From: Temperatibacter marinus
GTDB lineage: Bacteria; Pseudomonadota; Alphaproteobacteria; Sphingomonadales; Kordiimonadaceae
DNA: 64,000 bases
Direction of reading: 5' to 3'
Assembly (NCBI RefSeq): GCF_031598375.1
Contig: NZ_CP123872.1
Location: 2,228,501 to 2,292,500, forward strand
Of this stretch, positions 1 through 64,000 are shown in pieces (position 1 is the stretch's first letter; each line of letters begins with the position of its first letter). The notes under the pieces were generated by a model. That model did no database searches, was not told where the DNA came from, and saw nothing but the letters and a program-made list of their open reading frames with translations. The translations under genes were made by a program, and so were the position numbers.

Positions 1-549
1 TATGGAGGTGTGCACGGGGAGTGGTCAAACACTATGATCAGGTCTGTCTTGCCAGGTCTACTTGGAAATCTTGATGATGTGGTCGTTATTGATATCCATT
101 CTGGCCTAGGAGATTATGGGGTAGGGGAAATTTTCAGTGTCTACCAAAATCATGATCCGAGACAAGCTGTTCTTGCTCAGTGGTATGACGACTTAATAGC
201 AAGAAATGATTCAAGCAATGACGCTAATGCAAGCGGGGCTTCGGAACAATATGTTACAGACGGGGATTTTTGCAGTGCCCTCACAGAAATTTTACCTCAA
301 ACCACAGTCTATGCTTTCGCTTTGGAGTATGGAACTGTTGAGTTTGATCGTGTTTTTCAAGCTTTGGTGCGAGAAAATTTCGCCTACCATAAATACGGCC
401 TTGACGATGATCGGACTTTAAAGGCAGGGCAAAGGCTTCGTGATTGTTTTTATATCAATAGTCCAGAGTGGAAAGAATTAGTCATCACACGCTTTGAAGA
501 TATTCTCGTGAAAACACTCAGGGGATTACAGAAGCTTTCAGGGGATTAG
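1..549 (+). CDS. DUF2817 / M14-like zinc carboxypeptidase-type protein, C-terminal part (5' end outside window)
   Basis: The reading frame is open to the left window edge (the first codons read Tyr-Gly-Gly-Val-His), so only the C-terminal ~180 residues are present. The segment DIHSGLGDYGVGE near the start and ALEYGT further on match the pattern of DUF2817 proteins, an M14 metallocarboxypeptidase-like family with an Asp-x-His-x-Gly-Leu-Gly motif. The upstream zinc ligands cannot be seen. The enzyme would remove residues from peptides or a related amide substrate; the substrate is not known. It lies 71 bases before an exported M19 dipeptidase on the same strand, suggesting a shared role in peptide scavenging. 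The family call is fairly good; activity is inference. Confidence 0.7.
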   Translation, partial: YGGVHGEWSNTMIRSVLPGLLGNLDDVVVIDIHSGLGDYGVGEIFSVYQNHDPRQAVLAQWYDDLIARNDSSNDANASGASEQYVTDGDFCSALTEILPQTTVYAFALEYGTVEFDRVFQALVRENFAYHKYGLDDDRTLKAGQRLRDCFYINSPEWKELVITRFEDILVKTLRGLQKLSGD

Positions 550-620
550 AAAAACTTTAAGGGTGGTTTGGTATTTTTATCCAGACACGATCTCTTGGCA
601 AATCAAGACAAAGGGTAGTT

Positions 621-1826
621 ATGACATATTTTTCGAGGCAGAATCTGACACGCCGCACCTTTTTAAAGGTTGCTGCTGCAGGGCTGGTGACAAGGGCTGG
701 AATAGCAGATAAGGCCGTCGCCTCAGAGGCGGAGAGCGCCGCAGAAACCTTTGAGGATGTCTCAAAAGCACGCGCCATTCTTGCCGCAAGCCCAGTTGTT
801 GATTTCCATACGCATTTCGGACTATGGCAAACTATGGGGCTGCCAATTTCCTTTGTGGACCCAATGGTGAAACCCATGTCAACCCATCGCCTAGACCGAA
901 ATATATCTGAGCATCTTGCTGGCGGTGTGAACTGTGTCTATCTCGATATCGTGAGTGATGTTATGCTGACACGCCTTGGCAGGCCTGGGAATAAACTCCG
1001 CGATTTTAAGAAAGGTGAGGCATGGCGGGAATACCTCCGCCAATATGATATTCTTAAGTCAATTTTGAAGAAGGATAGGCTAGAATTTTTGCAAAGTCCT
1101 AAGGATATTCCTTCTGTTTCCAAGCAAGGGAATCTGGGCGTCTTTTTTTCTACTGAAGGCGGCCACATGATTGAAGATGATCCTGAAAAACTGGACGTTA
1201 TGTTCGAACATGGTCTGCGGCGTATACAACCCATTCACTATGTCTCTACAACGATCGGAGATAATCAGACAGATGAGAAAAAATACGGAGGACTCTCAGC
1301 AACGGGTAAAGAGATTATTAAGAGAATTACTGAGAAAGGCATGATGCTCGACTGTGCCCATGCAAGCTTTGCTTGTGCAGCTCAGATGGCAGAGCTCTAC
1401 GGGAAGCCTCTCGCACTCTCGCATACGATGATGCATTACATGAGCCCTCAGTATGGGGCTTTTGGCAAAGCGCAACGGAGCCGATGGATCAGCGAGGACC
1501 ATGCACGAATGATTGCCTCTACAGGGGGGGTGATTGGCACTTTCCCTATTAAAGCCCCTTGGGGAGTAGACACTCTCGACCAATTTGTTGAACTTGTTAA
1601 AGTAATGATGGATACAGTCGGCGAAGACCATGTTTGTTGGTCAACGGATTTAATCGATAGTGCGCGCCCAAATTTTCTCCCTAGTTATAAAGACTTGCCT
1701 TTTATTGCACAGGCTATGCTCAAGTCTGGATTTGACAAACAATCCATACAAAAATTCTTTGGTTACAATGCCTTGCGTGTGCATGAGGCAACTGTTAGCG
1801 AACCTATTTTAGGTAATAGACGGTAA
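621..1826 (+). CDS. Tat-exported membrane dipeptidase, peptidase family M19
   Basis: A 401-residue protein of the renal dipeptidase (M19) family, metal-dependent hydrolases of dipeptides with a TIM-barrel fold. An N-terminal twin-arginine signal (TRRTFLKVAA, residues ~10-19) predicts folded export to the periplasm. Metal-site candidates are H63 and H65 in DFHTHFG, E178 in STEGGH, H247 in CAHAS and H267 in LSHTMM, with an Asp in the WSTDLID stretch near residue 345. An AGGGTAG ribosome site precedes the ATG. Its 3' end overlaps the convergent DUF2141 gene by 23 bases. Substrate is unknown; dipeptides with either L or D residues are possible for this family. Confidence 0.88.
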   Translation: MTYFSRQNLTRRTFLKVAAAGLVTRAGIADKAVASEAESAAETFEDVSKARAILAASPVVDFHTHFGLWQTMGLPISFVDPMVKPMSTHRLDRNISEHLAGGVNCVYLDIVSDVMLTRLGRPGNKLRDFKKGEAWREYLRQYDILKSILKKDRLEFLQSPKDIPSVSKQGNLGVFFSTEGGHMIEDDPEKLDVMFEHGLRRIQPIHYVSTTIGDNQTDEKKYGGLSATGKEIIKRITEKGMMLDCAHASFACAAQMAELYGKPLALSHTMMHYMSPQYGAFGKAQRSRWISEDHARMIASTGGVIGTFPIKAPWGVDTLDQFVELVKVMMDTVGEDHVCWSTDLIDSARPNFLPSYKDLPFIAQAMLKSGFDKQSIQKFFGYNALRVHEATVSEPILGNRR

Positions 1827-2340
1827 CGACGATTTTAGGCCCTTTTTGTGCTGCTTTCTTAAAACTTGGTTGGTCGTAAGCATCTCTAGCCCCTGACGTG
1901 CCATAGCCTTCGAGTGGATAATCACCCCTCATGTCTAAGTCATAGTTCTCATTCTCATCATGAAAAAGAACGACAGCGTAAGGCCCTTGTTTAAGTTCAG
2001 GAAAAGCGAGCATTATTTTGCCTTTTTGGGGGGCAATTTCTCTATAGCCTACAGCCTTGTTAAAATCATAGGCCGCGTAAGAGTTTTTCTCGTTAAAAAT
2101 CATAACAATTATTTTGCCCGTAGAATTTTCAATCCCTTTTATGGTGACAGTAACGCCTTCTGCGGGCAGCTCAGCATCGTCAACGGAGGGGGGCTTAATA
2201 TGCGGACTGCTTTGGGGGCTGGATTTTTTGTCCTCTGTTGCTTCTGTATCTTGATGCGCAAGACTTGCAGACCAGGCTCCGAACAAAAGGAGGCCAGCTG
2301 TGATACTTAAACTAAGGAAAATATTCCCTGTCGCTTTCAT
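1804..2340 (-). CDS. DUF2141 secreted protein
   Basis: A 178-residue protein with an N-terminal Sec-type signal (hydrophobic residues ~8-28 ending at ASLA), an acidic/proline linker and a C-terminal DUF2141 domain (~residues 62-177). The domain shows the acidic HDENENYDLDMRG stretch typical of the family, which resembles a calcium-binding loop. Function of DUF2141 proteins is not established. It starts 18 bases after the hydroxylase gene on the same strand with a good AGGAG site, so the two are very probably co-transcribed. A second DUF2141 gene lies at 52420-52989, also next to lipid-related genes. Confidence 0.8.
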   Translation of the reverse strand: MKATGNIFLSLSITAGLLLFGAWSASLAHQDTEATEDKKSSPQSSPHIKPPSVDDAELPAEGVTVTIKGIENSTGKIIVMIFNEKNSYAAYDFNKAVGYREIAPQKGKIMLAFPELKQGPYAVVLFHDENENYDLDMRGDYPLEGYGTSGARDAYDQPSFKKAAQKGPKIVVTVYYLK

Positions 2341-2358
2341 TTGAATTCTCCTAATAAA

Positions 2359-3270
2359 TTATTGTGATTGCTTGGATTGGTTATCTGCATTTTCTATTTT
2401 TTCTGCATCCCAGTCCGGTGGAGCAATGATATATTTTAGCTTGTTCATTCCTCCTCTGGCCTGAGCAATAGTTCGATAAAGACGTGTAAACCCATGAAAA
2501 AATACAGTCAGAGGGTTAATTGAATTAATGGGTGAAACCAGGCCGTAGATCACTTGAGTTTTTTCTTCTGCAAAAGTGCCAAACAGTCGATCCCATATAA
2601 TGAAAATCCCTCCATAATTTGTATCAAGATACTCTTCATTGGAGGCATGATGAACTCTATGATGACTGGGCGTATTCATTATGGTTTCGATCGGTCTCGG
2701 AAATTTCCCAACAGCTTCTGTATGTAAAGCGGTTTGATAGAGTTGCACGATAATTTCTGAGAAAAGGACGAGGACTGGATTAAAGCCTATTAAAACTAAT
2801 ATTAACCCGCCGAAGAGGGGCCACACACCATCCATAGGGCCAAACCTGTAGGCAACCGATATGTTAAAATACGGCGAGCTATGATGGACAGAATGGGTGG
2901 CCCAAGCAATATTTACCCTGTGCATGAAGCGATGTTCCCAGTAATACATAAGATCAGCCAGAACAATACAAATGAGAGCAGTACCTATGGAGTTCTTTAT
3001 GTCAAAGACAGCGAATTGATAACCGCCATAGATTAGGAAAACATAGAGGCTGCCAATGAGAAACGCATTAATTATTAAAAACCCATATAGGGTTAGATAA
3101 TTAGTTATCGTATCACCTATAAGAGTGAGATTGAATTCCTTTTTGAGAATATATCGAAGAAATTCAAAGCCGAGAAAGATAAAAGAGAGGAAGAAAAACC
3201 AATCACTAAAAAACTGTGTCCAATAGTCAATTTCAGTTTCTGTCATCTTTCTTAGAAGAACGTCCATCAA
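2359..3270 (-). CDS. Fatty acid hydroxylase / sterol desaturase superfamily membrane protein
   Basis: A 303-residue integral membrane di-iron enzyme candidate. The histidine clusters of the ERG3/fatty acid hydroxylase superfamily are all present: HRFMH (113-117), HSVHH (126-130) and HHRVHH (203-208), separated by hydrophobic segments near residues 20-40, 60-85, 92-110 and 150-175. Members hydroxylate or desaturate lipid chains, sterols or carotenoids using O2; the substrate here is not identifiable. It heads a two-gene unit with the DUF2141 protein and is divergent from a TetR regulator across 146 bases containing two matching palindromes, so repression by that TetR is likely. Confidence 0.85.
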   Translation of the reverse strand: MMDVLLRKMTETEIDYWTQFFSDWFFFLSFIFLGFEFLRYILKKEFNLTLIGDTITNYLTLYGFLIINAFLIGSLYVFLIYGGYQFAVFDIKNSIGTALICIVLADLMYYWEHRFMHRVNIAWATHSVHHSSPYFNISVAYRFGPMDGVWPLFGGLILVLIGFNPVLVLFSEIIVQLYQTALHTEAVGKFPRPIETIMNTPSHHRVHHASNEEYLDTNYGGIFIIWDRLFGTFAEEKTQVIYGLVSPINSINPLTVFFHGFTRLYRTIAQARGGMNKLKYIIAPPDWDAEKIENADNQSKQSQ

Positions 3271-3335
3271 ATTACTCCTTCGGTCCCGATCTGCCCAAAA
3301 AAATATTCTATTGCTTAAAGATAGAACACAGGTTA

Positions 3336-3353
3336 ATTATCATTATTGATAAT
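3336..3353. promoter_or_regulatory. Operator-like palindrome 1 (TetR/hydroxylase intergenic region)
   Basis: A perfect inverted repeat with 7-base arms, ATTATCA-N4-TGATAAT. It matches a second site centred exactly 40 bases away and lies between the divergent hydroxylase and TetR genes. Binding by the adjacent TetR is inferred from position and symmetry. Confidence 0.6.
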
Positions 3354-3375
3354 CTATTTAGAGAAGAGTAAGTTT

Positions 3376-3393
3376 ATTGTCAATAGTGATAAT
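3376..3393. promoter_or_regulatory. Operator-like palindrome 2 (TetR/hydroxylase intergenic region)
   Basis: ATTGTCA-N4-TGATAAT, one mismatch from a perfect inverted repeat and the same core as site 1. The 40-base centre spacing is close to four helical turns, placing both sites on the same DNA face. It ends 24 bases before the TetR start codon, so autorepression is plausible. Confidence 0.55.
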
Positions 3394-3416
3394 TAACTTA
3401 TCTGGGAGACTAAGCG

Positions 3417-4013
3417 ATGGCTAGGCCGAGTAGAAAGGCAGAACGAAGAATGCAAATCTTGGACGCTTATGGCCTCTGTCTTTCCGAATACGGCGTAAAA
3501 GGTGCGACTTTAGAAAAGGTATCTGAAAAAGCAGGGCTGGCTCGGGCCCTTATTCGTCATAACGTTGGCAATAGAGAGCAGCTTTTTGATGCCTATATTG
3601 AATATTTTATTGGGCAGTCAACTGATGCACTCGATCAGTTGTATAAAGCATTACCGGCAACAGAGCGGCTTAAGGCTCTGGTAGCTTACTTGTTTGACGT
3701 CTCTATTTCAGACCGTCAAATTACACAGATCTCATTCGCTTTACTCATACAAGCATCTCATGAGCCATATCTGGCGAGAATCATGAATGACTGGAGCGAT
3801 AGCTTTCTAAATTTATTGAAGAAAGTTATCCAAGAAGATTATCCAAATGCGCAAAACTCCTTAATTGAAACAATTGCTTATGGTATAATGAGTTTGAGCT
3901 ATAACGTGGACTCGACAGCCCTTACCGGTATCCAATCATCGGCAAGGATTGCAAGTCACGCAGCAGCAACACTCTTGATCGCTGAATTAGATAGGTCCAA
4001 TCCTGACAGCTAA
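3417..4013 (+). CDS. TetR/AcrR family transcriptional regulator
   Basis: A 198-residue regulator with an N-terminal helix-turn-helix (residues ~10-55; TLEKVSEKAGLARALIRHNV is the recognition region) and a variable ligand-binding C-terminal domain. TetR proteins usually repress their own promoter and a divergent target and release DNA on binding a small, often hydrophobic, ligand. The divergent fatty-acid-hydroxylase/DUF2141 pair and the two palindromes at 3336-3393 make that unit the likely target. The ligand may be a lipid or sterol-like molecule, but this is inference. Confidence 0.87.
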   Translation: MARPSRKAERRMQILDAYGLCLSEYGVKGATLEKVSEKAGLARALIRHNVGNREQLFDAYIEYFIGQSTDALDQLYKALPATERLKALVAYLFDVSISDRQITQISFALLIQASHEPYLARIMNDWSDSFLNLLKKVIQEDYPNAQNSLIETIAYGIMSLSYNVDSTALTGIQSSARIASHAAATLLIAELDRSNPDS

Positions 4014-4066
4014 GCCGTCTTCAGAACGGAGAATCTATTGTCTCTGAGCAGGCTGTCTGCTACTGT

Positions 4067-4546
4067 TTGCAGATGAAACAGGCCGCTGAAATAATAAAGC
4101 TCCATCAATCATCCTCTAAGGCACAGGCACAGGAGGTAACAGATGCTATTGCAGCAGACGTGGCTAGAGCACTTGACAAACAACTTGAAGAAATGATTGA
4201 GCAGCTTGAGAAAGTATCTTCCTGCCAGCAATCGGGCCCCTCTAGTTTTCAAATGCAAGAAATTCATGCCTTTGCGGCTTTTTGTGCTGGCCTTGAGACA
4301 ATTGCTCAAACGCTGATTCCTCATCTTCGGGCAGTTTATGAAGCTGAGATGGCGAGGCATGAAATTGCCGAGGATCGTTGTCAAAGTCTTTATGCTGCTC
4401 GTGCCCGTGAGTTTCACCGCTATTTGATACAATTGGCCAAAGTGCACGGTCTTGCCTTTGAAGGAGCCCCAGAGATGATTGGTGACTTTGAAGAAGGCGT
4501 TCTGGCCAATTTCGAAGCAAAGCTTAGAATCATGAGTAAAGTTTAA
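4067..4546 (+). CDS. Hypothetical helical protein
   Basis: A 159-residue protein not recognised as a known family. It is predicted to be almost entirely alpha-helical with heptad-like stretches (residues 20-50 and 75-135), has no signal peptide or membrane segment, and is rich in Gln, Glu and Ala. Two starts are possible: TTG at 4067 or ATG at 4073, two codons later; the ATG is more usual. It lies 53 bases after the TetR gene on the same strand. Coding is supported by length and composition only. Confidence 0.5.
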   Translation: MQMKQAAEIIKLHQSSSKAQAQEVTDAIAADVARALDKQLEEMIEQLEKVSSCQQSGPSSFQMQEIHAFAAFCAGLETIAQTLIPHLRAVYEAEMARHEIAEDRCQSLYAARAREFHRYLIQLAKVHGLAFEGAPEMIGDFEEGVLANFEAKLRIMSKV

Positions 4547-4630
4547 TCTTTGTTCAGATTATATTCATCTGCCTGCGTATAAAGTTCAAGGCAAGATGAG
4601 TAATGAAACAAGCAAATTTATGGGACAGTT

Positions 4631-5053
4631 ATGATGAAACAGATGACATTAAGTGGTTTTGCGCTGCTCGCTTTTTTTGCCTATGGGGATGTATTGGCTG
4701 ACGATAAGAAAAAAGAAGATCCCGTTGCAAAATTGAAAGATAAATACACTTTCACCGACACTACAAAGAAATGCATTAATACGCGACTGATCTACAGCAC
4801 AAGGGCTATAGATGATAAAACAATCCTTTTTCAAATGAGGGGTAAAAATAAATTTTACCTCAATGAAATGAAGTATAAATGTCCGCGGTTGAAATTTGAA
4901 GATCGCTTTAAATATACTCTTAGAGGGGGAACAAATCTCTGCAGTTACGATGTGATTACTGTTATTGATAGCTTTATGAATTCTTTTGGATCCTGTGGAC
5001 TTGGTGAATTTCGTAAGCTAGAGAAGCGTCCAAAGGTAGCAAAAGCAGACTAA
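4631..5053 (+). CDS. Small exported protein, DUF6491-like
   Basis: A 140-residue protein with a signal peptide (residues 1-23, cleavage near VLA-DD), a charged Lys-rich linker and a domain with conserved-looking cysteines (CINTR, YKCPRL, LCSYD, CGLG). The order C-x-N-x-R, a YLN-x3-K-x-KCP motif and C-x-x-D-V/I-I resembles DUF6491 proteins, whose function is unknown. It is probably periplasmic. A convincing hairpin terminator follows at 5119-5160, so it is likely the last gene of its transcript. Confidence 0.65.
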   Translation: MMKQMTLSGFALLAFFAYGDVLADDKKKEDPVAKLKDKYTFTDTTKKCINTRLIYSTRAIDDKTILFQMRGKNKFYLNEMKYKCPRLKFEDRFKYTLRGGTNLCSYDVITVIDSFMNSFGSCGLGEFRKLEKRPKVAKAD

Positions 5054-5118
5054 AGAGTGACGTTGATTTAACCATTGATCGCAAAGAAAAGTCTTTTGAT
5101 CGTAATGTGATAGAAAAT

Positions 5119-5160
5119 ACGCTAAGGCACGATATTAAAAAAGTGTCTTGGCGTTTTTTA
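5119..5160 (+). terminator. Rho-independent terminator after the DUF6491-like gene
   Basis: Twelve-base stem, ACGCTAAGGCAC (5119-5130) with GTGTCTTGGCGT (5143-5154) including G-U pairs, followed by a run of T. Confidence 0.75.
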
Positions 5161-5221
5161 TTGACCGCGTCATATTCTATGTCAGGATTAGGGTTGAATG
5201 GTAATCCATTGAGGGGCGTCT

Positions 5222-6319
5222 ATGTCTAAAAAAGTTGTTGGCCTATTTAAAAATAAAGAAACGACCTTCTGGGTTTTCCAGTTGGTTGGCTGGGCAGGCT
5301 ATTTTTTAGTGCGCCTATTTGGTGGTTTGACCAATGGATATACGCCAGATGAATATTGGCCGCTTGCATTAATCGCAACGGTTATTGGGTTTATTCTTTC
5401 TATCATCATTCGCTATATTTATCGTAGTTTCGTAGAGAAAAGTTTAGGGCTGATCTTAATCATAACACTGCTTGTTTCTGGAAGCGCTGGTCTCTTGTTT
5501 TCGTCTCTAGAACTTGCGGTGGCAACATGGGTGATTGAAGCTGATCCATGGTATGGGTGGGAACGCTTTGGAAATGCTATGTTTGAAGCGACAGTGATGC
5601 TTGCTTGGTCTGCTATTTACTTTGGTTATCATTTTTATGATGATTTTCAAGAGCAGCAAGAAAACGCTTTGAAAGCCAATGCGATGGCGCATCAAGCCCA
5701 ATTGAAAATGTTACGCTATCAACTAAATCCGCACTTCCTCTTCAATACCCTTAATGCTATTTCCACATTAGTTTTGGAAAAGGCAACGGAAGAAGCCAAT
5801 GAAATGCTTTCGAAGCTTTCCAGCTTTTTGCGCTACACCTTGGTCAATCAGCCGACTCAACGGGTCAATCTTGAACAGGAACTTTATGCCCTTGCTCTCT
5901 ATTTAGATATTGAGAAAGTTAGATTTGCCGATCGTCTAAACATTGAATATTCAATTGATGAACGGACGAAGACTGCGCTTATTCCAAGCTTGATATTGCA
6001 GCCTCTGATAGAAAATTCTATTAAATATGCCATTGCCCCAAGTATTGATGGGGGACTTATTCACATTAAAGCGACCGTTCACCATCATAGACTGTATCTA
6101 GCCATTGAAGATGATGGCCCAGGAATTCAAGATGAAAATAACATCGTCAGTTCAAGTGGGTCTGGTGTTGGGTTGGCGAATACACGAGAGCGTCTCAATC
6201 AGATCTATCCCGGGACGCACAGCTTTAAAGTAAAGAATATGGAAGAGGGGGGTCTGTGTGTACAAATTAAAATCCCACTTGAAAGAGATAGACCTGTCCG
6301 TGAAAAATCGGCAGAATGA
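5222..6319 (+). CDS. LytS/YehU-type sensor histidine kinase
   Basis: A 365-residue membrane kinase. Four hydrophobic segments lie at about residues 15-32, 46-66, 76-104 and 118-137, without an obvious large periplasmic sensor. The His_kinase domain (PF06580 type) has the phosphoacceptor H171 in NPHFLFNTLNAIS, and the ATPase domain shows ILQPLIENSIKYA (N box), EDDGPGI and GVGLANTRERL. It is followed 54 bases later by a LytTR response regulator, forming a complete two-component pair. The signal is unknown; family members sense membrane or nutrient states. The next genes downstream, a MotA-like/OmpA-like pair, are candidate targets. Confidence 0.9.
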   Translation: MSKKVVGLFKNKETTFWVFQLVGWAGYFLVRLFGGLTNGYTPDEYWPLALIATVIGFILSIIIRYIYRSFVEKSLGLILIITLLVSGSAGLLFSSLELAVATWVIEADPWYGWERFGNAMFEATVMLAWSAIYFGYHFYDDFQEQQENALKANAMAHQAQLKMLRYQLNPHFLFNTLNAISTLVLEKATEEANEMLSKLSSFLRYTLVNQPTQRVNLEQELYALALYLDIEKVRFADRLNIEYSIDERTKTALIPSLILQPLIENSIKYAIAPSIDGGLIHIKATVHHHRLYLAIEDDGPGIQDENNIVSSSGSGVGLANTRERLNQIYPGTHSFKVKNMEEGGLCVQIKIPLERDRPVREKSAE

Positions 6320-6373
6320 TTTTTAACAAAGAAATGATAATAAAATACTAACGACTATATTGGGAAACAAAAC

Positions 6374-7189
6374 ATGAGCACGAACATAAGAACACTTCTC
6401 GTTGATGATGAACCACTTGCGATTCGAGGTTTGAAGATCAGGCTGGAACCTTTTGATAATATAGAAGTAATTGGGACGTGTTCAAACGGGCGAGAGGCCG
6501 TAAAGGCCATTAAAGAAGAAAAGCCTGACCTTGTTTTTCTTGATATTCAAATGCCGGGTTTTGATGGGTTTTCAGTCCTTAAGTCCTTAGTTGGTGAAGC
6601 AGAGTTGCCTTTAATTATCTTTGTTACAGCCTTTGATCAATATGCGCTGGATGCTTTTAAAGCTCATGCACTTGATTACCTGCTAAAGCCAGTTGAGGAA
6701 CAGCGTTTGAAAGAAGCAATTGTGCGCGTCGAAGAAGCCATGCAACAACGTGTCGCTATAGAACAAAATGCCCGTTTAGTAGAATTAATTGAGAATATTG
6801 ATAATGCACCAAAAGAAGCTCTGACAGCAATCCTAGAAGGGTCTGCCGATAGTTCCACAGAAGTCTTTGAGCCACAGCTTCGTATAAAAGATAGAGGACA
6901 TATTACGATCGTTGATGTGAAGGATATCGACTTTATTGATGCTGCTGGTGACTATATGTGTATTCATGTCGGTGAGAAAACTCACATTCTTCGTGAGACT
7001 ATGAAAAATATGATCGCACGACTCGATCCCAAAATTTTCCAACGTGTACACCGTTCTACAATTGTGAATCTTGATATGGTGCTTGAAGTAAGACCCCATT
7101 CAAACGGTGAATGTTTCTTGACTTTATCATGCGGTGAAGAATTAAAGGTTAGTCGCTCTTATAAAGACGTCGTCGGTCGATTCCTATAA
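6374..7189 (+). CDS. LytTR-family response regulator
   Basis: A 271-residue regulator. The receiver domain (residues ~5-120) has acidic residues D11/D12, phosphoacceptor D57 in FLDIQMPG and K105 in YLLKPVE. The C-terminal LytTR DNA-binding domain (~168-270) shows DIDFIDAAGDYMCIHV and FQRVHRSTIVNLD, both typical. LytTR proteins bind pairs of short direct repeats upstream of target promoters. Its partner kinase is immediately upstream. A direct repeat (TGTCTATAA at 7240 and 7271) precedes the next gene and is a possible, unproven, binding site. Confidence 0.9.
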   Translation: MSTNIRTLLVDDEPLAIRGLKIRLEPFDNIEVIGTCSNGREAVKAIKEEKPDLVFLDIQMPGFDGFSVLKSLVGEAELPLIIFVTAFDQYALDAFKAHALDYLLKPVEEQRLKEAIVRVEEAMQQRVAIEQNARLVELIENIDNAPKEALTAILEGSADSSTEVFEPQLRIKDRGHITIVDVKDIDFIDAAGDYMCIHVGEKTHILRETMKNMIARLDPKIFQRVHRSTIVNLDMVLEVRPHSNGECFLTLSCGEELKVSRSYKDVVGRFL

Positions 7190-7239
7190 GCTTGCTTATT
7201 TTTTGAGAATTGTAAATTCCCCTTGCTTGCCATAATTAT

Positions 7240-7279
7240 GTCTATAATCTATGAGGTTATAGTATGATATTGTCTATAA
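7240..7279 (+). repeat. 9-base direct repeat upstream of the MotA-like gene
   Basis: TGTCTATAA occurs at 7240-7248 and 7271-7279, a 31-base period (about three helical turns), between the LytTR regulator and the MotA-like gene. It could be a regulator-binding pair, but it does not clearly match the published LytTR consensus. Confidence 0.35.
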
Positions 7280-7295
7280 GTCGGGGATTGGGCTG

Positions 7296-8423
7296 ATGAA
7301 AAAACCACAAAAATATCTGACACGAATGGGATTATTCTGTATTGCAGTCTTGGCGATTGCGGCCTTAATTTTTCCGAGTTTGAAAGATGCCTTTATGGCC
7401 AACGCCATTTTAAATGGCGTAATCATTGGCGCGTTGCTTCTTGGTCTTTTCTATGCTTTTCGGCGTGTTTTTGACCTTTCTCCAGCCGTGGACTGGGTCA
7501 ACGACTTTAAGAAACGGGGAGATGAGGCCTCCAGTGCAGCCCCCAATTTAATGGCGTCTGCCAGTGCCATGCTGAGATCTCAACATTCTGAGTCCATGCG
7601 CATGTCCACCATGTCAATGCGAACGGTTTTAGATGGTATAGTGAACCGATTGGAAGAAAGTCGCGAAATCTCGCGATATATGACAGGGTTATTGATTTTT
7701 CTCGGCCTTTTAGGCACTTTTTGGGGATTGCTTGGGACCATAGGGGCCATAGGTAAAACCATAAATAGCCTTTCAATTGACGGGACCAATATTGCCTTGA
7801 TGTTTGATGAATTGAAAGATGGCCTTCAAACACCGCTTGCAGGTATGGGCGTCGCTTTTTCAAGTTCTTTGTTTGGATTGGCAGGTTCTCTAGTGCTTGG
7901 ATTTTTAGACTTGCAAGCCTCTCAAGCGCAAACTAGGTTTTATAACGATGTTGAAGACTGGCTTTCTAGTGTTACTAAGCTTTCGCGAGGTGAAGAAGGA
8001 AGTTCAGGTCTCTCTGTTTCTGGATCACCATCCGCTTATGCCACGGCAGTTATGGAGCAAACGGCTGAAGGGATGGAACGTCTAGAGAAAACATTGAAAC
8101 GCGGCGAAGAAGACCGGCATCATTTACAACAAACTATGTTAGAGATATCTAAGGCTCTGAATAAACTTGCAGACCAATCAGATCAACCACCCCAGCCACC
8201 TCAGCCAATGATGGATAGTGCCAGTCGCTCGCATCTGTCAAATATTGATGTGGGCATTAAGGCTTTGTTAGATTCCAGTACAAAGGCCAATGAGCAATTG
8301 AGTGAGGATCTTCGGAAAGAAATTCGCGTCTTGTCTAGAACCATAGCCGCTGGCCTTGAAGGCTCAACAACAGAAATGCACAATGAATCACAGCCTTTAA
8401 CAGCAACGAAGGATGATCAATAA
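7296..8423 (+). CDS. MotA/TolQ/ExbB-like proton channel protein
   Basis: A 375-residue inner membrane protein with hydrophobic segments near residues 10-28, 35-55, 128-150 and 178-202. The region LIFLGLLGTFWGLLGTIGAIGKTI followed by a Pro/Gly-rich ...TPLAGMGVAFSSSLFGLAGSL segment is characteristic of the MotA/TolQ/ExbB family, where two helices line the proton path. The cytoplasmic tail (~220-375) is predicted helical with a Pro-Gln stretch. It overlaps the downstream OmpA-like gene by one base (TAATG), so the two form one complex. It is not the standard flagellar motA: no flagellar gene is adjacent. It more likely drives an envelope process by proton flow. Confidence 0.8.
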   Translation: MKKPQKYLTRMGLFCIAVLAIAALIFPSLKDAFMANAILNGVIIGALLLGLFYAFRRVFDLSPAVDWVNDFKKRGDEASSAAPNLMASASAMLRSQHSESMRMSTMSMRTVLDGIVNRLEESREISRYMTGLLIFLGLLGTFWGLLGTIGAIGKTINSLSIDGTNIALMFDELKDGLQTPLAGMGVAFSSSLFGLAGSLVLGFLDLQASQAQTRFYNDVEDWLSSVTKLSRGEEGSSGLSVSGSPSAYATAVMEQTAEGMERLEKTLKRGEEDRHHLQQTMLEISKALNKLADQSDQPPQPPQPMMDSASRSHLSNIDVGIKALLDSSTKANEQLSEDLRKEIRVLSRTIAAGLEGSTTEMHNESQPLTATKDDQ

Positions 8424-9517
8424 TGATCGGATCACGTCGAAAAATAGGCGGGGGTTCTTCAGATAACAGTTGGCCGGGTTTCGTCGATGCTCTGTCCTCA
8501 CTGTTGTTAGTGATTATCTTTTTATTATCAATGTTTGTCCTTGCGCAATTTTTTCTTGGGAAAACACTTTCAGGAAGAGAAGAGGCTCTTGCTGAACTGC
8601 GAGGAAAGGTGAAAGAGCTGGGAGATCTCTTACAAGTCGAACAGAAGGCTAATGTGGATCTAAGAGCATCCATTGGTAATTTATCCGCTTCACTCTCTCA
8701 GGTGAATGCGGAGCGAGATCAGCTAGACCAGGCCTTACAATCTGCACGGGAAAGCCTAAAGCTTTCTGACGGGCGTGTGCAAGAATTGACACAAATGCTA
8801 TCAGCTACGGATAATCGTCTAAATGCACTACAAACGAAAGAAGGACAAACAAGCCAAGAACTTAAAGTGACGAAAGAGCTTTCAGCCCGTCAAAAACTAC
8901 AACTTGCGGCCTTAGAACAAAATGTGACGGCGCTCAGAGATCAGTTAGCGCGTTTGGAGACTGCTCTTGAAGCCAGTGAAGAACGAGATAAGAAAAACCA
9001 AGCCGTCATCGTAGAACTTGGCAGTCGATTAAATAAAGCTTTGGCGAGTAAAGTTGAAGAGTTAGCGGGCTATCGCAGTGAATTTTTTGGTCGCCTTAAG
9101 CAAGTCCTTCAGGATCAGCCAGGCATTCGTATCGAGGGGGATCGTTTTGTTTTTGCCAGTGAACTTTTGTTTACAAGTGGTTCGGCAGAATTAGGTCAGC
9201 AGGGAAGGGGTGAACTGCGTAAGTTTGCTGAAACGCTTTTGATACTCTCAAGAGAGATTCCCGGTAATTTAAGCTGGGTCTTACGTGTGGACGGTCATAC
9301 AGATCGTGTACCGATTTCCAGTGCACAATTTGCCAGTAACTGGGAACTGTCGGCTGCACGAGCTATTTCCGTAGTGAAATATCTCATCATTGCCGGGGTG
9401 CCAGCTGAACGATTAGCCGCGACAGGTTTTGGGCAGCATCAACCTTTGGATGATCGTGATACTCAGGAGGCTTATTCTAAAAATCGGCGCATTGAAATGC
9501 GTCTTGACCAAAGATAA
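8423..9517 (+). CDS. MotB/OmpA-like peptidoglycan-binding protein with long coiled coil
   Basis: A 364-residue protein with a short cytoplasmic N-terminus, one membrane helix (~residues 24-46) preceded by SWPGFVDALSS (an Asp positioned as in MotB-like stators), a long periplasmic coiled coil (~50-215), and a C-terminal OmpA-like domain (~235-362) with VDGHTDRVPI and ELSAARAISVVKYL, which binds peptidoglycan. It is translationally coupled to the MotA-like protein. Together they resemble a stator anchored to the cell wall, but the coiled coil is much longer than in flagellar MotB. Possible roles include envelope constriction, surface motility or outer membrane tethering. Confidence 0.82.
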   Translation: MIGSRRKIGGGSSDNSWPGFVDALSSLLLVIIFLLSMFVLAQFFLGKTLSGREEALAELRGKVKELGDLLQVEQKANVDLRASIGNLSASLSQVNAERDQLDQALQSARESLKLSDGRVQELTQMLSATDNRLNALQTKEGQTSQELKVTKELSARQKLQLAALEQNVTALRDQLARLETALEASEERDKKNQAVIVELGSRLNKALASKVEELAGYRSEFFGRLKQVLQDQPGIRIEGDRFVFASELLFTSGSAELGQQGRGELRKFAETLLILSREIPGNLSWVLRVDGHTDRVPISSAQFASNWELSAARAISVVKYLIIAGVPAERLAATGFGQHQPLDDRDTQEAYSKNRRIEMRLDQR

Positions 9518-9577
9518 GATGTGATATTTTTTTGAACAAAGAGTAGGCGGTTACACACCGACTCTTATTTTCTTATC

Positions 9578-11377
9578 TTATCCGGCTGGACCAAACTGTA
9601 GGTCTGCTAACCGTTTATAAAGACCGTCTTGTTGCATTAAATCTTCATGACTGCCTTCCGCAACGATACGGCCTTCATCCATCACAACAATTCTATCAGC
9701 TTTCTTGACGGTTGCCAGTCTATGAGCAATGACAATCGTTGTGCGACCTTTCATTAATTCATCTAACGCCAGTTGAACTTTACGTTCTGATTCTGCGTCA
9801 AGTGCACTTGTTGCTTCATCCAAGAGCAGTAAGGGAGCATCTCTGAGGATCGCACGTGCAATGGCAAGCCTTTGACGCTGGCCGCCAGAAAGGCGTGTGC
9901 CCCGCTCACCGAGATAGGTATCAAATCCTTCGGGTTGGCGTTCAATGAATTCCAGAGCAGATGCACTCTCCGCCGCAGCGACAATTTCGTCTTGCGTCGC
10001 TTCAAGGCGACCATAGCGTAAGTTTTCTGAGACTGTATCCGCAAAAATGATTGTTTCCTGAGGGACAAAGGCAAGGTGCTCTCGGAACTCAGAGGGATCA
10101 CAGTCCTGGATATTGATGCCATCATAAGACACTTTGCCTTGCTGAGGATCGTAAAACCGAAGAAGAAGTTGAAGCACAGTTGACTTTCCTGCGCCGCTTG
10201 GCCCCACCAAGGCAACAGTTTCACCTTCCTTCACATTTAAGGTGAATTCATGCAACGCTGGATAGTCGAGCTTACTAGGATAGGCAAAAGTTACATCTTC
10301 AAAACTCACTTGGCCTGAGAGCTGCTCAGGAAGTGCGACAGGTGCCTCTGGCGCTTTTATGGTAGGAACTACAGCTAAAAGCTCTGCTAGGCGCCCAGCA
10401 GCACCTGCAGCGCGTTGCAGATCACTATAGACTTCCGACAGAGCACCGTATGCGCCAGCAACAAAAACAGATCGAATGATGAACTCCAAAAGTTCACCCC
10501 CAGTCATGGTTCCTTGCATCACGTCTTGAGCGCCGCTGTATAGAACTGCAGCGATAGAGGAAAAGATTATGAAAATTGCACCTGCTGTAAGAGCAGATCG
10601 TACAGTTATCCTACGCTGAGCCATGATGAAGGCTTCTTCAGTCGCCCCTGAGAAGCGACGGCTTTCCTCATTTTCACGTGTGAAGGCTTGAACAACATTT
10701 AGGGCAGCAAGGGATTCATTGGCTCTGGCCCCCACATCAGCAACGCGGTCTTGACTTTTACGAGAGAGATTGCGCACTCGGCGTCCGACTAATACGAGAA
10801 TGAAAATAGTGACAGGTATACCTATCATCACATAGGTCATAAGGCCTGGGTTTTGAATGAATAGCCATATTGTACCCACCAGGGCGATCAGGACGTTTCT
10901 TAACCAAACAGAAAAACTACTGCCAACAATCGTTTGAACGACAGTGGTGTCCGCTGTTAGTCTTGAGACAATTTCCCCTGGGCGGTTGGTTTCAAAGAAT
11001 TCAGGGCTCATGGTAATCAAACGTTCATAAACAGCTTTTCTGATATCGGCGACAACGCGCTCTCCAAGCCAGGAGACATAGTAAAAGCGCATCGCTGTAG
11101 AAAAGGCCATAACACCGACAATCGCAAGAAAGATGACGAAATAATCATTCACTTTCTGGGCATCGCTATTCGAAAACCCATTATCGACCATGCCTTGAAG
11201 GGCTGTAGGAATAACGAGAACAGTGGTCGCTGCAATGGTGAGAAAGAAGAGCGCAAGTGCCATGCGAATTTTATAGTTTCTAAGGAAGCTCCAAAGAATT
11301 TTCATCTTTGATAGTTTTTTATCTTTTGGGGCTTCATCGCTGGAACTATGTCCAGGTGTCGTGTGTGGATCGCTCAT
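9578..11377 (-). CDS. ABC exporter, fused permease-ATPase (MsbA/ABCB type)
   Basis: A 599-residue half-transporter. The membrane domain (~residues 30-330) has six predicted helices; the ATPase domain carries Walker A GPSGAGKST (392-400), the signature LSGGQRQRLAIARA and Walker B LLLLDEATSALD. It would form a homodimer exporting a hydrophobic or lipid-like substrate. The N-terminal 25 residues are polar. The gene is monocistronic, convergent with the OmpA-like gene and divergent from rpmE. It belongs to the ABCB-like exporters widespread in alphaproteobacteria; whether the substrate is lipid A, another lipid or a drug cannot be decided. Confidence 0.88.
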   Translation of the reverse strand: MSDPHTTPGHSSSDEAPKDKKLSKMKILWSFLRNYKIRMALALFFLTIAATTVLVIPTALQGMVDNGFSNSDAQKVNDYFVIFLAIVGVMAFSTAMRFYYVSWLGERVVADIRKAVYERLITMSPEFFETNRPGEIVSRLTADTTVVQTIVGSSFSVWLRNVLIALVGTIWLFIQNPGLMTYVMIGIPVTIFILVLVGRRVRNLSRKSQDRVADVGARANESLAALNVVQAFTRENEESRRFSGATEEAFIMAQRRITVRSALTAGAIFIIFSSIAAVLYSGAQDVMQGTMTGGELLEFIIRSVFVAGAYGALSEVYSDLQRAAGAAGRLAELLAVVPTIKAPEAPVALPEQLSGQVSFEDVTFAYPSKLDYPALHEFTLNVKEGETVALVGPSGAGKSTVLQLLLRFYDPQQGKVSYDGINIQDCDPSEFREHLAFVPQETIIFADTVSENLRYGRLEATQDEIVAAAESASALEFIERQPEGFDTYLGERGTRLSGGQRQRLAIARAILRDAPLLLLDEATSALDAESERKVQLALDELMKGRTTIVIAHRLATVKKADRIVVMDEGRIVAEGSHEDLMQQDGLYKRLADLQFGPAG

Positions 11378-11538
11378 AAAACAGATTCTTTTTTGGATTC
11401 TTTATACGGAAATTTAGTCTCTTCATATAGGGGCACAAAGCGGGATTGCCAACCACCAACTTGAAGATTTTTACCTTATTTCATGAAAAAAGCTGAATAT
11501 TTACACTTTTTTTTACAAAAGACAGATTCATGACTTGC

Positions 11539-11570
11539 AATCCCCCTCAGTATCGGTTAAATCCCCCTCA
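11539..11570 (+). repeat. 11-base direct repeat in the rpmE leader
   Basis: AATCCCCCTCA occurs twice, at 11539-11549 and 11560-11570, exactly 21 bases (two helical turns) apart and ending 16 bases before the rpmE start codon. It could be a protein site on DNA or on the leader RNA. Confidence 0.5.
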
Positions 11571-11586
11571 AATTTGGAGATATGAA

Positions 11587-11811
11587 ATGAAAAACGATAT
11601 TCATCCAGACTACCACACAATCAATGTTGTGATGTCAGACGGTTCTACATTCCAGACACGCTCTACTTGGGGCGCTGAAGGAGACACTATGACTCTTGAG
11701 ATTGATCCAAAAGTACACCCAGCTTGGACTGGTGGTAACCGTATCGCTGTTGAAGGCGGTCAGGTTGCACGCTTTAAGAAGCGTTTTGGTTCTTTCTCAC
11801 TTAAAAAGTAA
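11587..11811 (+). CDS. rpmE: 50S ribosomal protein L31
   Basis: A 74-residue protein starting [16 protein letters not shown], which is the standard L31 N-terminus, so the start is ATG 11587 although the frame is open further upstream. A GGAGATATGAA ribosome site precedes it. L31 sits at the subunit interface of the ribosome. No CxxC zinc-binding pairs are visible, so it is a zinc-free (C-minus) type. The gene stands alone with its own strong terminator at 11849-11881. The direct repeat just upstream may mediate control of L31 synthesis. Confidence 0.93.
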
Positions 11812-11848
11812 TCACGCTTTTGCATTGACTGTGTCATACAGTTTGACA

Positions 11849-11881
11849 AAACACTGAGCTCAAGAGCTCAGTGTTTTTTTT
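11849..11881 (+). terminator. Rho-independent terminator of rpmE
   Basis: Perfect 11-base stem AACACTGAGCT (11850-11860) / AGCTCAGTGTT (11865-11875) with CAAG loop and a run of eight T. Confidence 0.92.
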
Positions 11882-11980
11882 GTTTTGAGATCCTTGTGCG
11901 TTTTTTTCTATCTTTAGTATTTGTTAACCCATTCCCTATACAACTTTAAATGAAAAAATTTAGTTATGGGGATAATCTAA

Positions 11981-12892
11981 ATGTTTAGAGTATATATGAC
12001 GCTGGTTCTGTGCCTGGTGGGGTTCAGCTTTTCTAGCCAAGGACATTCTGCAGAGGGGCAGTCTTCTCAAAAGGGAAAGCTGTCTGAAAGTAAGCCACAT
12101 ATTAACTGGGTGGAATATGATTATCCTATTGCATACAGCTATCGAGGGCAGGATAAAGGGCATGGACTCGGGGATAAAATTAGCGCGCTCTTAAAGACTG
12201 AACTCTCAGGCTATACCCACTCAAAGGTTCAAGGGTCTATCCCTCGTCTTTTCAGGATTTTTAATGCAGAGACCTCCTGCAGTATTCTTTTAAAATCTGA
12301 AGAGCGCCTCTCTCATATTTATTTTACAAAGCCTGTACATATTTTCATGCCACGATATGTCTTTATGCATGCAGATACTTTTCAGAGATTAAATCTTGAT
12401 ACCAAACATGATAAAAAAGTCAGCCTTGCTAACCTACTCAAAGGAAATCCCTCTCTTTCTTTTGGCGTTGTAAAAGGGTTGGCCTACGCCCCGGCTGTGT
12501 CCAAAGTAATTGAAGACCATAGAGATCAGGCGCTAGAATTATCAACCATGAAGGTTACGGACACCCTCATTAACATGCTGAATAACAAGCGCGTGGATCT
12601 TGCAATTGATTATCCGGAAAATATCCAACATTATTTTAAAGTGCAAAAAAAGCCCTCAAACCTCATTGGTATACCTATTGACGAGACACCGTCTTATGTG
12701 GGAGTTCATATTGGCTGTTCAAAAACGTCTGACGGTAAAGTGATCATAGCGGCAGCGGAAAAAATTTTGACACACTATGTTACAACGGAAGACTATAAAG
12801 CCTATTCAAGATATTGGATTGCGAGTGGCTTTATCGACCATTTTAACGACTTATATGGACAATTCCTTGCTGTGAATTATCCTCAATTCTAA
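11981..12892 (+). CDS. Periplasmic solute-binding-like protein (TIGR02285-like)
   Basis: A 303-residue protein with a signal peptide (residues 1-24, cleavage near HSA-EG) and a fold resembling family 3 extracellular solute-binding proteins. Landmarks are INWVEYDYPIAY near the start, the GHGLGDKI segment, a lone Cys in ETSCSILLKSEER, and LINMLNNKRVDLAIDYPE, where amino-acid-binding proteins have their second lobe. The pattern matches the TIGR02285 group, which lacks an associated permease. No transporter gene lies nearby, so it may act in sensing rather than uptake. The ligand is unknown. Confidence 0.65.
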   Translation: MFRVYMTLVLCLVGFSFSSQGHSAEGQSSQKGKLSESKPHINWVEYDYPIAYSYRGQDKGHGLGDKISALLKTELSGYTHSKVQGSIPRLFRIFNAETSCSILLKSEERLSHIYFTKPVHIFMPRYVFMHADTFQRLNLDTKHDKKVSLANLLKGNPSLSFGVVKGLAYAPAVSKVIEDHRDQALELSTMKVTDTLINMLNNKRVDLAIDYPENIQHYFKVQKKPSNLIGIPIDETPSYVGVHIGCSKTSDGKVIIAAAEKILTHYVTTEDYKAYSRYWIASGFIDHFNDLYGQFLAVNYPQF

Positions 12893-13083
12893 TTTTTTTA
12901 TCCCTCTCAGTGAAGCTGATCTAACGTCTCAGTAAATTTTTTTTGTTTTTGCTTTTCTGAAAAAACATTGTAAGAGAAGTTTAACTTTAATAAGGGATCG
13001 GGACAGGTTGCCTGGTTCTGTAAAGGCCTCTCGGGCATTGTGTTTATTCACATGACCCAAAAAGGTATGACAAGGAAAATACT

Positions 13084-14937
13084 ATGACAACGGACGTCCA
13101 GATTTTAGAATCTGCGGTGGTTCGGTTTGCAGGTGATTCTGGTGACGGAATGCAGCTGACCGGCAGCCAATTTACGAACTCTACTGCGCTTTCGGGCTCA
13201 GACTTAGCGACATTTCCAGATTTCCCTGCGGAAATCCGCGCCCCTGTTGGGACGACGTTTGGGGTGTCTGCGTTTCAAATTAATTTTGGTGCTAAATCGA
13301 TTAAGACGATAGGTGATGAGCCTGATGTTTTGGTTGCGATGAACCCTGCGGCGTTGAAGGTCTCTTTGGATAATCTTCGGCGGGGTGGTTTGTTGGTTGT
13401 TGATGCGGGCAGTTTCACCAAGAGGAATCTTCAAAAAGCGGGTTATGAGACGAATCCCCTTGAGGATGGTTGTCTTGAAGATTATCAGCTGATCACGTTG
13501 GATGCGTCTAAGCAGACGGTTGAATCAGTGAAAGAGTTTGGCCTTGGGAACAAGGATGCGCTGCGTTCAAAGAATATGTATATGCTGGGGTTGATGCTTT
13601 GGATGTTTGACCGCAGCAGAGCGCCGGTTACGGATTGGCTTGAGAAGAAGTTCGCTAAAAAGCCTGAGATTGCGGCAGCGAATATTGCGGCATTGAATGC
13701 GGGGCATGCTTATGGAGAAACGGCTGAGTTATCCACCAGTATAAAGCGGTATCACATTGGTGCAGTGAAGCAAGAGCCGGGTCTTTATAAGACGGTGACG
13801 GGTTCTGAGGCTTTGTCTTGGGGCTTGGCAGCGGGCGGAGAATTGTCTGGATTGGATATTGTTCTTGGGTCTTACCCGATTACGCCGGCCTCTCCCGTTT
13901 TACATACGCTTTCGTCGTTGAAAGACCTTGGCATTCTGACGTTCCAGGCGGAGGATGAGATTGCGGCAGTCTGTGCGGCCTTGGGGGCTGCTTTTGGCGG
14001 GGCTCTGGGGGTGACATCTTCGTCAGGCCCTGGGATTGCTCTTAAGGGGGAAGCGCTTGGGTTAGCGATTTCTACGGAATTGCCTTTGGTTGTTGTGAAT
14101 GTCCAGCGCGGAGGTCCATCAACGGGGTTACCGACCAAGACGGAACAGTCTGACTTGTACCAAGCCATATACGGCCGGAACGGGGATGCGCCTTTGCCGG
14201 TGCTCGCGACCCGCTCTCCTGCGGATTGCTTTGAGACAGCCATTGAGGCATGTCGGATTGCGCTCAAATATATGACGCCGGTTATTTTACTGTCGGATGG
14301 CTTTATTGCGAATGCTGCGGAGCCTTGGAAGTTACCGGATATGGAAGCGCTTGAGCCATTTGAGGTGGCGTTTGCGTCGGCCCCAGAGGACGGGGAGTTT
14401 AACCCTTATCAGCGGGATGATCTTTCGCTAGCACGGAACTGGGCGAAGCCGGGGACGCCAGGATGTATGCACAGAATTGGCGGGATTGAGAAAAGCTATG
14501 ATACGGGTCATATCTCTTACGACCCTGCGAACCACCAGAAGATGACGGATGTCAGAGCGGCGAAAGTTGCGGGTATTGCGCGGGAAATTCCGCCTTTAGA
14601 GCCTTCGACGGGCAGCGCGGGTGCTCGGATAGGTGTTGTGGGATGGGGATCGACCTTTGGTCCGATTGAGGAAGCGGTGAAGATTGCTCGGTCAGAAGGA
14701 GTGGATGTGAGCCATGTACACTTCCGTCATCTGAATCCGATGCCGTCGAATACGGATGCTTTATTGAAATCCTTTGATCATGTTCTGATCCCTGAAATGA
14801 ATACGGGTCAACTGAAAACAGTGATCCGCGATCGTTTCTTTATTGATGCCCAGCCGTTGAATAAGGTATCGGGCCAACCATTTAAAATTACTGAAGTGCT
14901 GAACGCTATTCGCGATCTCGCCTCAGAGAAGGCATAG
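13084..14937 (+). CDS. korA: 2-oxoglutarate:ferredoxin oxidoreductase, alpha (gamma-alpha fused) subunit
   Basis: A 617-residue subunit with the gamma domain at the N-terminus (RFAGDSGDGMQLTG, residues ~14-27) fused to the thiamine-pyrophosphate-binding pyrimidine domain (GSYPITPASPVLH near residue 262; SSSGPGIALKGEALGLAI). With KorB it oxidises 2-oxoglutarate to succinyl-CoA while reducing ferredoxin, an alternative to the dehydrogenase complex in the citric acid cycle. korB follows 13 bases later. The gene is clearly G+C-richer than its neighbours (60% for 14401-14460 against 43% for a sample line of the preceding gene) and rich in GCG/GGG codons, which may reflect codon optimisation or a different origin. 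Confidence 0.92.
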   Translation: MTTDVQILESAVVRFAGDSGDGMQLTGSQFTNSTALSGSDLATFPDFPAEIRAPVGTTFGVSAFQINFGAKSIKTIGDEPDVLVAMNPAALKVSLDNLRRGGLLVVDAGSFTKRNLQKAGYETNPLEDGCLEDYQLITLDASKQTVESVKEFGLGNKDALRSKNMYMLGLMLWMFDRSRAPVTDWLEKKFAKKPEIAAANIAALNAGHAYGETAELSTSIKRYHIGAVKQEPGLYKTVTGSEALSWGLAAGGELSGLDIVLGSYPITPASPVLHTLSSLKDLGILTFQAEDEIAAVCAALGAAFGGALGVTSSSGPGIALKGEALGLAISTELPLVVVNVQRGGPSTGLPTKTEQSDLYQAIYGRNGDAPLPVLATRSPADCFETAIEACRIALKYMTPVILLSDGFIANAAEPWKLPDMEALEPFEVAFASAPEDGEFNPYQRDDLSLARNWAKPGTPGCMHRIGGIEKSYDTGHISYDPANHQKMTDVRAAKVAGIAREIPPLEPSTGSAGARIGVVGWGSTFGPIEEAVKIARSEGVDVSHVHFRHLNPMPSNTDALLKSFDHVLIPEMNTGQLKTVIRDRFFIDAQPLNKVSGQPFKITEVLNAIRDLASEKA

Positions 14938-14950
14938 GGGAGGGGAGACG

Positions 14951-15970
14951 ATGACAGATCAATCACCACTAACCATTAAAGATTTTACCAGTGATCAAGA
15001 AGTCAGATGGTGTCCGGGTTGCGGAGACTATGCGATTTTAAAATGTATGCAGAGAACCTTGCCTGAGATGGGCGCGACGCTCGAGAATACAGTCTTTGTC
15101 TCTGGCATTGGCTGTTCGAGCCGGTTCCCTTACTATATGAACACCTATGGGTTCCATACCATTCATGGTCGAGCCCCCGCGGTAGCGACCGGGCTTAAGT
15201 TGGCAAATCCAGATCTTGATGTTTGGTTGATCACAGGCGACGGGGATGGTCTTTCCATTGGGGGGAACCATACACTGCATGCGCTGCGGCGGAATGTGGA
15301 CCTGAATATTCTGTTGTTTAACAACAAGATTTATGGCCTGACCAAAGGACAATATAGTCCCACCTCAGAAGTTGGGATTAAGACCCCGTCTACTCCTATG
15401 GGGTCTGTGGATCCCAGCCTTAATCCGATTAACTTTGCGCTTGGCTGCGGGGCTAAGTTTGTCGCACGGACAGTGGATACAGCCCAAAAACATATGCCTG
15501 GTGTCTTCAAAGCCGCACACCAATATAAAGGCGCTGCTTTTGTTGAGATCTTGCAAAATTGTATCGTCTATAATGATGATGCATGGTCCGATATTACGGA
15601 TAAGAAAACCGCCCAAGACAAACAGTTGCTTCTGGAGCATGGGGAAAAGATGATCTTCGGGAAAGAAGGGAACAAAGGCATTGTCTTTGATATGGATAGC
15701 TTCAGCCTGAAAGTGGTCACCATCGGCGAAAATAATATCACACAAGAGGATGTTTTAACCCACGATGAAAGCCATATAGGGATCGCACGCTTGCTGGCAG
15801 AACTCGGAGCGGGAGACGGAGAGCCTGTGGCTATGGGCGTCTTGTATCAAGAAAGCGTCGACCTTTCTTATGAGCGTGCTGTCCACGCCCAAATCGACCA
15901 CGCAAGGCAGAAAAAGAAAAGATCTATTAAAGACATCGTCCTCGGCGGACAAACCTGGCATGTCAAATAA
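14951..15970 (+). CDS. korB: 2-oxoglutarate:ferredoxin oxidoreductase, beta subunit
   Basis: A 339-residue subunit with the cysteines of the iron-sulfur site (C21 and C24 in WCPGCGDY, plus GIGCSSR) and the thiamine-pyrophosphate motif GDGDGLSIGGNH ... LLFNNKIYGLTKGQ. It carries the 4Fe-4S cluster and the diphosphate part of the cofactor site and pairs with KorA. A GGGGAGGGGAGACG ribosome site overlaps the end of korA, so the two are translated together. A strong terminator follows at 15995-16021. Confidence 0.93.
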   Translation: MTDQSPLTIKDFTSDQEVRWCPGCGDYAILKCMQRTLPEMGATLENTVFVSGIGCSSRFPYYMNTYGFHTIHGRAPAVATGLKLANPDLDVWLITGDGDGLSIGGNHTLHALRRNVDLNILLFNNKIYGLTKGQYSPTSEVGIKTPSTPMGSVDPSLNPINFALGCGAKFVARTVDTAQKHMPGVFKAAHQYKGAAFVEILQNCIVYNDDAWSDITDKKTAQDKQLLLEHGEKMIFGKEGNKGIVFDMDSFSLKVVTIGENNITQEDVLTHDESHIGIARLLAELGAGDGEPVAMGVLYQESVDLSYERAVHAQIDHARQKKKRSIKDIVLGGQTWHVK

Positions 15971-15994
15971 ACAAATAGATATATAGAAGAAAGT

Positions 15995-16021
15995 AAAGAG
16001 GCGATTTTCGCCTCTTTTTTT
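15995..16021 (+). terminator. Rho-independent terminator of korAB
   Basis: Stem GAGGCGA (15998-16004) / TCGCCTC (16008-16014), extended by A/T pairs, followed by seven T. Confidence 0.92.
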
Positions 16022-16192
16022 GTTATGTGTCGGATGAAACTATGAATAAGTGTTTGATATCAATTTATTTTATAGTTTTCTCTTATTTAAGCAGTATACC
16101 CGATCTCGGTAGAAAATTTTATAGGTTCGTTAAGTAATCCCCAGTATCACAAAGAAGGTAAGGTGATGTAGTAAATAGTATTGAGGGGCGTT

Positions 16193-16627
16193 ATGAGTTT
16201 TAAAATATACAGACAGAGAATAAAATTTTCAAATTTAAGGCTGCGCGGCAAAATTCTGATCGCTGTTAACATACCTCTGAGTCTGTTCCTTGTACTCTGT
16301 ATTGTCATAGTGACCAATGCAGAAGCGATGACTCATTGGATGAGAGATGTGGCGCTATTGATCGGAATGTTTATTTTCATCCTAGGCGGCTTAGGCGCCT
16401 ATTTTGTAAGCAGGTCCATTGCCGTTCCTCTTCAGTATATTTGTGAAACCATTGATAGATTGGCACAAGGGAAAAAGCTTGTGGACTGCCTTGGTCAAAA
16501 ACGGGGCGATGAAATAGGAGAGATCTGTCAAGCCTTGCAGGTCTTAAATGATGTGACTCTTAAAAAACAGGCGCTATATGATGAAGAGCTAGAGGAATTA
16601 CAAGCTCTTCACCGTATTTGCCGTTAA
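16193..16627 (+). CDS. Stand-alone HAMP-domain membrane protein
   Basis: A 144-residue protein from ATG 16193, chosen over the upstream TTG at 16181 because GAGGGG lies at the right distance before the ATG. Two hydrophobic segments (~residues 21-42 and ~54-74) flank a very short periplasmic loop, then a HAMP-like segment follows (SRSIAVPLQYICETIDRLAQGKK ... GDEIGEICQALQVLND). The protein ends about 30 residues after the HAMP with no methyl-accepting, kinase or cyclase output domain. It could be a truncated receptor or a regulatory partner. Its stop codon shares a TTAA with the convergent glutathione reductase gene. Confidence 0.65.
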   Translation: MSFKIYRQRIKFSNLRLRGKILIAVNIPLSLFLVLCIVIVTNAEAMTHWMRDVALLIGMFIFILGGLGAYFVSRSIAVPLQYICETIDRLAQGKKLVDCLGQKRGDEIGEICQALQVLNDVTLKKQALYDEELEELQALHRICR

Positions 16628-17964
16628 CGCATCAGCACAAATTCTTCGGCGCTTGATGGATGGATTGCAACGGTTGCATCAAACTGAGCCTTCGTTAGGC
16701 CTGCTTTTACAGCAATGCCGATGCCCTGCATAATCTCTGCAGCATCTAGTCCAATCATATGGGCACCGACAACAACATCTGTTTCCTCAGCGACGATGAG
16801 CTTGGTCAATGCTCGCTCTTCAGAGCCACCAAGAGTGTGTTTCATCGGTTTGAAACCGCTTTTGAAAACTTTAATTTTCCCATTATATTTTTCAAAGGCT
16901 TGTGCTTCAGTAAGACCGACAGTTCCGATAGGGGGTTGGCTGAAAATAGCGGACGGAATAGCATCATGCTCTGGGCTTGACGGCATATTGCCGAAGACTG
17001 TATTTGCAAAGGCATGGCCTTCTTTAATGGCTACAGGGGTGAGTTGAACCCTATTGGTCACATCCCCAACTGCATAGATGCTGTCCACAGAAGTTTTTCC
17101 GTATTCATCAACGATCACAGCTTGTGCTTTATCCAGCGCAACACCGGCATCCTGAAGACCAAGGCCATCGGTCTTAGGCGCTCGGCCTGTAGCATACATG
17201 ACAGCGTCCGCTTCGAGGGTAGTGCCATCAGTCAGATGGAGAATTACTCCTTTTTCAGTTTTGTCTATCTTTGTCACATTCAGACTGGTTCTAAGGTCGA
17301 TCCCTCGAGCCTTCATTTCTGTTGCAAGACTGTGTTGAAGATCAGTATCGAACCCTCTCAGTATTTGTTCGCCACGATATAACTGTGTGACTTGGCTACC
17401 CATACCATTGAAGATTCCAGCAAATTCCACAGCAATATAGCCCCCGCCAACAATAACGATATGGTCGGGTTGTTTCTCAAAATGCAAGGCTTCGTTACTG
17501 GATACAGCATGTTCAATGCCAGGAAGGTCAGGCATCATTGGCCAGCCACCAACGGCAATGAGAATATATTTTGCTGAATACTCTTGATCCCCTACACGCA
17601 CAGAATTTGGCCCAGTAACAAGAGCTCTGCCTTCGATCATTTCTACGCCAGCATTGGATAGGGTATTGATATATAAACCATTTAAACGGTCGATTTCTGC
17701 ATCTTTACGTTCAATTAGTGTTTCCCATGAAAAACTTGTCTCTCCTACAGTCCAACCATAGCCTTCAGCTAGTTTAAAGTCTTTCGAAAAACCACTGGCA
17801 TAGACGAGCAATTTTTTAGGTACACAGCCGCGAATGACACAGGTGCCCCCAATGCGATATTCTTCAGCCACTGCGACTTTCGCTCCGTAGCTTGATGCGA
17901 TACGGCTGGCCCGAACACCCCCTGAGCCTGCACCAATTACAAACAGATCATAATCATAAGACAT
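16624..17964 (-). CDS. gor: Glutathione-disulfide reductase
   Basis: A 446-residue flavoprotein disulfide reductase. It has the FAD motif GAGSGGVRAS (11-20), the redox disulfide in GGTCVIRGCVPKKL (C42, C47), the NAD(P)-binding GGGYIAVEFAGIFNGMG, the second FAD motif YAVGDVTNRVQLTPVA, and the C-terminal catalytic AIHPSSAEEF. VIRGCVPKK rather than VNVGCVPKK, and the overall length, match bacterial/plant-like NADPH glutathione reductases. It keeps glutathione reduced in the cytoplasm. It is monocistronic and divergent from the LhgO-like gene. Confusion with a related dihydrolipoamide or mycothione reductase is unlikely. Confidence 0.9.
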   Translation of the reverse strand: MSYDYDLFVIGAGSGGVRASRIASSYGAKVAVAEEYRIGGTCVIRGCVPKKLLVYASGFSKDFKLAEGYGWTVGETSFSWETLIERKDAEIDRLNGLYINTLSNAGVEMIEGRALVTGPNSVRVGDQEYSAKYILIAVGGWPMMPDLPGIEHAVSSNEALHFEKQPDHIVIVGGGYIAVEFAGIFNGMGSQVTQLYRGEQILRGFDTDLQHSLATEMKARGIDLRTSLNVTKIDKTEKGVILHLTDGTTLEADAVMYATGRAPKTDGLGLQDAGVALDKAQAVIVDEYGKTSVDSIYAVGDVTNRVQLTPVAIKEGHAFANTVFGNMPSSPEHDAIPSAIFSQPPIGTVGLTEAQAFEKYNGKIKVFKSGFKPMKHTLGGSEERALTKLIVAEETDVVVGAHMIGLDAAEIMQGIGIAVKAGLTKAQFDATVAIHPSSAEEFVLMR

Positions 17965-18098
17965 ATATATTCCTGACTCTCAGATAATTCTTGCTCGATG
18001 CAATCCTGAGATTATTAGAGAAAAGATTTCTTCTCTATTTAAAGTATTTCAGCTAGATTTGAAGAGGAAAGAGATCAATTTCTTGTGAAATAGGGTGG

Positions 18099-19199
18099 AT
18101 GGAAAAAGTTCAGGCAGTTGTAATTGGGGCTGGGGTCGTTGGCATTGCTTGCGCTCGGGCTATGCAATTGGCCGGGATTGAAACCCTTCTTGTTGAAAAA
18201 GAGGCACAGTTTGGCAGCGGTGTGAGTAGCCGAAACAGTGGTGTGATTCACGGCGGTATTTATTATCCTTCCGGCAGTCGGAAGGCGGCACTCTGTGTGC
18301 AAGGCAAAGAATTGCTGTATAAATATGCTCAAGAAAGAGGAATTGATCATAAACAGTGTGGCAAGCTTGTCGTTGCAAATTCAGATTATGACCTTCAAAA
18401 ATTGAGAGATATCAACAAGCAAGCGATCCGAAATGGCGTGAGAGATCTGAAATATTTAACCGAAGAAAAAGTGAATGAAATTGAACCGCTTGTTCAGTCG
18501 ATTGCTGGTTTATGGTCCCCGTCGACAGGGATCATTGATGTCCATGATCTGATGGTGACGATGTTGGGAGACTTTGAAAATTCTGGTGGGACGTATGCTC
18601 CTAATACTGAGATTTTATCTGCTATGGCTATGGCCAAAGGGATCGCTGTCGAAACATCAGACTTTGTTGTGCTTGCAAAAACGGTTGTTAATGCTGCTGG
18701 CTTAAGCGCGCAAAAAGTGGCCAAAACCATCAGAGGCTTGGATCAAAAGTTTATCCCTAAACAATATTTAGCCAAAGGAAACTACTTTTGGTTAGAAGGG
18801 GAGGCGCCTTTCAAATGTTTGGTTTATCCCTTGCCAACTAAAGCTGGTCTGGGAGCACACTCTCTTATAGATTTTAATGGAAGAACTCGTTTTGGCCCTG
18901 ATGTGGAGTGGATAGAAGAAGAAGACTATACAGTCACCTCCGAGAGAAAAGAACATTTTATTTCTTTAATTAAACAATATTATCCTTCTTTGGATGAAGA
19001 AAAGCTTCACCCCGATTTTGCTGGGATACGTCCCAAAATTGTAGGGCCTGATTTGGGCGGCGCAGATTTTTTGATTCAGAATTCTCAAGAGCACCAGGTG
19101 ACAGGCTTGATTAATTTATTCGGGATTGAAAGCCCCGGCTTAACAGCGTCACAGGCGATTGGTGCCACTGTGACAGAGATGATAAAGGGTCTATCATGA
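18099..19199 (+). CDS. FAD-dependent oxidoreductase, L-2-hydroxyglutarate oxidase-like
   Basis: A 366-residue protein of the DAO family. The FAD-binding GAGVVGIACARAM lies at residues ~10-22, followed by SSRNSGVIHGGIYYPSGSRKAALCVQGKELLY, which is diagnostic for the LhgO/L-2-hydroxyglutarate dehydrogenase group. The C-terminal PDFAGIRPKI and GIESPGLTAS also agree. The reaction would be L-2-hydroxyglutarate to 2-oxoglutarate, linking logically to KorAB a few kilobases upstream. Its last four bases (ATGA) overlap the start of the Kelch gene, implying translational coupling. A glycerol-3-phosphate or another 2-hydroxyacid substrate is a less likely alternative. Confidence 0.83.
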   Translation: MEKVQAVVIGAGVVGIACARAMQLAGIETLLVEKEAQFGSGVSSRNSGVIHGGIYYPSGSRKAALCVQGKELLYKYAQERGIDHKQCGKLVVANSDYDLQKLRDINKQAIRNGVRDLKYLTEEKVNEIEPLVQSIAGLWSPSTGIIDVHDLMVTMLGDFENSGGTYAPNTEILSAMAMAKGIAVETSDFVVLAKTVVNAAGLSAQKVAKTIRGLDQKFIPKQYLAKGNYFWLEGEAPFKCLVYPLPTKAGLGAHSLIDFNGRTRFGPDVEWIEEEDYTVTSERKEHFISLIKQYYPSLDEEKLHPDFAGIRPKIVGPDLGGADFLIQNSQEHQVTGLINLFGIESPGLTASQAIGATVTEMIKGLS

Positions 19200-20254
19200 A
19201 ATTTATCACGGCTATACTTGTTGCCATCTGCTTAAGTTTAGGATCTTTTGCTTGCGACATTGTTCCTTTGCCAGAGGCTCGTAGTAATCATGCCGTCGCG
19301 TGGATTAATCCTATGAACTCAACTAAAGCGGATCAAACAATGATTCTTGTTGCGGGAGGATTGAAAAATGGTCGCACCTGGCAGCATGTGAGCAAGGATG
19401 TCTATCTTTTTAAAAAAGGCGCTAAACAGTGGGAGGAAATGCCACCGTTGCCGATTAAGGAACAAGGTGTTTTAGCCGCAACAGCAGTGGGTATTGGGGC
19501 ACATTTTTATATTTTTGGAGGCTATACAGTAGCTGAAGACGGGAGCGAGAAGTCTACGTCTTATGGTGTGAAGTTTGACCCTGCTAAAAAGACCTATACC
19601 CGCTTACCGCCTATGCCAACACCTGTGGATGATACAGTGAGTTTTGTCTATAGAGAACGCTTTATTTACCTTGTTAGCGGATGGCATGATACGGGTAATG
19701 TATCTCTGGTCCAGGTTTATGATACGATTGAAAAAATATGGAGGAGGGCGACAGACTATCCAGGTTCCCCTGTTTTTGGTCATGCAGGAGGAATTATTGG
19801 CAATCAGTTTATCATTGCTGATGGCGTCGCAGTTGTTGGAAAAACCAAAGAAGGACGGCGAAAATTTGATACAGTGAACGAGCAATGGTTAGGGACCATA
19901 GATCCTGAAAATCCTTTGAATGTGACATGGAAAAGGTTGCCCCAATTGCCAGGGAAAGGCAATTATCGCATGGCTGCGGCAGGCATTTCAGATGCCAGTT
20001 TTATGCTTTTCACTGGGGGATCGTCAAACGCATATAATTATAGTGGGATTGGCTATAATGGTGAGCCCAGTCAACCATCGCCGCATACATGGGGGTGGGA
20101 TTTCAAGGCAGGAAAATGGCGAGTACTCAAGAATTGGTCTAAAGCCACTATGGATCATCGCGGTCTGGTTAAAATTAATGAGACGTGGTTTACGGTTGGT
20201 GGCATGGGCAGGGATCAGAAACTTTTGAAAATGTCCTATCCCCATCAATGGTAA
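19196..20254 (+). CDS. Exported Kelch-repeat beta-propeller protein
   Basis: A 352-residue protein with a signal peptide (residues 1-18, SFA-C) and at least five Kelch-type repeats (for example RSNHAVAWIN ... MILVAGGLKNGRTW, HFYIFGGYT, RFIYLVSGWHD, FGHAGGIIGNQFIIADG, SFMLFTGGSSN, GLVKINETWFTVGGMG). Kelch propellers are binding scaffolds or sialate-mutarotase-type enzymes. It is coupled by an ATGA overlap to the cytoplasmic LhgO-like oxidase, a surprising pairing since this protein should be periplasmic. Function unknown. Confidence 0.78.
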   Translation: MKFITAILVAICLSLGSFACDIVPLPEARSNHAVAWINPMNSTKADQTMILVAGGLKNGRTWQHVSKDVYLFKKGAKQWEEMPPLPIKEQGVLAATAVGIGAHFYIFGGYTVAEDGSEKSTSYGVKFDPAKKTYTRLPPMPTPVDDTVSFVYRERFIYLVSGWHDTGNVSLVQVYDTIEKIWRRATDYPGSPVFGHAGGIIGNQFIIADGVAVVGKTKEGRRKFDTVNEQWLGTIDPENPLNVTWKRLPQLPGKGNYRMAAAGISDASFMLFTGGSSNAYNYSGIGYNGEPSQPSPHTWGWDFKAGKWRVLKNWSKATMDHRGLVKINETWFTVGGMGRDQKLLKMSYPHQW

Positions 20255-20411
20255 TAGGCTTTGGAATGTTTTCTTTCCTAAAAAAGCCCAAAGATTTTTT
20301 GAGAATGCTATTTTTTCCTGTTCAAATCAGAGAAATTTGCTACATAAGAGGCAACCTCAAAAGTCGTTAGGCTTATGTATGATGTCAAAGCAATAAAAGT
20401 AGAAGGTAACC

Positions 20412-21155
20412 ATGGCTGGCCATAGTAAATTTAAAAACATTATGCACCGTAAGGGCGCACAAGATAAGAAGCGCTCTAATCTATTTTCAAAACTCTCAAG
20501 AGAAATCACCATCGCCGCAAAGATGGGAGGGGCTGACATGGACTCAAACCCTCGGCTACGCCTTGCTGTCGCTACTGCGCGGGGGCAATCTATGCCTAAA
20601 GACAATATCACACGGGCCATTGCTAAGTCAGAAGCCGGTGATACAGAGTCTTATGAAGAAATGCGGTATGAAGGCTACGGCCCAAATGGAATCGGTGTGA
20701 TCGTAGAAGCTCTGACCGATAATAGAAATCGTACAGCCTCTGATGTACGGTCAATTTTCACTAAATCTGGCGGCAATCTGGGAGAGACTGGCTCTGTTGG
20801 TTTCATGTTCGATCGTGTCGGTGAGATTGTCTATAAAGCTGAAGTTGCAGACGAGGATACCATGTTTGAAGCTATTCTCGAAGCGGGCGCAGATGAAGTC
20901 GAGAGTGATGATGAAAGTCACACGATTTACACAGATCCATCAGATTTACATGCAGTGATTTCTGCTTTAACAGCGCAGTTTCAAGATCCCGAAGCGGCCA
21001 AGTTAATTTTCAAGCCAAAAGAGCCAATGGATGTTGATAAAGAGGGTGCTGAAAAACTCATGAATTTGATTGATAAACTTGAAGAACATGATGATGTTCA
21101 AAATGTTTATGGAAACTTTAGTGTTTCAGAGGATGTCCTCGCGCAACTCGCATAA
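20412..21155 (+). CDS. yebC: YebC/PmpR family regulatory protein
   Basis: A 247-residue protein beginning [18 protein letters not shown], the invariant TACO1/YebC N-terminus, with the conserved [27 protein letters not shown] and [16 protein letters not shown] motifs. YebC proteins act as DNA-binding regulators and, in the TACO1-like branch, help ribosomes translate proline-rich stretches. Placement directly before ruvCAB is common in alphaproteobacteria. It is 18 bases upstream of ruvC. Confidence 0.95.
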
Positions 21156-21173
21156 TTATCCTTGGGAGGGAGC

Positions 21174-21665
21174 ATGCGTCTACTTGGAATTGATCCAGGA
21201 TTGCAGAAAACAGGATGGGGTGTCGTGGAGAGCCATGGCACCCGTCTGATTCACGTAGGCAATGGAATTGTAAAGTCAACGACTAAGCTCTCTCTTGCTG
21301 AAAGATTGGTGGAACTACGAGACGGTCTTGAAACTGTTTTGAAAGAGTATAATCCAGACAGTTGTGCCGTCGAAGAGACATTCGTCAATAAGAATCCCAC
21401 TTCTACTCTAAAGTTAGGTCAAGCGAGAGGAATTGCCTTGCTTGTGCCAGCAAGTCATGGTCTGATGGTGTCAGAATATACACCAAACCATGTGAAAAAG
21501 TCTGTTGTTGGCGTTGGGCACGCTGCAAAAGACCAGGTAGATGCCATGGTTCAGGTTTTGTTGCCAGGGGTTAAAATAAATGGGTCAGATGCAGCTGATG
21601 CTCTTGCAGTCGCAATCTGTCACGCACATAATGTCCATGCAAATCGGGCATTGGGAATTAGGTAA
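21174..21665 (+). CDS. ruvC: Holliday junction resolvase RuvC
   Basis: A 163-residue endonuclease beginning [16 protein letters not shown]; the ATG at 21174 is chosen because a GGGAGGG site ends three bases before it and the family starts here. Catalytic acids are D7, the Glu pair in [13 protein letters not shown], and the C-terminal Asp residues in [13 protein letters not shown]. It cleaves four-way junctions located by RuvAB. First gene of ruvC-ruvA-ruvB. Confidence 0.95.
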
Positions 21666-21671
21666 AAATCT

Positions 21672-22304
21672 ATGATCGCTAAACTTACAGGTATTCTTGA
21701 CGAAATCGGCGATGGCTGGGCTGTTGTTGATGTCAACGGTGTAGGATATCTTGTGCATTCAAGCGCGCGAACCTTAGACAAGCTTCCTACCAAAGGAGAG
21801 GCTGTCCAGTTTTTTATAGAGACTGTGGTGCGGGAAGATGCTTTTTTGTTATATGGTTTTGGGGATAAGCAAGAAAAAGAATGTTTCACCCTTTTATGCA
21901 GCGTTCAAGGCGTTGGGGCAAAAGTTGGCCTTGCAATTCTATCAGTCGGTTCACCCAGTGAAATTCAGACGGCCATTGCAGCTCAGGACAAAGGTGTGAT
22001 TAGCCGAGCAAGCGGTGTGGGGCCAAAACTTGCCGGCCGGATCATTAATGAATTAAAAGATAAAGTTGCTTCGCTCGCTGTTTCAACCGCTTCGCAAATG
22101 CCCTCCGATGGCAGCGTTTCGGCCTCTCCTGTTAATGATAAAGGAGATCAAGTGCTTGCGGATGCAGTGTCTGCGCTATCAAACCTTGGGTACCGCCCTG
22201 CAGAGGCTCACACAGCAGTTGCAATGGCACGGTCGAAGGTTGAAGGGAATATCTCTGTGAATGCTCTTATCCCTCTAGCTCTTAAGGAGCTTGCTTCTCT
22301 ATGA
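21672..22304 (+). CDS. ruvA: Holliday junction branch migration protein RuvA
   Basis: A 210-residue protein starting [21 protein letters not shown], with the OB-fold domain I, the helix-hairpin-helix region ([20 protein letters not shown] and [18 protein letters not shown]) and a C-terminal RuvB-contacting domain ([21 protein letters not shown]). It binds the junction as a tetramer and recruits RuvB. It lies 6 bases after ruvC and overlaps ruvB by four bases (ATGA). Confidence 0.95.
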
Positions 22305-23347
22305 TTGAAGACGGTGAAGAAAGATTAATTGATACAAGTGAAGGCCATAGCGATTACGCTGAGAATGGGTTAAGGCCTCAGACGCTTAATGACTTTATCG
22401 GTCAAACGCAGGCGAGAGAGAATTTACAAATTTTTATCGAAGCGGCCCGCACCCGCGGGGAAGCCATGGATCATGTGCTCTTTTATGGACCTCCTGGCTT
22501 AGGTAAAACAACACTGTCGCAGATTGTTGCTCGAGAATTAGGTGTAAATTTTAAAGCAACATCAGGGCCTGTGATTACAAAAGCTGGGGATCTAGCAGCT
22601 TTGCTCACAAACTTACAAGAGCGGGATGTTCTCTTTATTGATGAAATTCATAGATTATCACCAGCAGTTGAAGAAATCCTCTATCCAGCCATGGAAGATT
22701 TTCAGTTGGATCTTATCATTGGAGATGGTCCAGCAGCGCGGTCTGTGCGCATCGATTTACCTCCCTTTACTCTTGTAGGCGCCACAACAAGAACTGGGCT
22801 GATAACAAAGCCTCTTAGAGATCGTTTTGGCATTCCTACTCGCTTGGAATTTTATTCCGCTGAAGAACTCTGTGAAGTGGTAGAAAGAGGGGCGAAATTG
22901 CTACACCTTTCGATGAGCCATGACGGCGCGATGGAAATTGCTGCCCGTTCACGGGGAACGCCCCGTGTTGCAGGTCGATTGCTTCGCCGAGTGCGAGATT
23001 TTGCTATGGTAGCGGGCAGTGAAATTGTTGACCAAAAGACTGCGGATCAGGCATTGAATCGTCTTGAAGTCGATGCATTAGGCCTGGATATGATGGATCG
23101 TCGGTATTTGTACTGTATAGGGGAAACATACGGCGGTGGACCTGTGGGGGTTGAAACCCTTGCTGCCGCTTTATCCGAAGCAAGAGATACGATCGAAGAC
23201 ATAATTGAGCCATACTTATTGCAGATAGGTTTAGTACAGCGAACACCGCGTGGGCGCCTCTTATCCGCAAGTGGATGGAAGCATCTTGGCCTGACCCCGC
23301 CTAAAGGGAGTGACGTTCAAGATCAATTCGATTTATTGAAGGAGTAG
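22301..23347 (+). CDS. ruvB: Holliday junction branch migration ATPase RuvB
   Basis: A 348-residue AAA+ motor. Visible are [18 protein letters not shown], Walker [18 protein letters not shown], Walker [16 protein letters not shown], sensor 1 GATTRTGL, the arginine finger region RDRFGI, and the winged-helix C-terminus with PRGR. It drives branch migration with RuvA. Translation is coupled to ruvA by an ATGA overlap. The next gene, ybgC, starts 3 bases after its stop, so the repair and Tol genes may form one long transcript. Confidence 0.96.
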
Positions 23348-23350
23348 CAG

Positions 23351-23839
23351 ATGAGTTTAAAACCGTCTGAGGGAGTATGGACTAACGGAGAATTTTCTTT
23401 TCCAATCCGGGTTTACTATGAAGATACAGATGTTGGCGGCATGACCTATCATGCCCGCTATGTCAGCTTTTTTGAACGCATCAGAAGCGAAAGCATTCGG
23501 GGATCAGCCGCAGATGTCTCTGTTCTTATGGATATGCCAGAGGAAGAGGGTGGTCCGGTAGTTTATGTGGTTAGAAATATCAATGTAACCTATCATAGAC
23601 AAAGCACTGTCGGTGATATTCTGAATGGATTTTCTCGTGTGACCAAGGTTCGAGCCGCGGCGATCGAGATTGCTCAGCGCATTGAAAACGAGGCAGGGGA
23701 GCTGGTTGCCGAAGCAGAATTATTGGTCGCAATCGTTGACAATAAGGGCCGCCCTAAGCGCTGGCCACAAACTGTGAAAGCCGCATGGTCTCAGTGGATG
23801 AATGAATATCAAAGTAGCAATGATGAGGGTGCATCATGA
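23351..23839 (+). CDS. ybgC: Tol-Pal system-associated acyl-CoA thioesterase YbgC
   Basis: A 162-residue hotdog-fold thioesterase. The active-site signature YYEDTDVGGMTYHARYVSFFERIRSE contains the catalytic Asp. YbgC proteins hydrolyse acyl-CoA/acyl-ACP thioesters and are almost always linked to tolQRAB. The gene is sandwiched between ruvB (3-base gap) and tolQ (ATGA overlap). Confidence 0.93.
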   Translation: MSLKPSEGVWTNGEFSFPIRVYYEDTDVGGMTYHARYVSFFERIRSESIRGSAADVSVLMDMPEEEGGPVVYVVRNINVTYHRQSTVGDILNGFSRVTKVRAAAIEIAQRIENEAGELVAEAELLVAIVDNKGRPKRWPQTVKAAWSQWMNEYQSSNDEGAS

Positions 23840-24585
23840 ATGGAATAATGGCACTAGCAATGCAGGCAACAAACCAGGCGTTAGAAGCCGAAACTCTTGC
23901 AGGGAGCAAAACGGATTTCACTTTTTGGTCGATGTTTGCTGAAGCAGATATTGTCGTGCAGTTGGTTATGATCATGTTGATCGCATCAAGCGTGTGGGGT
24001 TGGTCGATCATCTATAATACATGGCAGCGGGTAAAAGATGCGCGTCAAAAAAGCGATGACTTTGAAGATGATTTCTGGTCAGGCCAATCCTTAGATGCCT
24101 TGCATGAACGTCTGCGGACCAATCCTGATCATCCAATGGCAGCAGTCTTTGTCACAGCCATGAGAGAGTGGCAACGGTCCATGAGTGGTAATCGATCGAA
24201 CGTTGATAAGTTAACCATACAGGACCGTATTAATAAGGTGATGCATGTGACAACTACCCGTGAAATGGAGCGACTTGAAGGGCAAGTTGGCTATCTTGCT
24301 ACAATTGGCTCTGCTGCGCCTTTTGTTGGGCTGTTTGGGACAGTCTGGGGAATCATGAATGCTTTTACGGCGATTGCGCAGTCTTCAGATACATCGCTTG
24401 CATCAATCGGCGGACCAATTGCTGAGGCATTGCTTGCAACAGCTCTTGGCCTTGTCGCCGCGATCCCCGCCGTGATTGCATATAATAAACTCTCTACAGA
24501 CCTTGGTCGTTATGCGGCCCGTGTTGAAGGCTTTTCTGATGAGTTTAGTGCGATCCTATCGCGTCAACTTGATGAGCGTGAGTAG
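23836..24585 (+). CDS. tolQ: Tol-Pal proton channel protein TolQ
   Basis: A 249-residue inner membrane protein with three membrane helices (~residues 35-58, 146-170, 190-215). GYLATIGSAAPFVGLFGTVWGIMNAF and PIAEALLATALGLVAAIPAVIAYN are the TolQ/ExbB signatures. With TolR it forms the proton-driven motor that energises TolA for outer membrane constriction at division. Overlaps ybgC by four bases; tolR follows 8 bases after the stop. Confidence 0.95.
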   Translation: MNGIMALAMQATNQALEAETLAGSKTDFTFWSMFAEADIVVQLVMIMLIASSVWGWSIIYNTWQRVKDARQKSDDFEDDFWSGQSLDALHERLRTNPDHPMAAVFVTAMREWQRSMSGNRSNVDKLTIQDRINKVMHVTTTREMERLEGQVGYLATIGSAAPFVGLFGTVWGIMNAFTAIAQSSDTSLASIGGPIAEALLATALGLVAAIPAVIAYNKLSTDLGRYAARVEGFSDEFSAILSRQLDERE

Positions 24586-24593
24586 GTGGTATT

Positions 24594-25031
24594 ATGGGCA
24601 TGCAATTAGGTGGAGGTAGTATTAAATCAAGAAGAGGGGCGGCTGGTCGCTATCGGCCTCTTGCTGAAATTAATGTGACGCCCTTTGTTGATGTTATGCT
24701 TGTGCTCTTGATTATTTTTATGGTTGCTGCACCTTTGCTTCAGCCGGGTGTGTTAGTGGACTTGCCAAAAGCTTCAGTAAAGACACTGCCTCAAGATAGT
24801 AAGCCATTGGAAATTACTATTGACCCTAAAGGGGACATATTTATAGCCGATAATGCGATCGCAGACGGAGAATTGAAAGAACGCCTTTATGCAATAGCAG
24901 GTAACAATCGGGATGTGAAAATTTATATTCGCGGTGATACGTCTTTAGAATATGGACGTATTATGCAAGTGATAGGCATGATTAATGCCGCTGGTTTTAC
25001 CAAAGTTGCTCTAATGGCAGATAATCGATAA
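24594..25031 (+). CDS. tolR: Tol-Pal protein TolR
   Basis: A 145-residue ExbD/TolR protein. A short cytoplasmic N-terminus is followed by one helix with the essential channel Asp in INVTPFVDVMLVLLIIFMVAAPLL, then a periplasmic domain ending with FTKVALMADNR. It couples proton flow through TolQ to TolA movement. Confidence 0.94.
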   Translation: MGMQLGGGSIKSRRGAAGRYRPLAEINVTPFVDVMLVLLIIFMVAAPLLQPGVLVDLPKASVKTLPQDSKPLEITIDPKGDIFIADNAIADGELKERLYAIAGNNRDVKIYIRGDTSLEYGRIMQVIGMINAAGFTKVALMADNR

Positions 25032-25039
25032 CGGGTTCG

Positions 25040-25936
25040 ATGACAAAAGAAACACTGAACATGCAGACGATATTAACCGCGATCAAAAATATGGATCGGG
25101 GTCTTGCCTTTTCTTTGGCACTGCATGGAGGCATCGTAACTGTTGCTTTAGTGGGCCTTCCTGAACTTACTTCTAAGCGACCTCCTGTTCCTGAGCCCAT
25201 ACAAATTGATTTTGTAAAGGTGGAAAAGGAGAGGAAGATTGTCAAAAAGGCTGAAGAAACTAGAGAAGAACCTCAAGAAGAAAAAAGAAAACCTTCCTAT
25301 GCAAAGAATGAGGCAGTGGCTGCATTAACACCTGATGCCATGCCAACGTTAAAACCAGCAAAGCCGGCAAAAAAGCTTAAGCCTAAGCCAAAACCTAAGG
25401 TAACAAAGCAGATGCGGCTTAGAAATAGCATTCGGCCAAAAATGAAACCAAAGCCGCCCAAACGGTTTAAATCAAGTAAGATTGCTGAACTTATTGATCG
25501 ATCTTTGAAAGAAGAGACCAAAGAGACGCCCAAACCTAAGAAGAAGGCTAAGAAGCCTAAAGCGAAAATAAAAGAGCCTAAGAAGAAGGCGCCGAGTTTC
25601 GAAGGCTTGGCGGGTCGGATTCGTGCAGCAGCAATAAGAGATGCGATTGCCTATAAATTAAATAACTGCTGGAATCGCCCAAAAGGGTTGAAAAACAGTG
25701 AAGATATGGCAGCTCCGATAAGATTGTACTTGAATTTACAGGGTGAATTAGCGCGGAAGCCAATCATGTTAGACGGCGATTATGATGATGCAGCTCAACC
25801 ATTTAAAAGGGTATTTGGAGATAGTGTAATCCGCGCAGCTATGAGTTGCGGAAAATTTGAGGAAGCTATTCCAATCATAAAAGCCGGAAATAAATATTTT
25901 GATATTACCTTCCGTCCTCCAGATATTTATGAATAA
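25040..25936 (+). CDS. tolA: Tol-Pal protein TolA
   Basis: A 298-residue protein: one N-terminal membrane helix (~residues 20-40), a long Lys/Pro/Glu-rich periplasmic stretch (~50-195; many KPKPK and KKP elements) and a C-terminal globular TolA/TonB-like domain (~196-298) beginning near FEGLAGRIRAAAIRDAIAYKLNNCWNRPKG. The linker is proline-lysine-rich instead of the alanine-rich helix of enteric TolA, as is usual in alphaproteobacteria. Start at ATG 25040; a Met seven codons later is an alternative. It reaches across the periplasm to Pal and TolB. Confidence 0.9.
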   Translation: MTKETLNMQTILTAIKNMDRGLAFSLALHGGIVTVALVGLPELTSKRPPVPEPIQIDFVKVEKERKIVKKAEETREEPQEEKRKPSYAKNEAVAALTPDAMPTLKPAKPAKKLKPKPKPKVTKQMRLRNSIRPKMKPKPPKRFKSSKIAELIDRSLKEETKETPKPKKKAKKPKAKIKEPKKKAPSFEGLAGRIRAAAIRDAIAYKLNNCWNRPKGLKNSEDMAAPIRLYLNLQGELARKPIMLDGDYDDAAQPFKRVFGDSVIRAAMSCGKFEEAIPIIKAGNKYFDITFRPPDIYE

Positions 25937-26097
25937 AATCTTTTGGCATTCGTAAGATGAACTAACCAAATTTCGGCCTTATTCCTAAAATAAGTTAGAT
26001 GCAGCTTGTTTGATGATCATGAATGCAGTAGATCAATAGACATCGCTATGTTTTTCAAGGCTATGACTTCAGTTGGGTAAAAGGGTTTCTCTTCGCT

Positions 26098-27444
26098 ATG
26101 CTACGATTTTCTATCTTTATAAGTCTTTTTTTCTTAAGCGTTTTTTCTGTTCAAGCACAAATGAAAATTGATGTTGTTGGCGGGAAGGTCGAAGCTATCC
26201 CCGTTGCTATTCCTGATTTTCATCCTGATGTGGACATGGAAGTGGACGGGGTTATGTTAAGTGAGATTGGCGCGGGCATTGCTTCAGTCATTACCAATAA
26301 CCTTCAATCTACTGGGCTTTTCAGAGCGCTTCCTCATAACAGTTTTATCAATAAAGACGTCAACAAGGATGCTTTGCCTCGATTTGCTCAATGGAAACCA
26401 ATAGGCGCACAAGGACTTGTAACGGGACGCATGGTTCGCCTTGATAATGGAAGTTTACGTGTAGAATTTCGACTTTGGGACGTTCTCTCGGGCCGTCAAC
26501 TTGAAGGCGTGGGCTATACAACACCTGTATCAAACTGGCGCAGAATTGCTCATGTTATTTCTGACAAAATTTATACACGAATGACAGGGGATGAAGGATA
26601 TTTCGACACCCGGATCGTATATATTGCAGAAAGTGGCTCAGCCCTCAATCGTATAAAAAGGCTTGCGATAATGGACCAAGACGGGGTGAATCAGCAGTTT
26701 CTGACAGACGGGAGTTATCTTGTCTTAACACCGCGTTTCTCGCCAAATCGTCAAGAGATAACTTTCTTGAGTTATTATAACGATCGACCACGCGTTTATC
26801 TCTTGAACATTCTCAGTAATAAATTCGAAATACTGGGTGATTTCAAACAGAATATGACTTTTGCGCCTCGTTTTTCGCCAGACGGGAATAAAGTTATTAT
26901 GTCCTTATCTGAAGATGGAAATTCTGATCTGTATGTCATGGACTTGAGAACTCGAAAGAGCAAGCGCCTTACTAATCATCCAGGTATTGATACTTCGCCG
27001 AGTTATTCTCCAGATGGATCCAAAATTGTTTTCAATTCAGATCGAGGCGGGTCTCAGCAACTCTATGTGATGAATGCGGATGGCTCTAATATTAAACGTA
27101 TTTCATTTGGGCGTGGCCGCTACGCAACGCCTGTTTGGTCTCCACGCGGTGATCTTGTAGCTTTTACAAAAATAGGGGATCGCAAATTTAGAATTGGTGT
27201 GATGCGGCCTAATGGGAAAGGTGAACGTCTCTTAACGAATGCCTATCAAGATGAAGGCCCTACCTGGTCTCCAAATGGGCGCGTTTTGATGTTTTTTAGA
27301 ACAGACCCTAATCAAATCAATGGCAAGGGGCGTAGTACACTTTGGTCTGTTGATTTGACTGGATATAATGAACGGAAAGTGAATACAATAGGCGATGCAT
27401 CAGACCCGGCCTGGTCTCCGCCTCAACCGCTCACCAAGAAATAA
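26098..27444 (+). CDS. tolB: Tol-Pal periplasmic beta-propeller protein TolB
   Basis: A 448-residue periplasmic protein with a signal peptide (residues 1-20, cleavage near VQA-QM), an N-terminal alpha/beta domain, and a C-terminal WD40-like propeller with repeated F/YSPDG-x-K-I motifs (FSPDGNKVIMSL, YSPDGSKIVFNSDRGG, WSPRGDLVAF). It binds Pal and outer membrane partners. A 161-base gap separates it from tolA. No pal gene follows; a hairpin and the oppositely oriented cysQ come next. Confidence 0.94.
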   Translation: MLRFSIFISLFFLSVFSVQAQMKIDVVGGKVEAIPVAIPDFHPDVDMEVDGVMLSEIGAGIASVITNNLQSTGLFRALPHNSFINKDVNKDALPRFAQWKPIGAQGLVTGRMVRLDNGSLRVEFRLWDVLSGRQLEGVGYTTPVSNWRRIAHVISDKIYTRMTGDEGYFDTRIVYIAESGSALNRIKRLAIMDQDGVNQQFLTDGSYLVLTPRFSPNRQEITFLSYYNDRPRVYLLNILSNKFEILGDFKQNMTFAPRFSPDGNKVIMSLSEDGNSDLYVMDLRTRKSKRLTNHPGIDTSPSYSPDGSKIVFNSDRGGSQQLYVMNADGSNIKRISFGRGRYATPVWSPRGDLVAFTKIGDRKFRIGVMRPNGKGERLLTNAYQDEGPTWSPNGRVLMFFRTDPNQINGKGRSTLWSVDLTGYNERKVNTIGDASDPAWSPPQPLTKK

Positions 27445-27447
27445 AAT

Positions 27448-27477
27448 AAAATGCCCGCTTCATTGGCGGGCATTTTA
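27448..27477. terminator. Hairpin terminator between tolB and cysQ
   Basis: Stem ATGCCCGC (27451-27458) / GCGGGCAT (27466-27473) flanked by A/T runs, so it may stop transcription from either side. Confidence 0.75.
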
Positions 27478-27521
27478 CTTTTGGTAAATAGTTTTTGTTT
27501 TTCTACGCTTAAAGCGCTGCT

Positions 27522-28334
27522 TTACAGAGGTTTTGCGTCAAAACTCTGATCTGCAACGCACAAAAACCAAGGGTTTAGAAATGTCTTTAAATCTTTAGCG
27601 TAAGTTAGATCCTCTCCGCCAGGAACAGTTACACGACCACCGGCAGCGAGTAATACTGCGTGCGCAGCCGCTGTGTCCCACTCACATGTAGGGCCTAGGC
27701 GGGGGTAGAGGTCAGCTTTTCCTTCAGCCAAGAGTAATAGCTTTAAGGAAGATCCAATTGATACATTTTCAGCCCCTTGATAATCGGCAAGATAGTCTTC
27801 AAGTTCTGTTGAGCGATGCGATTTACTGGCGACGATCGTCATGGCGTCAGGATTTGTTTTGCGACATTTGATGGCGCGAGTATTGGTGACTTTTCCACCG
27901 ACAATATCAGCCTTCCAAGCCCCCTCATTGACGATTCCCCAAAAAAGCTCATTACTTGCAGGGACTAAGACAAATCCCATGATAGGCGTGCCATCTTTAA
28001 TTAGTCCAATGTTTACGGTGAAATCATTGCCTTTTTTGATAAATTCTTTGGTGCCGTCCAAAGGATCTACTAGCCAGAATGTTCCACCGCTAATATCCGG
28101 ACATTTGCCTTCAGATTTTGCCTCTTCGCCAACCATGGGAATAGAGGGTGCTATTGCAGATAAGGCCTTTTCAATGATAATCTCACCTCTCCGGTCCGCT
28201 TCTGTTACAGGAGATTCGTCATTTTTATCATAAACACTAAAATCTGAATGAAAGACATCCATGACTGTTTCACCAGCTTCTAATATGGTTTCCGTGAGGG
28301 GAGAGACTAAGCTTTTAAGGTATTCTGGAGACAT
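27522..28334 (-). CDS. cysQ: 3'(2'),5'-bisphosphate nucleotidase CysQ
   Basis: A 270-residue member of the inositol monophosphatase superfamily. Metal-binding motifs are GEEAKSEG (~65-72), WLVDPLDGTKEFIKKGNDFTVNIGL and CEWDTAAAHAVLLAAGG. WLVDPLDGTKEFI distinguishes CysQ from IMPase. It dephosphorylates 3'-phosphoadenosine-5'-phosphate formed in sulfate assimilation. It is monocistronic and divergent from chpT. Confidence 0.9.
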   Translation of the reverse strand: MSPEYLKSLVSPLTETILEAGETVMDVFHSDFSVYDKNDESPVTEADRRGEIIIEKALSAIAPSIPMVGEEAKSEGKCPDISGGTFWLVDPLDGTKEFIKKGNDFTVNIGLIKDGTPIMGFVLVPASNELFWGIVNEGAWKADIVGGKVTNTRAIKCRKTNPDAMTIVASKSHRSTELEDYLADYQGAENVSIGSSLKLLLLAEGKADLYPRLGPTCEWDTAAAHAVLLAAGGRVTVPGGEDLTYAKDLKTFLNPWFLCVADQSFDAKPL

Positions 28335-28437
28335 TTTTTGTCCTTATTACAAGAAAAATACATAAATTTGTGATTTGTTAATACTTTGTTTGCCAATTTA
28401 GGGCAATAGTTTATGCTCATGTTGAAGTGAGGAATTT

Positions 28438-29076
28438 ATGAAAAACGCAGATTTTGCTGGATTGTTGTGTTCACGTTTATGCCACGACCTTGTTAGTCCT
28501 GTTGGGGCAATGAGTAATGGCGTTGAATTGTTGCACGATAAAGGCAATGCGGACATGCAAGAGCAGATCGTAGATCTTCTTGAAGATTCTGTTGTTCAGA
28601 CAACAAATAAGCTGAAATTTTTTCGGCTTGCTTTTGGTCTTGGTGGTGGATTTGGAGCGGTGATTAATCTTGAAGAGGCGAAGCTGGCTCTTGCTTCTTT
28701 GTTCGATAAATCAAAAGTCACCATTGCTTGGTCTTCTGATGTGGCGGCTGCAGATAAAAACCTTATGAAAATCCTTTTGAATTTAGCACTGGTTGCCGGA
28801 GAATGTGTTATCGGTGAGGGGATTTTATCAATTTCACTTGAAGGATTAGAAAGTGACGCTGAGGAGTTAATCATTATTAAAGCCTCTGGCGCTCGTTTAA
28901 TCATTCATGAAAGTGTCGCTTCAGCTGTAGAGAAATCACTAAGTGATGTGGATGCGGATCCAAAATCAATTCCTGTTTGCCTGGCAAAATCGTTAAGTCT
29001 TGAGAATGGTTTGGGAATTCGATTGGATCGTGGAAATGAGACGGAAATGACCTTTATAGTTTCAAAACAAGGATAA
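28438..29076 (+). CDS. chpT: Histidine phosphotransferase ChpT
   Basis: A 212-residue protein. ADFAGLLCSRLCHDLVSPVGAMSNGVELL contains the phosphotransfer histidine in a DHp-like helix; the C-terminal part resembles a degenerate ATPase domain without nucleotide-binding motifs. In alphaproteobacteria ChpT takes phosphate from the hybrid kinase CckA and passes it to CtrA and CpdR, controlling the cell cycle and motility. Here it sits directly before a chemotaxis operon (115-base gap), while cckA and ctrA are not in the window. A GAGG site precedes the ATG. Confidence 0.88.
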   Translation: MKNADFAGLLCSRLCHDLVSPVGAMSNGVELLHDKGNADMQEQIVDLLEDSVVQTTNKLKFFRLAFGLGGGFGAVINLEEAKLALASLFDKSKVTIAWSSDVAAADKNLMKILLNLALVAGECVIGEGILSISLEGLESDAEELIIIKASGARLIIHESVASAVEKSLSDVDADPKSIPVCLAKSLSLENGLGIRLDRGNETEMTFIVSKQG

Positions 29077-29090
29077 TTTTGAGTGGAGAC

Positions 29091-29131
29091 CACTTTAGGC
29101 TTTACAGTGGATTTTATTTGAACCTAAAGTG
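29091..29131 (+). repeat. 9-base inverted repeat between chpT and cheA
   Basis: CACTTTAGG (29091-29099) and CCTAAAGTG (29123-29131) are perfect complements separated by 23 bases. No T-run follows, so it is not a standard terminator; it may be an operator pair or an RNA hairpin in the cheA leader. Confidence 0.45.
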
Positions 29132-29191
29132 ACACCAACTATTTGGTTTATGATGGCAATTATAGATGACAATGAGTAACGGGGAATAAAT

Positions 29192-32100
29192 ATGGATGAC
29201 CTCTTAAATGAATTCTTAACGGAAACATCAGAAGCGATTGATGTTGTTGATGTTGAGCTTGTCAAATTAGAGCAAGACCCGAACAACAAAGAAGTTTTGG
29301 ATAATATATTCAGACTAGTTCATACAATTAAGGGGACCTGTGGTTTCCTAGGTTTGCCAAGACTTGAATCTGTTGCGCATGCTTCAGAGAATGTTCTTGG
29401 AAAATTCCGCGATGGTGAGCTTGAGGTTACCGAGCATGCTGTGACTGTTATTCTAGAAAGCTTAGACAGAATTAAAGACATTCTTGCAGGCCTTGAAGAA
29501 ACAGAAGAAGAGCCGCAAGGCGATGACAATGATCTCATTGATCGCTTAGATGCTATTGCTGAAGGCAGTTTAGCATCAGAACCAGAGGCTGATGTCATCG
29601 AGGCTGATATTGTCGACCAAGGGTTAGGTCGTCCTCTAAAAGCTGGCGAAGTTACTCTTGAAGAACTAGAGGCTGCTTTTGCTTCCGCTCCAGGCCCTGA
29701 AGCTGGTGGTGCTGATGATAGTGCTGGCGACGAAATGGATATGGAAGCTGAAATGGCAGCTGCTATGGAAGAAGAACAGGCTGCGGATATCGTAGAAGCA
29801 AATACGTCTGCGTCTGAACCTCTTTATGATCGGGTTGGCGGTGAAGATGCAATTGCAGTGATGGCACATTTAATGTCCTCGCGGTTGCCGAATGATCCTA
29901 AGCTTTCTAAATTCTTTAAAGATTCTACCGTCGATCAGCGAAAAGGTCGTCTGTCCGGTATCATGACAGCTCTCTTTAGGGACGATCTAGATTCTGCGGA
30001 TAATGTTGCGCGTTTAATGATAACCATGCCTGGTTTCGATGATAAATGTTTTGATGCATTGCTCGTATTCATGAAATCAGTGATGACAGAGTGTCAGGTT
30101 GAGGCGGACACCCGCGATGAAGCGATCATGAGTTTTGAGCTTGTCAGAGAGGCTGTGGTCTCTTCTTCGAAAGCGAAAGCAGAGGCCGCGACAGCTAAAA
30201 CCTCTGGAGATACAAAGCGGACCTCACAGTCTATTCGTGTCAGTGTCGATTTGCTTGAAGATTTGATGAATATGGTGTCCGAACTTGTACTGACGCGGAA
30301 CCAATTGCTTCAAATCTCTAGAGATATGGATAATTCTGAGCTAGGGGTGCCGCTTCAGCGTCTGAGTCAGTGTACAACTGAACTTCAAGAAGGTGTGATG
30401 AAGACACGCATGCAGCCGATTGGTAATGCATGGGCGAAATTGCCTCGTATTGTTCGTGATTTGACCGTTGAACTTGATAAGAAAATTGAACTTGAGATGC
30501 GGGGTGCTGAAACCGAGCTGGATCGTCAAGTTCTTGAGCTTATTAAAGATCCTTTGACACATATGGTCAGAAATTCAGCAGACCACGGTGTGGAAATGCC
30601 AGCAGAGCGTCTTGCACTAGGCAAGCCTGAGACCGGCACGATTATTTTAGACGCCTACCATGAAGGCGGTCACATTATTGTGGAAATTAGAGATGATGGG
30701 CGCGGCATTCCAGTGGAGAAGCTGAAAGGCAAGATTCTTGAAAAAGAGTTGGCGACTGAAAGCGAACTCTCTGAGATGTCTGATAACCAAATTCAAAAGT
30801 TTATCTTCCATCCTGGTTTTTCTACAGCAGAGAAAGTCACATCAGTTTCAGGCCGAGGCGTTGGCATGGATGTTGTGCGCTCAAATATTGAAAAAATTGG
30901 TGGCACCATTGATATGGTTTCTATCGAAGGGAAAGGCTCTACATTTGAAATTAAGATTCCGCTGACACTTGCTATTGTTTCTGCCTTGATCGTCAAAGCA
31001 GATGGCGAGAGATTTGCTATTCCTCAGATTAGTGTCCTGGAACTTGTTAGAGCGTCATCTGATTCAGAATATCGTATTGAGAAGATTAAAGATGCCCCTG
31101 TCTTGAGGCTGCGCAATCGGTTGCTACCACTCGTTTATCTGAATGAGATTCTAGACTTCTCAACGCGCGAAGAACTGGAAGCCGATGAAGACAAGGATGA
31201 TTTCATCATTGTGGCACAGGTTGGGGCCTATACCTTTGGTATTGTGGTTGATCAGGTCTTTGATACTGAAGAAATCGTCGTTAAACCTGTGGCGCCAATC
31301 TTGAAGGATATCCCTATCTATTCTGGAAATACAATCCTTGGTGACGGTAGCGTGATTATGATTTTGGATCCAAATGGTATTGCGGCCCGCTCGAATGCAG
31401 GTGCCTCTGATCAAGTTGAAGACAAAGTTGAGGAAGATGTGGTTCACAAAGCAAGTTCTGACGAAAATGAGAGTATGCTGGTGTTCAGGGCAGGTTCTGA
31501 GAATAATAAGGCTGTACAGCTCTCCTTGATTGCGCGACTTGAGGATATAGCAATTGATGAAATTGAAATGTCTAATGGCCGGCATGTGGTTCAGTACCGA
31601 GGAGCCTTGATGCCGATCATTAAAGCTGATCCGACGATGGAATTCGTCAGTGAAGGCCGACAGCCTGTTCTTGTGTTCACAGACAGAGAATATACGATGG
31701 GCCTCGCTGTAGATCAGATCATGGATATCGTCGATGACAAGCTTGATATTAAACTGGCGTCTGACAATGAAAGTGTTGTTGGTTCTGCTGTTGTAGATGG
31801 CAATACTACAGAAATTATCAATGTGGCATACTTCCTAGCCCAAGCCTTCTCTGATTGGCTTAAGAGTAGGGACACGGAAGAGGATGTTGCCCCAGCAAAA
31901 GATGCGCATGTTCTCTTAATTGATGACAGTGATTTCTTCCGGAGTATGGTGCGCCCCGTCTTGACAGTTGCTGGCTATAAAGTAACAGCTGTGAACGGAG
32001 CTCAAAAGGCTTTGGATCTTCGAGAAGATGGAATCATGTTCGATCTTATTGTTTCTGATATTGAAATGCCTGATATGACAGGCTTTGAATTTGCAGAAGC

Positions 32101-32281
32101 TATTAAATCTTCGGGAATTTGGCAGCATACACCTCTTATAGCGCTTTCGAGCTTGGCAAGTGATAAGGATATTAATCACGGAATTGAAGTCGGTTTTGAT
32201 GATTATGTCGCTAAATTTGATCAAGAAACACTGCTGCGCAGCTTAGCTCAGCAGCTTAAACTTCAAGGAGATGCAGCATGA
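29192..32281 (+). CDS. cheA: Hybrid chemotaxis kinase CheA with internal globin-like domain and C-terminal receiver
   Basis: A 1029-residue kinase, much longer than E. coli CheA (654). Domains in order: HPt (1-105; phosphoacceptor H44 in RLVHTIKGTCGFLG), acidic linker (106-208), truncated-haemoglobin-like domain (~209-325; PLYDRVGGEDAI ... LSKFF ... GFDDKCFDALLVFM), dimerisation domain (343-400), ATPase (450-595; N box MVRNSADHG, DDGRGIP, FHPGFSTA, GRGVGMDVV), CheW domain 1 (595-735), CheW-like domain 2 (760-895), receiver (905-1023; D911, D912, phospho-D956, K1008). It phosphorylates CheY/CheB and perhaps its own receiver as a phosphate sink. cheW overlaps its end by four bases. The CheY/CheB-binding P2 domain is not apparent; the globin-like domain occupies that place. 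Confidence 0.93.
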   Translation: MDDLLNEFLTETSEAIDVVDVELVKLEQDPNNKEVLDNIFRLVHTIKGTCGFLGLPRLESVAHASENVLGKFRDGELEVTEHAVTVILESLDRIKDILAGLEETEEEPQGDDNDLIDRLDAIAEGSLASEPEADVIEADIVDQGLGRPLKAGEVTLEELEAAFASAPGPEAGGADDSAGDEMDMEAEMAAAMEEEQAADIVEANTSASEPLYDRVGGEDAIAVMAHLMSSRLPNDPKLSKFFKDSTVDQRKGRLSGIMTALFRDDLDSADNVARLMITMPGFDDKCFDALLVFMKSVMTECQVEADTRDEAIMSFELVREAVVSSSKAKAEAATAKTSGDTKRTSQSIRVSVDLLEDLMNMVSELVLTRNQLLQISRDMDNSELGVPLQRLSQCTTELQEGVMKTRMQPIGNAWAKLPRIVRDLTVELDKKIELEMRGAETELDRQVLELIKDPLTHMVRNSADHGVEMPAERLALGKPETGTIILDAYHEGGHIIVEIRDDGRGIPVEKLKGKILEKELATESELSEMSDNQIQKFIFHPGFSTAEKVTSVSGRGVGMDVVRSNIEKIGGTIDMVSIEGKGSTFEIKIPLTLAIVSALIVKADGERFAIPQISVLELVRASSDSEYRIEKIKDAPVLRLRNRLLPLVYLNEILDFSTREELEADEDKDDFIIVAQVGAYTFGIVVDQVFDTEEIVVKPVAPILKDIPIYSGNTILGDGSVIMILDPNGIAARSNAGASDQVEDKVEEDVVHKASSDENESMLVFRAGSENNKAVQLSLIARLEDIAIDEIEMSNGRHVVQYRGALMPIIKADPTMEFVSEGRQPVLVFTDREYTMGLAVDQIMDIVDDKLDIKLASDNESVVGSAVVDGNTTEIINVAYFLAQAFSDWLKSRDTEEDVAPAKDAHVLLIDDSDFFRSMVRPVLTVAGYKVTAVNGAQKALDLREDGIMFDLIVSDIEMPDMTGFEFAEAIKSSGIWQHTPLIALSSLASDKDINHGIEVGFDDYVAKFDQETLLRSLAQQLKLQGDAA

Positions 32282-32769
32282 ATGATCTCGTCGTAAGAAA
32301 TGATCTCAGCGTTGTCGCCAGTGGATCAGGCAGTCAAGATTATGTAACTGTAAATCTTGCAGGGCAATTACTTGGCATTCCAGTATTGTCAGTGCATGAT
32401 GTCCTTAATCAACAGCGGATTACAGCCATTCCTTTATCTCCAGAGTGGGTTGCAGGTGTTTTAAACCTTCGTGGGCGTATTGTGACTGCAATTGACCTGA
32501 GAGTGCGAATGGATTTGCCGCCAAGAGAAGAAGGTCAAAAATCTATGAGTGTTGTGGTCGAACATAATGATGAGCCTTATAGTTTACAAATTGATTCAGT
32601 AGGGGAAGTTTTGTCTCTTTCAGACGAGCTTTTTGAGAGGAACCCTATTACGCTGGATCCTAAGTGGCGCGATGTCAGTAAAGGCATCTACCGTCTGGAA
32701 AATGAGCTGATGGCGGTTTTGGATGTAGAAAAACTTCTAGATCTAGAGTCATCGTCAAAAGCAGCCTAA
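32278..32769 (+). CDS. cheW: Chemotaxis coupling protein CheW
   Basis: A 163-residue CheW with two beta-barrel subdomains; ILGIPVLSVHDVL-like entry, WVAGVLNLRGRIVTAIDLRVRMDL (the conserved NLRG segment) and EPYSLQIDSVGEVLSL are typical. It links receptors to CheA. The start overlaps the cheA stop (ATGA), indicating coupled translation. Note that no methyl-accepting receptor gene with an output domain is present in the window. Confidence 0.93.
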   Translation: MNDLVVRNDLSVVASGSGSQDYVTVNLAGQLLGIPVLSVHDVLNQQRITAIPLSPEWVAGVLNLRGRIVTAIDLRVRMDLPPREEGQKSMSVVVEHNDEPYSLQIDSVGEVLSLSDELFERNPITLDPKWRDVSKGIYRLENELMAVLDVEKLLDLESSSKAA

Positions 32770-32787
32770 ACGATCGGGGAGGAACTG

Positions 32788-33156
32788 ATGAAAAGCTGTT
32801 TAGTAGTGGATGACTCTAAAGTTATTCGAAAAGTTGCAAGGCGAATTCTTGAAGAATTGAACTTTGCAGTAGAAGAGGCTGTTGATGGTAGAGATGCCCT
32901 AGATAAGTCTGTTGCCAATACACCAGATGCAGTTTTGCTTGACTGGAATATGCCTATTATGGATGGTCTTGAATATTTGACAGCTTTGAGAGCAAGTTCT
33001 GATATTCAAACTCAGCCGATTGTTGTATTTTGTACAACAGAAAATGATATGTCCCATATCCGTCGTGCCATCGAAGCTGGTGCTAATGAATATATAATGA
33101 AACCTTTTGACCGTGAGATTATTGAAGCGAAATTTTCTCAAGTTGGTCTACTGTAA
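32788..33156 (+). CDS. cheY: Chemotaxis response regulator CheY
   Basis: A 122-residue single receiver domain: D8/D9 in VVDDS, phosphoacceptor D52 in LLDWNMPIMDG, T83/T84 in FCTTEND, K105 in YIMKPFDRE. It carries the signal from CheA to the flagellar switch. It lies 18 bases after cheW with a GGGGAGGA ribosome site. Confidence 0.92.
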   Translation: MKSCLVVDDSKVIRKVARRILEELNFAVEEAVDGRDALDKSVANTPDAVLLDWNMPIMDGLEYLTALRASSDIQTQPIVVFCTTENDMSHIRRAIEAGANEYIMKPFDREIIEAKFSQVGLL

Positions 33157-33168
33157 GAGTATTAAAAC

Positions 33169-34407
33169 GTGATTTCTCACCGATTATCATCGCAAACTAC
33201 AGCACCCGCTGGCGACACCGTTAAAGTAATGGTCGTCGACGATAGTGCAATAATTCGTGGATTTATTTGTCGTTATTTATCAGAAGATTCTTCGATTGAA
33301 GTCGTCACAACAGCCAATAATGGTGAAGTGGCTGTGCGTATGTTGAAGGATAATCCTCAGATTGAGGTTGTTTTACTTGATATTGAAATGCCGGTAATGG
33401 ATGGTCTAACTGCCTTACCTAAAATGATTGAACTGAGGCCTGATTTACAGGTTATTATGGCTTCTACCCTTACAAAACGGAATGCCGAAGTCAGTTTGAG
33501 AGCGATGCAGCACGGTGCTGTGGATTATGTGCCTAAACCTGAAACAGCGCGTTCCGTAAATGCTTCTATTGATTTCCGTAGGGAAATTGTTGAGAAGGTG
33601 AAAGCTTGGGCAAATCGCAGTCGAAAGAAAAAAGGTGTTCCTGAAGTTAAGGATAGCTCGACAAAACCTGCTGCGACTAATTTTGCTCGACCGACAGCTC
33701 GTCCTACTGGCTTTGCTGCGCCATCCCGTCCTGCAGTTAAGCCCGCAGTTGTCTCCTCACGTCAAACAACTGAGGTGAAATCGACCTCAAGCGCTTCTGC
33801 AATACAATTGCGTAAGGCGGCACGGACAAAACCTCAAATTTTGGCAATTGGGTCTTCCACTGGCGGCCCCCAAGCGTTGATGAAGTTTTTTAAAGGGTTC
33901 AAAAAGAAACCAAGTGTTCCCATTGTCATTACACAGCATATGCCGGCTACTTTTACTGCTATTTTGGCAACGCATATTGGAGAGGCTACAGGCTGGCCTT
34001 CTGCTGAAGCAAAAGAGGGTGACACTTTAATGCCGGGACATGTCTATGTGGCTCCTGGTGATTGGCACATGCAATTTGTTAGAGGTGATGGCAAAGTTAA
34101 AGTAACTCTTAATCAGGGACCGCAAGAAAATTTCTGCCGACCTGCTGTTGATCCTATGTATCGCAGTTTGATTGAGATTTATGGAGATCGTATCCTTGGC
34201 GTTATACTGACAGGTATGGGGCATGATGGTTTAAAAGGGTCTCGAGATATCGTTAAAAATGGGGGGACAGTATTTGCTCAAGATGAAGCATCTAGTGTCG
34301 TTTGGGGAATGCCTGGCGCTGTATCTACAGCAGGGTTATGCTCTAAAGTAACACCCATTGATGAGTTAGGTGAACAAGCTGAGAAACAGCTCGATGGAGG
34401 CTATTAA
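33169..34407 (+). CDS. cheB: Chemotaxis protein-glutamate methylesterase CheB
   Basis: A 412-residue protein: receiver domain (~18-135; phospho-D71 in LLDIEMPVMDG), an unusually long Lys/Pro/Ser/Thr-rich linker (~145-220) and the methylesterase/deamidase domain with S230 (IGSSTGGPQA), H257 (TQHMP) and D353 (GMGHDG). The GTG at 33169 is the only reasonable start upstream of the receiver; the ribosome site is weak. It removes methyl groups from receptors during adaptation. It overlaps cheR by one base (TAATG). Confidence 0.92.
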   Translation: MISHRLSSQTTAPAGDTVKVMVVDDSAIIRGFICRYLSEDSSIEVVTTANNGEVAVRMLKDNPQIEVVLLDIEMPVMDGLTALPKMIELRPDLQVIMASTLTKRNAEVSLRAMQHGAVDYVPKPETARSVNASIDFRREIVEKVKAWANRSRKKKGVPEVKDSSTKPAATNFARPTARPTGFAAPSRPAVKPAVVSSRQTTEVKSTSSASAIQLRKAARTKPQILAIGSSTGGPQALMKFFKGFKKKPSVPIVITQHMPATFTAILATHIGEATGWPSAEAKEGDTLMPGHVYVAPGDWHMQFVRGDGKVKVTLNQGPQENFCRPAVDPMYRSLIEIYGDRILGVILTGMGHDGLKGSRDIVKNGGTVFAQDEASSVVWGMPGAVSTAGLCSKVTPIDELGEQAEKQLDGGY

Positions 34408-35213
34408 TGCGCCCAAATGATTTTGAATTTTTAGCAAAATTTCTAAAAGAGCGTTCAGGGTTAATGCTTACACAGGATAAAGTGTATCTATTGGAAAGTC
34501 GGTTGACTCCAATTGCTAGAAAGTATGGTCATGATACTTTAGATGCCTTTATCGCAAGCTTTAAAATGTCTCGTGACGAAGCTCTGAACGTTGAAGTGAC
34601 AGAGGCGATGACCACAAACGAGTCCTTCTTTTTCCGTGACAGTACACCATTTGATCTTTTTAAAAATCAGGTTTTGCCAGTCATCGAAAAAAACAGACCG
34701 ACAAAGCGCTTGAGGATATGGTGTGCAGCAGCTTCAACAGGTCAGGAGCCTTATTCACTGGCAATGATCTTAAAAGAACAGTGGCATAAGTGGAAAGATT
34801 GGAAAATTGAAATTGTTGGTACTGACATTTGTACAAAAGTGCTCAGCAAAGCCAAGCAAGGACATTATAGTCAATTTGAAGTTCAGCGTGGTCTGCCAAT
34901 CCAAATGCTCATTAAGTATTTTGAGCAAGACGGTGACGTGTGGAAACTAAACGATGAAATCCGTAATATGGTCTCTTATCGTCCCTTTAATCTGTTAAGT
35001 AGTTTCACGACTTTAGGTAACTTTGACGTAATCTACTGCCGGAATGTTTTGATTTATTTTGATCAAGAAACTAAGGGCGATGTTTTAGATCGAATGCGTC
35101 GACACGTAGCTGATGATGGAACATTATTTTTAGGTGCGGCAGAAACAGTGCTTGGAATTACTGATAAATTTCAACCTGTTAAGGGTCAACGGGGCATGTA
35201 TACACCAAGCTAG
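34407..35213 (+). CDS. cheR: Chemotaxis receptor methyltransferase CheR
   Basis: A 268-residue S-adenosylmethionine-dependent methyltransferase: N-terminal helical domain with EVTEAMTTNESFFFRDSTPF, SAM motif IWCAAASTGQEPYSLAMIL, GTDICTKVLSKAKQGHYS, and FDVIYCRNVLIYFDQETK. It methylates receptor glutamates opposing CheB. Last gene of cheAWYBR; a terminator follows. Confidence 0.94.
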   Translation: MRPNDFEFLAKFLKERSGLMLTQDKVYLLESRLTPIARKYGHDTLDAFIASFKMSRDEALNVEVTEAMTTNESFFFRDSTPFDLFKNQVLPVIEKNRPTKRLRIWCAAASTGQEPYSLAMILKEQWHKWKDWKIEIVGTDICTKVLSKAKQGHYSQFEVQRGLPIQMLIKYFEQDGDVWKLNDEIRNMVSYRPFNLLSSFTTLGNFDVIYCRNVLIYFDQETKGDVLDRMRRHVADDGTLFLGAAETVLGITDKFQPVKGQRGMYTPS

Positions 35214-35263
35214 CGCCTTTAGATTTAGTAGGATATTTCTGCAAAGTCTGGCAAAGATCAGAA

Positions 35264-35295
35264 TAAAAAAGCCACGCAAGATAGCGTGGCTTTTC
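35264..35295. terminator. Bidirectional terminator between cheR and the PLP enzyme gene
   Basis: Stem AAAAGCCACGC (35267-35277) / GCGTGGCTTTT (35284-35294), with A-run before and T-run after, serving both convergent genes. Confidence 0.9.
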
Positions 35296-35299
35296 TTGT

Positions 35300-36583
35300 T
35301 TAGATATGGTCTAAAGCTTGTTCAATATCAGCAATCAGATCATCGACATTTTCAATGCCAACAGATAACCGAAGTGAGGCATTTCTAATACCAAGACGGC
35401 GTTTAACATCATCATCGACATCAGAATGTGTCATGCTGAAGGGATGTTCCATCAAACTTTCTGTGCCTCCCAGAGAAACGGCCAGTTTAATAATCTGTAA
35501 GTTATCGAGAACTTTGAAAGATTCTGCTTCACCGCCTTTGATATCAAAACTAAAGGTTGACCCAGCGCTTTCACTCTGACGCTCGAAGATCTCTCTAGCA
35601 AGACTTTCTTCAGGTAGAAATTCCAAGTAATTGATGCTTTCTACTTTTGGGTGATTTCTGAGGTAGTTGGCAATGATGCGAGCATTGTCGGCGCTGCGCT
35701 CCATGCGAATTTTTAAAGTTTCAAGACTGCGCATGATGAGCCATCCTGTATGAGGATCGCACATGGTCCCTAGAATTGTTCTAAAGCCTGCTACAGGCCC
35801 CATAAGCTCTGCAGAGCCTACAACAGCACCAGCTACAACATCACTGTGGCCTGCCACATATTTCGTGAGGCTATAGACTGATATGTCAGCGCCGCATTCT
35901 AAAGCTTTTTGCCATACGGGCCCTAGAAATGTATTATCTGCAATTACAAGAGGGCGGTGCCCTTCTTGCTGCAAAGCAATTTCGTCGGCTAAACGCTGGC
36001 ATTCTTTTAGGTCAACAAGGCCATTGGTTGGATTTGCAGGCGTTTCAACATAAATGACGGAAATACGTCCTTTGGATTTTGCTTGCTCTAAAGCTGGGGC
36101 CAAGGTCATCTCTTCAAAGCCACTTTCAAATTCGACACTTTGAACACCGTATTCAGGTAAAATATTTCTTATAAGATATTCACTGCCGCCATAGATGGGA
36201 GCAGAATAAACAATCACATCACCAGGTCTTAAATAAGCCATCAGAGTCGTCGAAATTGCTGACATGCCACTGGAAAAGGTTAGTGCTTTATCGGCATTTT
36301 CCCATAAAGCGAGGCGATCTTCTAAAACTTCTAAATCAGGATTGTTAATCCGGCTATAGATTAAGCCGCTCTCCTCGTTAGGTTTGGCTTCTCTCTTTCC
36401 GTAGGCAAGCTCGAAAAATTCTTTCCCATCTTGGGCGCTATCAAACACAAAGGTTGAAGTCATGAAAATTGGTGGCTTTAAAGAGCCTTCAGAAAGCTTT
36501 GGATCATAGCCATAACCCATCATTTGGGTCTCTGGTTTCAATACTCGATCACCGAGCGTTTTTTTACGGTATGCTTTTTTCAT
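35300..36583 (-). CDS. Cystathionine gamma-synthase/methionine gamma-lyase family PLP enzyme
   Basis: A 427-residue Cys/Met-metabolism PLP-dependent enzyme. YSRINNPDLEVLEDRLALWENADKALTFSSGMSAI, the Asp in VIADNTFLGPVWQKAL, and the Schiff-base lysine in SVYSLTKYVAGHSDVVAGAVVG are family hallmarks; the C-terminus SLGGTESLMEHPFSMTH is also typical. The family includes cystathionine gamma-synthase, beta/gamma-lyases and O-acetylhomoserine sulfhydrylase, and sequence alone does not choose among them. A 10-base direct repeat lies in the leader. Divergent from an MFS transporter. Confidence 0.85.
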   Translation of the reverse strand: MKKAYRKKTLGDRVLKPETQMMGYGYDPKLSEGSLKPPIFMTSTFVFDSAQDGKEFFELAYGKREAKPNEESGLIYSRINNPDLEVLEDRLALWENADKALTFSSGMSAISTTLMAYLRPGDVIVYSAPIYGGSEYLIRNILPEYGVQSVEFESGFEEMTLAPALEQAKSKGRISVIYVETPANPTNGLVDLKECQRLADEIALQQEGHRPLVIADNTFLGPVWQKALECGADISVYSLTKYVAGHSDVVAGAVVGSAELMGPVAGFRTILGTMCDPHTGWLIMRSLETLKIRMERSADNARIIANYLRNHPKVESINYLEFLPEESLAREIFERQSESAGSTFSFDIKGGEAESFKVLDNLQIIKLAVSLGGTESLMEHPFSMTHSDVDDDVKRRLGIRNASLRLSVGIENVDDLIADIEQALDHI

Positions 36584-36596
36584 TCTATTGTCCTCG

Positions 36597-36620
36597 TCTC
36601 ACCCTTAAGATCTCACCCTT
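36597..36620 (-). repeat. 10-base direct repeat in the leader of the PLP enzyme gene
   Basis: TCTCACCCTT (plus strand) occurs at 36597-36606 and 36611-36620, that is, AAGGGTGAGA twice on the transcript just before the ribosome site. No SAM riboswitch consensus was recognised around it. Confidence 0.4.
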
Positions 36621-36698
36621 TGGGTCTATATCACGAATAATTGTTTCTGGTGCAAGGAATAATTTAATGTATGGTGATGAAAATTTAGGGATTCTTGT

Positions 36699-37895
36699 AT
36701 GGGCGACGTATTGAACAAAAATGTTGGCTTGCTAATTTTATCGCAAGCCATAGCAATTTCTTCTGTAATAGGCATGTTAACTTTCGGTCCTGTGGTTGGC
36801 GCAAAACTAGCTCCTGCTGCATGGATGGCGACCTTTCCTGTGACATCCGCGATTATAGGGTCTGCTACGTCTACAGGGATGATGTCGTTGTTTATGGATA
36901 AATTTGGGCGCCGTATGGGCTTCCGACTAGGTAGCCTTTTTGGTTTTATTGGGTCATTCATTGCAGTTCAAGCCATATTCGATCAGAGTTTTTATCTTTT
37001 CTGTTTTGGTATGTTCCTCTTTGGAGTTTTTCAAGCCAGTGGTTCTTATTTTCGATTTGCAGCAGCAGAGAGCGTTAAGCCTGACCTAGCTCCCAAAGCG
37101 ATCTCTTACGTTCTAGTCGGGTCGGTCTTTGCAGGTGTCATTGCACCCATCGTGTCACGATATTCGCTTGAGCTTTTTCCAGAGGAACCTGTTGTTGGGG
37201 CTTTTGCCTATGCAGCGATCGTTATGCTCGCCTTACAAATACCTTATGCTTTAATGGGATCGACCCATAAGTATAGTGCTATAGAAACAGAGGATATGGC
37301 TGAAAAGCCTGCACGATCTCTTTCAATTATTATGAAGCAAAAGGCTTTTTGGGTTGCATTGGTTAACTGTTCCTTTGGTTATGCTATGATGGGGTTTGTT
37401 ATGACAGCAACACCGCTGGCAATGACGCAGTGTGGGTTTACAGACCAGACAAATTTAGATGTGATTAGTATGCATTCCATGAGTATGTTTTTACCTGGCT
37501 TAATTACAGGGACATTGATTATCCGATTTGGTGTCATTAATGTCCTAACGATGGGGCATATCTTTTTTGCTCTTGCTTTTCTTGTGGCCCTTATGGGTAT
37601 CGAGTATTGGCACTTCACTCTTTCAATGATCTTACTGGGAATTGCTTGGAATTTTTGTTTCGTAGCGGGTAGTTCTTTGCTAACAAAAACATATCGAAAT
37701 AGTGAACGTGGTAAAGTGCAAGGACTGAATGAGACGGCTGTTGTTGTCAGTATGGCTCTTGCCTCTTTAGGGGTTGGGTATATATTAATGGAGCTTGGAT
37801 GGCAGGCAGTTAATCAGATTGCTTTTAGCCTCCTAATTGTAGCTATTGTTATAACAGTTTTGTTTAGAAAATCAGCCCATGATCTTGAAAATTAA
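36699..37895 (+). CDS. Major facilitator superfamily transporter
   Basis: A 398-residue membrane protein with about 12 hydrophobic segments. The loop between helices 2 and 3 contains MDKFGRRMGFRLGS, the MFS motif A. The best resemblance is to the NarK/YfkF-like or multidrug-type small MFS permeases; the substrate cannot be named. yaaA starts 11 bases downstream, so the two are likely co-transcribed. Divergent from the PLP enzyme gene. Confidence 0.85.
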   Translation: MGDVLNKNVGLLILSQAIAISSVIGMLTFGPVVGAKLAPAAWMATFPVTSAIIGSATSTGMMSLFMDKFGRRMGFRLGSLFGFIGSFIAVQAIFDQSFYLFCFGMFLFGVFQASGSYFRFAAAESVKPDLAPKAISYVLVGSVFAGVIAPIVSRYSLELFPEEPVVGAFAYAAIVMLALQIPYALMGSTHKYSAIETEDMAEKPARSLSIIMKQKAFWVALVNCSFGYAMMGFVMTATPLAMTQCGFTDQTNLDVISMHSMSMFLPGLITGTLIIRFGVINVLTMGHIFFALAFLVALMGIEYWHFTLSMILLGIAWNFCFVAGSSLLTKTYRNSERGKVQGLNETAVVVSMALASLGVGYILMELGWQAVNQIAFSLLIVAIVITVLFRKSAHDLEN

Positions 37896-37906
37896 AGGAT
37901 TTATCG

Positions 37907-38674
37907 ATGCTTGTAGTATTGTCCCCTGCTAAAAAATTGGATTTCGAAAGTGAAAATTTTCAATCAGGAGGAGAGAGTCCAGCACTCTTAGGTGAAAGTG
38001 AAACGTTAATAAAAGTCGCACGCAAATTACGCACTGAAGATTTGAAGTCGATGATGGGAATTTCAGATGCTCTTGCAGAGCTGAATGTTGCACGCTTCAA
38101 AGCTTTTGAGACGCCTTTTAACACGACCAATGCACGCCCCGCCCTTGATGCCTTTAAGGGGGACGTTTATGTGGGCTTAGATGCGCCGTCAATGACAGAA
38201 CAGAATCGTGCTTTTGCTAACGAGCATGTTCGCATTTTATCTGGTTTGTATGGGCTGTTGAAGCCCCTGGATTTAATGCAGGCTTATCGGCTTGAAATGG
38301 GGATCAAATTCCCGACGTCTAGAGGCAAAAATCTTTATCAGTTTTGGGGAGATGCGATTACAAATGAAGTCAACAAAAGCCTGAAAGAGGGGGATGCTGT
38401 TATTAATTTAGCCTCAAATGAATATTTCAAGTCTATCAAACCTAAGCTTTTAAATGGACCTGTAATCACACCAACTTTCAAAGAAATTAAAGAGGGTAAA
38501 TCTCGTGTGATTTCATTTCTGGCTAAAAAGGCTAGGGGCCTAATGACACGGTGGATCATTGATAATCAAATAACCAATCCTGAGACTTTAAAAGGCTTTG
38601 CACTAGAAGGATATGCCTATGACCCTGAATCGTCTTCAGAGACACAATGGATATTCTCTCGCCAACAACCTTAA
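37907..38674 (+). CDS. yaaA: Peroxide stress protein YaaA
   Basis: A 255-residue DUF328/YaaA protein: starts MLVVLSPAKKLDFES, with the conserved YVGLDAPSMT, HVRILSGLYGLLKPLDLMQAYRLEMG and LYQFWGDAITNEVN. YaaA in E. coli lowers intracellular iron toxicity during peroxide stress and can bind DNA. It probably shares a transcript with the MFS gene. A terminator follows at 38706-38740. Confidence 0.93.
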   Translation: MLVVLSPAKKLDFESENFQSGGESPALLGESETLIKVARKLRTEDLKSMMGISDALAELNVARFKAFETPFNTTNARPALDAFKGDVYVGLDAPSMTEQNRAFANEHVRILSGLYGLLKPLDLMQAYRLEMGIKFPTSRGKNLYQFWGDAITNEVNKSLKEGDAVINLASNEYFKSIKPKLLNGPVITPTFKEIKEGKSRVISFLAKKARGLMTRWIIDNQITNPETLKGFALEGYAYDPESSSETQWIFSRQQP

Positions 38675-38705
38675 ATTATTTAAAGACTAAACAAATGTTT
38701 TATTT

Positions 38706-38740
38706 GGGGATGGCATATTTCATGATACCATCCCTTTTTT
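38706..38740 (+). terminator. Rho-independent terminator after yaaA
   Basis: Stem GGGATGG (38707-38713) / CCATCCC (38728-38734) followed by six T; the loop contains a further small CAT/ATG pairing. Confidence 0.82.
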
Positions 38741-38762
38741 ATTGCTTACTTGGGAGGGGCAA

Positions 38763-39227
38763 ATGCCATCATTTTTATTAAATGGTCAGCACATATCACA
38801 TGAAGAAGATTCCGATATGCCACTCATGTGGTATCTTAGGGATATCGCAGGACTTACGGGAACAAAATACGGCTGTGGTGTGGGCCAGTGCAGTGCCTGT
38901 ACGGTGCATGTGAACGATATGAATATGCAATCTTGTCAGGTCCGTCTGGGTGATATTGAAGACGGCGCCAAAGTAACGACCATTGAAGGCCTTGCTCGCG
39001 GGGATATGGAGCACAAGCTTCAAAAGGCGTGGGGAGACTATAATGTACCGCAATGCGGCTATTGCCAAGCAGGCCAAATCATGACAGCGGCTGCTTTGCT
39101 TGAGCAAAATGCTAATCCTAGTGAACAAGAAATTGACGAAGCTATGTGGGGCAATATCTGTCGCTGTGGTACATATCAACGGATCAAGCAAGCTATCAAG
39201 GCAGTTGTTGATGGAGAAGTATCATGA
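38763..39227 (+). CDS. 2Fe-2S subunit of molybdenum hydroxylase (isoquinoline 1-oxidoreductase alpha-like)
   Basis: A 154-residue protein from ATG 38763, preceded by GGGAGGGG; an upstream in-frame TTG is rejected. The plant-type ferredoxin cluster is in KYGCGVGQCSACTVH...C, and the second 2Fe-2S cluster in QCGYCQAGQIM ... NICRCGTYQRI. It passes electrons from the molybdopterin subunit. Overlaps the large subunit by four bases (ATGA). There is no FAD subunit, as in IorAB-type enzymes, which use another electron acceptor. Confidence 0.92.
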   Translation: MPSFLLNGQHISHEEDSDMPLMWYLRDIAGLTGTKYGCGVGQCSACTVHVNDMNMQSCQVRLGDIEDGAKVTTIEGLARGDMEHKLQKAWGDYNVPQCGYCQAGQIMTAAALLEQNANPSEQEIDEAMWGNICRCGTYQRIKQAIKAVVDGEVS

Positions 39228-41470
39228 CACTTTTCTTAAAGAATATTTCATCCGATGTTTCTCGGCGTAAGGTATTGAAAGGACTAGGAGGATTGGTTCT
39301 CTCTGTTCCGCTGGCATCCACGTCAGTTTATGCAGATCTCTTGATTGATGAGGGAAATAATGGCGACGCCTTTAAGCCATCAGCTTATTTTTCTATTCAT
39401 CCAGATGGACAAATTAAGATTATGATCCACCGGGTCGAGATGGGGCAGGGCACGCGCACAGGCCTGGCTCAGGTGATAGCCGATGAACTTGAGGTCAATT
39501 GGGATGACGTTGATTTCCTACAGGCTGAAGGCCATGAAAAATATGGCGTTCAAAATACGGACGGATCCCGGTCAATTAGAAATTACTATTATCCTTTAAG
39601 AAAAGCCGCTGCCGCAGCAAGGATGATGCTAGAAAGTGCGGGGGCAAAACATTTCGGCGTCCCATTCAAGGGCGTAAAAGCAGACAATGGCTTTATCGTT
39701 GCAGGTTCAAAAAAGGTTGCTTACAAAGATCTTGTTACAAAAGCTAAAGCTGAAAAACCTCCAGTTGATGATGCTGTTAAGCTAAAAGATCGAAGTGAAT
39801 TCAAGCATATTCGTAAACCACGACAAATTCTTGATATGCATGATATTACTCACGGTAAGGCGCTCTATGCCCAGGATATTCGCTTAGAAGGTATGTTATA
39901 TTCTGTGATTGCACGTCCTCCTGTCCCAGGTGGGGTTGTCAAAAGCTATGATGATTCAGCAGCAAAAGCAGTTAAAGGTGTTGTTAAAATCATTAAAATG
40001 CGCGACCAAGCATTTCCATCAGGCTTTATGCCTCTCGGTGGGATCGCAGTGATTGCCACCAATACTTATGCGGCAATGAAGGCGAGAGACGCTCTTGAGA
40101 TCGACTGGAATGATGGGGCTAACGCCTCCTATTCTTCTGATACTTATGAAAAAGCTTTGTGGGAGAGTATAGAAAAGGGTGGCAACCCACTTCGTAAAGT
40201 TGGTAACGGCGCAGAAGGATTGAAAGAGGCTTCTAAAGTCCTCTCAAGCCAATATTATATTCCTCACCAAAGTCATCAGCATCTTGAGCCACCAGCAGCT
40301 GTCGCTGAATGGAAAAACGGTGAATGCGTGATATTTGCCTCTACGCAAACACCGCAAAGGTCAAGGCAGATGGCTGCAGCTTACTGCGGCGTACCAAAAG
40401 AGAAAGTGACATCTCATTCTCCTCTCTTAGGCGCTGGCTTTGGACGTAAGTCGAAACCAGACTTTTCTGCAGAAGCTGCTTTCCTGGCAAAAGAAATGGG
40501 CAAGCCGGTTAAGGTGATCTGGACTCGCGAAGATGACATGAAGCACGGCTACTACCATACTGTTTCAGCACAGCAGATTGATGTGGGACTTAATGAAAAT
40601 GGGAAAGTTACTACATGGCGTCACCGTGCAGCCTATCCCGCGATTGGGGGAACATTTGACCCGCGTGCAAATGGGCCAAGCGCTTTCGAGTTGAGCCAAT
40701 GTGCAGGGGATTTACCCTTTGATTTAGACCATATGTCTGTGGAATCTTGTGAGGCGAAGACAATGACCCGCGTGGGGTGGATGCGATCAGTAAATTGTAT
40801 TCATCAAGGGTTCGCTGCGGGCTCTATGGTCGGTGAAATTGCTGCTGAGACAGGGAAAAACCAGCTTGAGACATGGCTTGAATTGATTGGGCCTGATCGA
40901 ATTGTTGATATTAAGTCTGAAGGCATGCCAACCTATGACAATTACGGAAATAGCACTGAAGATCATCCTTTTGATACAGCCAGACTTAAGCATGTGCTCC
41001 GCAAAGCTGCAGAAATGGCAGGCTATGAAAATGATCAAAGTAAAGATGGAAAAGGGATAGGCCTCGCTGTGTTTCGCTCGTTCAATAGTTTTGTTGCGTG
41101 TGCCATTGAGGCTGATGCATCTCAGGACGGCATAAAAATCCCGCGCGCTTGGATTGCCGTTGATTGCGGTGTTGCAGTTAACCCTGATCGCATCAAATCT
41201 CAAATGGAAGGGGCCGTTGTTTTTGGCATGGCCTATTTCTTCCATAGTGCCATCACCATGGAAAATGGCCGCACTGTTGAAGGCAATTTCGACACGAACC
41301 CTCTACCAAGGATTGATGAAGCCCCTCATGTTGAGGTTCATATTGTTGATAGTGAAGCCTCTCCAGGTGGTGTCGGTGAGCCCGGAGTGAGCCCTGTTGC
41401 AGGAGCCATAACAAATGCTATCTTTGCGGCGAATGGTCAGCGGATCAAACGCTTACCCTTTAAGGGGTAA
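39224..41470 (+). CDS. Molybdopterin-binding large subunit, xanthine dehydrogenase family (IorB-like), Tat-exported
   Basis: A 748-residue subunit. A twin-arginine signal (SRRKVLKGLGGLVLSVPLAS, residues ~13-32) indicates export of the folded heterodimer to the periplasm. VEMGQGTRTGLAQVIADELEV, HLEPPAAVAEW, GAGFGRKSKPDFSAEAAFLAKEMGKPVKVIWTREDDMKHG and the C-terminal GGVGEPGVSPVAGA with the catalytic Glu are typical. The enzyme would hydroxylate an aldehyde or N-heterocycle using water. The substrate is unknown. Confidence 0.9.
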   Translation: MTLFLKNISSDVSRRKVLKGLGGLVLSVPLASTSVYADLLIDEGNNGDAFKPSAYFSIHPDGQIKIMIHRVEMGQGTRTGLAQVIADELEVNWDDVDFLQAEGHEKYGVQNTDGSRSIRNYYYPLRKAAAAARMMLESAGAKHFGVPFKGVKADNGFIVAGSKKVAYKDLVTKAKAEKPPVDDAVKLKDRSEFKHIRKPRQILDMHDITHGKALYAQDIRLEGMLYSVIARPPVPGGVVKSYDDSAAKAVKGVVKIIKMRDQAFPSGFMPLGGIAVIATNTYAAMKARDALEIDWNDGANASYSSDTYEKALWESIEKGGNPLRKVGNGAEGLKEASKVLSSQYYIPHQSHQHLEPPAAVAEWKNGECVIFASTQTPQRSRQMAAAYCGVPKEKVTSHSPLLGAGFGRKSKPDFSAEAAFLAKEMGKPVKVIWTREDDMKHGYYHTVSAQQIDVGLNENGKVTTWRHRAAYPAIGGTFDPRANGPSAFELSQCAGDLPFDLDHMSVESCEAKTMTRVGWMRSVNCIHQGFAAGSMVGEIAAETGKNQLETWLELIGPDRIVDIKSEGMPTYDNYGNSTEDHPFDTARLKHVLRKAAEMAGYENDQSKDGKGIGLAVFRSFNSFVACAIEADASQDGIKIPRAWIAVDCGVAVNPDRIKSQMEGAVVFGMAYFFHSAITMENGRTVEGNFDTNPLPRIDEAPHVEVHIVDSEASPGGVGEPGVSPVAGAITNAIFAANGQRIKRLPFKG

Positions 41471-41493
41471 ACTAAGCCGAGAAAAGAAAAGAT

Positions 41494-41526
41494 GTCACCC
41501 TAAGCTTGTTTTGGGGTGACTTTTTA
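41494..41526 (+). terminator. Rho-independent terminator of the molybdenum hydroxylase operon
   Basis: Stem GTCACCC (41494-41500) / GGGTGAC (41514-41520) followed by TTTTTATTT. Confidence 0.82.
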
Positions 41527-41590
41527 TTTATGAACAGCCATAACCCTATGAAGCTTATCAGGTGATAGGCCTTAGAAAGAGTATCTCCAA

Positions 41591-43414
41591 ATGGCGCCTC
41601 CACTTCTCAGTATAAATACGATTTCCTTATCTCACGGTGTTGATCCTATATTTGATCATCTCGACATGCATATTCGCGGGCAAGATCGTCTTTGCTTATT
41701 GGGGCGAAATGGTACGGGGAAATCAACTCTGATGAAAATCATCGCTGGGCAAGTTGAGCCTGATAGTGGTGATATTTGGTGGCAACCAGGCGCGTCAGTG
41801 GCTTTTCTACCTCAAGAGCCGGACGCAAAAGGGTTTGAAACACTGTATGATTATATTGCAGATGGACTGCCCACTGATGAAGCAGATCAAACCTACCGTG
41901 TGGATGTGCTTGTTGAAGACCTATCTGTCAATGCGACCGCTACACCTGATAGCGCTTCGGGTGGAGAACTTCGAAGAGCGGCATTAGCAAAAACGCTTAT
42001 TCAAGAACCTGATTTGCTGCTTCTTGACGAGCCAACAAACCATTTGGATATTCATACCATTTTATGGTTAGAGGGCTTTCTTCAAAAATGGCGTGGGGCT
42101 TTTATATTGATTTCTCACGATCGTCGATTTTTAGAAAAAGTAACCTCCGCTTGCTTGTGGTTGGATAGAGGGGTGGTGAAACGTCTTGATGCTGGATTTG
42201 ATAAATTTGACGCATGGATGGACGAAGAATTAGCCAATGAAGAAATGCGGCGCAGTAAGTTAGATAAAAAGATTGCAGAAGAAAGTCGATGGGCGGTAGA
42301 AGGCATAAGTGCACGCCGGAAAAGAAATCAAGGCAGATTACGCCGCCTCTATGATATGCGTGCTGACCGCGCTGCTCAGCGTAAGCAAACAGGCAGTATC
42401 AATCTTCAAACTGTTGAAGGTGGTAAAAGTGGCAGTATGGTGATCGAGGCGAAGAGCATAGAGAAGTCCTATGAAGGCCGCACATTATTCTCTGATTTTT
42501 CTATTCGAATTAAACGCGGGGATCGTATTGGTATTATTGGCCCAAACGGCGCTGGGAAGTCAACTCTTATCAAATGTCTCACTGGGGAAATAGAGAGTGA
42601 CGGCGGGTCTGTGCGTATTGGCACCAATTTGGATACTCTATACTTGGATCAACGCCGTGATAACTTAGATGACACTATGTCTGTTCGTGATACGGTGACA
42701 GGTGGCGGCGGAAACTGGGTCACCATTGGGGACGATAAAAAACATGTAATGGGGTACTTAAAAGATTTTCTCTTTCGAGCAGATCAAGCTGATACACCTG
42801 TCGGAGCACTTTCGGGTGGTGAGCGCAATCGGTTACTTTTAGCGACTTATTTGATAAAGCCTTCAAACTTTCTTGTACTTGACGAGCCGACCAACGACCT
42901 TGATATGGATACACTGGACCTCCTTCAAGAAGTTCTTATGGAGTATAAAGGGACGATATTGTTGGTTTCTCATGATCGAGATTTTATTGACAGAATTGTA
43001 ACATCCACCATTGTGTTTGATGGCGAGGGCGGTGTTCAAGAATATGCTGGCGGGTATGCTGATTATGAAGAAACTGAACTTACTAGGTATGATCAAGAGG
43101 CTGTGGCTATTCATAAGCCATCGACTAAAGCCACTTCGCAAAAAGTTATCTCCATAGAGACTGCTCAATCAAAGAAAAGTAAAAAGCTTTCCTATAAGGA
43201 TCAGCGTGAATTAGATATGCTTCCGGCAGGAATTGAAACGCTCTCTATGCAAATTAGTGATCTTGAAGCACAGCTTTCAGATCCTGAGCTTTATTCAAAG
43301 AGCCCTGAAAAATTTCAAAAGGTCAATGCAGACCTCAACCGAAAACAAGAAGAACTTGAGACGAAGGAAATGCGTTGGCTTGAACTAGAGGAATTAAAGG
43401 ATAGCTTGTCATAA
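41591..43414 (+). CDS. uup: ABC-F family ATPase, Uup-like
   Basis: A 607-residue soluble protein with two ABC ATPase domains: Walker A GRNGTGKST and GPNGAGKST, signatures SGGELRRAALA and SGGERNRLLLA, Walker B LLLLDEPTNHLD and FLVLDEPTNDLD. An arm/linker rich in Arg lies between domains (~240-280), and a C-terminal coiled coil (~540-605) with Lys-rich lead-in matches Uup. ABC-F proteins act on ribosomes. Uup is also linked to DNA transposition accuracy in E. coli. Another ABC-F gene follows 135 bases later. Confidence 0.88.
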   Translation: MAPPLLSINTISLSHGVDPIFDHLDMHIRGQDRLCLLGRNGTGKSTLMKIIAGQVEPDSGDIWWQPGASVAFLPQEPDAKGFETLYDYIADGLPTDEADQTYRVDVLVEDLSVNATATPDSASGGELRRAALAKTLIQEPDLLLLDEPTNHLDIHTILWLEGFLQKWRGAFILISHDRRFLEKVTSACLWLDRGVVKRLDAGFDKFDAWMDEELANEEMRRSKLDKKIAEESRWAVEGISARRKRNQGRLRRLYDMRADRAAQRKQTGSINLQTVEGGKSGSMVIEAKSIEKSYEGRTLFSDFSIRIKRGDRIGIIGPNGAGKSTLIKCLTGEIESDGGSVRIGTNLDTLYLDQRRDNLDDTMSVRDTVTGGGGNWVTIGDDKKHVMGYLKDFLFRADQADTPVGALSGGERNRLLLATYLIKPSNFLVLDEPTNDLDMDTLDLLQEVLMEYKGTILLVSHDRDFIDRIVTSTIVFDGEGGVQEYAGGYADYEETELTRYDQEAVAIHKPSTKATSQKVISIETAQSKKSKKLSYKDQRELDMLPAGIETLSMQISDLEAQLSDPELYSKSPEKFQKVNADLNRKQEELETKEMRWLELEELKDSLS

Positions 43415-43549
43415 TTTATCAAGATCTCTGGATCAGATTAGTAAGAGTGACATAGATATTCTTTGCTTGTGTCTCATGCCCTTTTGAACTAAAAACACAC
43501 CAAATAAAAGACACAAAGGGCCTATGGCCCCATTACTCAAGGATATATA

Positions 43550-45220
43550 ATGGCTTCTTTTGAATTTGTTTATCAGATGCAAAATCTGACGAAAACTTAC
43601 CCTGGTGGTAAGACAGTTCTTGATAATATCACATTGAACTTTCTCCCAGACGCAAAAATTGCTGTCATTGGTCACAACGGCGCCGGTAAATCGACGCTCA
43701 TGAAAATCATGGCTGGTATTGAGACAGAACACGGGGGTGACTGCTGGGCTGGTAAAGGCGCTAAAGTTGGCTACCTGCCTCAGGAACCACAATTAGATGG
43801 ATCTTTGGATGTCATGGGCAATGTTATGCTAGGTTTGGCTGAGACGAAAGCATTAGTTGATGAATTTAATCAAGTAGCTGGCGATTATGGCATGGATCCA
43901 GAAAACATGGATTTGCTCACGAAAATGGGCGAATTGCAGGAAGAGATCGATGCCAAAGATGCTTGGGACTTAGAAAGTCAGGCAGAAGTGGCTATGGATG
44001 CGCTTAGATGTCCTCCTGGTGAGTGGGATGTGGATAAGTTGTCCGGTGGTGAGAAGCGCCGTGTTGCCCTGTGTAAGCTTCTCCTCGAAAAGCCAGATAT
44101 GCTATTGCTTGATGAGCCGACTAACCACCTTGATGCAGAGACCGTCGCCTGGTTAGAGCAATATCTACAAAATTACAACGGCTGTGTGATTCTCGTGACG
44201 CACGATAGATATTTCCTTGATAATGTTGTGAGCTGGGTTCTTGAACTGGATCGCGGTAAAGGGATTCCATTTGAGGGCAATTATTCAGCTTGGCTTGAAA
44301 TGAAAGCGAAGCGGATGGCACAGGAAGAGCGTTCAGAAAAGTCACGCCAAAGTGCCATTACCCGTGAACTTGAATGGATTAAGCAATCTCCAAAAGCCCG
44401 TCAGGCAAAATCTAAAGCGCGTATTAAAGCTTATGATGAATTAGTGAATGCCAATAAAGAGGCTGTTGCTGGGACAGCTCAAATTAAAATCCAACCCCCT
44501 GAGCGTTTAGGCGCAAAAGTGATTGAGCTTGAGGGCGTGACAAAAGGGTTTGGTGATAAGCTGTTATTTGATGATTTAACATTCAGTCTCCCACCTGGGG
44601 GCATTGTCGGCGTGATTGGGGCCAACGGGGCAGGTAAAACAACGCTCTTTAAGTTGATCACGGGCGAAGAAACACCGGACGCTGGTTCTGTTGATATCGG
44701 GGATACCGTGCAGCTTGGGTATGTGAATCAAAGCCGTGATGCCTTAGGCGGTGACAATACTGTTTGGCAGGAAATTTCAGAAGGCCATGATATCTTCTAT
44801 TTTGGCAAACAAGAGATTAACACACGGGCTTATGTTGGGTCTTTTAACTTTAAGAAAGGTGATCAGCAAAAGAAGGTCGGTCAACTTTCCGGGGGGGAGC
44901 GAAATCGTGTCCACCTTGCAAAGATGCTGAAAGAACCCGCGAATGTGTTGCTTCTCGATGAGCCTACAAACGATCTTGATGTTGAAACATTGGCAGCGCT
45001 TGAAGAGGCTCTAGAGGTCTATGCTGGCTGTGCTGTGGTCATTTCTCACGATCGTTTTTTCTTAGACCGATTGGCTACACATATCCTAGCATTTGAAGGG
45101 GATAGTCATGTGGAATGGTTTGAAGGAAACTATGAAGATTATGAAAAAGATCGCAAGCGTCGCTTAGGGGACGCCGCGGCTCAACCGCATCGAATTAAAT
45201 ATCGCAAATTTGAGCGTTAA
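43550..45220 (+). CDS. ettA: Energy-dependent translational throttle protein EttA (ABC-F)
   Basis: A 556-residue ABC-F ATPase beginning MASFEFVYQMQNLTKTYPGGKTVLDNI, as in EttA. Two ATPase domains carry GHNGAGKST and GANGAGKTT, SGGEKRRVALC and SGGERNRVHLA, LLLDEPTNHLDAETVAWLEQYL and LLLDEPTNDLDVETLAAL. The C-terminus YEKDRKRRLGDAAAQPHRIKYRKF is diagnostic for EttA. It binds the ribosomal E site and slows early elongation when ATP is low. Confidence 0.95.
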   Translation: MASFEFVYQMQNLTKTYPGGKTVLDNITLNFLPDAKIAVIGHNGAGKSTLMKIMAGIETEHGGDCWAGKGAKVGYLPQEPQLDGSLDVMGNVMLGLAETKALVDEFNQVAGDYGMDPENMDLLTKMGELQEEIDAKDAWDLESQAEVAMDALRCPPGEWDVDKLSGGEKRRVALCKLLLEKPDMLLLDEPTNHLDAETVAWLEQYLQNYNGCVILVTHDRYFLDNVVSWVLELDRGKGIPFEGNYSAWLEMKAKRMAQEERSEKSRQSAITRELEWIKQSPKARQAKSKARIKAYDELVNANKEAVAGTAQIKIQPPERLGAKVIELEGVTKGFGDKLLFDDLTFSLPPGGIVGVIGANGAGKTTLFKLITGEETPDAGSVDIGDTVQLGYVNQSRDALGGDNTVWQEISEGHDIFYFGKQEINTRAYVGSFNFKKGDQQKKVGQLSGGERNRVHLAKMLKEPANVLLLDEPTNDLDVETLAALEEALEVYAGCAVVISHDRFFLDRLATHILAFEGDSHVEWFEGNYEDYEKDRKRRLGDAAAQPHRIKYRKFER

Positions 45221-45243
45221 AAGTAATATCTTTTAAGACACTG

Positions 45244-45273
45244 AAAAGACTGCTTTAAGGGCGGTCTTTTTTT
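45244..45273 (+). terminator. Rho-independent terminator of ettA
   Basis: Stem AAAAGACTGC (45244-45253) / GCGGTCTTTT (45261-45270) with one G-U pair, followed by further T. Confidence 0.82.
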
Positions 45274-45294
45274 ATTTTTAGATGACATAAAACC

Positions 45295-45304
45295 TGTCCG
45301 GACA
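45295..45304. promoter_or_regulatory. Operator-like palindrome upstream of the metallopeptidase gene (site 1)
   Basis: TGTCCGGACA is a perfect 10-base palindrome, flanked as CCTGTCCGGACAAG. A near-identical element lies 32 bases downstream (centre to centre). Confidence 0.5.
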
Positions 45305-45325
45305 AGAAAATATTAAAAAATAGAG

Positions 45326-45337
45326 CTGTCCTGACAG
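45326..45337. promoter_or_regulatory. Operator-like palindrome upstream of the metallopeptidase gene (site 2)
   Basis: CTGTCCTGACAG, perfect five-base arms around a two-base centre, shares the TGTCC-x-GACA core with site 1 at a spacing of about three helical turns. The AT-rich stretch between the sites could contain the promoter. Confidence 0.5.
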
Positions 45338-45405
45338 GCTTTTCCTCGTTTTTTCGGTGTGAGGTTTTTATGAAGAGACCACACGAATAACAAAGCGAGA
45401 AAACA

Positions 45406-46494
45406 ATGTTACATTTATTATTAGCTTCCACCATGCTTTTGACGGGGGCACAAGAAAGCAAAGTATCAACCCCAAATTCCTTGCAAGAGATTTGTTCTCT
45501 GCCAACGTTAGACTGTGAAATATCTCACCAGGGTGTTGTGGTTGGAATGAAAGGAAATACGACGGGTTATGAAACAGCTATAGAAGAGGCATCAAAAAGA
45601 TTTGAAGCGTATTTTGGCAGGCCCGCCCCGAAGGCGGCAATTATACTTGGCAATAGTGTGTCTGATACCCAGAGACGCCGCATCAGACAGGATCATCCCG
45701 TGGTTCTGCCTTGGTTAACCCCAAAAGACAAAAAAGCTCTTATTGAAAGAAGTATCCGGCAACAGTTGAAACAAAGAATGCCAAACCTGACGGACGCTAA
45801 GTTAGATGCCATGGTTCAACAGTCTCTTAAAGCAAGTCAGAAAGCAAAGGGCGTTAAAGAAGGCGCAGATGAATTGCACCAAGGAGTGGTCGCGCATGAA
45901 TTGGGCCATCTATATTTTATAGAAACCTATTGGCCGAATAATCTCATGGATATTGGAAGCCCGTCAGCAGGGCATATGGCCAAAGAATATGGGGGACCTG
46001 CTGCTGATTGGTTGGATGAAATTGCTGCGGTTCTTTTAGAAACACCTTTTTTAAAAGCGCAGAGAAGGCAGGGCTTAAGCGAAATTGTTAGAGAGGCACG
46101 CTTGGATGATCTTTGGTCTCTGGAAGAGTTTTTCTTTATGACCCATCCAGCCTTCGAGCAAGCGAAAAAAGTTATTAAAGCACGCCAAAATACTGCGGAA
46201 GGACGCTCCAAAGGCGGAGTCGTGATCCTTTCCAAGGAGGATGTTCAGTCTAAAGGGGGAAGGTCACCCTTAAATTTCTATCTCCAAGCACAAGGATTTG
46301 CTGATTATTTGATAGAAAAAACAGGAGATAAGAAGGTTTTTGCTTCGATTGCAGAAAGCCTGTCAAAAGGGGGATCCTTTATTAGCTGGCTTGAGACCAA
46401 AGGTCAGGTTTTGGGAATTCCATTAACGGTAGCGAAATTGGATATCGACTTCAAACAATGGATTACGCAGACCTACAAAAGAAAAGACCGTTAG
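45406..46494 (+). CDS. Putative exported HELGH zinc metallopeptidase
   Basis: A 362-residue protein, family not recognised. A short hydrophobic N-terminus (residues 1-14, LLTGA) suggests export. HELGH at 164-168 gives the zinc ligands H164/H168 and catalytic E165; E205 in DWLDEIAAVLLETP, 37 residues downstream, is a good third ligand, which would make it a gluzincin-like peptidase. The N-terminal region has two Cys pairs (C30, C37). The C-terminal part (GFADYLIEKTGDKKVFASIAESL...) resembles helices found after the active site in such peptidases. Two palindromic elements upstream indicate specific regulation. Substrate unknown. Confidence 0.6.
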   Translation: MLHLLLASTMLLTGAQESKVSTPNSLQEICSLPTLDCEISHQGVVVGMKGNTTGYETAIEEASKRFEAYFGRPAPKAAIILGNSVSDTQRRRIRQDHPVVLPWLTPKDKKALIERSIRQQLKQRMPNLTDAKLDAMVQQSLKASQKAKGVKEGADELHQGVVAHELGHLYFIETYWPNNLMDIGSPSAGHMAKEYGGPAADWLDEIAAVLLETPFLKAQRRQGLSEIVREARLDDLWSLEEFFFMTHPAFEQAKKVIKARQNTAEGRSKGGVVILSKEDVQSKGGRSPLNFYLQAQGFADYLIEKTGDKKVFASIAESLSKGGSFISWLETKGQVLGIPLTVAKLDIDFKQWITQTYKRKDR

Positions 46495-46525
46495 TTGTTT
46501 AAGACAGGTATTTTCTTCTCTATGT

Positions 46526-47158
46526 TTACTGACTAATAGCATTAAGAAGCTTTTGAAGCTTTTCTAGAGTCTCTGCTTTTAGGGCTGCGTCCTTTGAGTA
46601 TTTTTCTAGAAAAGCTTTTCTTTCTTCAGGGCTTAGATGTGGAGGGATGATAATGACTTTTTCCTTGCGTGTCGAAGGGGCGTAATCACTGTGCGCTTTG
46701 GATTGGTTCAACTCTATGAGGATCGTAGAATAACCAGTAAATTCTGTAGGCGATAGTAGACCGTCTTGATTGGCGTCGGCGGCATTAATCAACCACGAGA
46801 GAGCCTGATTTTCTTCAGCAGGAATATTCTTTAAATCTTTTATTGAGAGAAGGCCGTCTTTATTTTGATCAAAATATGTGAAGACCTTTTGAGCATTTGA
46901 AAGAGGTTTATCATTCACAGGTAAACGGTAAAGATAATAAGCCAATAACAATGCCGTTAATCCAGAGAGGCAAAGAAAGAAGGGCAGCCTTTTTCTTCGG
47001 TTCATTTTTTTTTCATCTAGAGAATGAGAGATATGAGTTCGAATAGATTCACTGGCTGTGATTCCTGCTTTTTTGCTGGCTTCCATAAAGGCAGACTTCT
47101 CCGAATGAGACACTCTCACTTCGATGGTTTCACTCTTCTTTTCCGGTCTTTTCGCCAT
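46526..47158 (-). CDS. Ribbon-helix-helix / transmembrane / EF-hand protein
   Basis: A 210-residue protein with an unusual layout. Residues ~9-48 (ETIEVRVSHSEKSAFMEASKK ...) resemble a ribbon-helix-helix DNA-binding fold as in CopG/DUF1778 proteins. Residues ~59-78 form one membrane helix after the positive KKMNRRKR. Two EF-hand loops follow: D97-x-N99-x-D101-G-x-x-S105-x-x-D108 and D128-x-N130-x-D132-G-x-x-S136-x-x-E139. A Pro-rich segment and terminal helix (ERKAFLEKYSKDAALKAETLEKL) complete it. Positive-inside places the EF-hands in the periplasm. It is 8 bases after the GNAT-like gene, last in the lptF-lptG-flippase-GNAT unit. Calcium-controlled DNA or partner binding is inference. Confidence 0.65.
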   Translation of the reverse strand: MAKRPEKKSETIEVRVSHSEKSAFMEASKKAGITASESIRTHISHSLDEKKMNRRKRLPFFLCLSGLTALLLAYYLYRLPVNDKPLSNAQKVFTYFDQNKDGLLSIKDLKNIPAEENQALSWLINAADANQDGLLSPTEFTGYSTILIELNQSKAHSDYAPSTRKEKVIIIPPHLSPEERKAFLEKYSKDAALKAETLEKLQKLLNAISQ

Positions 47159-47166
47159 ACTATAGA

Positions 47167-48306
47167 TTATAATGCTTTCTCATAGATATGATAAGTTTTA
47201 TAGACCTCACCCCCGAAACGAGTCAGCATGTTATTCATGGCTTTATTATCTTCTAAAATCCAGGAAAATTCACTGAAGACACCGCCGTGTTCAATGACTC
47301 CCTGCTTAGCCTCTTCTATGATATTATAGAGCATGGCCATGCCTAAACGATTGCCGTGGATAGATTGCCTCATCCCCATGAGCGGCGTACGTATGCGCAT
47401 ATCTGTATTCTTTGTTAAGAAGAGGCGTTTGATGAGTTTAAACACACCAAAAGGGAAGAGTTTGCCGTCTAAATCTTTGATCATTGAATTGATATCAGGC
47501 AGATTGATGATGAAGGCAACGGCTTCGCCGTCTAGTTCTGCAATCAAGGTTCTATAGGGCTTTACAATGGGTTTCAGCGACTTGGCCATATGAGCAATTT
47601 CGCCGGATGTCATAGGGACAAAACCCCAGTTATTTTCCCAAGCATCATTGAAAATATCAAGAACAAGGGCGAGCTCTTCATCAAAACGAGACATATCGAA
47701 CTGACGTGTAGTGACGCGATCACTCTTGTCGGCCATTGCTGCAATTTTTTTGATCTTTTCAGGCGTTTCTGATTGGGTTTCGTAGCCATAAGCAAACATG
47801 CGCTGTACAACTTCAAAGCCTTGATCTTGTGTCCATTTGGTATAGTCAGGTCGGCCGTGAGGCATCATAATCATAGGCGGTGTATCAAATCCGTCTGCTA
47901 ACATACCGCATTGTTCATTCGGTGAAAGATTCCATGGGCCTTGCATTCGTTTCATGCCCTTTTGTGACAACCAATTTTCAGCCGCCGCAAAAAGGGCCTT
48001 GGCAACCTTTTCATTTGCGGCTTCAAAAAGGCCGAAATGTCCCAAATTTGGTCCCCATTTTTCTTGGGCGAGAGAGTCTATTTGTGCTGAAATTGTTCCC
48101 GCATCTCTCCCGTCTTGAACGGCGATATAAAAGATATGATCAGCATGCTCGAAATAAGGATTTTTTCCAGGAGTAAGTGCGTCTAAACGCTCAAACATCA
48201 AAGGCTTGATAAAAGCAGGGTCATCTTTATAGATCTCATACTGAACCGAGATGAAACGCTTCAATTGTTTTTTACTTTCAACACGCTCAATCTGAATAGT
48301 GGACAT
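47167..48306 (-). CDS. GNAT-like N-acyltransferase family protein
   Basis: A 379-residue protein. The start is ATG 48306 because AGGAGATAAAC precedes it; a longer form from 48333 is unlikely. It belongs to the family of ~380-residue proteins with a degenerate GNAT fold that are sometimes labelled dATP pyrophosphohydrolase without evidence (KNPYFEHADHIFYIAVQDGRDAGTISAQID; QGPWNLSPNEQCGMLADGFDTPPMIMMPH; a C-terminal GNAT-like MRIRTPLMGMRQSIHGNRLGMAMLYNIIE). Related proteins occur near bacterial sphingolipid genes, so a role as ceramide synthase-type N-acyltransferase is possible. It starts two bases after the flippase stop and precedes the RHH/EF-hand gene. Confidence 0.68.
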   Translation of the reverse strand: MSTIQIERVESKKQLKRFISVQYEIYKDDPAFIKPLMFERLDALTPGKNPYFEHADHIFYIAVQDGRDAGTISAQIDSLAQEKWGPNLGHFGLFEAANEKVAKALFAAAENWLSQKGMKRMQGPWNLSPNEQCGMLADGFDTPPMIMMPHGRPDYTKWTQDQGFEVVQRMFAYGYETQSETPEKIKKIAAMADKSDRVTTRQFDMSRFDEELALVLDIFNDAWENNWGFVPMTSGEIAHMAKSLKPIVKPYRTLIAELDGEAVAFIINLPDINSMIKDLDGKLFPFGVFKLIKRLFLTKNTDMRIRTPLMGMRQSIHGNRLGMAMLYNIIEEAKQGVIEHGGVFSEFSWILEDNKAMNNMLTRFGGEVYKTYHIYEKAL

Positions 48307-48308
48307 GT

Positions 48309-49832
48309 TTATCTCCTGAAAACTTGAGCCCATTTCCCTAGGCTTTTTGCGTCAACTTCACTGAGTCCATAGCGCATGATGAGTGCCATAGATAGGAAGA
48401 GACTTGTAAAGGCACTTATAATCATAAATGGGGGGTCTAAATATGATTTATAGTGGATGCAAATGAGAAAAGGTAAAAGGCTTAAAATACTGACGGCCAC
48501 TGGACGCAGTAGAGAAGCTGAATAAGGTTTTACTGAATAGGTGATCATACATTCAAGCATGGCTAGCCAAGCTGTAGTATTAAGTCCGCTGGTGGCGGCT
48601 ATCGCAGCGCCTATGACACCATACTTAGGAATGAATAAATAGCTCAAGACACACATAACAGTGAGGCCGACAGCGCTATTTACAGTCGATAAACTGCGAT
48701 GGCCTATCATTTCAATTATCGAGGTTGAAGGCCCACTCATGGCTTCAAGAGCTCGTCCAAGAGAGAGGATAATGATTGCTGTAGATGCGATCATAAACTC
48801 TTTTGGCATTGTTGCGAGAACATCATAATGACCGGTAATTAGAAGGGCACAAATTGGGAGGGCAAAGGTAATTGAAAGCCGCGTAGCATATTGAAACATC
48901 GAACTAAGAGCTTCTTGGTCACCCAGGGCTCTCTTTTCAGAAGCAAGTGGGGCCATGACATATTCAAAGGTAAGACGAATAACTTGAAGGATGCTCGCAA
49001 TTTTACGGGCTACAGCAAAATATCCTGCAGCAGCTGCGCCGCTAGCACCTGGTAAAAATTGATTGAGTAGAATGACAGGCACTTCAGAGAACATACGTTT
49101 TGTAAGATTGGCAGGCATTAAATTCATGCCATAAATCAAGACTTCATAATTAGACTTTTTAAAAATTGGGGATCTTATGACCTCAGAAATAGAATAATGT
49201 TGTTTGACAAGTTTGAGGCCAAACAGTGCTGCAACAAAAACACTAAGAAAATGCGCGATGAATAAGCCATGACTGACCATTCCAGCAACTGCCAAAGAGA
49301 CGCCCAGAATCAATCTTAGGATTTGTTCATAAAAAATTCTGACTTTTATTTCTGGCCCAAAAGTCCTTTTCGCGCGAATAGAAGCTGTAGAGACCTCAAC
49401 AAGAGTCCAAAAGGGAAGAGTGAAAGCGTAGAATCGCATGATGGAGACAAGCTGTTCACTATCTTGGTTATTCGCATTGACAACAGCGGCTAAATCTTTA
49501 GCGAAATAAACAATTATTAAACTGATACTAAAAGCAAAGAGAAAACTAGCTTTCAAAGCAAAGCCTGCAATTTTGTCTGCCTCTGCGGCAGTTGCCTGAG
49601 GAATATAGCGTTGCAAGGCTGTGGTCATTGCACCATCCGTAAATGCAGCAATGACTTTTATGGCTGCCCATAAGAAAGCAAAAAGACCAAAAGTCTCTGC
49701 TCCGTACAGCCAAGCGAATGCGATAACAGAAACTGCTTCGATTAGAGCGCCAAGCCGACCTAAAAGTACAGCACCTGCTCCTGACGCAACTCTTTGATGA
49801 TCCGTATTTTGCCCCATAGAATCTTTATCCAT
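48309..49832 (-). CDS. Polysaccharide/lipid flippase (MOP superfamily, Wzx-like)
   Basis: A 507-residue integral membrane protein with about 12-14 hydrophobic segments and the layout of oligosaccharide flippases (GAGAVLLGRLGALIEAVSVIAFAWLYGAETFGLFAF at the start is the usual first-helix region). Such proteins turn lipid-linked glycans or lipids across the inner membrane. It overlaps the lptG-like gene by one base (TAATG) and sits between that gene and the GNAT-like gene, suggesting a lipid or glycolipid export role. No glycosyltransferase is nearby. Confidence 0.8.
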   Translation of the reverse strand: MDKDSMGQNTDHQRVASGAGAVLLGRLGALIEAVSVIAFAWLYGAETFGLFAFLWAAIKVIAAFTDGAMTTALQRYIPQATAAEADKIAGFALKASFLFAFSISLIIVYFAKDLAAVVNANNQDSEQLVSIMRFYAFTLPFWTLVEVSTASIRAKRTFGPEIKVRIFYEQILRLILGVSLAVAGMVSHGLFIAHFLSVFVAALFGLKLVKQHYSISEVIRSPIFKKSNYEVLIYGMNLMPANLTKRMFSEVPVILLNQFLPGASGAAAAGYFAVARKIASILQVIRLTFEYVMAPLASEKRALGDQEALSSMFQYATRLSITFALPICALLITGHYDVLATMPKEFMIASTAIIILSLGRALEAMSGPSTSIIEMIGHRSLSTVNSAVGLTVMCVLSYLFIPKYGVIGAAIAATSGLNTTAWLAMLECMITYSVKPYSASLLRPVAVSILSLLPFLICIHYKSYLDPPFMIISAFTSLFLSMALIMRYGLSEVDAKSLGKWAQVFRR

Positions 49833-50992
49833 TATACTGGCTGACTTTTGGCAGGTCTCACGCGAGGAGAGGAGCCTTCTTCAGTGTTAAACAAAACAGC
49901 GTAGCCGATTAATAAGTATAAAATAAAGGGGGACCAAGCGGCAATGAATGGGGGAACAACGCCGAATTCGCCCATAGAAAGCATAAAATTATCTGCCACA
50001 AAAAATGAGAAACCCATCGCCATTCCAGAAAAAAGCCGCATAAAGAGATTGCCTGACCGATGCACTCCAAAAGCAGCAAGGGCCCCAAGCAGAGGCATGA
50101 GAAGAATGGCGGCAGGCGCTGCTATTTTCTGCATGAGACTTGCTTTTAGTGTGTCCGTTGGTAGCCCTTCACGCTCTAATTGATCAATTGAATTGCTCAA
50201 TTGTCTATAGGGCACGTGCTTCGGGCGCACCGTGAGAGCAAGAAACCGTTCAGGGGGGGTCGGAATTGTCCAGTTCTGTTGTTCGACTTCTGTTGTTTCA
50301 TGGGTATTGATGTTGAAATTTCTAAGGCCAAACAGTGTCCATTTTCCATCTTGATGATGAGCAAAATCTGCTTGTTGCATCCGTGTCATGCGCCCAAGAT
50401 CGTCACGCTCAATAAGGGAAACATTATCCAAAATGACTCGTGACCCTGCTTTTGTGACTTTATTAACGCGGACAAGAGTTGTCCCTTCGGTTAACCAGAC
50501 CGCTCCTCTAACATCGGGAGCAGGGGGCAAATTAATGGCAAAATCATTCTCTTTCCAATATTCTAGATCCGCATTGGCTTTGGTCACGATGGTGTCATGA
50601 AACGCAAAATGAGCGAGGGCTATAATCCCACTAGCCACACCTAAGGGTAAGAGAATTTTGTGGGAAGATAGGCCTGTCGCCTTCATGACGATGATCTCGC
50701 TATTTTGGTTAAGAGTTGCAAGAGTTAGTAATGTCGCTAAAAGCCCTACAAAAGGGATGAATTGCGTCATGAGCTGAGGATAGCGCATCATTAAATAGGA
50801 GACGATAGAGCTAAAGTCAGCTCCTTCAGCAGCCATAATGTCATCTGCCTGCGCCAGAAGATCTAACATTTGAAGAACGGTACACAGGCCTATAAGGATG
50901 CCTAGAAAACGTCCAATATACATTTTGATAACATAGACCGTCAAAGTCTTTGAAGGCAGCAGTGCACGTCTCATTGAGCGAAGAGTTATCAT
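49832..50992 (-). CDS. LptG-type permease (YjgP/YjgQ family)
   Basis: A 386-residue protein from ATG 50992, whose ATGA overlaps the stop of the lptF-like gene; an upstream in-frame start at 51052 inside that gene is rejected. Six membrane helices are arranged as two, a periplasmic beta-jellyroll domain (~130-265), and four more. TVYVIKMYIGRFLGILIGL, LPFVG-x-LATL and the end LLIGYAVLFNTEE are family-like. LptF/G form the membrane part of the LPS extractor with LptB2. Because lptD, normally nearby in alphaproteobacteria, is absent here, this pair may serve another lipid. Confidence 0.83.
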   Translation of the reverse strand: MITLRSMRRALLPSKTLTVYVIKMYIGRFLGILIGLCTVLQMLDLLAQADDIMAAEGADFSSIVSYLMMRYPQLMTQFIPFVGLLATLLTLATLNQNSEIIVMKATGLSSHKILLPLGVASGIIALAHFAFHDTIVTKANADLEYWKENDFAINLPPAPDVRGAVWLTEGTTLVRVNKVTKAGSRVILDNVSLIERDDLGRMTRMQQADFAHHQDGKWTLFGLRNFNINTHETTEVEQQNWTIPTPPERFLALTVRPKHVPYRQLSNSIDQLEREGLPTDTLKASLMQKIAAPAAILLMPLLGALAAFGVHRSGNLFMRLFSGMAMGFSFFVADNFMLSMGEFGVVPPFIAAWSPFILYLLIGYAVLFNTEEGSSPRVRPAKSQPV

Positions 50993-52179
50993 CCTCTGAT
51001 CCTCATGATTTTCTTCATTCCTTTTGCAAGCGGTGTTTTTACTGCCTGCCAAGCTTTATCGACCCACAGAAGGGGATCTCCTCCTACCTTGTACGCGCTT
51101 ATTCTAAAGAGAACTATACTTAATAGAGCAAAGGCAGAAAATAATACCCATACAGTAAGGAAGGGGGACATGCCTGCTGAGGATATGGCTGTTTCCATTC
51201 CTTCCATCACTTCATTGTATATGATGAGCAATGCCAAGCCAATGACCACGCCGCTTCCTTTTCCTGTTCTTTTATTGCTGATGCCCATCGGAATCGCTAA
51301 AAAAGGAAGGATCAGAAAAGTTAGATTATGCATGAGACGCCAATGAAGGTTACCTCTGGAAGAGTTCCGATCTTCTTCACTAAGGGTCGTATCGCCACTA
51401 TTCATCCATAATTCAGGTAAAGTTTGTTCAAGTTCAGCGCCGCCCCGCATTCGGAATGGTTCTGCCGAGGGTAGTTTTATCGCTAAATCTTGCTGCTGAA
51501 AATTAAGCACACGTGGCTTATTCTGTTTCTCATTCATGTCAACAAGCACACCGTTAAATAATCTCAAAATAATTGTATTTTCATTGCTAGTCGCAAAAAA
51601 CCCGCCGCGCTCAGCAGTCGCAATGATTGTTTGATCAGCATTGTTTTTTTCGAGAAATATGCCGAACAGCTCGGCGCCTGCGTTCCGAGACTCTTCGATC
51701 CTAAGCGTCATGCTGCCGATTTCAACAAATTCACCAACTTTAATGCTGGCACCTAATGCGCCACTTCTAAGATTAAAGACAAGATCGCTATAGGCATATC
51801 GACTATGAGGTTGGATCCAGCCGGTAAGTGCAATGTTTACACTCATTAAAAGGACGGCGAGCATCATAAGGGGCCTTACTAGCCGCAGTAAACCGATACC
51901 TGAAGAAGTAATTGCATCCAGTTCGCTTGATAATGATATTTTTCTAAATGCAATGATAATCCCCAAAAATAATCCTATGGGCAAAGCAAGGCCAAGATAA
52001 TGGGGGGTAAGGTTGGCTAACATTTCAAAGACAACCTCAACAGGACCTCCTTGATTGACAACAAAATCAAAGAGGCGCAACATTTTTTCTAGCAGAAGCA
52101 AGAGGGCTGCCACAGCTAATGTCATCATTAGCGGCGTAAAGACCTGTCTTAATATATATCTGTCAAGTTTTGTAATCAT
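50989..52179 (-). CDS. LptF-type permease (YjgP/YjgQ family)
   Basis: A 396-residue protein beginning MITKLDRYILRQVFTPLMMTLAVAALLLLLEKMLRLFDF, with helices near residues 13-35, 60-77 and 97-117, a periplasmic domain (~120-270) and further helices at ~285-375. It pairs with the LptG-like protein by translational coupling. First gene of the leftward unit lptF-lptG-flippase-GNAT-RHH/EF-hand, transcribed from the 240-base region 52180-52419 it shares with the divergent DUF2141 gene. Confidence 0.83.
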   Translation of the reverse strand: MITKLDRYILRQVFTPLMMTLAVAALLLLLEKMLRLFDFVVNQGGPVEVVFEMLANLTPHYLGLALPIGLFLGIIIAFRKISLSSELDAITSSGIGLLRLVRPLMMLAVLLMSVNIALTGWIQPHSRYAYSDLVFNLRSGALGASIKVGEFVEIGSMTLRIEESRNAGAELFGIFLEKNNADQTIIATAERGGFFATSNENTIILRLFNGVLVDMNEKQNKPRVLNFQQQDLAIKLPSAEPFRMRGGAELEQTLPELWMNSGDTTLSEEDRNSSRGNLHWRLMHNLTFLILPFLAIPMGISNKRTGKGSGVVIGLALLIIYNEVMEGMETAISSAGMSPFLTVWVLFSAFALLSIVLFRISAYKVGGDPLLWVDKAWQAVKTPLAKGMKKIMRIRG

Positions 52180-52419
52180 AACTAAGTCAATGTAGTAGCA
52201 CAGCCATTTTTAAATTTCATTCATTATTAAGTATTCTTTTATCTTTAATGTTCACATTTAATTGACTGGGTAATATGGCAAAAGCAGGGTGACATTATTT
52301 TCATTTGAGGGTAAGAGGGACACAATTTTGCCACCATCAAACAGTTAAAAGAATAGACGACAGTAAATCCTGCTCTAATAAGAGGCAGGGCCAAATAATA
52401 GATCAATAGGGTAGGTCAT
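52180..52419. promoter_or_regulatory. Shared divergent intergenic region between lptF-like and DUF2141 genes
   Basis: 240 bases, AT-rich in the first half. It must hold promoters for both divergent units. No clear palindrome or sigma-54 element was found by eye; TTAA tetramers occur but not with the seven-base spacing of a CtrA box. Confidence 0.45.
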
Positions 52420-52989
52420 ATGTTGACACAGTCTCATCTCCGTATAAAGGCGCGGTCCATGTGCCTTACAGTTTTGGCGTTTTTTTCAATAACAGCGCTG
52501 GCGGACGAGAAAATTCCCTTATCTTTTTCTCCTCAATCAACTCTTGAGAAAGAAAGCCTTGCCGCTTGTGGTCGGGACCAAACAGACACATTTTTGTTCG
52601 TGAATGTTGTCGACCTCCGATCTGATGAGGGCAATATAAGAGTTCATATTTATCCCAATAAACCTGAAGAATTTCTTAAGAGTGGCAAAGGGTTTAAGGT
52701 TGATGTCCCAACGAAAAAGAAAGAAAATATGATCTGTCTCGCGATACCAGATGCAGGAGACTATGCTGTGACTGTGATGCATGATAAAAATGCGAATGGC
52801 AAGGCAGATGTCTTTTCTGAAGGCTTTGGCTTTTCAAATAATCCAAAACTTGGTTTAAGTAAGCCAAAATATGAAAAGGTCGTCATGACTATTCCTCGTG
52901 GCGTTACCGCTATCAACGTAAAAATGAATTATATTTTCGGTAGTGATAAGAAGAAAGTTGACCGGCGTCGTCGACTAAGAAGACACTAA
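52420..52989 (+). CDS. DUF2141 secreted protein (second copy)
   Basis: A 189-residue protein. A signal peptide is likely (hydrophobic residues ~14-28, cleavage near ALA-DE); an internal Met at residue 14 could be the real start. DUF2141 domain ~45-175 with NVVDLRSDEGNIRVHIYP, the acidic VMHDKNANGKADVF loop (resembling a DxNxNG metal site) and GFSNNPKLGLSKPKYEKV. It ends with a basic tail (DKKKVDRRRRLRRH). It heads the rightward unit containing a lipid kinase and a nucleotidyltransferase-like protein. Function is unknown. Confidence 0.78.
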   Translation: MLTQSHLRIKARSMCLTVLAFFSITALADEKIPLSFSPQSTLEKESLAACGRDQTDTFLFVNVVDLRSDEGNIRVHIYPNKPEEFLKSGKGFKVDVPTKKKENMICLAIPDAGDYAVTVMHDKNANGKADVFSEGFGFSNNPKLGLSKPKYEKVVMTIPRGVTAINVKMNYIFGSDKKKVDRRRRLRRH

Positions 52990-53147
52990 AGGCTATCAAT
53001 TTTTAAATAATAGAGGTAGACTGCACCTTAAAGGACTGTGGTGCTGGGCTAAAAAAATACTGTAAATTTTGAGTTTAATTCATTAGAATTTCCATTAAAT
53101 ACAGAGCAGTCAGTGATTTAAATATGTTTGTGGGGTAGAGAATTACG

Positions 53148-54125
53148 GTGAGTCAAGATAACGGTCATACACCTTTAGTGGCTATTATCAGCAATCCTTT
53201 GAGTACTACAAATCAAAGGAAGTTGCCAGCCATACGCCGCCTTATCGAGCAGCATTCAAATATCATCCATTTTGAACTTGATCATATTGAATCTATTCGC
53301 GAGGCGCTGGAATTGTTTGAGCGGGTTGGCCCAGATCTCATTGTCATTAATAGCGGCGATGGAACAGTAGGCGCTGTTCTCGCCATGATCTTGCATAAAA
53401 AGATCCTCTCAAAAGTACCACCCATTGCTATTATGCCAGGCGGCAAAACAAACATGACGGGCGCGGATTTTAATGTGAAGGGTGCCCCAGATGCTGTGCT
53501 GAGAAAAATTCTGGCCATTGCTAAAAGCGGTGATATGGCGGATCACATTGTCGAAAAAAACGTGATCGAATTGGATATGAATGATGGGTCAGATGTTAAA
53601 GTTGGGACTTTCTTTGGAGGGGCTGGCGTGGTGCCGGCCATTCATTGGTGCCGAAATTATGCACATACTTTAAAGATACCTCTGCCACTTGCCCATGCTT
53701 GGACCATCATCAATTTGATTTTGTCAGCCTTCGGTTTGAGTAAGCATAAAGGTATTATGGTATCCGATGATATGACGATCCATGTATTCGGTAGCGGCCA
53801 TTTTACGGGTAAATTTTCAATCATGTCAGTGACCACTCTTGATAAATTATTACTTGGTTTGAAACCATTTAATAGTGTGGATAAAGGCGGTTTAAAAGCC
53901 GCTATGATTCGTCCCGATGGGCGGTCCTTCTTACGGGCTGTAATTGGCTTGGTAACCCGCCGGTTTGGGAAAAGGGTAATGGAAGGCATCAATACCCGAA
54001 ATAGTGACGAAATTCGTATTGATACGACCAATGCTGTCACCTTAGACGGCGAGATATTTCAACCGACAGAAGGCAAGCCTATTATTTTGAGAGGGGACAG
54101 AAAAATGGCCTTCTTGAGGTTATAG
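53148..54125 (+). CDS. Diacylglycerol/sphingosine kinase-like lipid kinase
   Basis: A 325-residue protein of the DAGK-catalytic superfamily, starting at GTG 53148. AIISNPLSTTNQRKLP (nucleotide region), INSGDGTVGAVL (GDGT at 70-73) and IMPGGKTNMTGADF (97-108) are the conserved loops. It would phosphorylate a lipid hydroxyl with ATP: diacylglycerol, or ceramide as in Caulobacter's CpgB. The C-terminal domain has the basic RPDGRSFLRAV. The next gene begins at the base after its stop codon, so the pair is functionally linked. The nearby sphingolipid cluster favours a ceramide substrate, by inference. Confidence 0.8.
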   Translation: MSQDNGHTPLVAIISNPLSTTNQRKLPAIRRLIEQHSNIIHFELDHIESIREALELFERVGPDLIVINSGDGTVGAVLAMILHKKILSKVPPIAIMPGGKTNMTGADFNVKGAPDAVLRKILAIAKSGDMADHIVEKNVIELDMNDGSDVKVGTFFGGAGVVPAIHWCRNYAHTLKIPLPLAHAWTIINLILSAFGLSKHKGIMVSDDMTIHVFGSGHFTGKFSIMSVTTLDKLLLGLKPFNSVDKGGLKAAMIRPDGRSFLRAVIGLVTRRFGKRVMEGINTRNSDEIRIDTTNAVTLDGEIFQPTEGKPIILRGDRKMAFLRL

Positions 54126-55073
54126 ATGGATAAAGGAATGGAACCGAAATATCACATTTCAGAGCTTATCCAGCAAGAGTGGCAAAGGCCCGTGAATGAG
54201 ATCACACGTAAAGCTGCAGAGGATATTGCACGCAAATACGGCGACAGTGTTGTTGCTGTTCTATTTTATGGCTCCTGCCTGAGAACGGGGGAAGTTGAAG
54301 ATAGAATATTAGACTTTTACGTGATCGTTGATGATTATTGGAAAGCATATGGGAAAAGTTGGCTTGCACGCGGAAATCAACTGATACCACCGAATGTCTT
54401 TTATCATGAAATTGAAATCGACGCGGTTGTCACTCGATCAAAATATGCTGTGATATCGCTAGATGATTTTGAAAGTCGGGTGCAGGATGATTGCTTAAAT
54501 GTATCTATTTGGGCCCGTTTCTGTCAGCCTACGGTTCCCTTGCTTGTAGAAGATAAGTCAGTAGGCTTACGTCTTCAGAGGGCGATCCAACAAGCTTGCC
54601 TAACAATGCTTGCGAATGCGTTGCCGATGGTTGAGGGGCATGTCTCTAGCGACTCTTTGTGGGTGGAGGCGTTTAATAGAACCTATGCGTCTGAAGTGCG
54701 TTCTGAGCCTGAGGGGAAAGGCTTAGAAATATATGAGCTTGATAAAAAGCGTTATGATGAATTTTATGATGCTCTTGCAAACCAGCTGTTAGAAACAACA
54801 AATTATAACAGGGATGCAAGGCCTGAAGATAAACTTGCGGACAGGAAAGTTGGACAGAAACTTTGGAAAAAAAGAGCTAGAAATGGAAAGATAGTCAGTA
54901 TTTTGAGGCTTATGAAAGCTTCTATGACATTTGACGGAGGTATTGATTACCTTGCCTGGAAGATTAAAAGACATTCTGGTGTGGAAATCGAAGTTACAGA
55001 GCGAATGAGGCGCTTTCCAATTATTTCGGGACTACTGGTCTTTATGAAAATGCGCGGTAAGGCTTTTAAGTAA
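54126..55073 (+). CDS. Nucleotidyltransferase-fold protein, possible lipid cytidylyltransferase (Tam41-like)
   Basis: A 315-residue protein without a sure family. LFYGSCLRTGEVEDRILDFYVIVDDY (residues ~46-71) has the GS ... D-x5/6-D arrangement of Pol-beta-type nucleotidyltransferases (G49, S50, D63, D69/D70) and resembles the YGSG ... D motif of Tam41/Mmp37 CDP-diacylglycerol synthases; the later VFYHEIEID could supply a further acid. No membrane helix is evident; the C-terminal part is basic (KLWKKRARNGK, KIKRHSG). It directly abuts the lipid kinase gene, whose phospholipid product would be a logical substrate. A terminator follows. Confidence 0.55.
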   Translation: MDKGMEPKYHISELIQQEWQRPVNEITRKAAEDIARKYGDSVVAVLFYGSCLRTGEVEDRILDFYVIVDDYWKAYGKSWLARGNQLIPPNVFYHEIEIDAVVTRSKYAVISLDDFESRVQDDCLNVSIWARFCQPTVPLLVEDKSVGLRLQRAIQQACLTMLANALPMVEGHVSSDSLWVEAFNRTYASEVRSEPEGKGLEIYELDKKRYDEFYDALANQLLETTNYNRDARPEDKLADRKVGQKLWKKRARNGKIVSILRLMKASMTFDGGIDYLAWKIKRHSGVEIEVTERMRRFPIISGLLVFMKMRGKAFK

Positions 55074-55094
55074 TTAAATCAACTCATTAAAAAT

Positions 55095-55128
55095 AAAAAA
55101 GGACCTGATTTTTCAGGTCCTTTTCTTT
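55095..55128. terminator. Bidirectional terminator between nucleotidyltransferase-like gene and flagellin gene
   Basis: Twelve-base perfect stem AAAAGGACCTGA (55097-55108) / TCAGGTCCTTTT (55113-55124) with TTTT loop, A-run before and T-rich sequence after. Confidence 0.93.
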
Positions 55129-55174
55129 ATGGAAAGTCAGTCTGTCTAGGGTAGTGGCTCTCTTTAAGAGAGGG

Positions 55175-56005
55175 TTATCCTTGGAAGAGTGAGAGGATTG
55201 ATTGCGGGCTCTGGTTAGCGATGGAGAGCGCTTGTATACCCAACTGCTGCTTAACCTGCAGAGCTTGTAATCGAGCACTTTCTTTCGCCATGTCAGCATC
55301 CACAAGGTTACCAATACCTGTTTCGATCACATCTTGAAGTTTACCGGCAAAATCCCGGTTTTGTTCTAAGGCTGTGGAACCAGATCCAAGGCGTGTCAGA
55401 ACAGAGTTCAAATTATCAATAGATGTATTCAGGGCTGTTACAGCAGAGGAAGCCAGTGTTGAGGTGGTAATAACCTGCGTCGACGAGATGGTAATCACAG
55501 AGCTACCCAAGGATAAATTCTCATGGGCAACGCTCAATGTTTGTGTCGCATCAGCATTGGTAATCGCTACAATTTGATCAGATCCACCGTCAATTAGATT
55601 TGTACCATTAAATTCTGCATTATTAATAATTGAAGAAATTTGATTTCTAAGAGCAGAGAAATCTTGCGACAATGCTGATCTGGACGTTGTATCAAGTCCG
55701 ATATCAGCCGCTGCAACGGCTTTCTCTTTCATCTCTAATAAGAGATCAGAAATTGCATTAGACGCAGCAAGAGCTACATCAACGGATGAAATACCGCGGT
55801 CAAGTGACTGTTGTACAGCATTTAAGCCTCTGACATCGCCGCGCAATTTTTGGGCGATAGAAAAGACAGCTGCATTATCTTTCGCAGAAGAAATCTTCAA
55901 ACCAGTATTAATATTGGTTTGAGTCATTTCCAAGTCATCACTTGTTTTATTCAAATTCCTAAGGGCTGCAAGAGCACTCGGGTTTACGTTAACTGAGAAG
56001 GTCAT
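55175..56005 (-). CDS. Flagellin
   Basis: A 276-residue flagellin. The start is ATG 56005 (AAGGAG eight bases upstream); MTFSVNVNPSALAALRNLNKTSDDLEMTQTNINTGLKISSAKDNAAVFSIAQ-type N-terminus and QQLGIQALSIANQSPQSILSLFQG C-terminus are the conserved D0/D1 helices. The central domain is short (DGGSDQIVAITNADATQ...), as in small alphaproteobacterial flagellins. Transcription should come from the sigma-54 promoter at 56062-56079. It lies in the same orientation as, and downstream of, flgI-flgJ but has its own promoter. Confidence 0.93.
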   Translation of the reverse strand: MTFSVNVNPSALAALRNLNKTSDDLEMTQTNINTGLKISSAKDNAAVFSIAQKLRGDVRGLNAVQQSLDRGISSVDVALAASNAISDLLLEMKEKAVAAADIGLDTTSRSALSQDFSALRNQISSIINNAEFNGTNLIDGGSDQIVAITNADATQTLSVAHENLSLGSSVITISSTQVITTSTLASSAVTALNTSIDNLNSVLTRLGSGSTALEQNRDFAGKLQDVIETGIGNLVDADMAKESARLQALQVKQQLGIQALSIANQSPQSILSLFQG

Positions 56006-56061
56006 TTTAACACTCCTTATAGACTTTCCATAGGCTGATATTTTCAGCTTCACCCTATATT

Positions 56062-56079
56062 ATGCAACTGACGTGCCAA
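56062..56079 (-). promoter_or_regulatory. Sigma-54 promoter of the flagellin gene
   Basis: On the minus strand the sequence reads TTGGCACGTCAGTTGCAT, a textbook -24/-12 element (TGGCACG-N4-TTGC), 57 bases before the flagellin ATG. Transcription should begin near 56052. Confidence 0.88.
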
Positions 56080-56259
56080 TTTTAATATTGTTCATAAGAT
56101 ATTGTAATTAAACACTAAAAAGCAATAATATTAAGGGTTAAGGGTGGAATTCTTCATAAGGGAAGATAGGCGATCTCTTTATGTGGGAATCTTTTTCTTC
56201 CCGTGCAGAGGTGGAGAGAAAGGAGAGGGAGATTCTTGCCCACCACCCTTGATAGGGGT

Positions 56260-56634
56260 TTATTTGTTCGAGCGCGGCAAGGATGAGGGTGTGGAAGGTT
56301 TAGAGTTAGAATCGCTGGTTTTCTTTTTAGAAGAAGCTTTTGTTGAATTACTAGAAGGGCCAGCCTGAGCTGTTAAAGGTAAGAAAAGTTGCGCCAGTGT
56401 GTTCATGGCTATAGGGGTCGTTGGATTAAGACCCCCGGTTGCTTGACTGGATACGTGATGATGACTTGAAAGTGTCGCCATCAACAGTTTTTGAAAAGCA
56501 AGTCGGTCCGTCACCGAAAGGTTAGATCTATTAATTAATTGATCTATGCGGGTGAGCGAGAGGGGGCCTTGCGTGGTATGAGTAGTATTTGGGCCCAATT
56601 TTAAATCTTGAGAAGAAAGGCCTAGACCATCCAT
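56260..56634 (-). CDS. Hypothetical flagellar-operon protein
   Basis: A 124-residue protein starting two bases after the FlgN-like gene ends, hence probably co-translated. No family recognised. The middle (LTRIDQLINRSNLSVTDRLAFQKLLMATLSSHHH) is helical; the C-terminal 40 residues are low-complexity Ser/Lys/Pro. No signal peptide. It may be an accessory of the flagellar export or rod system, by position only. Confidence 0.5.
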   Translation of the reverse strand: MDGLGLSSQDLKLGPNTTHTTQGPLSLTRIDQLINRSNLSVTDRLAFQKLLMATLSSHHHVSSQATGGLNPTTPIAMNTLAQLFLPLTAQAGPSSNSTKASSKKKTSDSNSKPSTPSSLPRSNK

Positions 56635-56636
56635 GA

Positions 56637-57212
56637 TTAAATTACTTGGTTTAGCGATATTGAAGTCGTTGTTGCCGATTTTGGTGCAACCATCGCCGCA
56701 TTAGCACCGTACCCAACTACAGGTCTATTTTGCTTGGTCACTTCTTCGCCAATTGACCGTATGATGCCCTCAGAGATTGATTTCATGCGAATCACAACCC
56801 GGGTATGCTCTTTGAGAGCGTCCCTGAACGAGTCAGTAACTTTACGGATAAAACCTCGAATGGCAGATTCTTTAGGGCCAAGAAGATGCTCATTCACCTG
56901 GAGATGATGTAAGGTCGTTTTATATAAAGCCATGAGGCGAGACTTTTCACCGTGCAAATTTGCCGCATCTTTGGTGGCTCTTGAGAGTAGAAAACCGGTC
57001 TCTTGTTTGATCAGCGAGGTTAATTGCTCAGTGATATCGATTAATCGTTGGCCTGGACCTGTGAAATTTTGAGGTTTTTGGGAACTGGTGTCCAAAGTTG
57101 ACTGTTCCGAGATGTCCTCATCACTCATTGAGGCATCCTTTAGCTTTTGTGTCGGCTTTTCAGATTTTTCGCGGCTTCTTGAAAAAATAGCCATTCGGGG
57201 ATCAACAGTCAT
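56637..57212 (-). CDS. FlgN-like flagellar export chaperone candidate
   Basis: A 191-residue protein overlapping flgJ by four bases (ATGA). After a polar, disordered N-terminus (~1-50), a helical segment GQRLIDITEQLTSLIKQETGFLLSRATKDAANLHGEKSRLMALYKTTLHHL resembles FlgN chaperones, which hold the hook-associated proteins FlgK and FlgL before export. The C-terminal Gly/Ala/Ser-rich tail (YGANAAMVAPKSATTT) could be the cargo-binding part. Weak sequence conservation makes the name tentative; the operon context (flgI-flgJ) supports a flagellar role. Confidence 0.6.
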   Translation of the reverse strand: MTVDPRMAIFSRSREKSEKPTQKLKDASMSDEDISEQSTLDTSSQKPQNFTGPGQRLIDITEQLTSLIKQETGFLLSRATKDAANLHGEKSRLMALYKTTLHHLQVNEHLLGPKESAIRGFIRKVTDSFRDALKEHTRVVIRMKSISEGIIRSIGEEVTKQNRPVVGYGANAAMVAPKSATTTSISLNQVI

Positions 57213-57568
57213 GATGCTACCTCCTGCATTTTTAAGATTTCACTGTAAATTGAATCTGAAAGACCAATACCCCCTCCAGAAGCCATACTTTTCCCCATTT
57301 GTTCAACCATCATGCCGCGGAACATTTGTTCTCCAGAGCCGCCTCCCATTGTTTCATCAACGGGAATGTCTTGGAACATTGGCTGTAGCAGTTGGCTAAT
57401 GAACATGGCTTCAAAACTTTCTGCCACTTTTCGGATTTTCTTATCCAATTCTGGAGAGATGTCTTCCCCCTTAACGCCAGTAATTGACGCTTTGGCCTGC
57501 TGGATCTGTCCTTTGAGGAGCATTTCACTTGCAAGGCCGGATTGGGTTACTGTTGATATATCAGTCAT
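57209..57568 (-). CDS. flgJ: Rod-binding protein FlgJ (N-terminal domain only)
   Basis: A 119-residue protein from ATG 57568 (AGAGGAAAA ribosome site); the longer frame to 57619 runs into flgI. LDKKIRKVAESFEAMFISQLLQPMFQDIPVDETMGGGSGEQMFRGMMVEQMGKSMASGGGIGLSDSIY is the conserved rod-binding domain. The muramidase domain found in enteric FlgJ is absent, as usual in alphaproteobacteria. It acts as rod scaffold/cap. flgI ends 16 bases upstream. Confidence 0.9.
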   Translation of the reverse strand: MTDISTVTQSGLASEMLLKGQIQQAKASITGVKGEDISPELDKKIRKVAESFEAMFISQLLQPMFQDIPVDETMGGGSGEQMFRGMMVEQMGKSMASGGGIGLSDSIYSEILKMQEVAS

Positions 57569-57584
57569 TTTTCCTCTTCCTGCC

Positions 57585-58808
57585 TTACATTGTCCGAATT
57601 TCAGCTTGAATGGCACCATTCTTCTTTAAGTCTTGAATGACAGAAATAATATCTCGAGGACCTAGCTCTAGGGCATGAAGCTGTTTAATAAGATCATCAA
57701 GCGTGACAAAATTGCCTAACTTATGGAATCTTTTGTTTTTACCATCATCAAAATCTAGGGCTGAGTCTGTGATAACGGGGCCTGCTTGGCCGCCTTGTGC
57801 AACGCCGCCAGCACCTGCATTAACGCCGCCTTGGCCGCCTTGACCTTGTTGCTGTGTATTTTCTACTTTAATAAAAAGGTTTGCTTGTGCCACAGTCACC
57901 ATACTGATCCGTACATCTTGGCTCATGGTGATTGTTCCTGTACGTTCGTTGATCGTAATAACGGCCTTATTGTCAGGAACAACGCGAAGGTTTTCAATTT
58001 CAGCAAGTAAATCAACCATTTGCATTGGGTACCCTACAGGGCGGATCATCATTACTGTTGCAAGATCTGTTGCCCGCGCGAGGTTGTTTCCTAAGCGCTT
58101 GTTAATTGCAGACTCGATCCGGCGAGCTGTCGTAAGGTCAGGGTTGTTTAACGATATTTTCATAGAGCGCATTTCAGCTAACTCAAAATCATTTTCCGCG
58201 ACAATGATCGCCCCATTCGTAAGGGTACCGTTTGTTGGGACACCCTGAGTGATGCTGCCGCCATCATCACCTTTTACAGTGAAACCACCAACAGTAAGCG
58301 CACCTTGCGCGAGAGCATAAGCTTGTCCGTCTGCACCGATCAAAGTTGTTGCAACCAATTCGCCGCCCTTAAGATCGCTCGCATCTCCGATGGATGAGAT
58401 TGTGACATCAAGCGCCGATCCCTTATTTGAAAAGGGAGGAAGGTCAGCTGTTACTATGACGAATGCCACGTTTCGTGGCTTCATTTCTTCGCCTTTAATG
58501 TTAACACCAAGGCGCTCTAGCATGGACGCCATCGATAGTTCACCAAAGGGAACGTTTCTGAATGTATCGCCGGTGCCATTCAAACCTATGACAACACCGT
58601 AGCCCATCAATTTATTCACATGATGGTTTTCAAAAGTGACAATGTCTTTTATCCGTGAGGTTTGTGTCGTTGGTAAAAATTCGGCTTTCGGCTTTGGCTT
58701 AGCTTGTTCTGCAGCGTTTTGTTGCTGTGCATTAGCTGCGGAAGGCGCAACAATGATTGCAGTTGCTGCAATGAGGATTGTTGTGAATGTCTTTACCAAA
58801 GCGGTCAT
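57585..58808 (-). CDS. flgI: Flagellar P-ring protein FlgI
   Basis: A 407-residue periplasmic protein; start ATG 58808 with AAAGGAC site. Signal peptide residues ~1-27 (cleavage near ANA-QQ), then a Lys/Pro linker and the FlgI core: RIKDIVTFENHHVNKLMGYGVVIGLNGTGDTF, NVAFVIVTADLPPFSNKGSALDVTISSIGDASDLKGG and IKQLHALELGPRDIISVIQDLKKNGAIQAEI. It is ~40 residues longer than usual because of a Gln/Gly/Ala-rich insertion (QQQGQGGQGGVNAGAGGVAQ) near residue 330. A sigma-54-like promoter lies upstream. Confidence 0.94.
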   Translation of the reverse strand: MTALVKTFTTILIAATAIIVAPSAANAQQQNAAEQAKPKPKAEFLPTTQTSRIKDIVTFENHHVNKLMGYGVVIGLNGTGDTFRNVPFGELSMASMLERLGVNIKGEEMKPRNVAFVIVTADLPPFSNKGSALDVTISSIGDASDLKGGELVATTLIGADGQAYALAQGALTVGGFTVKGDDGGSITQGVPTNGTLTNGAIIVAENDFELAEMRSMKISLNNPDLTTARRIESAINKRLGNNLARATDLATVMMIRPVGYPMQMVDLLAEIENLRVVPDNKAVITINERTGTITMSQDVRISMVTVAQANLFIKVENTQQQGQGGQGGVNAGAGGVAQGGQAGPVITDSALDFDDGKNKRFHKLGNFVTLDDLIKQLHALELGPRDIISVIQDLKKNGAIQAEIRTM

Positions 58809-58875
58809 TTTATAGTCCTTTAAAGCCAAAATTTGCCTAGTTAACAGGCTCATTATTATTTCTTGTGCTTTTATA

Positions 58876-58891
58876 TGCGAGAATTATGCCA
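58876..58891 (-). promoter_or_regulatory. Sigma-54-like promoter of flgI
   Basis: Minus-strand TGGCATAATTCTCGCA keeps the invariant GG-N10-GC of sigma-54 promoters, 68 bases before the flgI ATG. It is a poorer match than the flagellin site (TCGC instead of TTGC). Confidence 0.6.
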
Positions 58892-59013
58892 GTTATTGAG
58901 AGGACTTTACTTGGCAAGCAGCATAAGGCGCTATATACTGTGTCTTCATCTTATGGATCGTGGACGATATATAAGAGTATCAAGAGTTTAATTAAGTATA
59001 AGTCGGGTTGATA

Positions 59014-59436
59014 ATGAAAATATCTGGGCCAGGTCGTGTTCAATCAGGGAATGTTAAAAAATCCTCAAAAGCGGGAAAAGGCGATGCAGCTGCTTTTTCG
59101 CGAGAGCTTTCCTCTGGGCAAGATGTTGACGCTACCTCAGGTGTCTCTGGGGCAGGGCCTATTTCGCAAGTCAATCCTCTGTTAGGCTTGCAAGAAGTAC
59201 CAGATTCAACTGAATCTCCCTCAAAAGGTCTGCATAGGGCCAATGATATGTTGGACATGCTTGAGGAAATTCGCAAAGGCATCTTGCTTGGGGCAATCCC
59301 AGCCTCACGTTTACGACAACTCGCGGATATGGCACGAGGGAGACAGAATCAGCCTCAGCAAGACCCAAGATTAGCAGAGATTCTTGCGGATATCGAATTA
59401 CGCGCTGAAGTAGAACTTGCTAAGCTGGGCTATTGA
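59014..59436 (+). CDS. fliX: Flagellar assembly regulator FliX
   Basis: A 140-residue protein from ATG 59014 (a TTG two codons earlier is less likely). MKISGPGRVQSGNVKKSSKAG at the start and a C-terminal helical part (MLDMLEEIRKGILLGAIPASRLRQLADMARG ... DPRLAEILADIELRAEVELAKLGY) match FliX, which in Caulobacter controls the sigma-54 activator FlbD in response to assembly of the basal body. The divergent layout with flgI is the same as in Caulobacter. Confidence 0.85.
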   Translation: MKISGPGRVQSGNVKKSSKAGKGDAAAFSRELSSGQDVDATSGVSGAGPISQVNPLLGLQEVPDSTESPSKGLHRANDMLDMLEEIRKGILLGAIPASRLRQLADMARGRQNQPQQDPRLAEILADIELRAEVELAKLGY

Positions 59437-59453
59437 ATTCTCGTCCTGCCTTG

Positions 59454-59468
59454 TTAATAAACTCTTAA
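59454..59468. promoter_or_regulatory. CtrA-box-like site 1 (TTAA-N7-TTAA)
   Basis: TTAA at 59454-59457 and 59465-59468 with exactly seven bases between, followed by C as in the extended CtrA half-site. In the fliX-dksA intergenic region. Confidence 0.45.
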
Positions 59469-59533
59469 CTGTTTGAATTGTATTGAGAATATCGCGTTGT
59501 ATTTTTGTAATATAATTACACGGATATAAAGTA

Positions 59534-59548
59534 TTAAGAAATATTTAA
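59534..59548. promoter_or_regulatory. CtrA-box-like site 2 (TTAA-N7-TTAA)
   Basis: TTAA at 59534-59537 and 59545-59548, again seven bases apart, 80 bases after site 1 and 94 bases before dksA. The region is AT-rich, so chance matches are possible. Confidence 0.42.
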
Positions 59549-59641
59549 TTATCCTTGTACTTTATTAACTAAATCATTATATACACGCAACTGGGCAAGT
59601 TATTAGTAGATTTGTGGCACATTCACATTTGGGAAAAGTAA

Positions 59642-60079
59642 ATGACACAGCACACAGTGATAGATCGTATAGAGTTACCATCGGGCTATAAACCTTCAAA
59701 CGATGAAGAGTTTATGAATCCTCTACATCTAGAATATTTCCGACGCAAACTTGAAGACTGGAAAGACGATATCATGCGCGTATCAGCGGAGACTCTTCAG
59801 AATCTGCAGCAAGATAACCTGCGTGAGCCAGATTTGGCTGATCGTGCTTCAAGCGAGACTGATTGGGGCGTAGAACTAAGAACACGGGATCGCCAACGAA
59901 AACTGATCTCAAAGATTGATGCGGCTATTGGTCGTATTGATGAAGGTGAATATGGCTACTGTGAAGTCTCGGGCGATCCAATTAACCTTCGTCGTCTGGA
60001 TGCACGTCCTATTGCTACGATGACTATTGAAGCACAAGAAGCGCACGAGCGTAGTGAAAAAGTACACCGCGACGATTAA
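59642..60079 (+). CDS. dksA: RNA polymerase-binding transcription factor DksA
   Basis: A 145-residue protein: central coiled coil (LEYFRRKLEDWKDDIMRVSAETLQNLQQD ... RASSETDWGVELRTRDRQRKLISKIDAAIGRID) carrying the tip acidic residues, then GEYGYCEVSGDPINLRRLDARPIATMTIEAQEAHE. Only one of the four zinc cysteines of E. coli DksA remains, so it should fold without zinc, which is common in alphaproteobacteria. It binds the RNA polymerase secondary channel and acts with ppGpp. Monocistronic with its own terminator. Confidence 0.94.
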   Translation: MTQHTVIDRIELPSGYKPSNDEEFMNPLHLEYFRRKLEDWKDDIMRVSAETLQNLQQDNLREPDLADRASSETDWGVELRTRDRQRKLISKIDAAIGRIDEGEYGYCEVSGDPINLRRLDARPIATMTIEAQEAHERSEKVHRDD

Positions 60080-60103
60080 ACGATAGAAGTTCTAGAGATT
60101 GAA

Positions 60104-60137
60104 TAAAAAAGGCAACTGAATTTCAGTTGCCTTTTTT
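60104..60137. terminator. Bidirectional terminator between dksA and spt
   Basis: Stem AAAAAGGCAACTGA (60105-60118) / TCAGTTGCCTTTTT (60123-60136 region) with ATTT-type loop, A-run before and T-run after. Confidence 0.92.
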
Positions 60138-60143
60138 TATACT

Positions 60144-61340
60144 CTATAATTGCATTTGTAAATCACGGGCTGTTTTGACGAAGGCATTAACGATTTCTTG
60201 TATTTCTTCGCTGCTATGAACCGCAGAAATACTGACCCGCATAAGGTTTATGCCTGAAGGGGTAGCAGGGGGGATAGCCATATTTACATAGACGCCATTA
60301 TTGAGAAGCGTTTCCCAAAAACGCGTTGCCATCAAGATATCATCTAATTTTACGGCAATGATCGGGCTTTCAGCTTTTTCAGTCGCCATGTCAAAACCAG
60401 CATCTAAAAGGCCTTTGTGAAGAGCGTGAGCGTTTTCCCACAGTTTTTCAGCCCGCCAAGGCTCGGCCTTGATTGTTTGAATGGCTGCGATAGCAGAAGC
60501 GATCACGCTAGGGGGAAGAGACGCTGTGAAAATATAGGGACGGCAAGCACTTCTAAGGATATCCATCTTTGGGTGATTTGACGTACAGAAACCACCAACA
60601 GTACCGACCGATTTAGAAAAAGTCCCTACTACAAAGTCTGTGAGATGTTCTACCCCTTCAATTTCCATGATTCCACGACCATTTGGGCCGCAAAAGCCCA
60701 TGGAATGAGCTTCATCAACAAGGGTCGTACAACCATATTTTTTGGAAATTTCAAGCATTTCTTTGAGGGGAGCTGTATCCCCAATCATAGAATAAATACC
60801 TTCTACAACAACCAATTTACCAGCATCTTCAGGCAAACGCTTTAAGCGCTTTTCAAGGCTATCAAGGTCATTATGTTTAAACCGTACTATTTGAGCATTC
60901 CCAAGCGCACACCCATCATAAATTGATGCATGACTGTCCGCGTCAATAATAATATAGTCATCTTTCCCAGCAAGGGTTGAAATCATCCCTAAATTTGCCT
61001 GGTACCCAGTAGAAAAGACCATGCAATGGTCCATGTTGTAAAAGTCAGCGAGAACGGATTCTAGCTCTTTATGGCTAGAATAGGTACCATTAAGAACCCG
61101 TGACCCTGTCGTTCCTGTTCCAAAATCATCAATAGCTTGTTTTGCAGCATTTAAGGCATTTTCGTTAAAAGTCATTCCCATATAGTTATTGGTGCCAGCA
61201 AGAACTGTTTCCCGGCCATCAATGACTGCTTTCGTTTGAGACAGAACTTTCTCCATTACAACAGTGAAAGGGTCTGCTTTTTCAAAGGGCAAAGATTTTC
61301 TGAGTTCAATGATTGAATCAAATTTATCTAATAGGTCCAT
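60144..61340 (-). CDS. spt: Serine palmitoyltransferase (alpha-oxoamine synthase)
   Basis: A 398-residue PLP enzyme. H137 (DADSHASIYDG), D209/H212 (LVDEAHSMGFCGPNGRG) and the Schiff-base lysine K243 (GTFSKSVGTVGG) are conserved in alpha-oxoamine synthases. GTNNYMGMTFNENALNAAKQAIDDFGTGTTGSRVLNGT is shared with KBL and BioF, but the neighbouring ACP, reductase and acyl-AMP ligase genes are the sphingolipid set of Caulobacter, so condensation of L-serine with a fatty acyl thioester to 3-oxo-sphinganine is the likely reaction. Last gene of the leftward operon; 38 bases after acp. Confidence 0.87.
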   Translation of the reverse strand: MDLLDKFDSIIELRKSLPFEKADPFTVVMEKVLSQTKAVIDGRETVLAGTNNYMGMTFNENALNAAKQAIDDFGTGTTGSRVLNGTYSSHKELESVLADFYNMDHCMVFSTGYQANLGMISTLAGKDDYIIIDADSHASIYDGCALGNAQIVRFKHNDLDSLEKRLKRLPEDAGKLVVVEGIYSMIGDTAPLKEMLEISKKYGCTTLVDEAHSMGFCGPNGRGIMEIEGVEHLTDFVVGTFSKSVGTVGGFCTSNHPKMDILRSACRPYIFTASLPPSVIASAIAAIQTIKAEPWRAEKLWENAHALHKGLLDAGFDMATEKAESPIIAVKLDDILMATRFWETLLNNGVYVNMAIPPATPSGINLMRVSISAVHSSEEIQEIVNAFVKTARDLQMQL

Positions 61341-61378
61341 GACTATTCCTTAACTAGAAAGATAGGCGAGAGAGTGGT

Positions 61379-61618
61379 TTAACCAAGGTCTTCTTCAACG
61401 GCATCAGCCACTTGTTGAATCGTTTCAAGCTCTGGTAATTTGTTGATCGGTAGTAGGATGTCAAATTCATCTTCAATATCCGCTACAAGGTCCATCACTG
61501 TTAAGCTATCCAGTTCAAGATCGGAGGCAAACGTTGTTTCTGGTTTAAGAGAAATCCCCTTTTTGTTGAGAGGGGTGATTAGCTCATAAATTTTGGTACG
61601 AATTTCTTCGTTAGTCAT
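61379..61618 (-). CDS. Sphingolipid-dedicated acyl carrier protein
   Basis: A 79-residue ACP; start ATG 61618 (MTNEEIRTKIYELI) rather than 61633, by family length. Phosphopantetheine attachment is S38 in LELDSLTVMDLVADIEDEF. It should carry the acyl chain supplied by the acyl-AMP ligase to serine palmitoyltransferase. Acidic, 38 bases upstream of spt on the same strand. Confidence 0.9.
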   Translation of the reverse strand: MTNEEIRTKIYELITPLNKKGISLKPETTFASDLELDSLTVMDLVADIEDEFDILLPINKLPELETIQQVADAVEEDLG

Positions 61619-61745
61619 AGCGCATACTCTCATTAAAATGTTTAGAATCCAACTATACTCAGAAGAAGAGTATAAAATCTAAGGATTTTTCTCAGCTACT
61701 GGAGAAATGTGGACACAATATGAATTCTATATAGTTTTGCAGAGA

Positions 61746-62681
61746 TTAAAGCAAATTTTTTTGCTTATACCAGTTAATGGTTTCGCTAAATCCCTCTTCT
61801 AGTGTGTATTTTGGCTTAAATGGAAACGGAGGGGGGCTCTGAACTGTCCAATCTGAATGCGTTAGTTCATTAATTTTTTTGTGAGATAGTAATTCGGGCT
61901 TTCTAGTGAGAATAGCTTTTAAACTATTGATATAACCGATTAATTTCAAAACAAGCCACGGAATTGTAAGCGTTTTAATTTGACCATTTGGATAGAGAGG
62001 CGCCACTCTGTTTTTCAAATCCTGAGCAGTGTAGCCCTGTGAATTCGCATCGCCGCCTTCGATAGTTGATTGGTTGAAATCTTCGGAAAGTTGTTGAACA
62101 ATCATGCGTGCCATATCATCGGCATGGATGAGCGCAAATCTATTATTCTGACTGCCTGCAGCAAAGAGAAAGCCTTGTTTTGCCATTTTGAACATAGGTA
62201 GGAATTCATAATCCCCTGGACCATATATGCCGCCTGGCCTGATAATCATCCAATCAAAGGGCCACTTAAACGTATGGAGAGCTTGATCTCCCTCCCATTT
62301 ACTTAAAGCATAATGCGAGAGGCTTGGTTCTCGGGCTGCCATGCTTGATATCATGATAAATTTTTTAACTTTTGAATGTTTCGCAGCTTGCAATGCATTC
62401 CAAGCCCCCATTTTATTGACACGCCTGAACCCTTCTAGTGACAGCGCTTTGGTAAGGCCTGCGCCGTGAATGAAGATGCTAGCTCCCTGAGCAAGTAGTG
62501 ATAAAGATTCTGGAAGTTCGACATCCCCTGTCACCCAAGTTACGCCGTCTTTTTCTTTTTGAGGGCGACGGGTAAGGGCTCTGACATGATAGCCTTCAGT
62601 GACCAGATGATCGATGAGGTAAGCCCCTAAAAAACCAGTCGCTCCTGTGAGAGCGACTGTTTTATTAAAGTCAGAAGGCAT
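61746..62681 (-). CDS. NAD(P)-dependent epimerase/dehydratase family, ceramide reductase CerR-like
   Basis: A 311-residue extended SDR. NAD(P)-binding TGATGFLGAYL (12-22), DVEL, Y124-x3-K128 in HYALSKWEGD with upstream SSMAA, and GGIYGPGDYEFLP are typical. In Caulobacter the equivalent gene reduces the 3-oxo group of oxidised ceramide after N-acylation. It lies between acp and the acyl-AMP ligase gene, whose stop is 3 bases upstream. Other SDR functions cannot be excluded from sequence alone, but the context is strong. Confidence 0.83.
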   Translation of the reverse strand: MPSDFNKTVALTGATGFLGAYLIDHLVTEGYHVRALTRRPQKEKDGVTWVTGDVELPESLSLLAQGASIFIHGAGLTKALSLEGFRRVNKMGAWNALQAAKHSKVKKFIMISSMAAREPSLSHYALSKWEGDQALHTFKWPFDWMIIRPGGIYGPGDYEFLPMFKMAKQGFLFAAGSQNNRFALIHADDMARMIVQQLSEDFNQSTIEGGDANSQGYTAQDLKNRVAPLYPNGQIKTLTIPWLVLKLIGYINSLKAILTRKPELLSHKKINELTHSDWTVQSPPPFPFKPKYTLEEGFSETINWYKQKNLL

Positions 62682-62684
62682 AGA

Positions 62685-64000
62685 TTAACTCGCTAAAGCT
62701 TGCAATTGACCAGAAAGGAATTGATTTCGGGCTTTTACACGAGATAATTTCCCTGAAGACGTTCGGGGAAGGGCACGGGGTGCAACGAGTTCGACAATCA
62801 CATTAATTCCAGTTTCACGTTGCACATGCTTTTTCAATTCATCAATAAAGCGCAATCTTTCTGCCGTATCAGAGACACGACATTGGACCAAAATGAGAGG
62901 AATTTCCTCTGCTTGTTCGCCAGGAACAGAAATGGCAGCCACATCGCCACTTTTGACGCCTTGTAATTGCTCTGCAGCCCATTCAATATCTTGTGGCCAG
63001 TGGTTTTTACCATTTACAATGATCATGTCTTTAACCCGACCAACAATGTAAATATAGCCATTTTTAAGATAGCCCATATCCCCAGTATTGAGCCAACCAT
63101 CCGCGCTTAGACAGGCAGCAGTAGAGTCAGGGTCATTAAAATACTCACGCATTACAGAGGTGCCGCGCACAAAAATTTGCCCGACTTGTTTTTCGTTTAG
63201 AACAGCATCTTCAGTGGATCTGATTTCTACTTCATACTCCGGCATGGGTTTGCCGCAGTTAACAACTTCTCGCATGCGCGGTGCATCGTCACTATTATTT
63301 ACAAGTAAATGCGTTTCGCCTGTTAGAAGGCTTTCGTCCATCAGGTCGATTTCTATGCCCTTGCCAACATCCCCAAAACTTACGCCTAAAGTACATTCAG
63401 CTAGTCCATAACTTGGCAGTAAGGCTGTTTGCTTAAATCCGATAGGTTTAAATGTATCCAAGAAGAAGCGCATAACATCAGGACGGATCATTTCGGCTCC
63501 GATTCCAGCAATGCGCCAGCTTGATAAATCAAGTTCTTCAAGGGCCGATTGACGTGTTCCAGCTCTGCGAGCGCATACGTCGTAGCCAAAGGTAGGGCTA
63601 TAACTTATTGTTCCTTTGTTTTTTGTCAAAACACGCAGCCAACTTAACGGTCGGCGTGCAAATTCTTCGGTAGGAATAAAATCAGCTGTTAACTGACAAG
63701 TAACAGATGTTAAAAGCGTCCCAACAAGTCCCATGTCATGATAGAAAGGCAACCATGATGTTATTCTATCATCATCTTGTAAATTCACACCGTGATAGCC
63801 CATGCCATAGTTATTGGCCATAAGCGATTTATGGGTGACGACAATCCCATGGGGAAAACGTGTCGATCCAGAAGAATATTGTAGGTAAGCCACATCCTCT
63901 GTGGTGGGAAGACGCGGGTCTGCATCGCCGGCCTGGGCCATATAGTGATCCCAGTCACCTGTGAATGTAACGTCGGTCCCTTTTTTGGCTTCTTCAAGGA
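62685..64000 (-). CDS. Fatty acyl-AMP ligase / acyl-ACP synthetase (AasR-like), N-terminus outside window
   Basis: The frame is open to the right edge, so the first part of the protein is missing; ~438 codons are present. YSSGSTRFPHGIVVTHKSL is the ATP-binding motif in the form seen in fatty acyl-AMP ligases, YGLAE is A5, GWLNTGDMGYLKNGYIYIVGRVKDMIIVNGKNHWPQDIE covers A7-A8, and LPRTSSGKLSR gives the C-terminal lysine. It should activate a fatty acid and load it onto the ACP encoded two genes downstream. First visible gene of the leftward sphingolipid operon (aasR-cerR-acp-spt). Confidence 0.88.
   Translation of the reverse strand, partial: LEEAKKGTDVTFTGDWDHYMAQAGDADPRLPTTEDVAYLQYSSGSTRFPHGIVVTHKSLMANNYGMGYHGVNLQDDDRITSWLPFYHDMGLVGTLLTSVTCQLTADFIPTEEFARRPLSWLRVLTKNKGTISYSPTFGYDVCARRAGTRQSALEELDLSSWRIAGIGAEMIRPDVMRFFLDTFKPIGFKQTALLPSYGLAECTLGVSFGDVGKGIEIDLMDESLLTGETHLLVNNSDDAPRMREVVNCGKPMPEYEVEIRSTEDAVLNEKQVGQIFVRGTSVMREYFNDPDSTAACLSADGWLNTGDMGYLKNGYIYIVGRVKDMIIVNGKNHWPQDIEWAAEQLQGVKSGDVAAISVPGEQAEEIPLILVQCRVSDTAERLRFIDELKKHVQRETGINVIVELVAPRALPRTSSGKLSRVKARNQFLSGQLQALAS

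Follow-up and report, generated by a model that had tools for sequence, protein, structure and literature searches.

The window (the whole stretch of 64,000 nucleotides analysed here) carries a chemotaxis cluster in which a cheA gene lies between a histidine phosphotransferase-like gene and genes for CheW, a CheY-like response regulator, CheB and a CheR-like methyltransferase (Table 1). No receptor gene adjoins the cheA cluster among the neighbours read (28438-35213). Elsewhere in the genome, a second che cluster encodes two receptor-like proteins and a CheW along with a CheA of more classical type; PF09078 (P2) matches the genome's other CheA below threshold. In Iodidimonas sp. Q-1, a similar ORF (L036:4462-5151, identified by reading only) precedes cheA, as the PF10090 gene does in the window.

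Table 1. Genes of the chemotaxis cluster and features of the CheA protein, in window coordinates.
Feature	Position	Strand	Description and basis
Histidine phosphotransferase-like gene (PF10090)	28438..29076	+	Directly upstream of cheA; Pfam
cheA ORF	29192..32281	+	1029 aa, F5-like order P1, P3, P4, CheW, CheW, REC, plus globin domain
P1 / HPt	29198..29476	+	aa 3-95, Pfam Hpt; phospho-acceptor motif RLVHTIKGTCGFLGL intact
Linker short motif GRPLKAGEVTLEELEAAFASAPGP	29627..29698	+	aa 146-169, inside disordered linker; common to many F5 CheAs
Group I truncated-globin domain	29816..30196	+	aa 209-335; Pfam, phmmer, AF2, structure comparison, hhalign
His226, helix B	29867..29869	+	27/27 aligned family members; candidate functional residue
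Ala273/Arg274	30008..30013	+	Occupy expected site of proximal haem His (F8)
P3 dimerisation domain (H-kinase_dim)	30224..30406	+	aa 345-405, Pfam
P4 HATPase (HATPase_c)	30548..30967	+	aa 453-592, Pfam
CheW-like domain 1 (P5)	30983..31387	+	Pfam
CheW-like domain 2	31475..31837	+	Pfam
Receiver (REC), C-terminal	31910..32239	+	aa 907-1016, Pfam
CheW gene	32278..32769	+	Downstream of cheA; Pfam
CheY-like response regulator	32788..33156	+	Pfam
CheB gene	33169..34407	+	Pfam
CheR-like methyltransferase	34407..35213	+	Identified from its translation

The window CheA was assigned to the F5 class by its domain features, a duplicated CheW domain and a C-terminal REC domain (Pfam), while the phylogenetic comparison covered kinase-core relatives alone. 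In Berry 2023 (PMC10782961), two CheW domains together with REC are given as diagnostic for this class. By reading, the motifs RLVHTIKG (phosphoacceptor), LIKDPLTHMVRNSADHG and GRGVGMDVV (kinase) are all intact. An AlphaFold2 (AF2) model of aa 1-410 comprises P1, disordered segments at 128-139 and 168-204, a globin at 211-335 (pLDDT ~90-97), further disorder at 336-348, and P3. Since disordered linkers lie on either side of it in this model, the globin is predicted to be an independent module on flexible tethers. The P1-P3 linker also holds a motif, R-x-L-K/x-PGEVSLDELEAAFxxAPGP, which occurs in many F5 CheAs (window 29627-29698; L091-L119), in some of them in two copies. A single short helix is predicted there in the window protein (aa 156-165, AF2), and the motif may possibly serve for docking.

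The first-pass annotation had read residues ~209-325, located between the HPt and dimerisation domains, as a group I truncated globin, and had suggested structure prediction with fold comparison and a PF01152 search as checks. The location agrees with the Pfam domains and with the AF2 model of aa 1-410, and the fold is borne out, reaching slightly further than proposed, to about aa 335 (nt 30196). Scanned alone, segment 29801-30181 passes the PF01152 cut-off (22.8 bits, E 1.1e-4, cut-off 21). A routine Pfam scan would miss the domain because its score within the full-length CheA is 15.8 bits, under that cut-off, so that the window copy is marginal; as a PF01152 search of the genome skips it, plain Pfam surveys under-count such domains. 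phmmer against PDB sequences aligned the domain end to end with Chlamydomonas reinhardtii THB1 (E 4.8e-6, residues 2-120), and the remaining matches below about E 1 were nearly all truncated haemoglobins. Comparison by hhalign of a 27-member family profile with eight free alphaproteobacterial truncated haemoglobins gave a probability of 98.3% (E 2.6e-14). AlphaFold2 run on the family alignment predicted a globin fold (pLDDT 93.2, pTM 0.85), for which the leading Foldseek ranks were almost all truncated haemoglobins and group I members came top; the best match by VIA-align was the group I protein 1dly (Z 14.3, rmsd 2.4 over 114 residues), and the RsbR globin 2bnl was also among the structural matches (Z 9.3).

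Other identities do not fit the domain. Chance resemblance to globins is ruled out by phmmer, VIA-align and hhalign; an ordinary P2 domain by the different fold and by the lack of any match of the P2 models PF07194 and PF09078 to the window CheA at E<=1; and a globin-coupled sensor by the PF11563 (protoglobin type) score in the window CheA, which is under its cut-off (18.1 against 25) and does less well than PF01152, by the internal position, and by the absent F8 histidine. Residues 209-335 of the window CheA form a group I truncated-globin domain, as sequence comparison and the predicted structure agree in indicating.

This CheA occurs in all 30 genomes of the window's family (f1), which span nine genera, and a single-protein search of genome contigs added Iodidimonas sp. 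Q-1 as the sole further relative. A complete globin could be aligned from 28 family genomes and from Iodidimonas sp. Q-1; in the other two family genomes it is split over two contigs in one and cut by a contig end in the other, so that it is present in every family genome where checking was possible. Among resolvable pairs the globin has a dN/dS of 0.04-0.07, and these values, together with the 30 orthologues, rule out a pseudogene or sequencing error. Of 28 relatives, 27 have a globin of the same length, and both flanking linkers vary in length in all 28. The globin is kept under purifying selection despite the loss of its haem pocket. Its mean identity to the window sequence is 53%, against 94% for P1 and 86-90% for P3-P4, which makes it the fastest-evolving folded part of the protein and counts against a regulatory reading. 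The same rapid divergence, along with the decayed haem pocket, would suit a vestigial spacer retained for its fold alone; purifying selection, the fixed length and the retention of the domain throughout the checkable family genomes make this explanation improbable.

The haem pocket itself is altered at several sites. The first-pass annotation had noted Ala/Arg at the position of the proximal haem histidine and doubted haem binding on that ground; the site is indeed occupied by Ala273/Arg274, and the loss of the proximal ligand extends across the family members compared, in which F8 is Ala, Gly or Met and in none His. Position B10, Tyr in group I proteins, is Ser, Ala or Gly in 27/27 family members. 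The EF segment is shortened relative to the GGPxxY of haem-competent group I truncated haemoglobins. CD1 Phe is retained. From the alignment, the window-family globin is read as retaining no haem-ligating residue. Among 33 columns conserved at >=90% in the family globin, 13 are charged or His, in our judgement an excess over what packing needs, and His226, Lys251, Glu316 and Arg319 are invariant in 27/27 globins. The invariance of His226 could suggest that haem or another tetrapyrrole is still bound through a non-canonical ligand such as this residue, a reading we regard as very improbable given that there is no His at or beside F8, that Tyr B10 is gone and the EF segment shortened, and that the His226 site is usually Asp/Glu in other truncated haemoglobins.

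A profile search of Alphaproteobacteria, followed by reading of the loci, showed that 20 of the sampled genomes, belonging to 13 family groups (f1, f11, f38, f60, f82, f88, f92, f96, f103, f105, f114, f124 and f139), encode CheAs whose P1-P3 linker contains a globin. A CheA of f175 has a globin in the same domain order, bringing the total to 14 alphaproteobacterial families; by way of comparison, a match to the kinase core of this CheA at E<=1e-60 occurs in 160 of the 372 genomes sampled. The survey for CheAs with the same insertion that the first-pass annotation had advised has thus turned up a wide set, in which most same-slot relatives score 34-69 bits per domain with PF01152 (maximum 68.6; none for L084). 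Sequence divergence is high in the f11 and f139 copies, which were assigned on weaker scores (E 4.8e-5 and 1.6e-11, respectively). The proximal His is kept in seven of the 14 families (f60, f82, f92, f96, f103, f114 and f124), with Tyr B10 in all copies except one. In the other seven, F8 is replaced by Phe (f88, f105, f139 and f175), by Leu (f11) or by Ala/Gly/Met (window family), or is deleted (f38). Paralogues can also differ in haem status, since a second CheA of an f124 genome (L131:5554-8460, G256) has Leu at F8 and that genome's other CheA keeps haem ligands.

Further arrangements of truncated globins were seen in the course of this survey. Two CheAs (L076:4353-7952 and L127:2-2620) carry a second globin in addition to that of the P1-P3 linker; it lies inside CheW domain 1 and keeps its proximal His. 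One chemoreceptor (L079:4464-7328, G316) consists of an N-terminal truncated haemoglobin with proximal His and Tyr B10 kept, a PAS domain and an MCP signalling domain, and a CheW protein (L083:5179-6384, G408) bears a C-terminal truncated globin that scores 41 bits with PF01152 and has Ser at the position aligned with F8. Outside the Alphaproteobacteria, family f188 has recurrent pairs of truncated-haemoglobin genes ~500 bases apart.

The position of the domain had suggested a replacement for P2, a proposal that fails on comparison with other Alphaproteobacteria: in the sampled non-globin F5-type CheAs, P1 and P3 are joined by a disordered stretch rich in Ala, Pro and Glu, with no P2, and the globin has therefore been added rather than exchanged for P2. 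A P2-like function is a separate matter and forms the main rival explanation, according to which the globin is a docking domain that holds CheY or CheB near P1 and senses nothing. The domain is placed and tethered as P2 is (AF2 aa 1-410), its conserved charged residues offer surface candidates, the window family has no haem ligands, and deletion of P2 in Escherichia coli slows phosphotransfer, according to Berry 2023 (PMC10782961). Nevertheless, the sampled non-globin F5 CheAs do without both P2 and globin, and docking alone leaves the haem-ligated versions in the same slot unexplained; on balance we consider this explanation unlikely.

The seven families that keep the proximal His in the same slot make an input role more plausible for the ancestor. 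On the CheA kinase-core tree, globin presence requires eight gain/loss changes, and haem status changes at least five times among globin carriers; the globin tree, built on 128 columns, is too weakly resolved to decide between one origin and several, and a single clade of all CheA globins is not rejected there (AU p 0.36). Given this p value and the eight changes, a haem-binding CheA is not a necessary ancestor of the window domain. We infer that the domain may have passed through one.

The reading we favour, and hold to be reasonably probable by analogy with RsbR, is that the domain would once have been a haem-based, gas-sensing input and would now act without haem, as a regulatory or interaction module on tethers. 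Its origin would lie in the insertion of a group I truncated haemoglobin into the flexible linker joining P1 and P3 in an F5-class CheA that had no P2. In relatives with haem ligands it would probably be an input domain for gas (O2/NO), whose binding may alter the access of P1 to the kinase or to response regulators. In the window lineage (family f1 and Iodidimonas sp. Q-1), the haem pocket would have gone with the fold retained, and the haem-free module would bind either a ligand other than haem or a partner, which could be a response regulator or an array or polar protein, such binding presumably adjusting P1 phosphotransfer. Both the present regulatory or interaction role and the ancestral gas sensing are what we infer from these comparisons. 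A broader version is put forward tentatively: CheA could sense gas via a built-in truncated haemoglobin in several lineages, as a receptor-independent input to the array, and the slot could have been converted repeatedly to a haem-free sensor or interaction module in lineages like that of the window. As the genome encodes at least 14 chemoreceptors, receptor-free sensing by the window CheA stays a proposal.

A survey of 13,673 CheAs published in 2023 (PMC10782961) represents the standard view of CheA as a protein without a sensor domain and lists P2, REC and CheC/CheX as auxiliary domains; its main text makes no mention of globins. A literature search for CheA combined with a truncated haemoglobin or globin domain, made largely outside subscription papers, did not find the architecture. 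The truncated globin and the F5 CheA were already known; what appears to be new is the presence of P1-P3 globins in 14 alphaproteobacterial families, in both haem-competent and haem-free forms. This wider set makes the observation more interesting than first stated. With the proximal His kept in half of the families and lost in the other half, direct ligand input into a chemotaxis kinase becomes testable, and the 'sensorless' chemotaxis kinase may carry its own input domain in these lineages. Alongside RsbR, the CheA globins would also form the second natural series in which globins with and without haem occupy a single signalling slot.

Compared with known systems, the window domain shares its fold, helix pattern, GG motif and CD1 Phe with group I truncated haemoglobins (TrHb1/HbN, PF01152), its best PDB matches being THB1, the Chlamydomonas eugametos haemoglobin and HbN, but differs from them in being embedded in a kinase and in having lost the proximal His, Tyr B10 and the haem-side EF segment. 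The protein has every core domain of F5-class CheAs in the same order, whereas the sampled non-globin members have a disordered linker at the globin site. Like the P2/CheY-binding domain of classical CheA, the globin lies between P1 and P3 on flexible linkers; its fold is different, and P2 models are without a match in the window CheA. Globin-coupled MCPs and histidine kinases are known and belong to the sensor-globin family. With HemAT and the globin-coupled histidine kinases, the window CheA shares a globin joined to a chemotaxis or kinase output, but theirs is an N-terminal, haem-binding protoglobin or sensor globin and that of the window an internal truncated globin.

The closest functional parallel is the stressosome protein RsbR (2bnl), an N-terminal haem-free globin in a signalling assembly whose haem-bearing homologues share the slot: the globin of Vibrio RsbR carries haem and senses O2, and its Bacillus counterpart at the same position is haem-free (PMC4976288). 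As a globin fold free of haem ligands inside a signalling protein, the window domain falls among non-haem regulatory globins. The globin of RsbR is a 3/3 sensor globin and belongs to a STAS protein, whereas that of the window CheA is a 2/2 truncated globin in a histidine kinase; the sequence families differ, and the RsbR-like label describes solely how the window globin may work.
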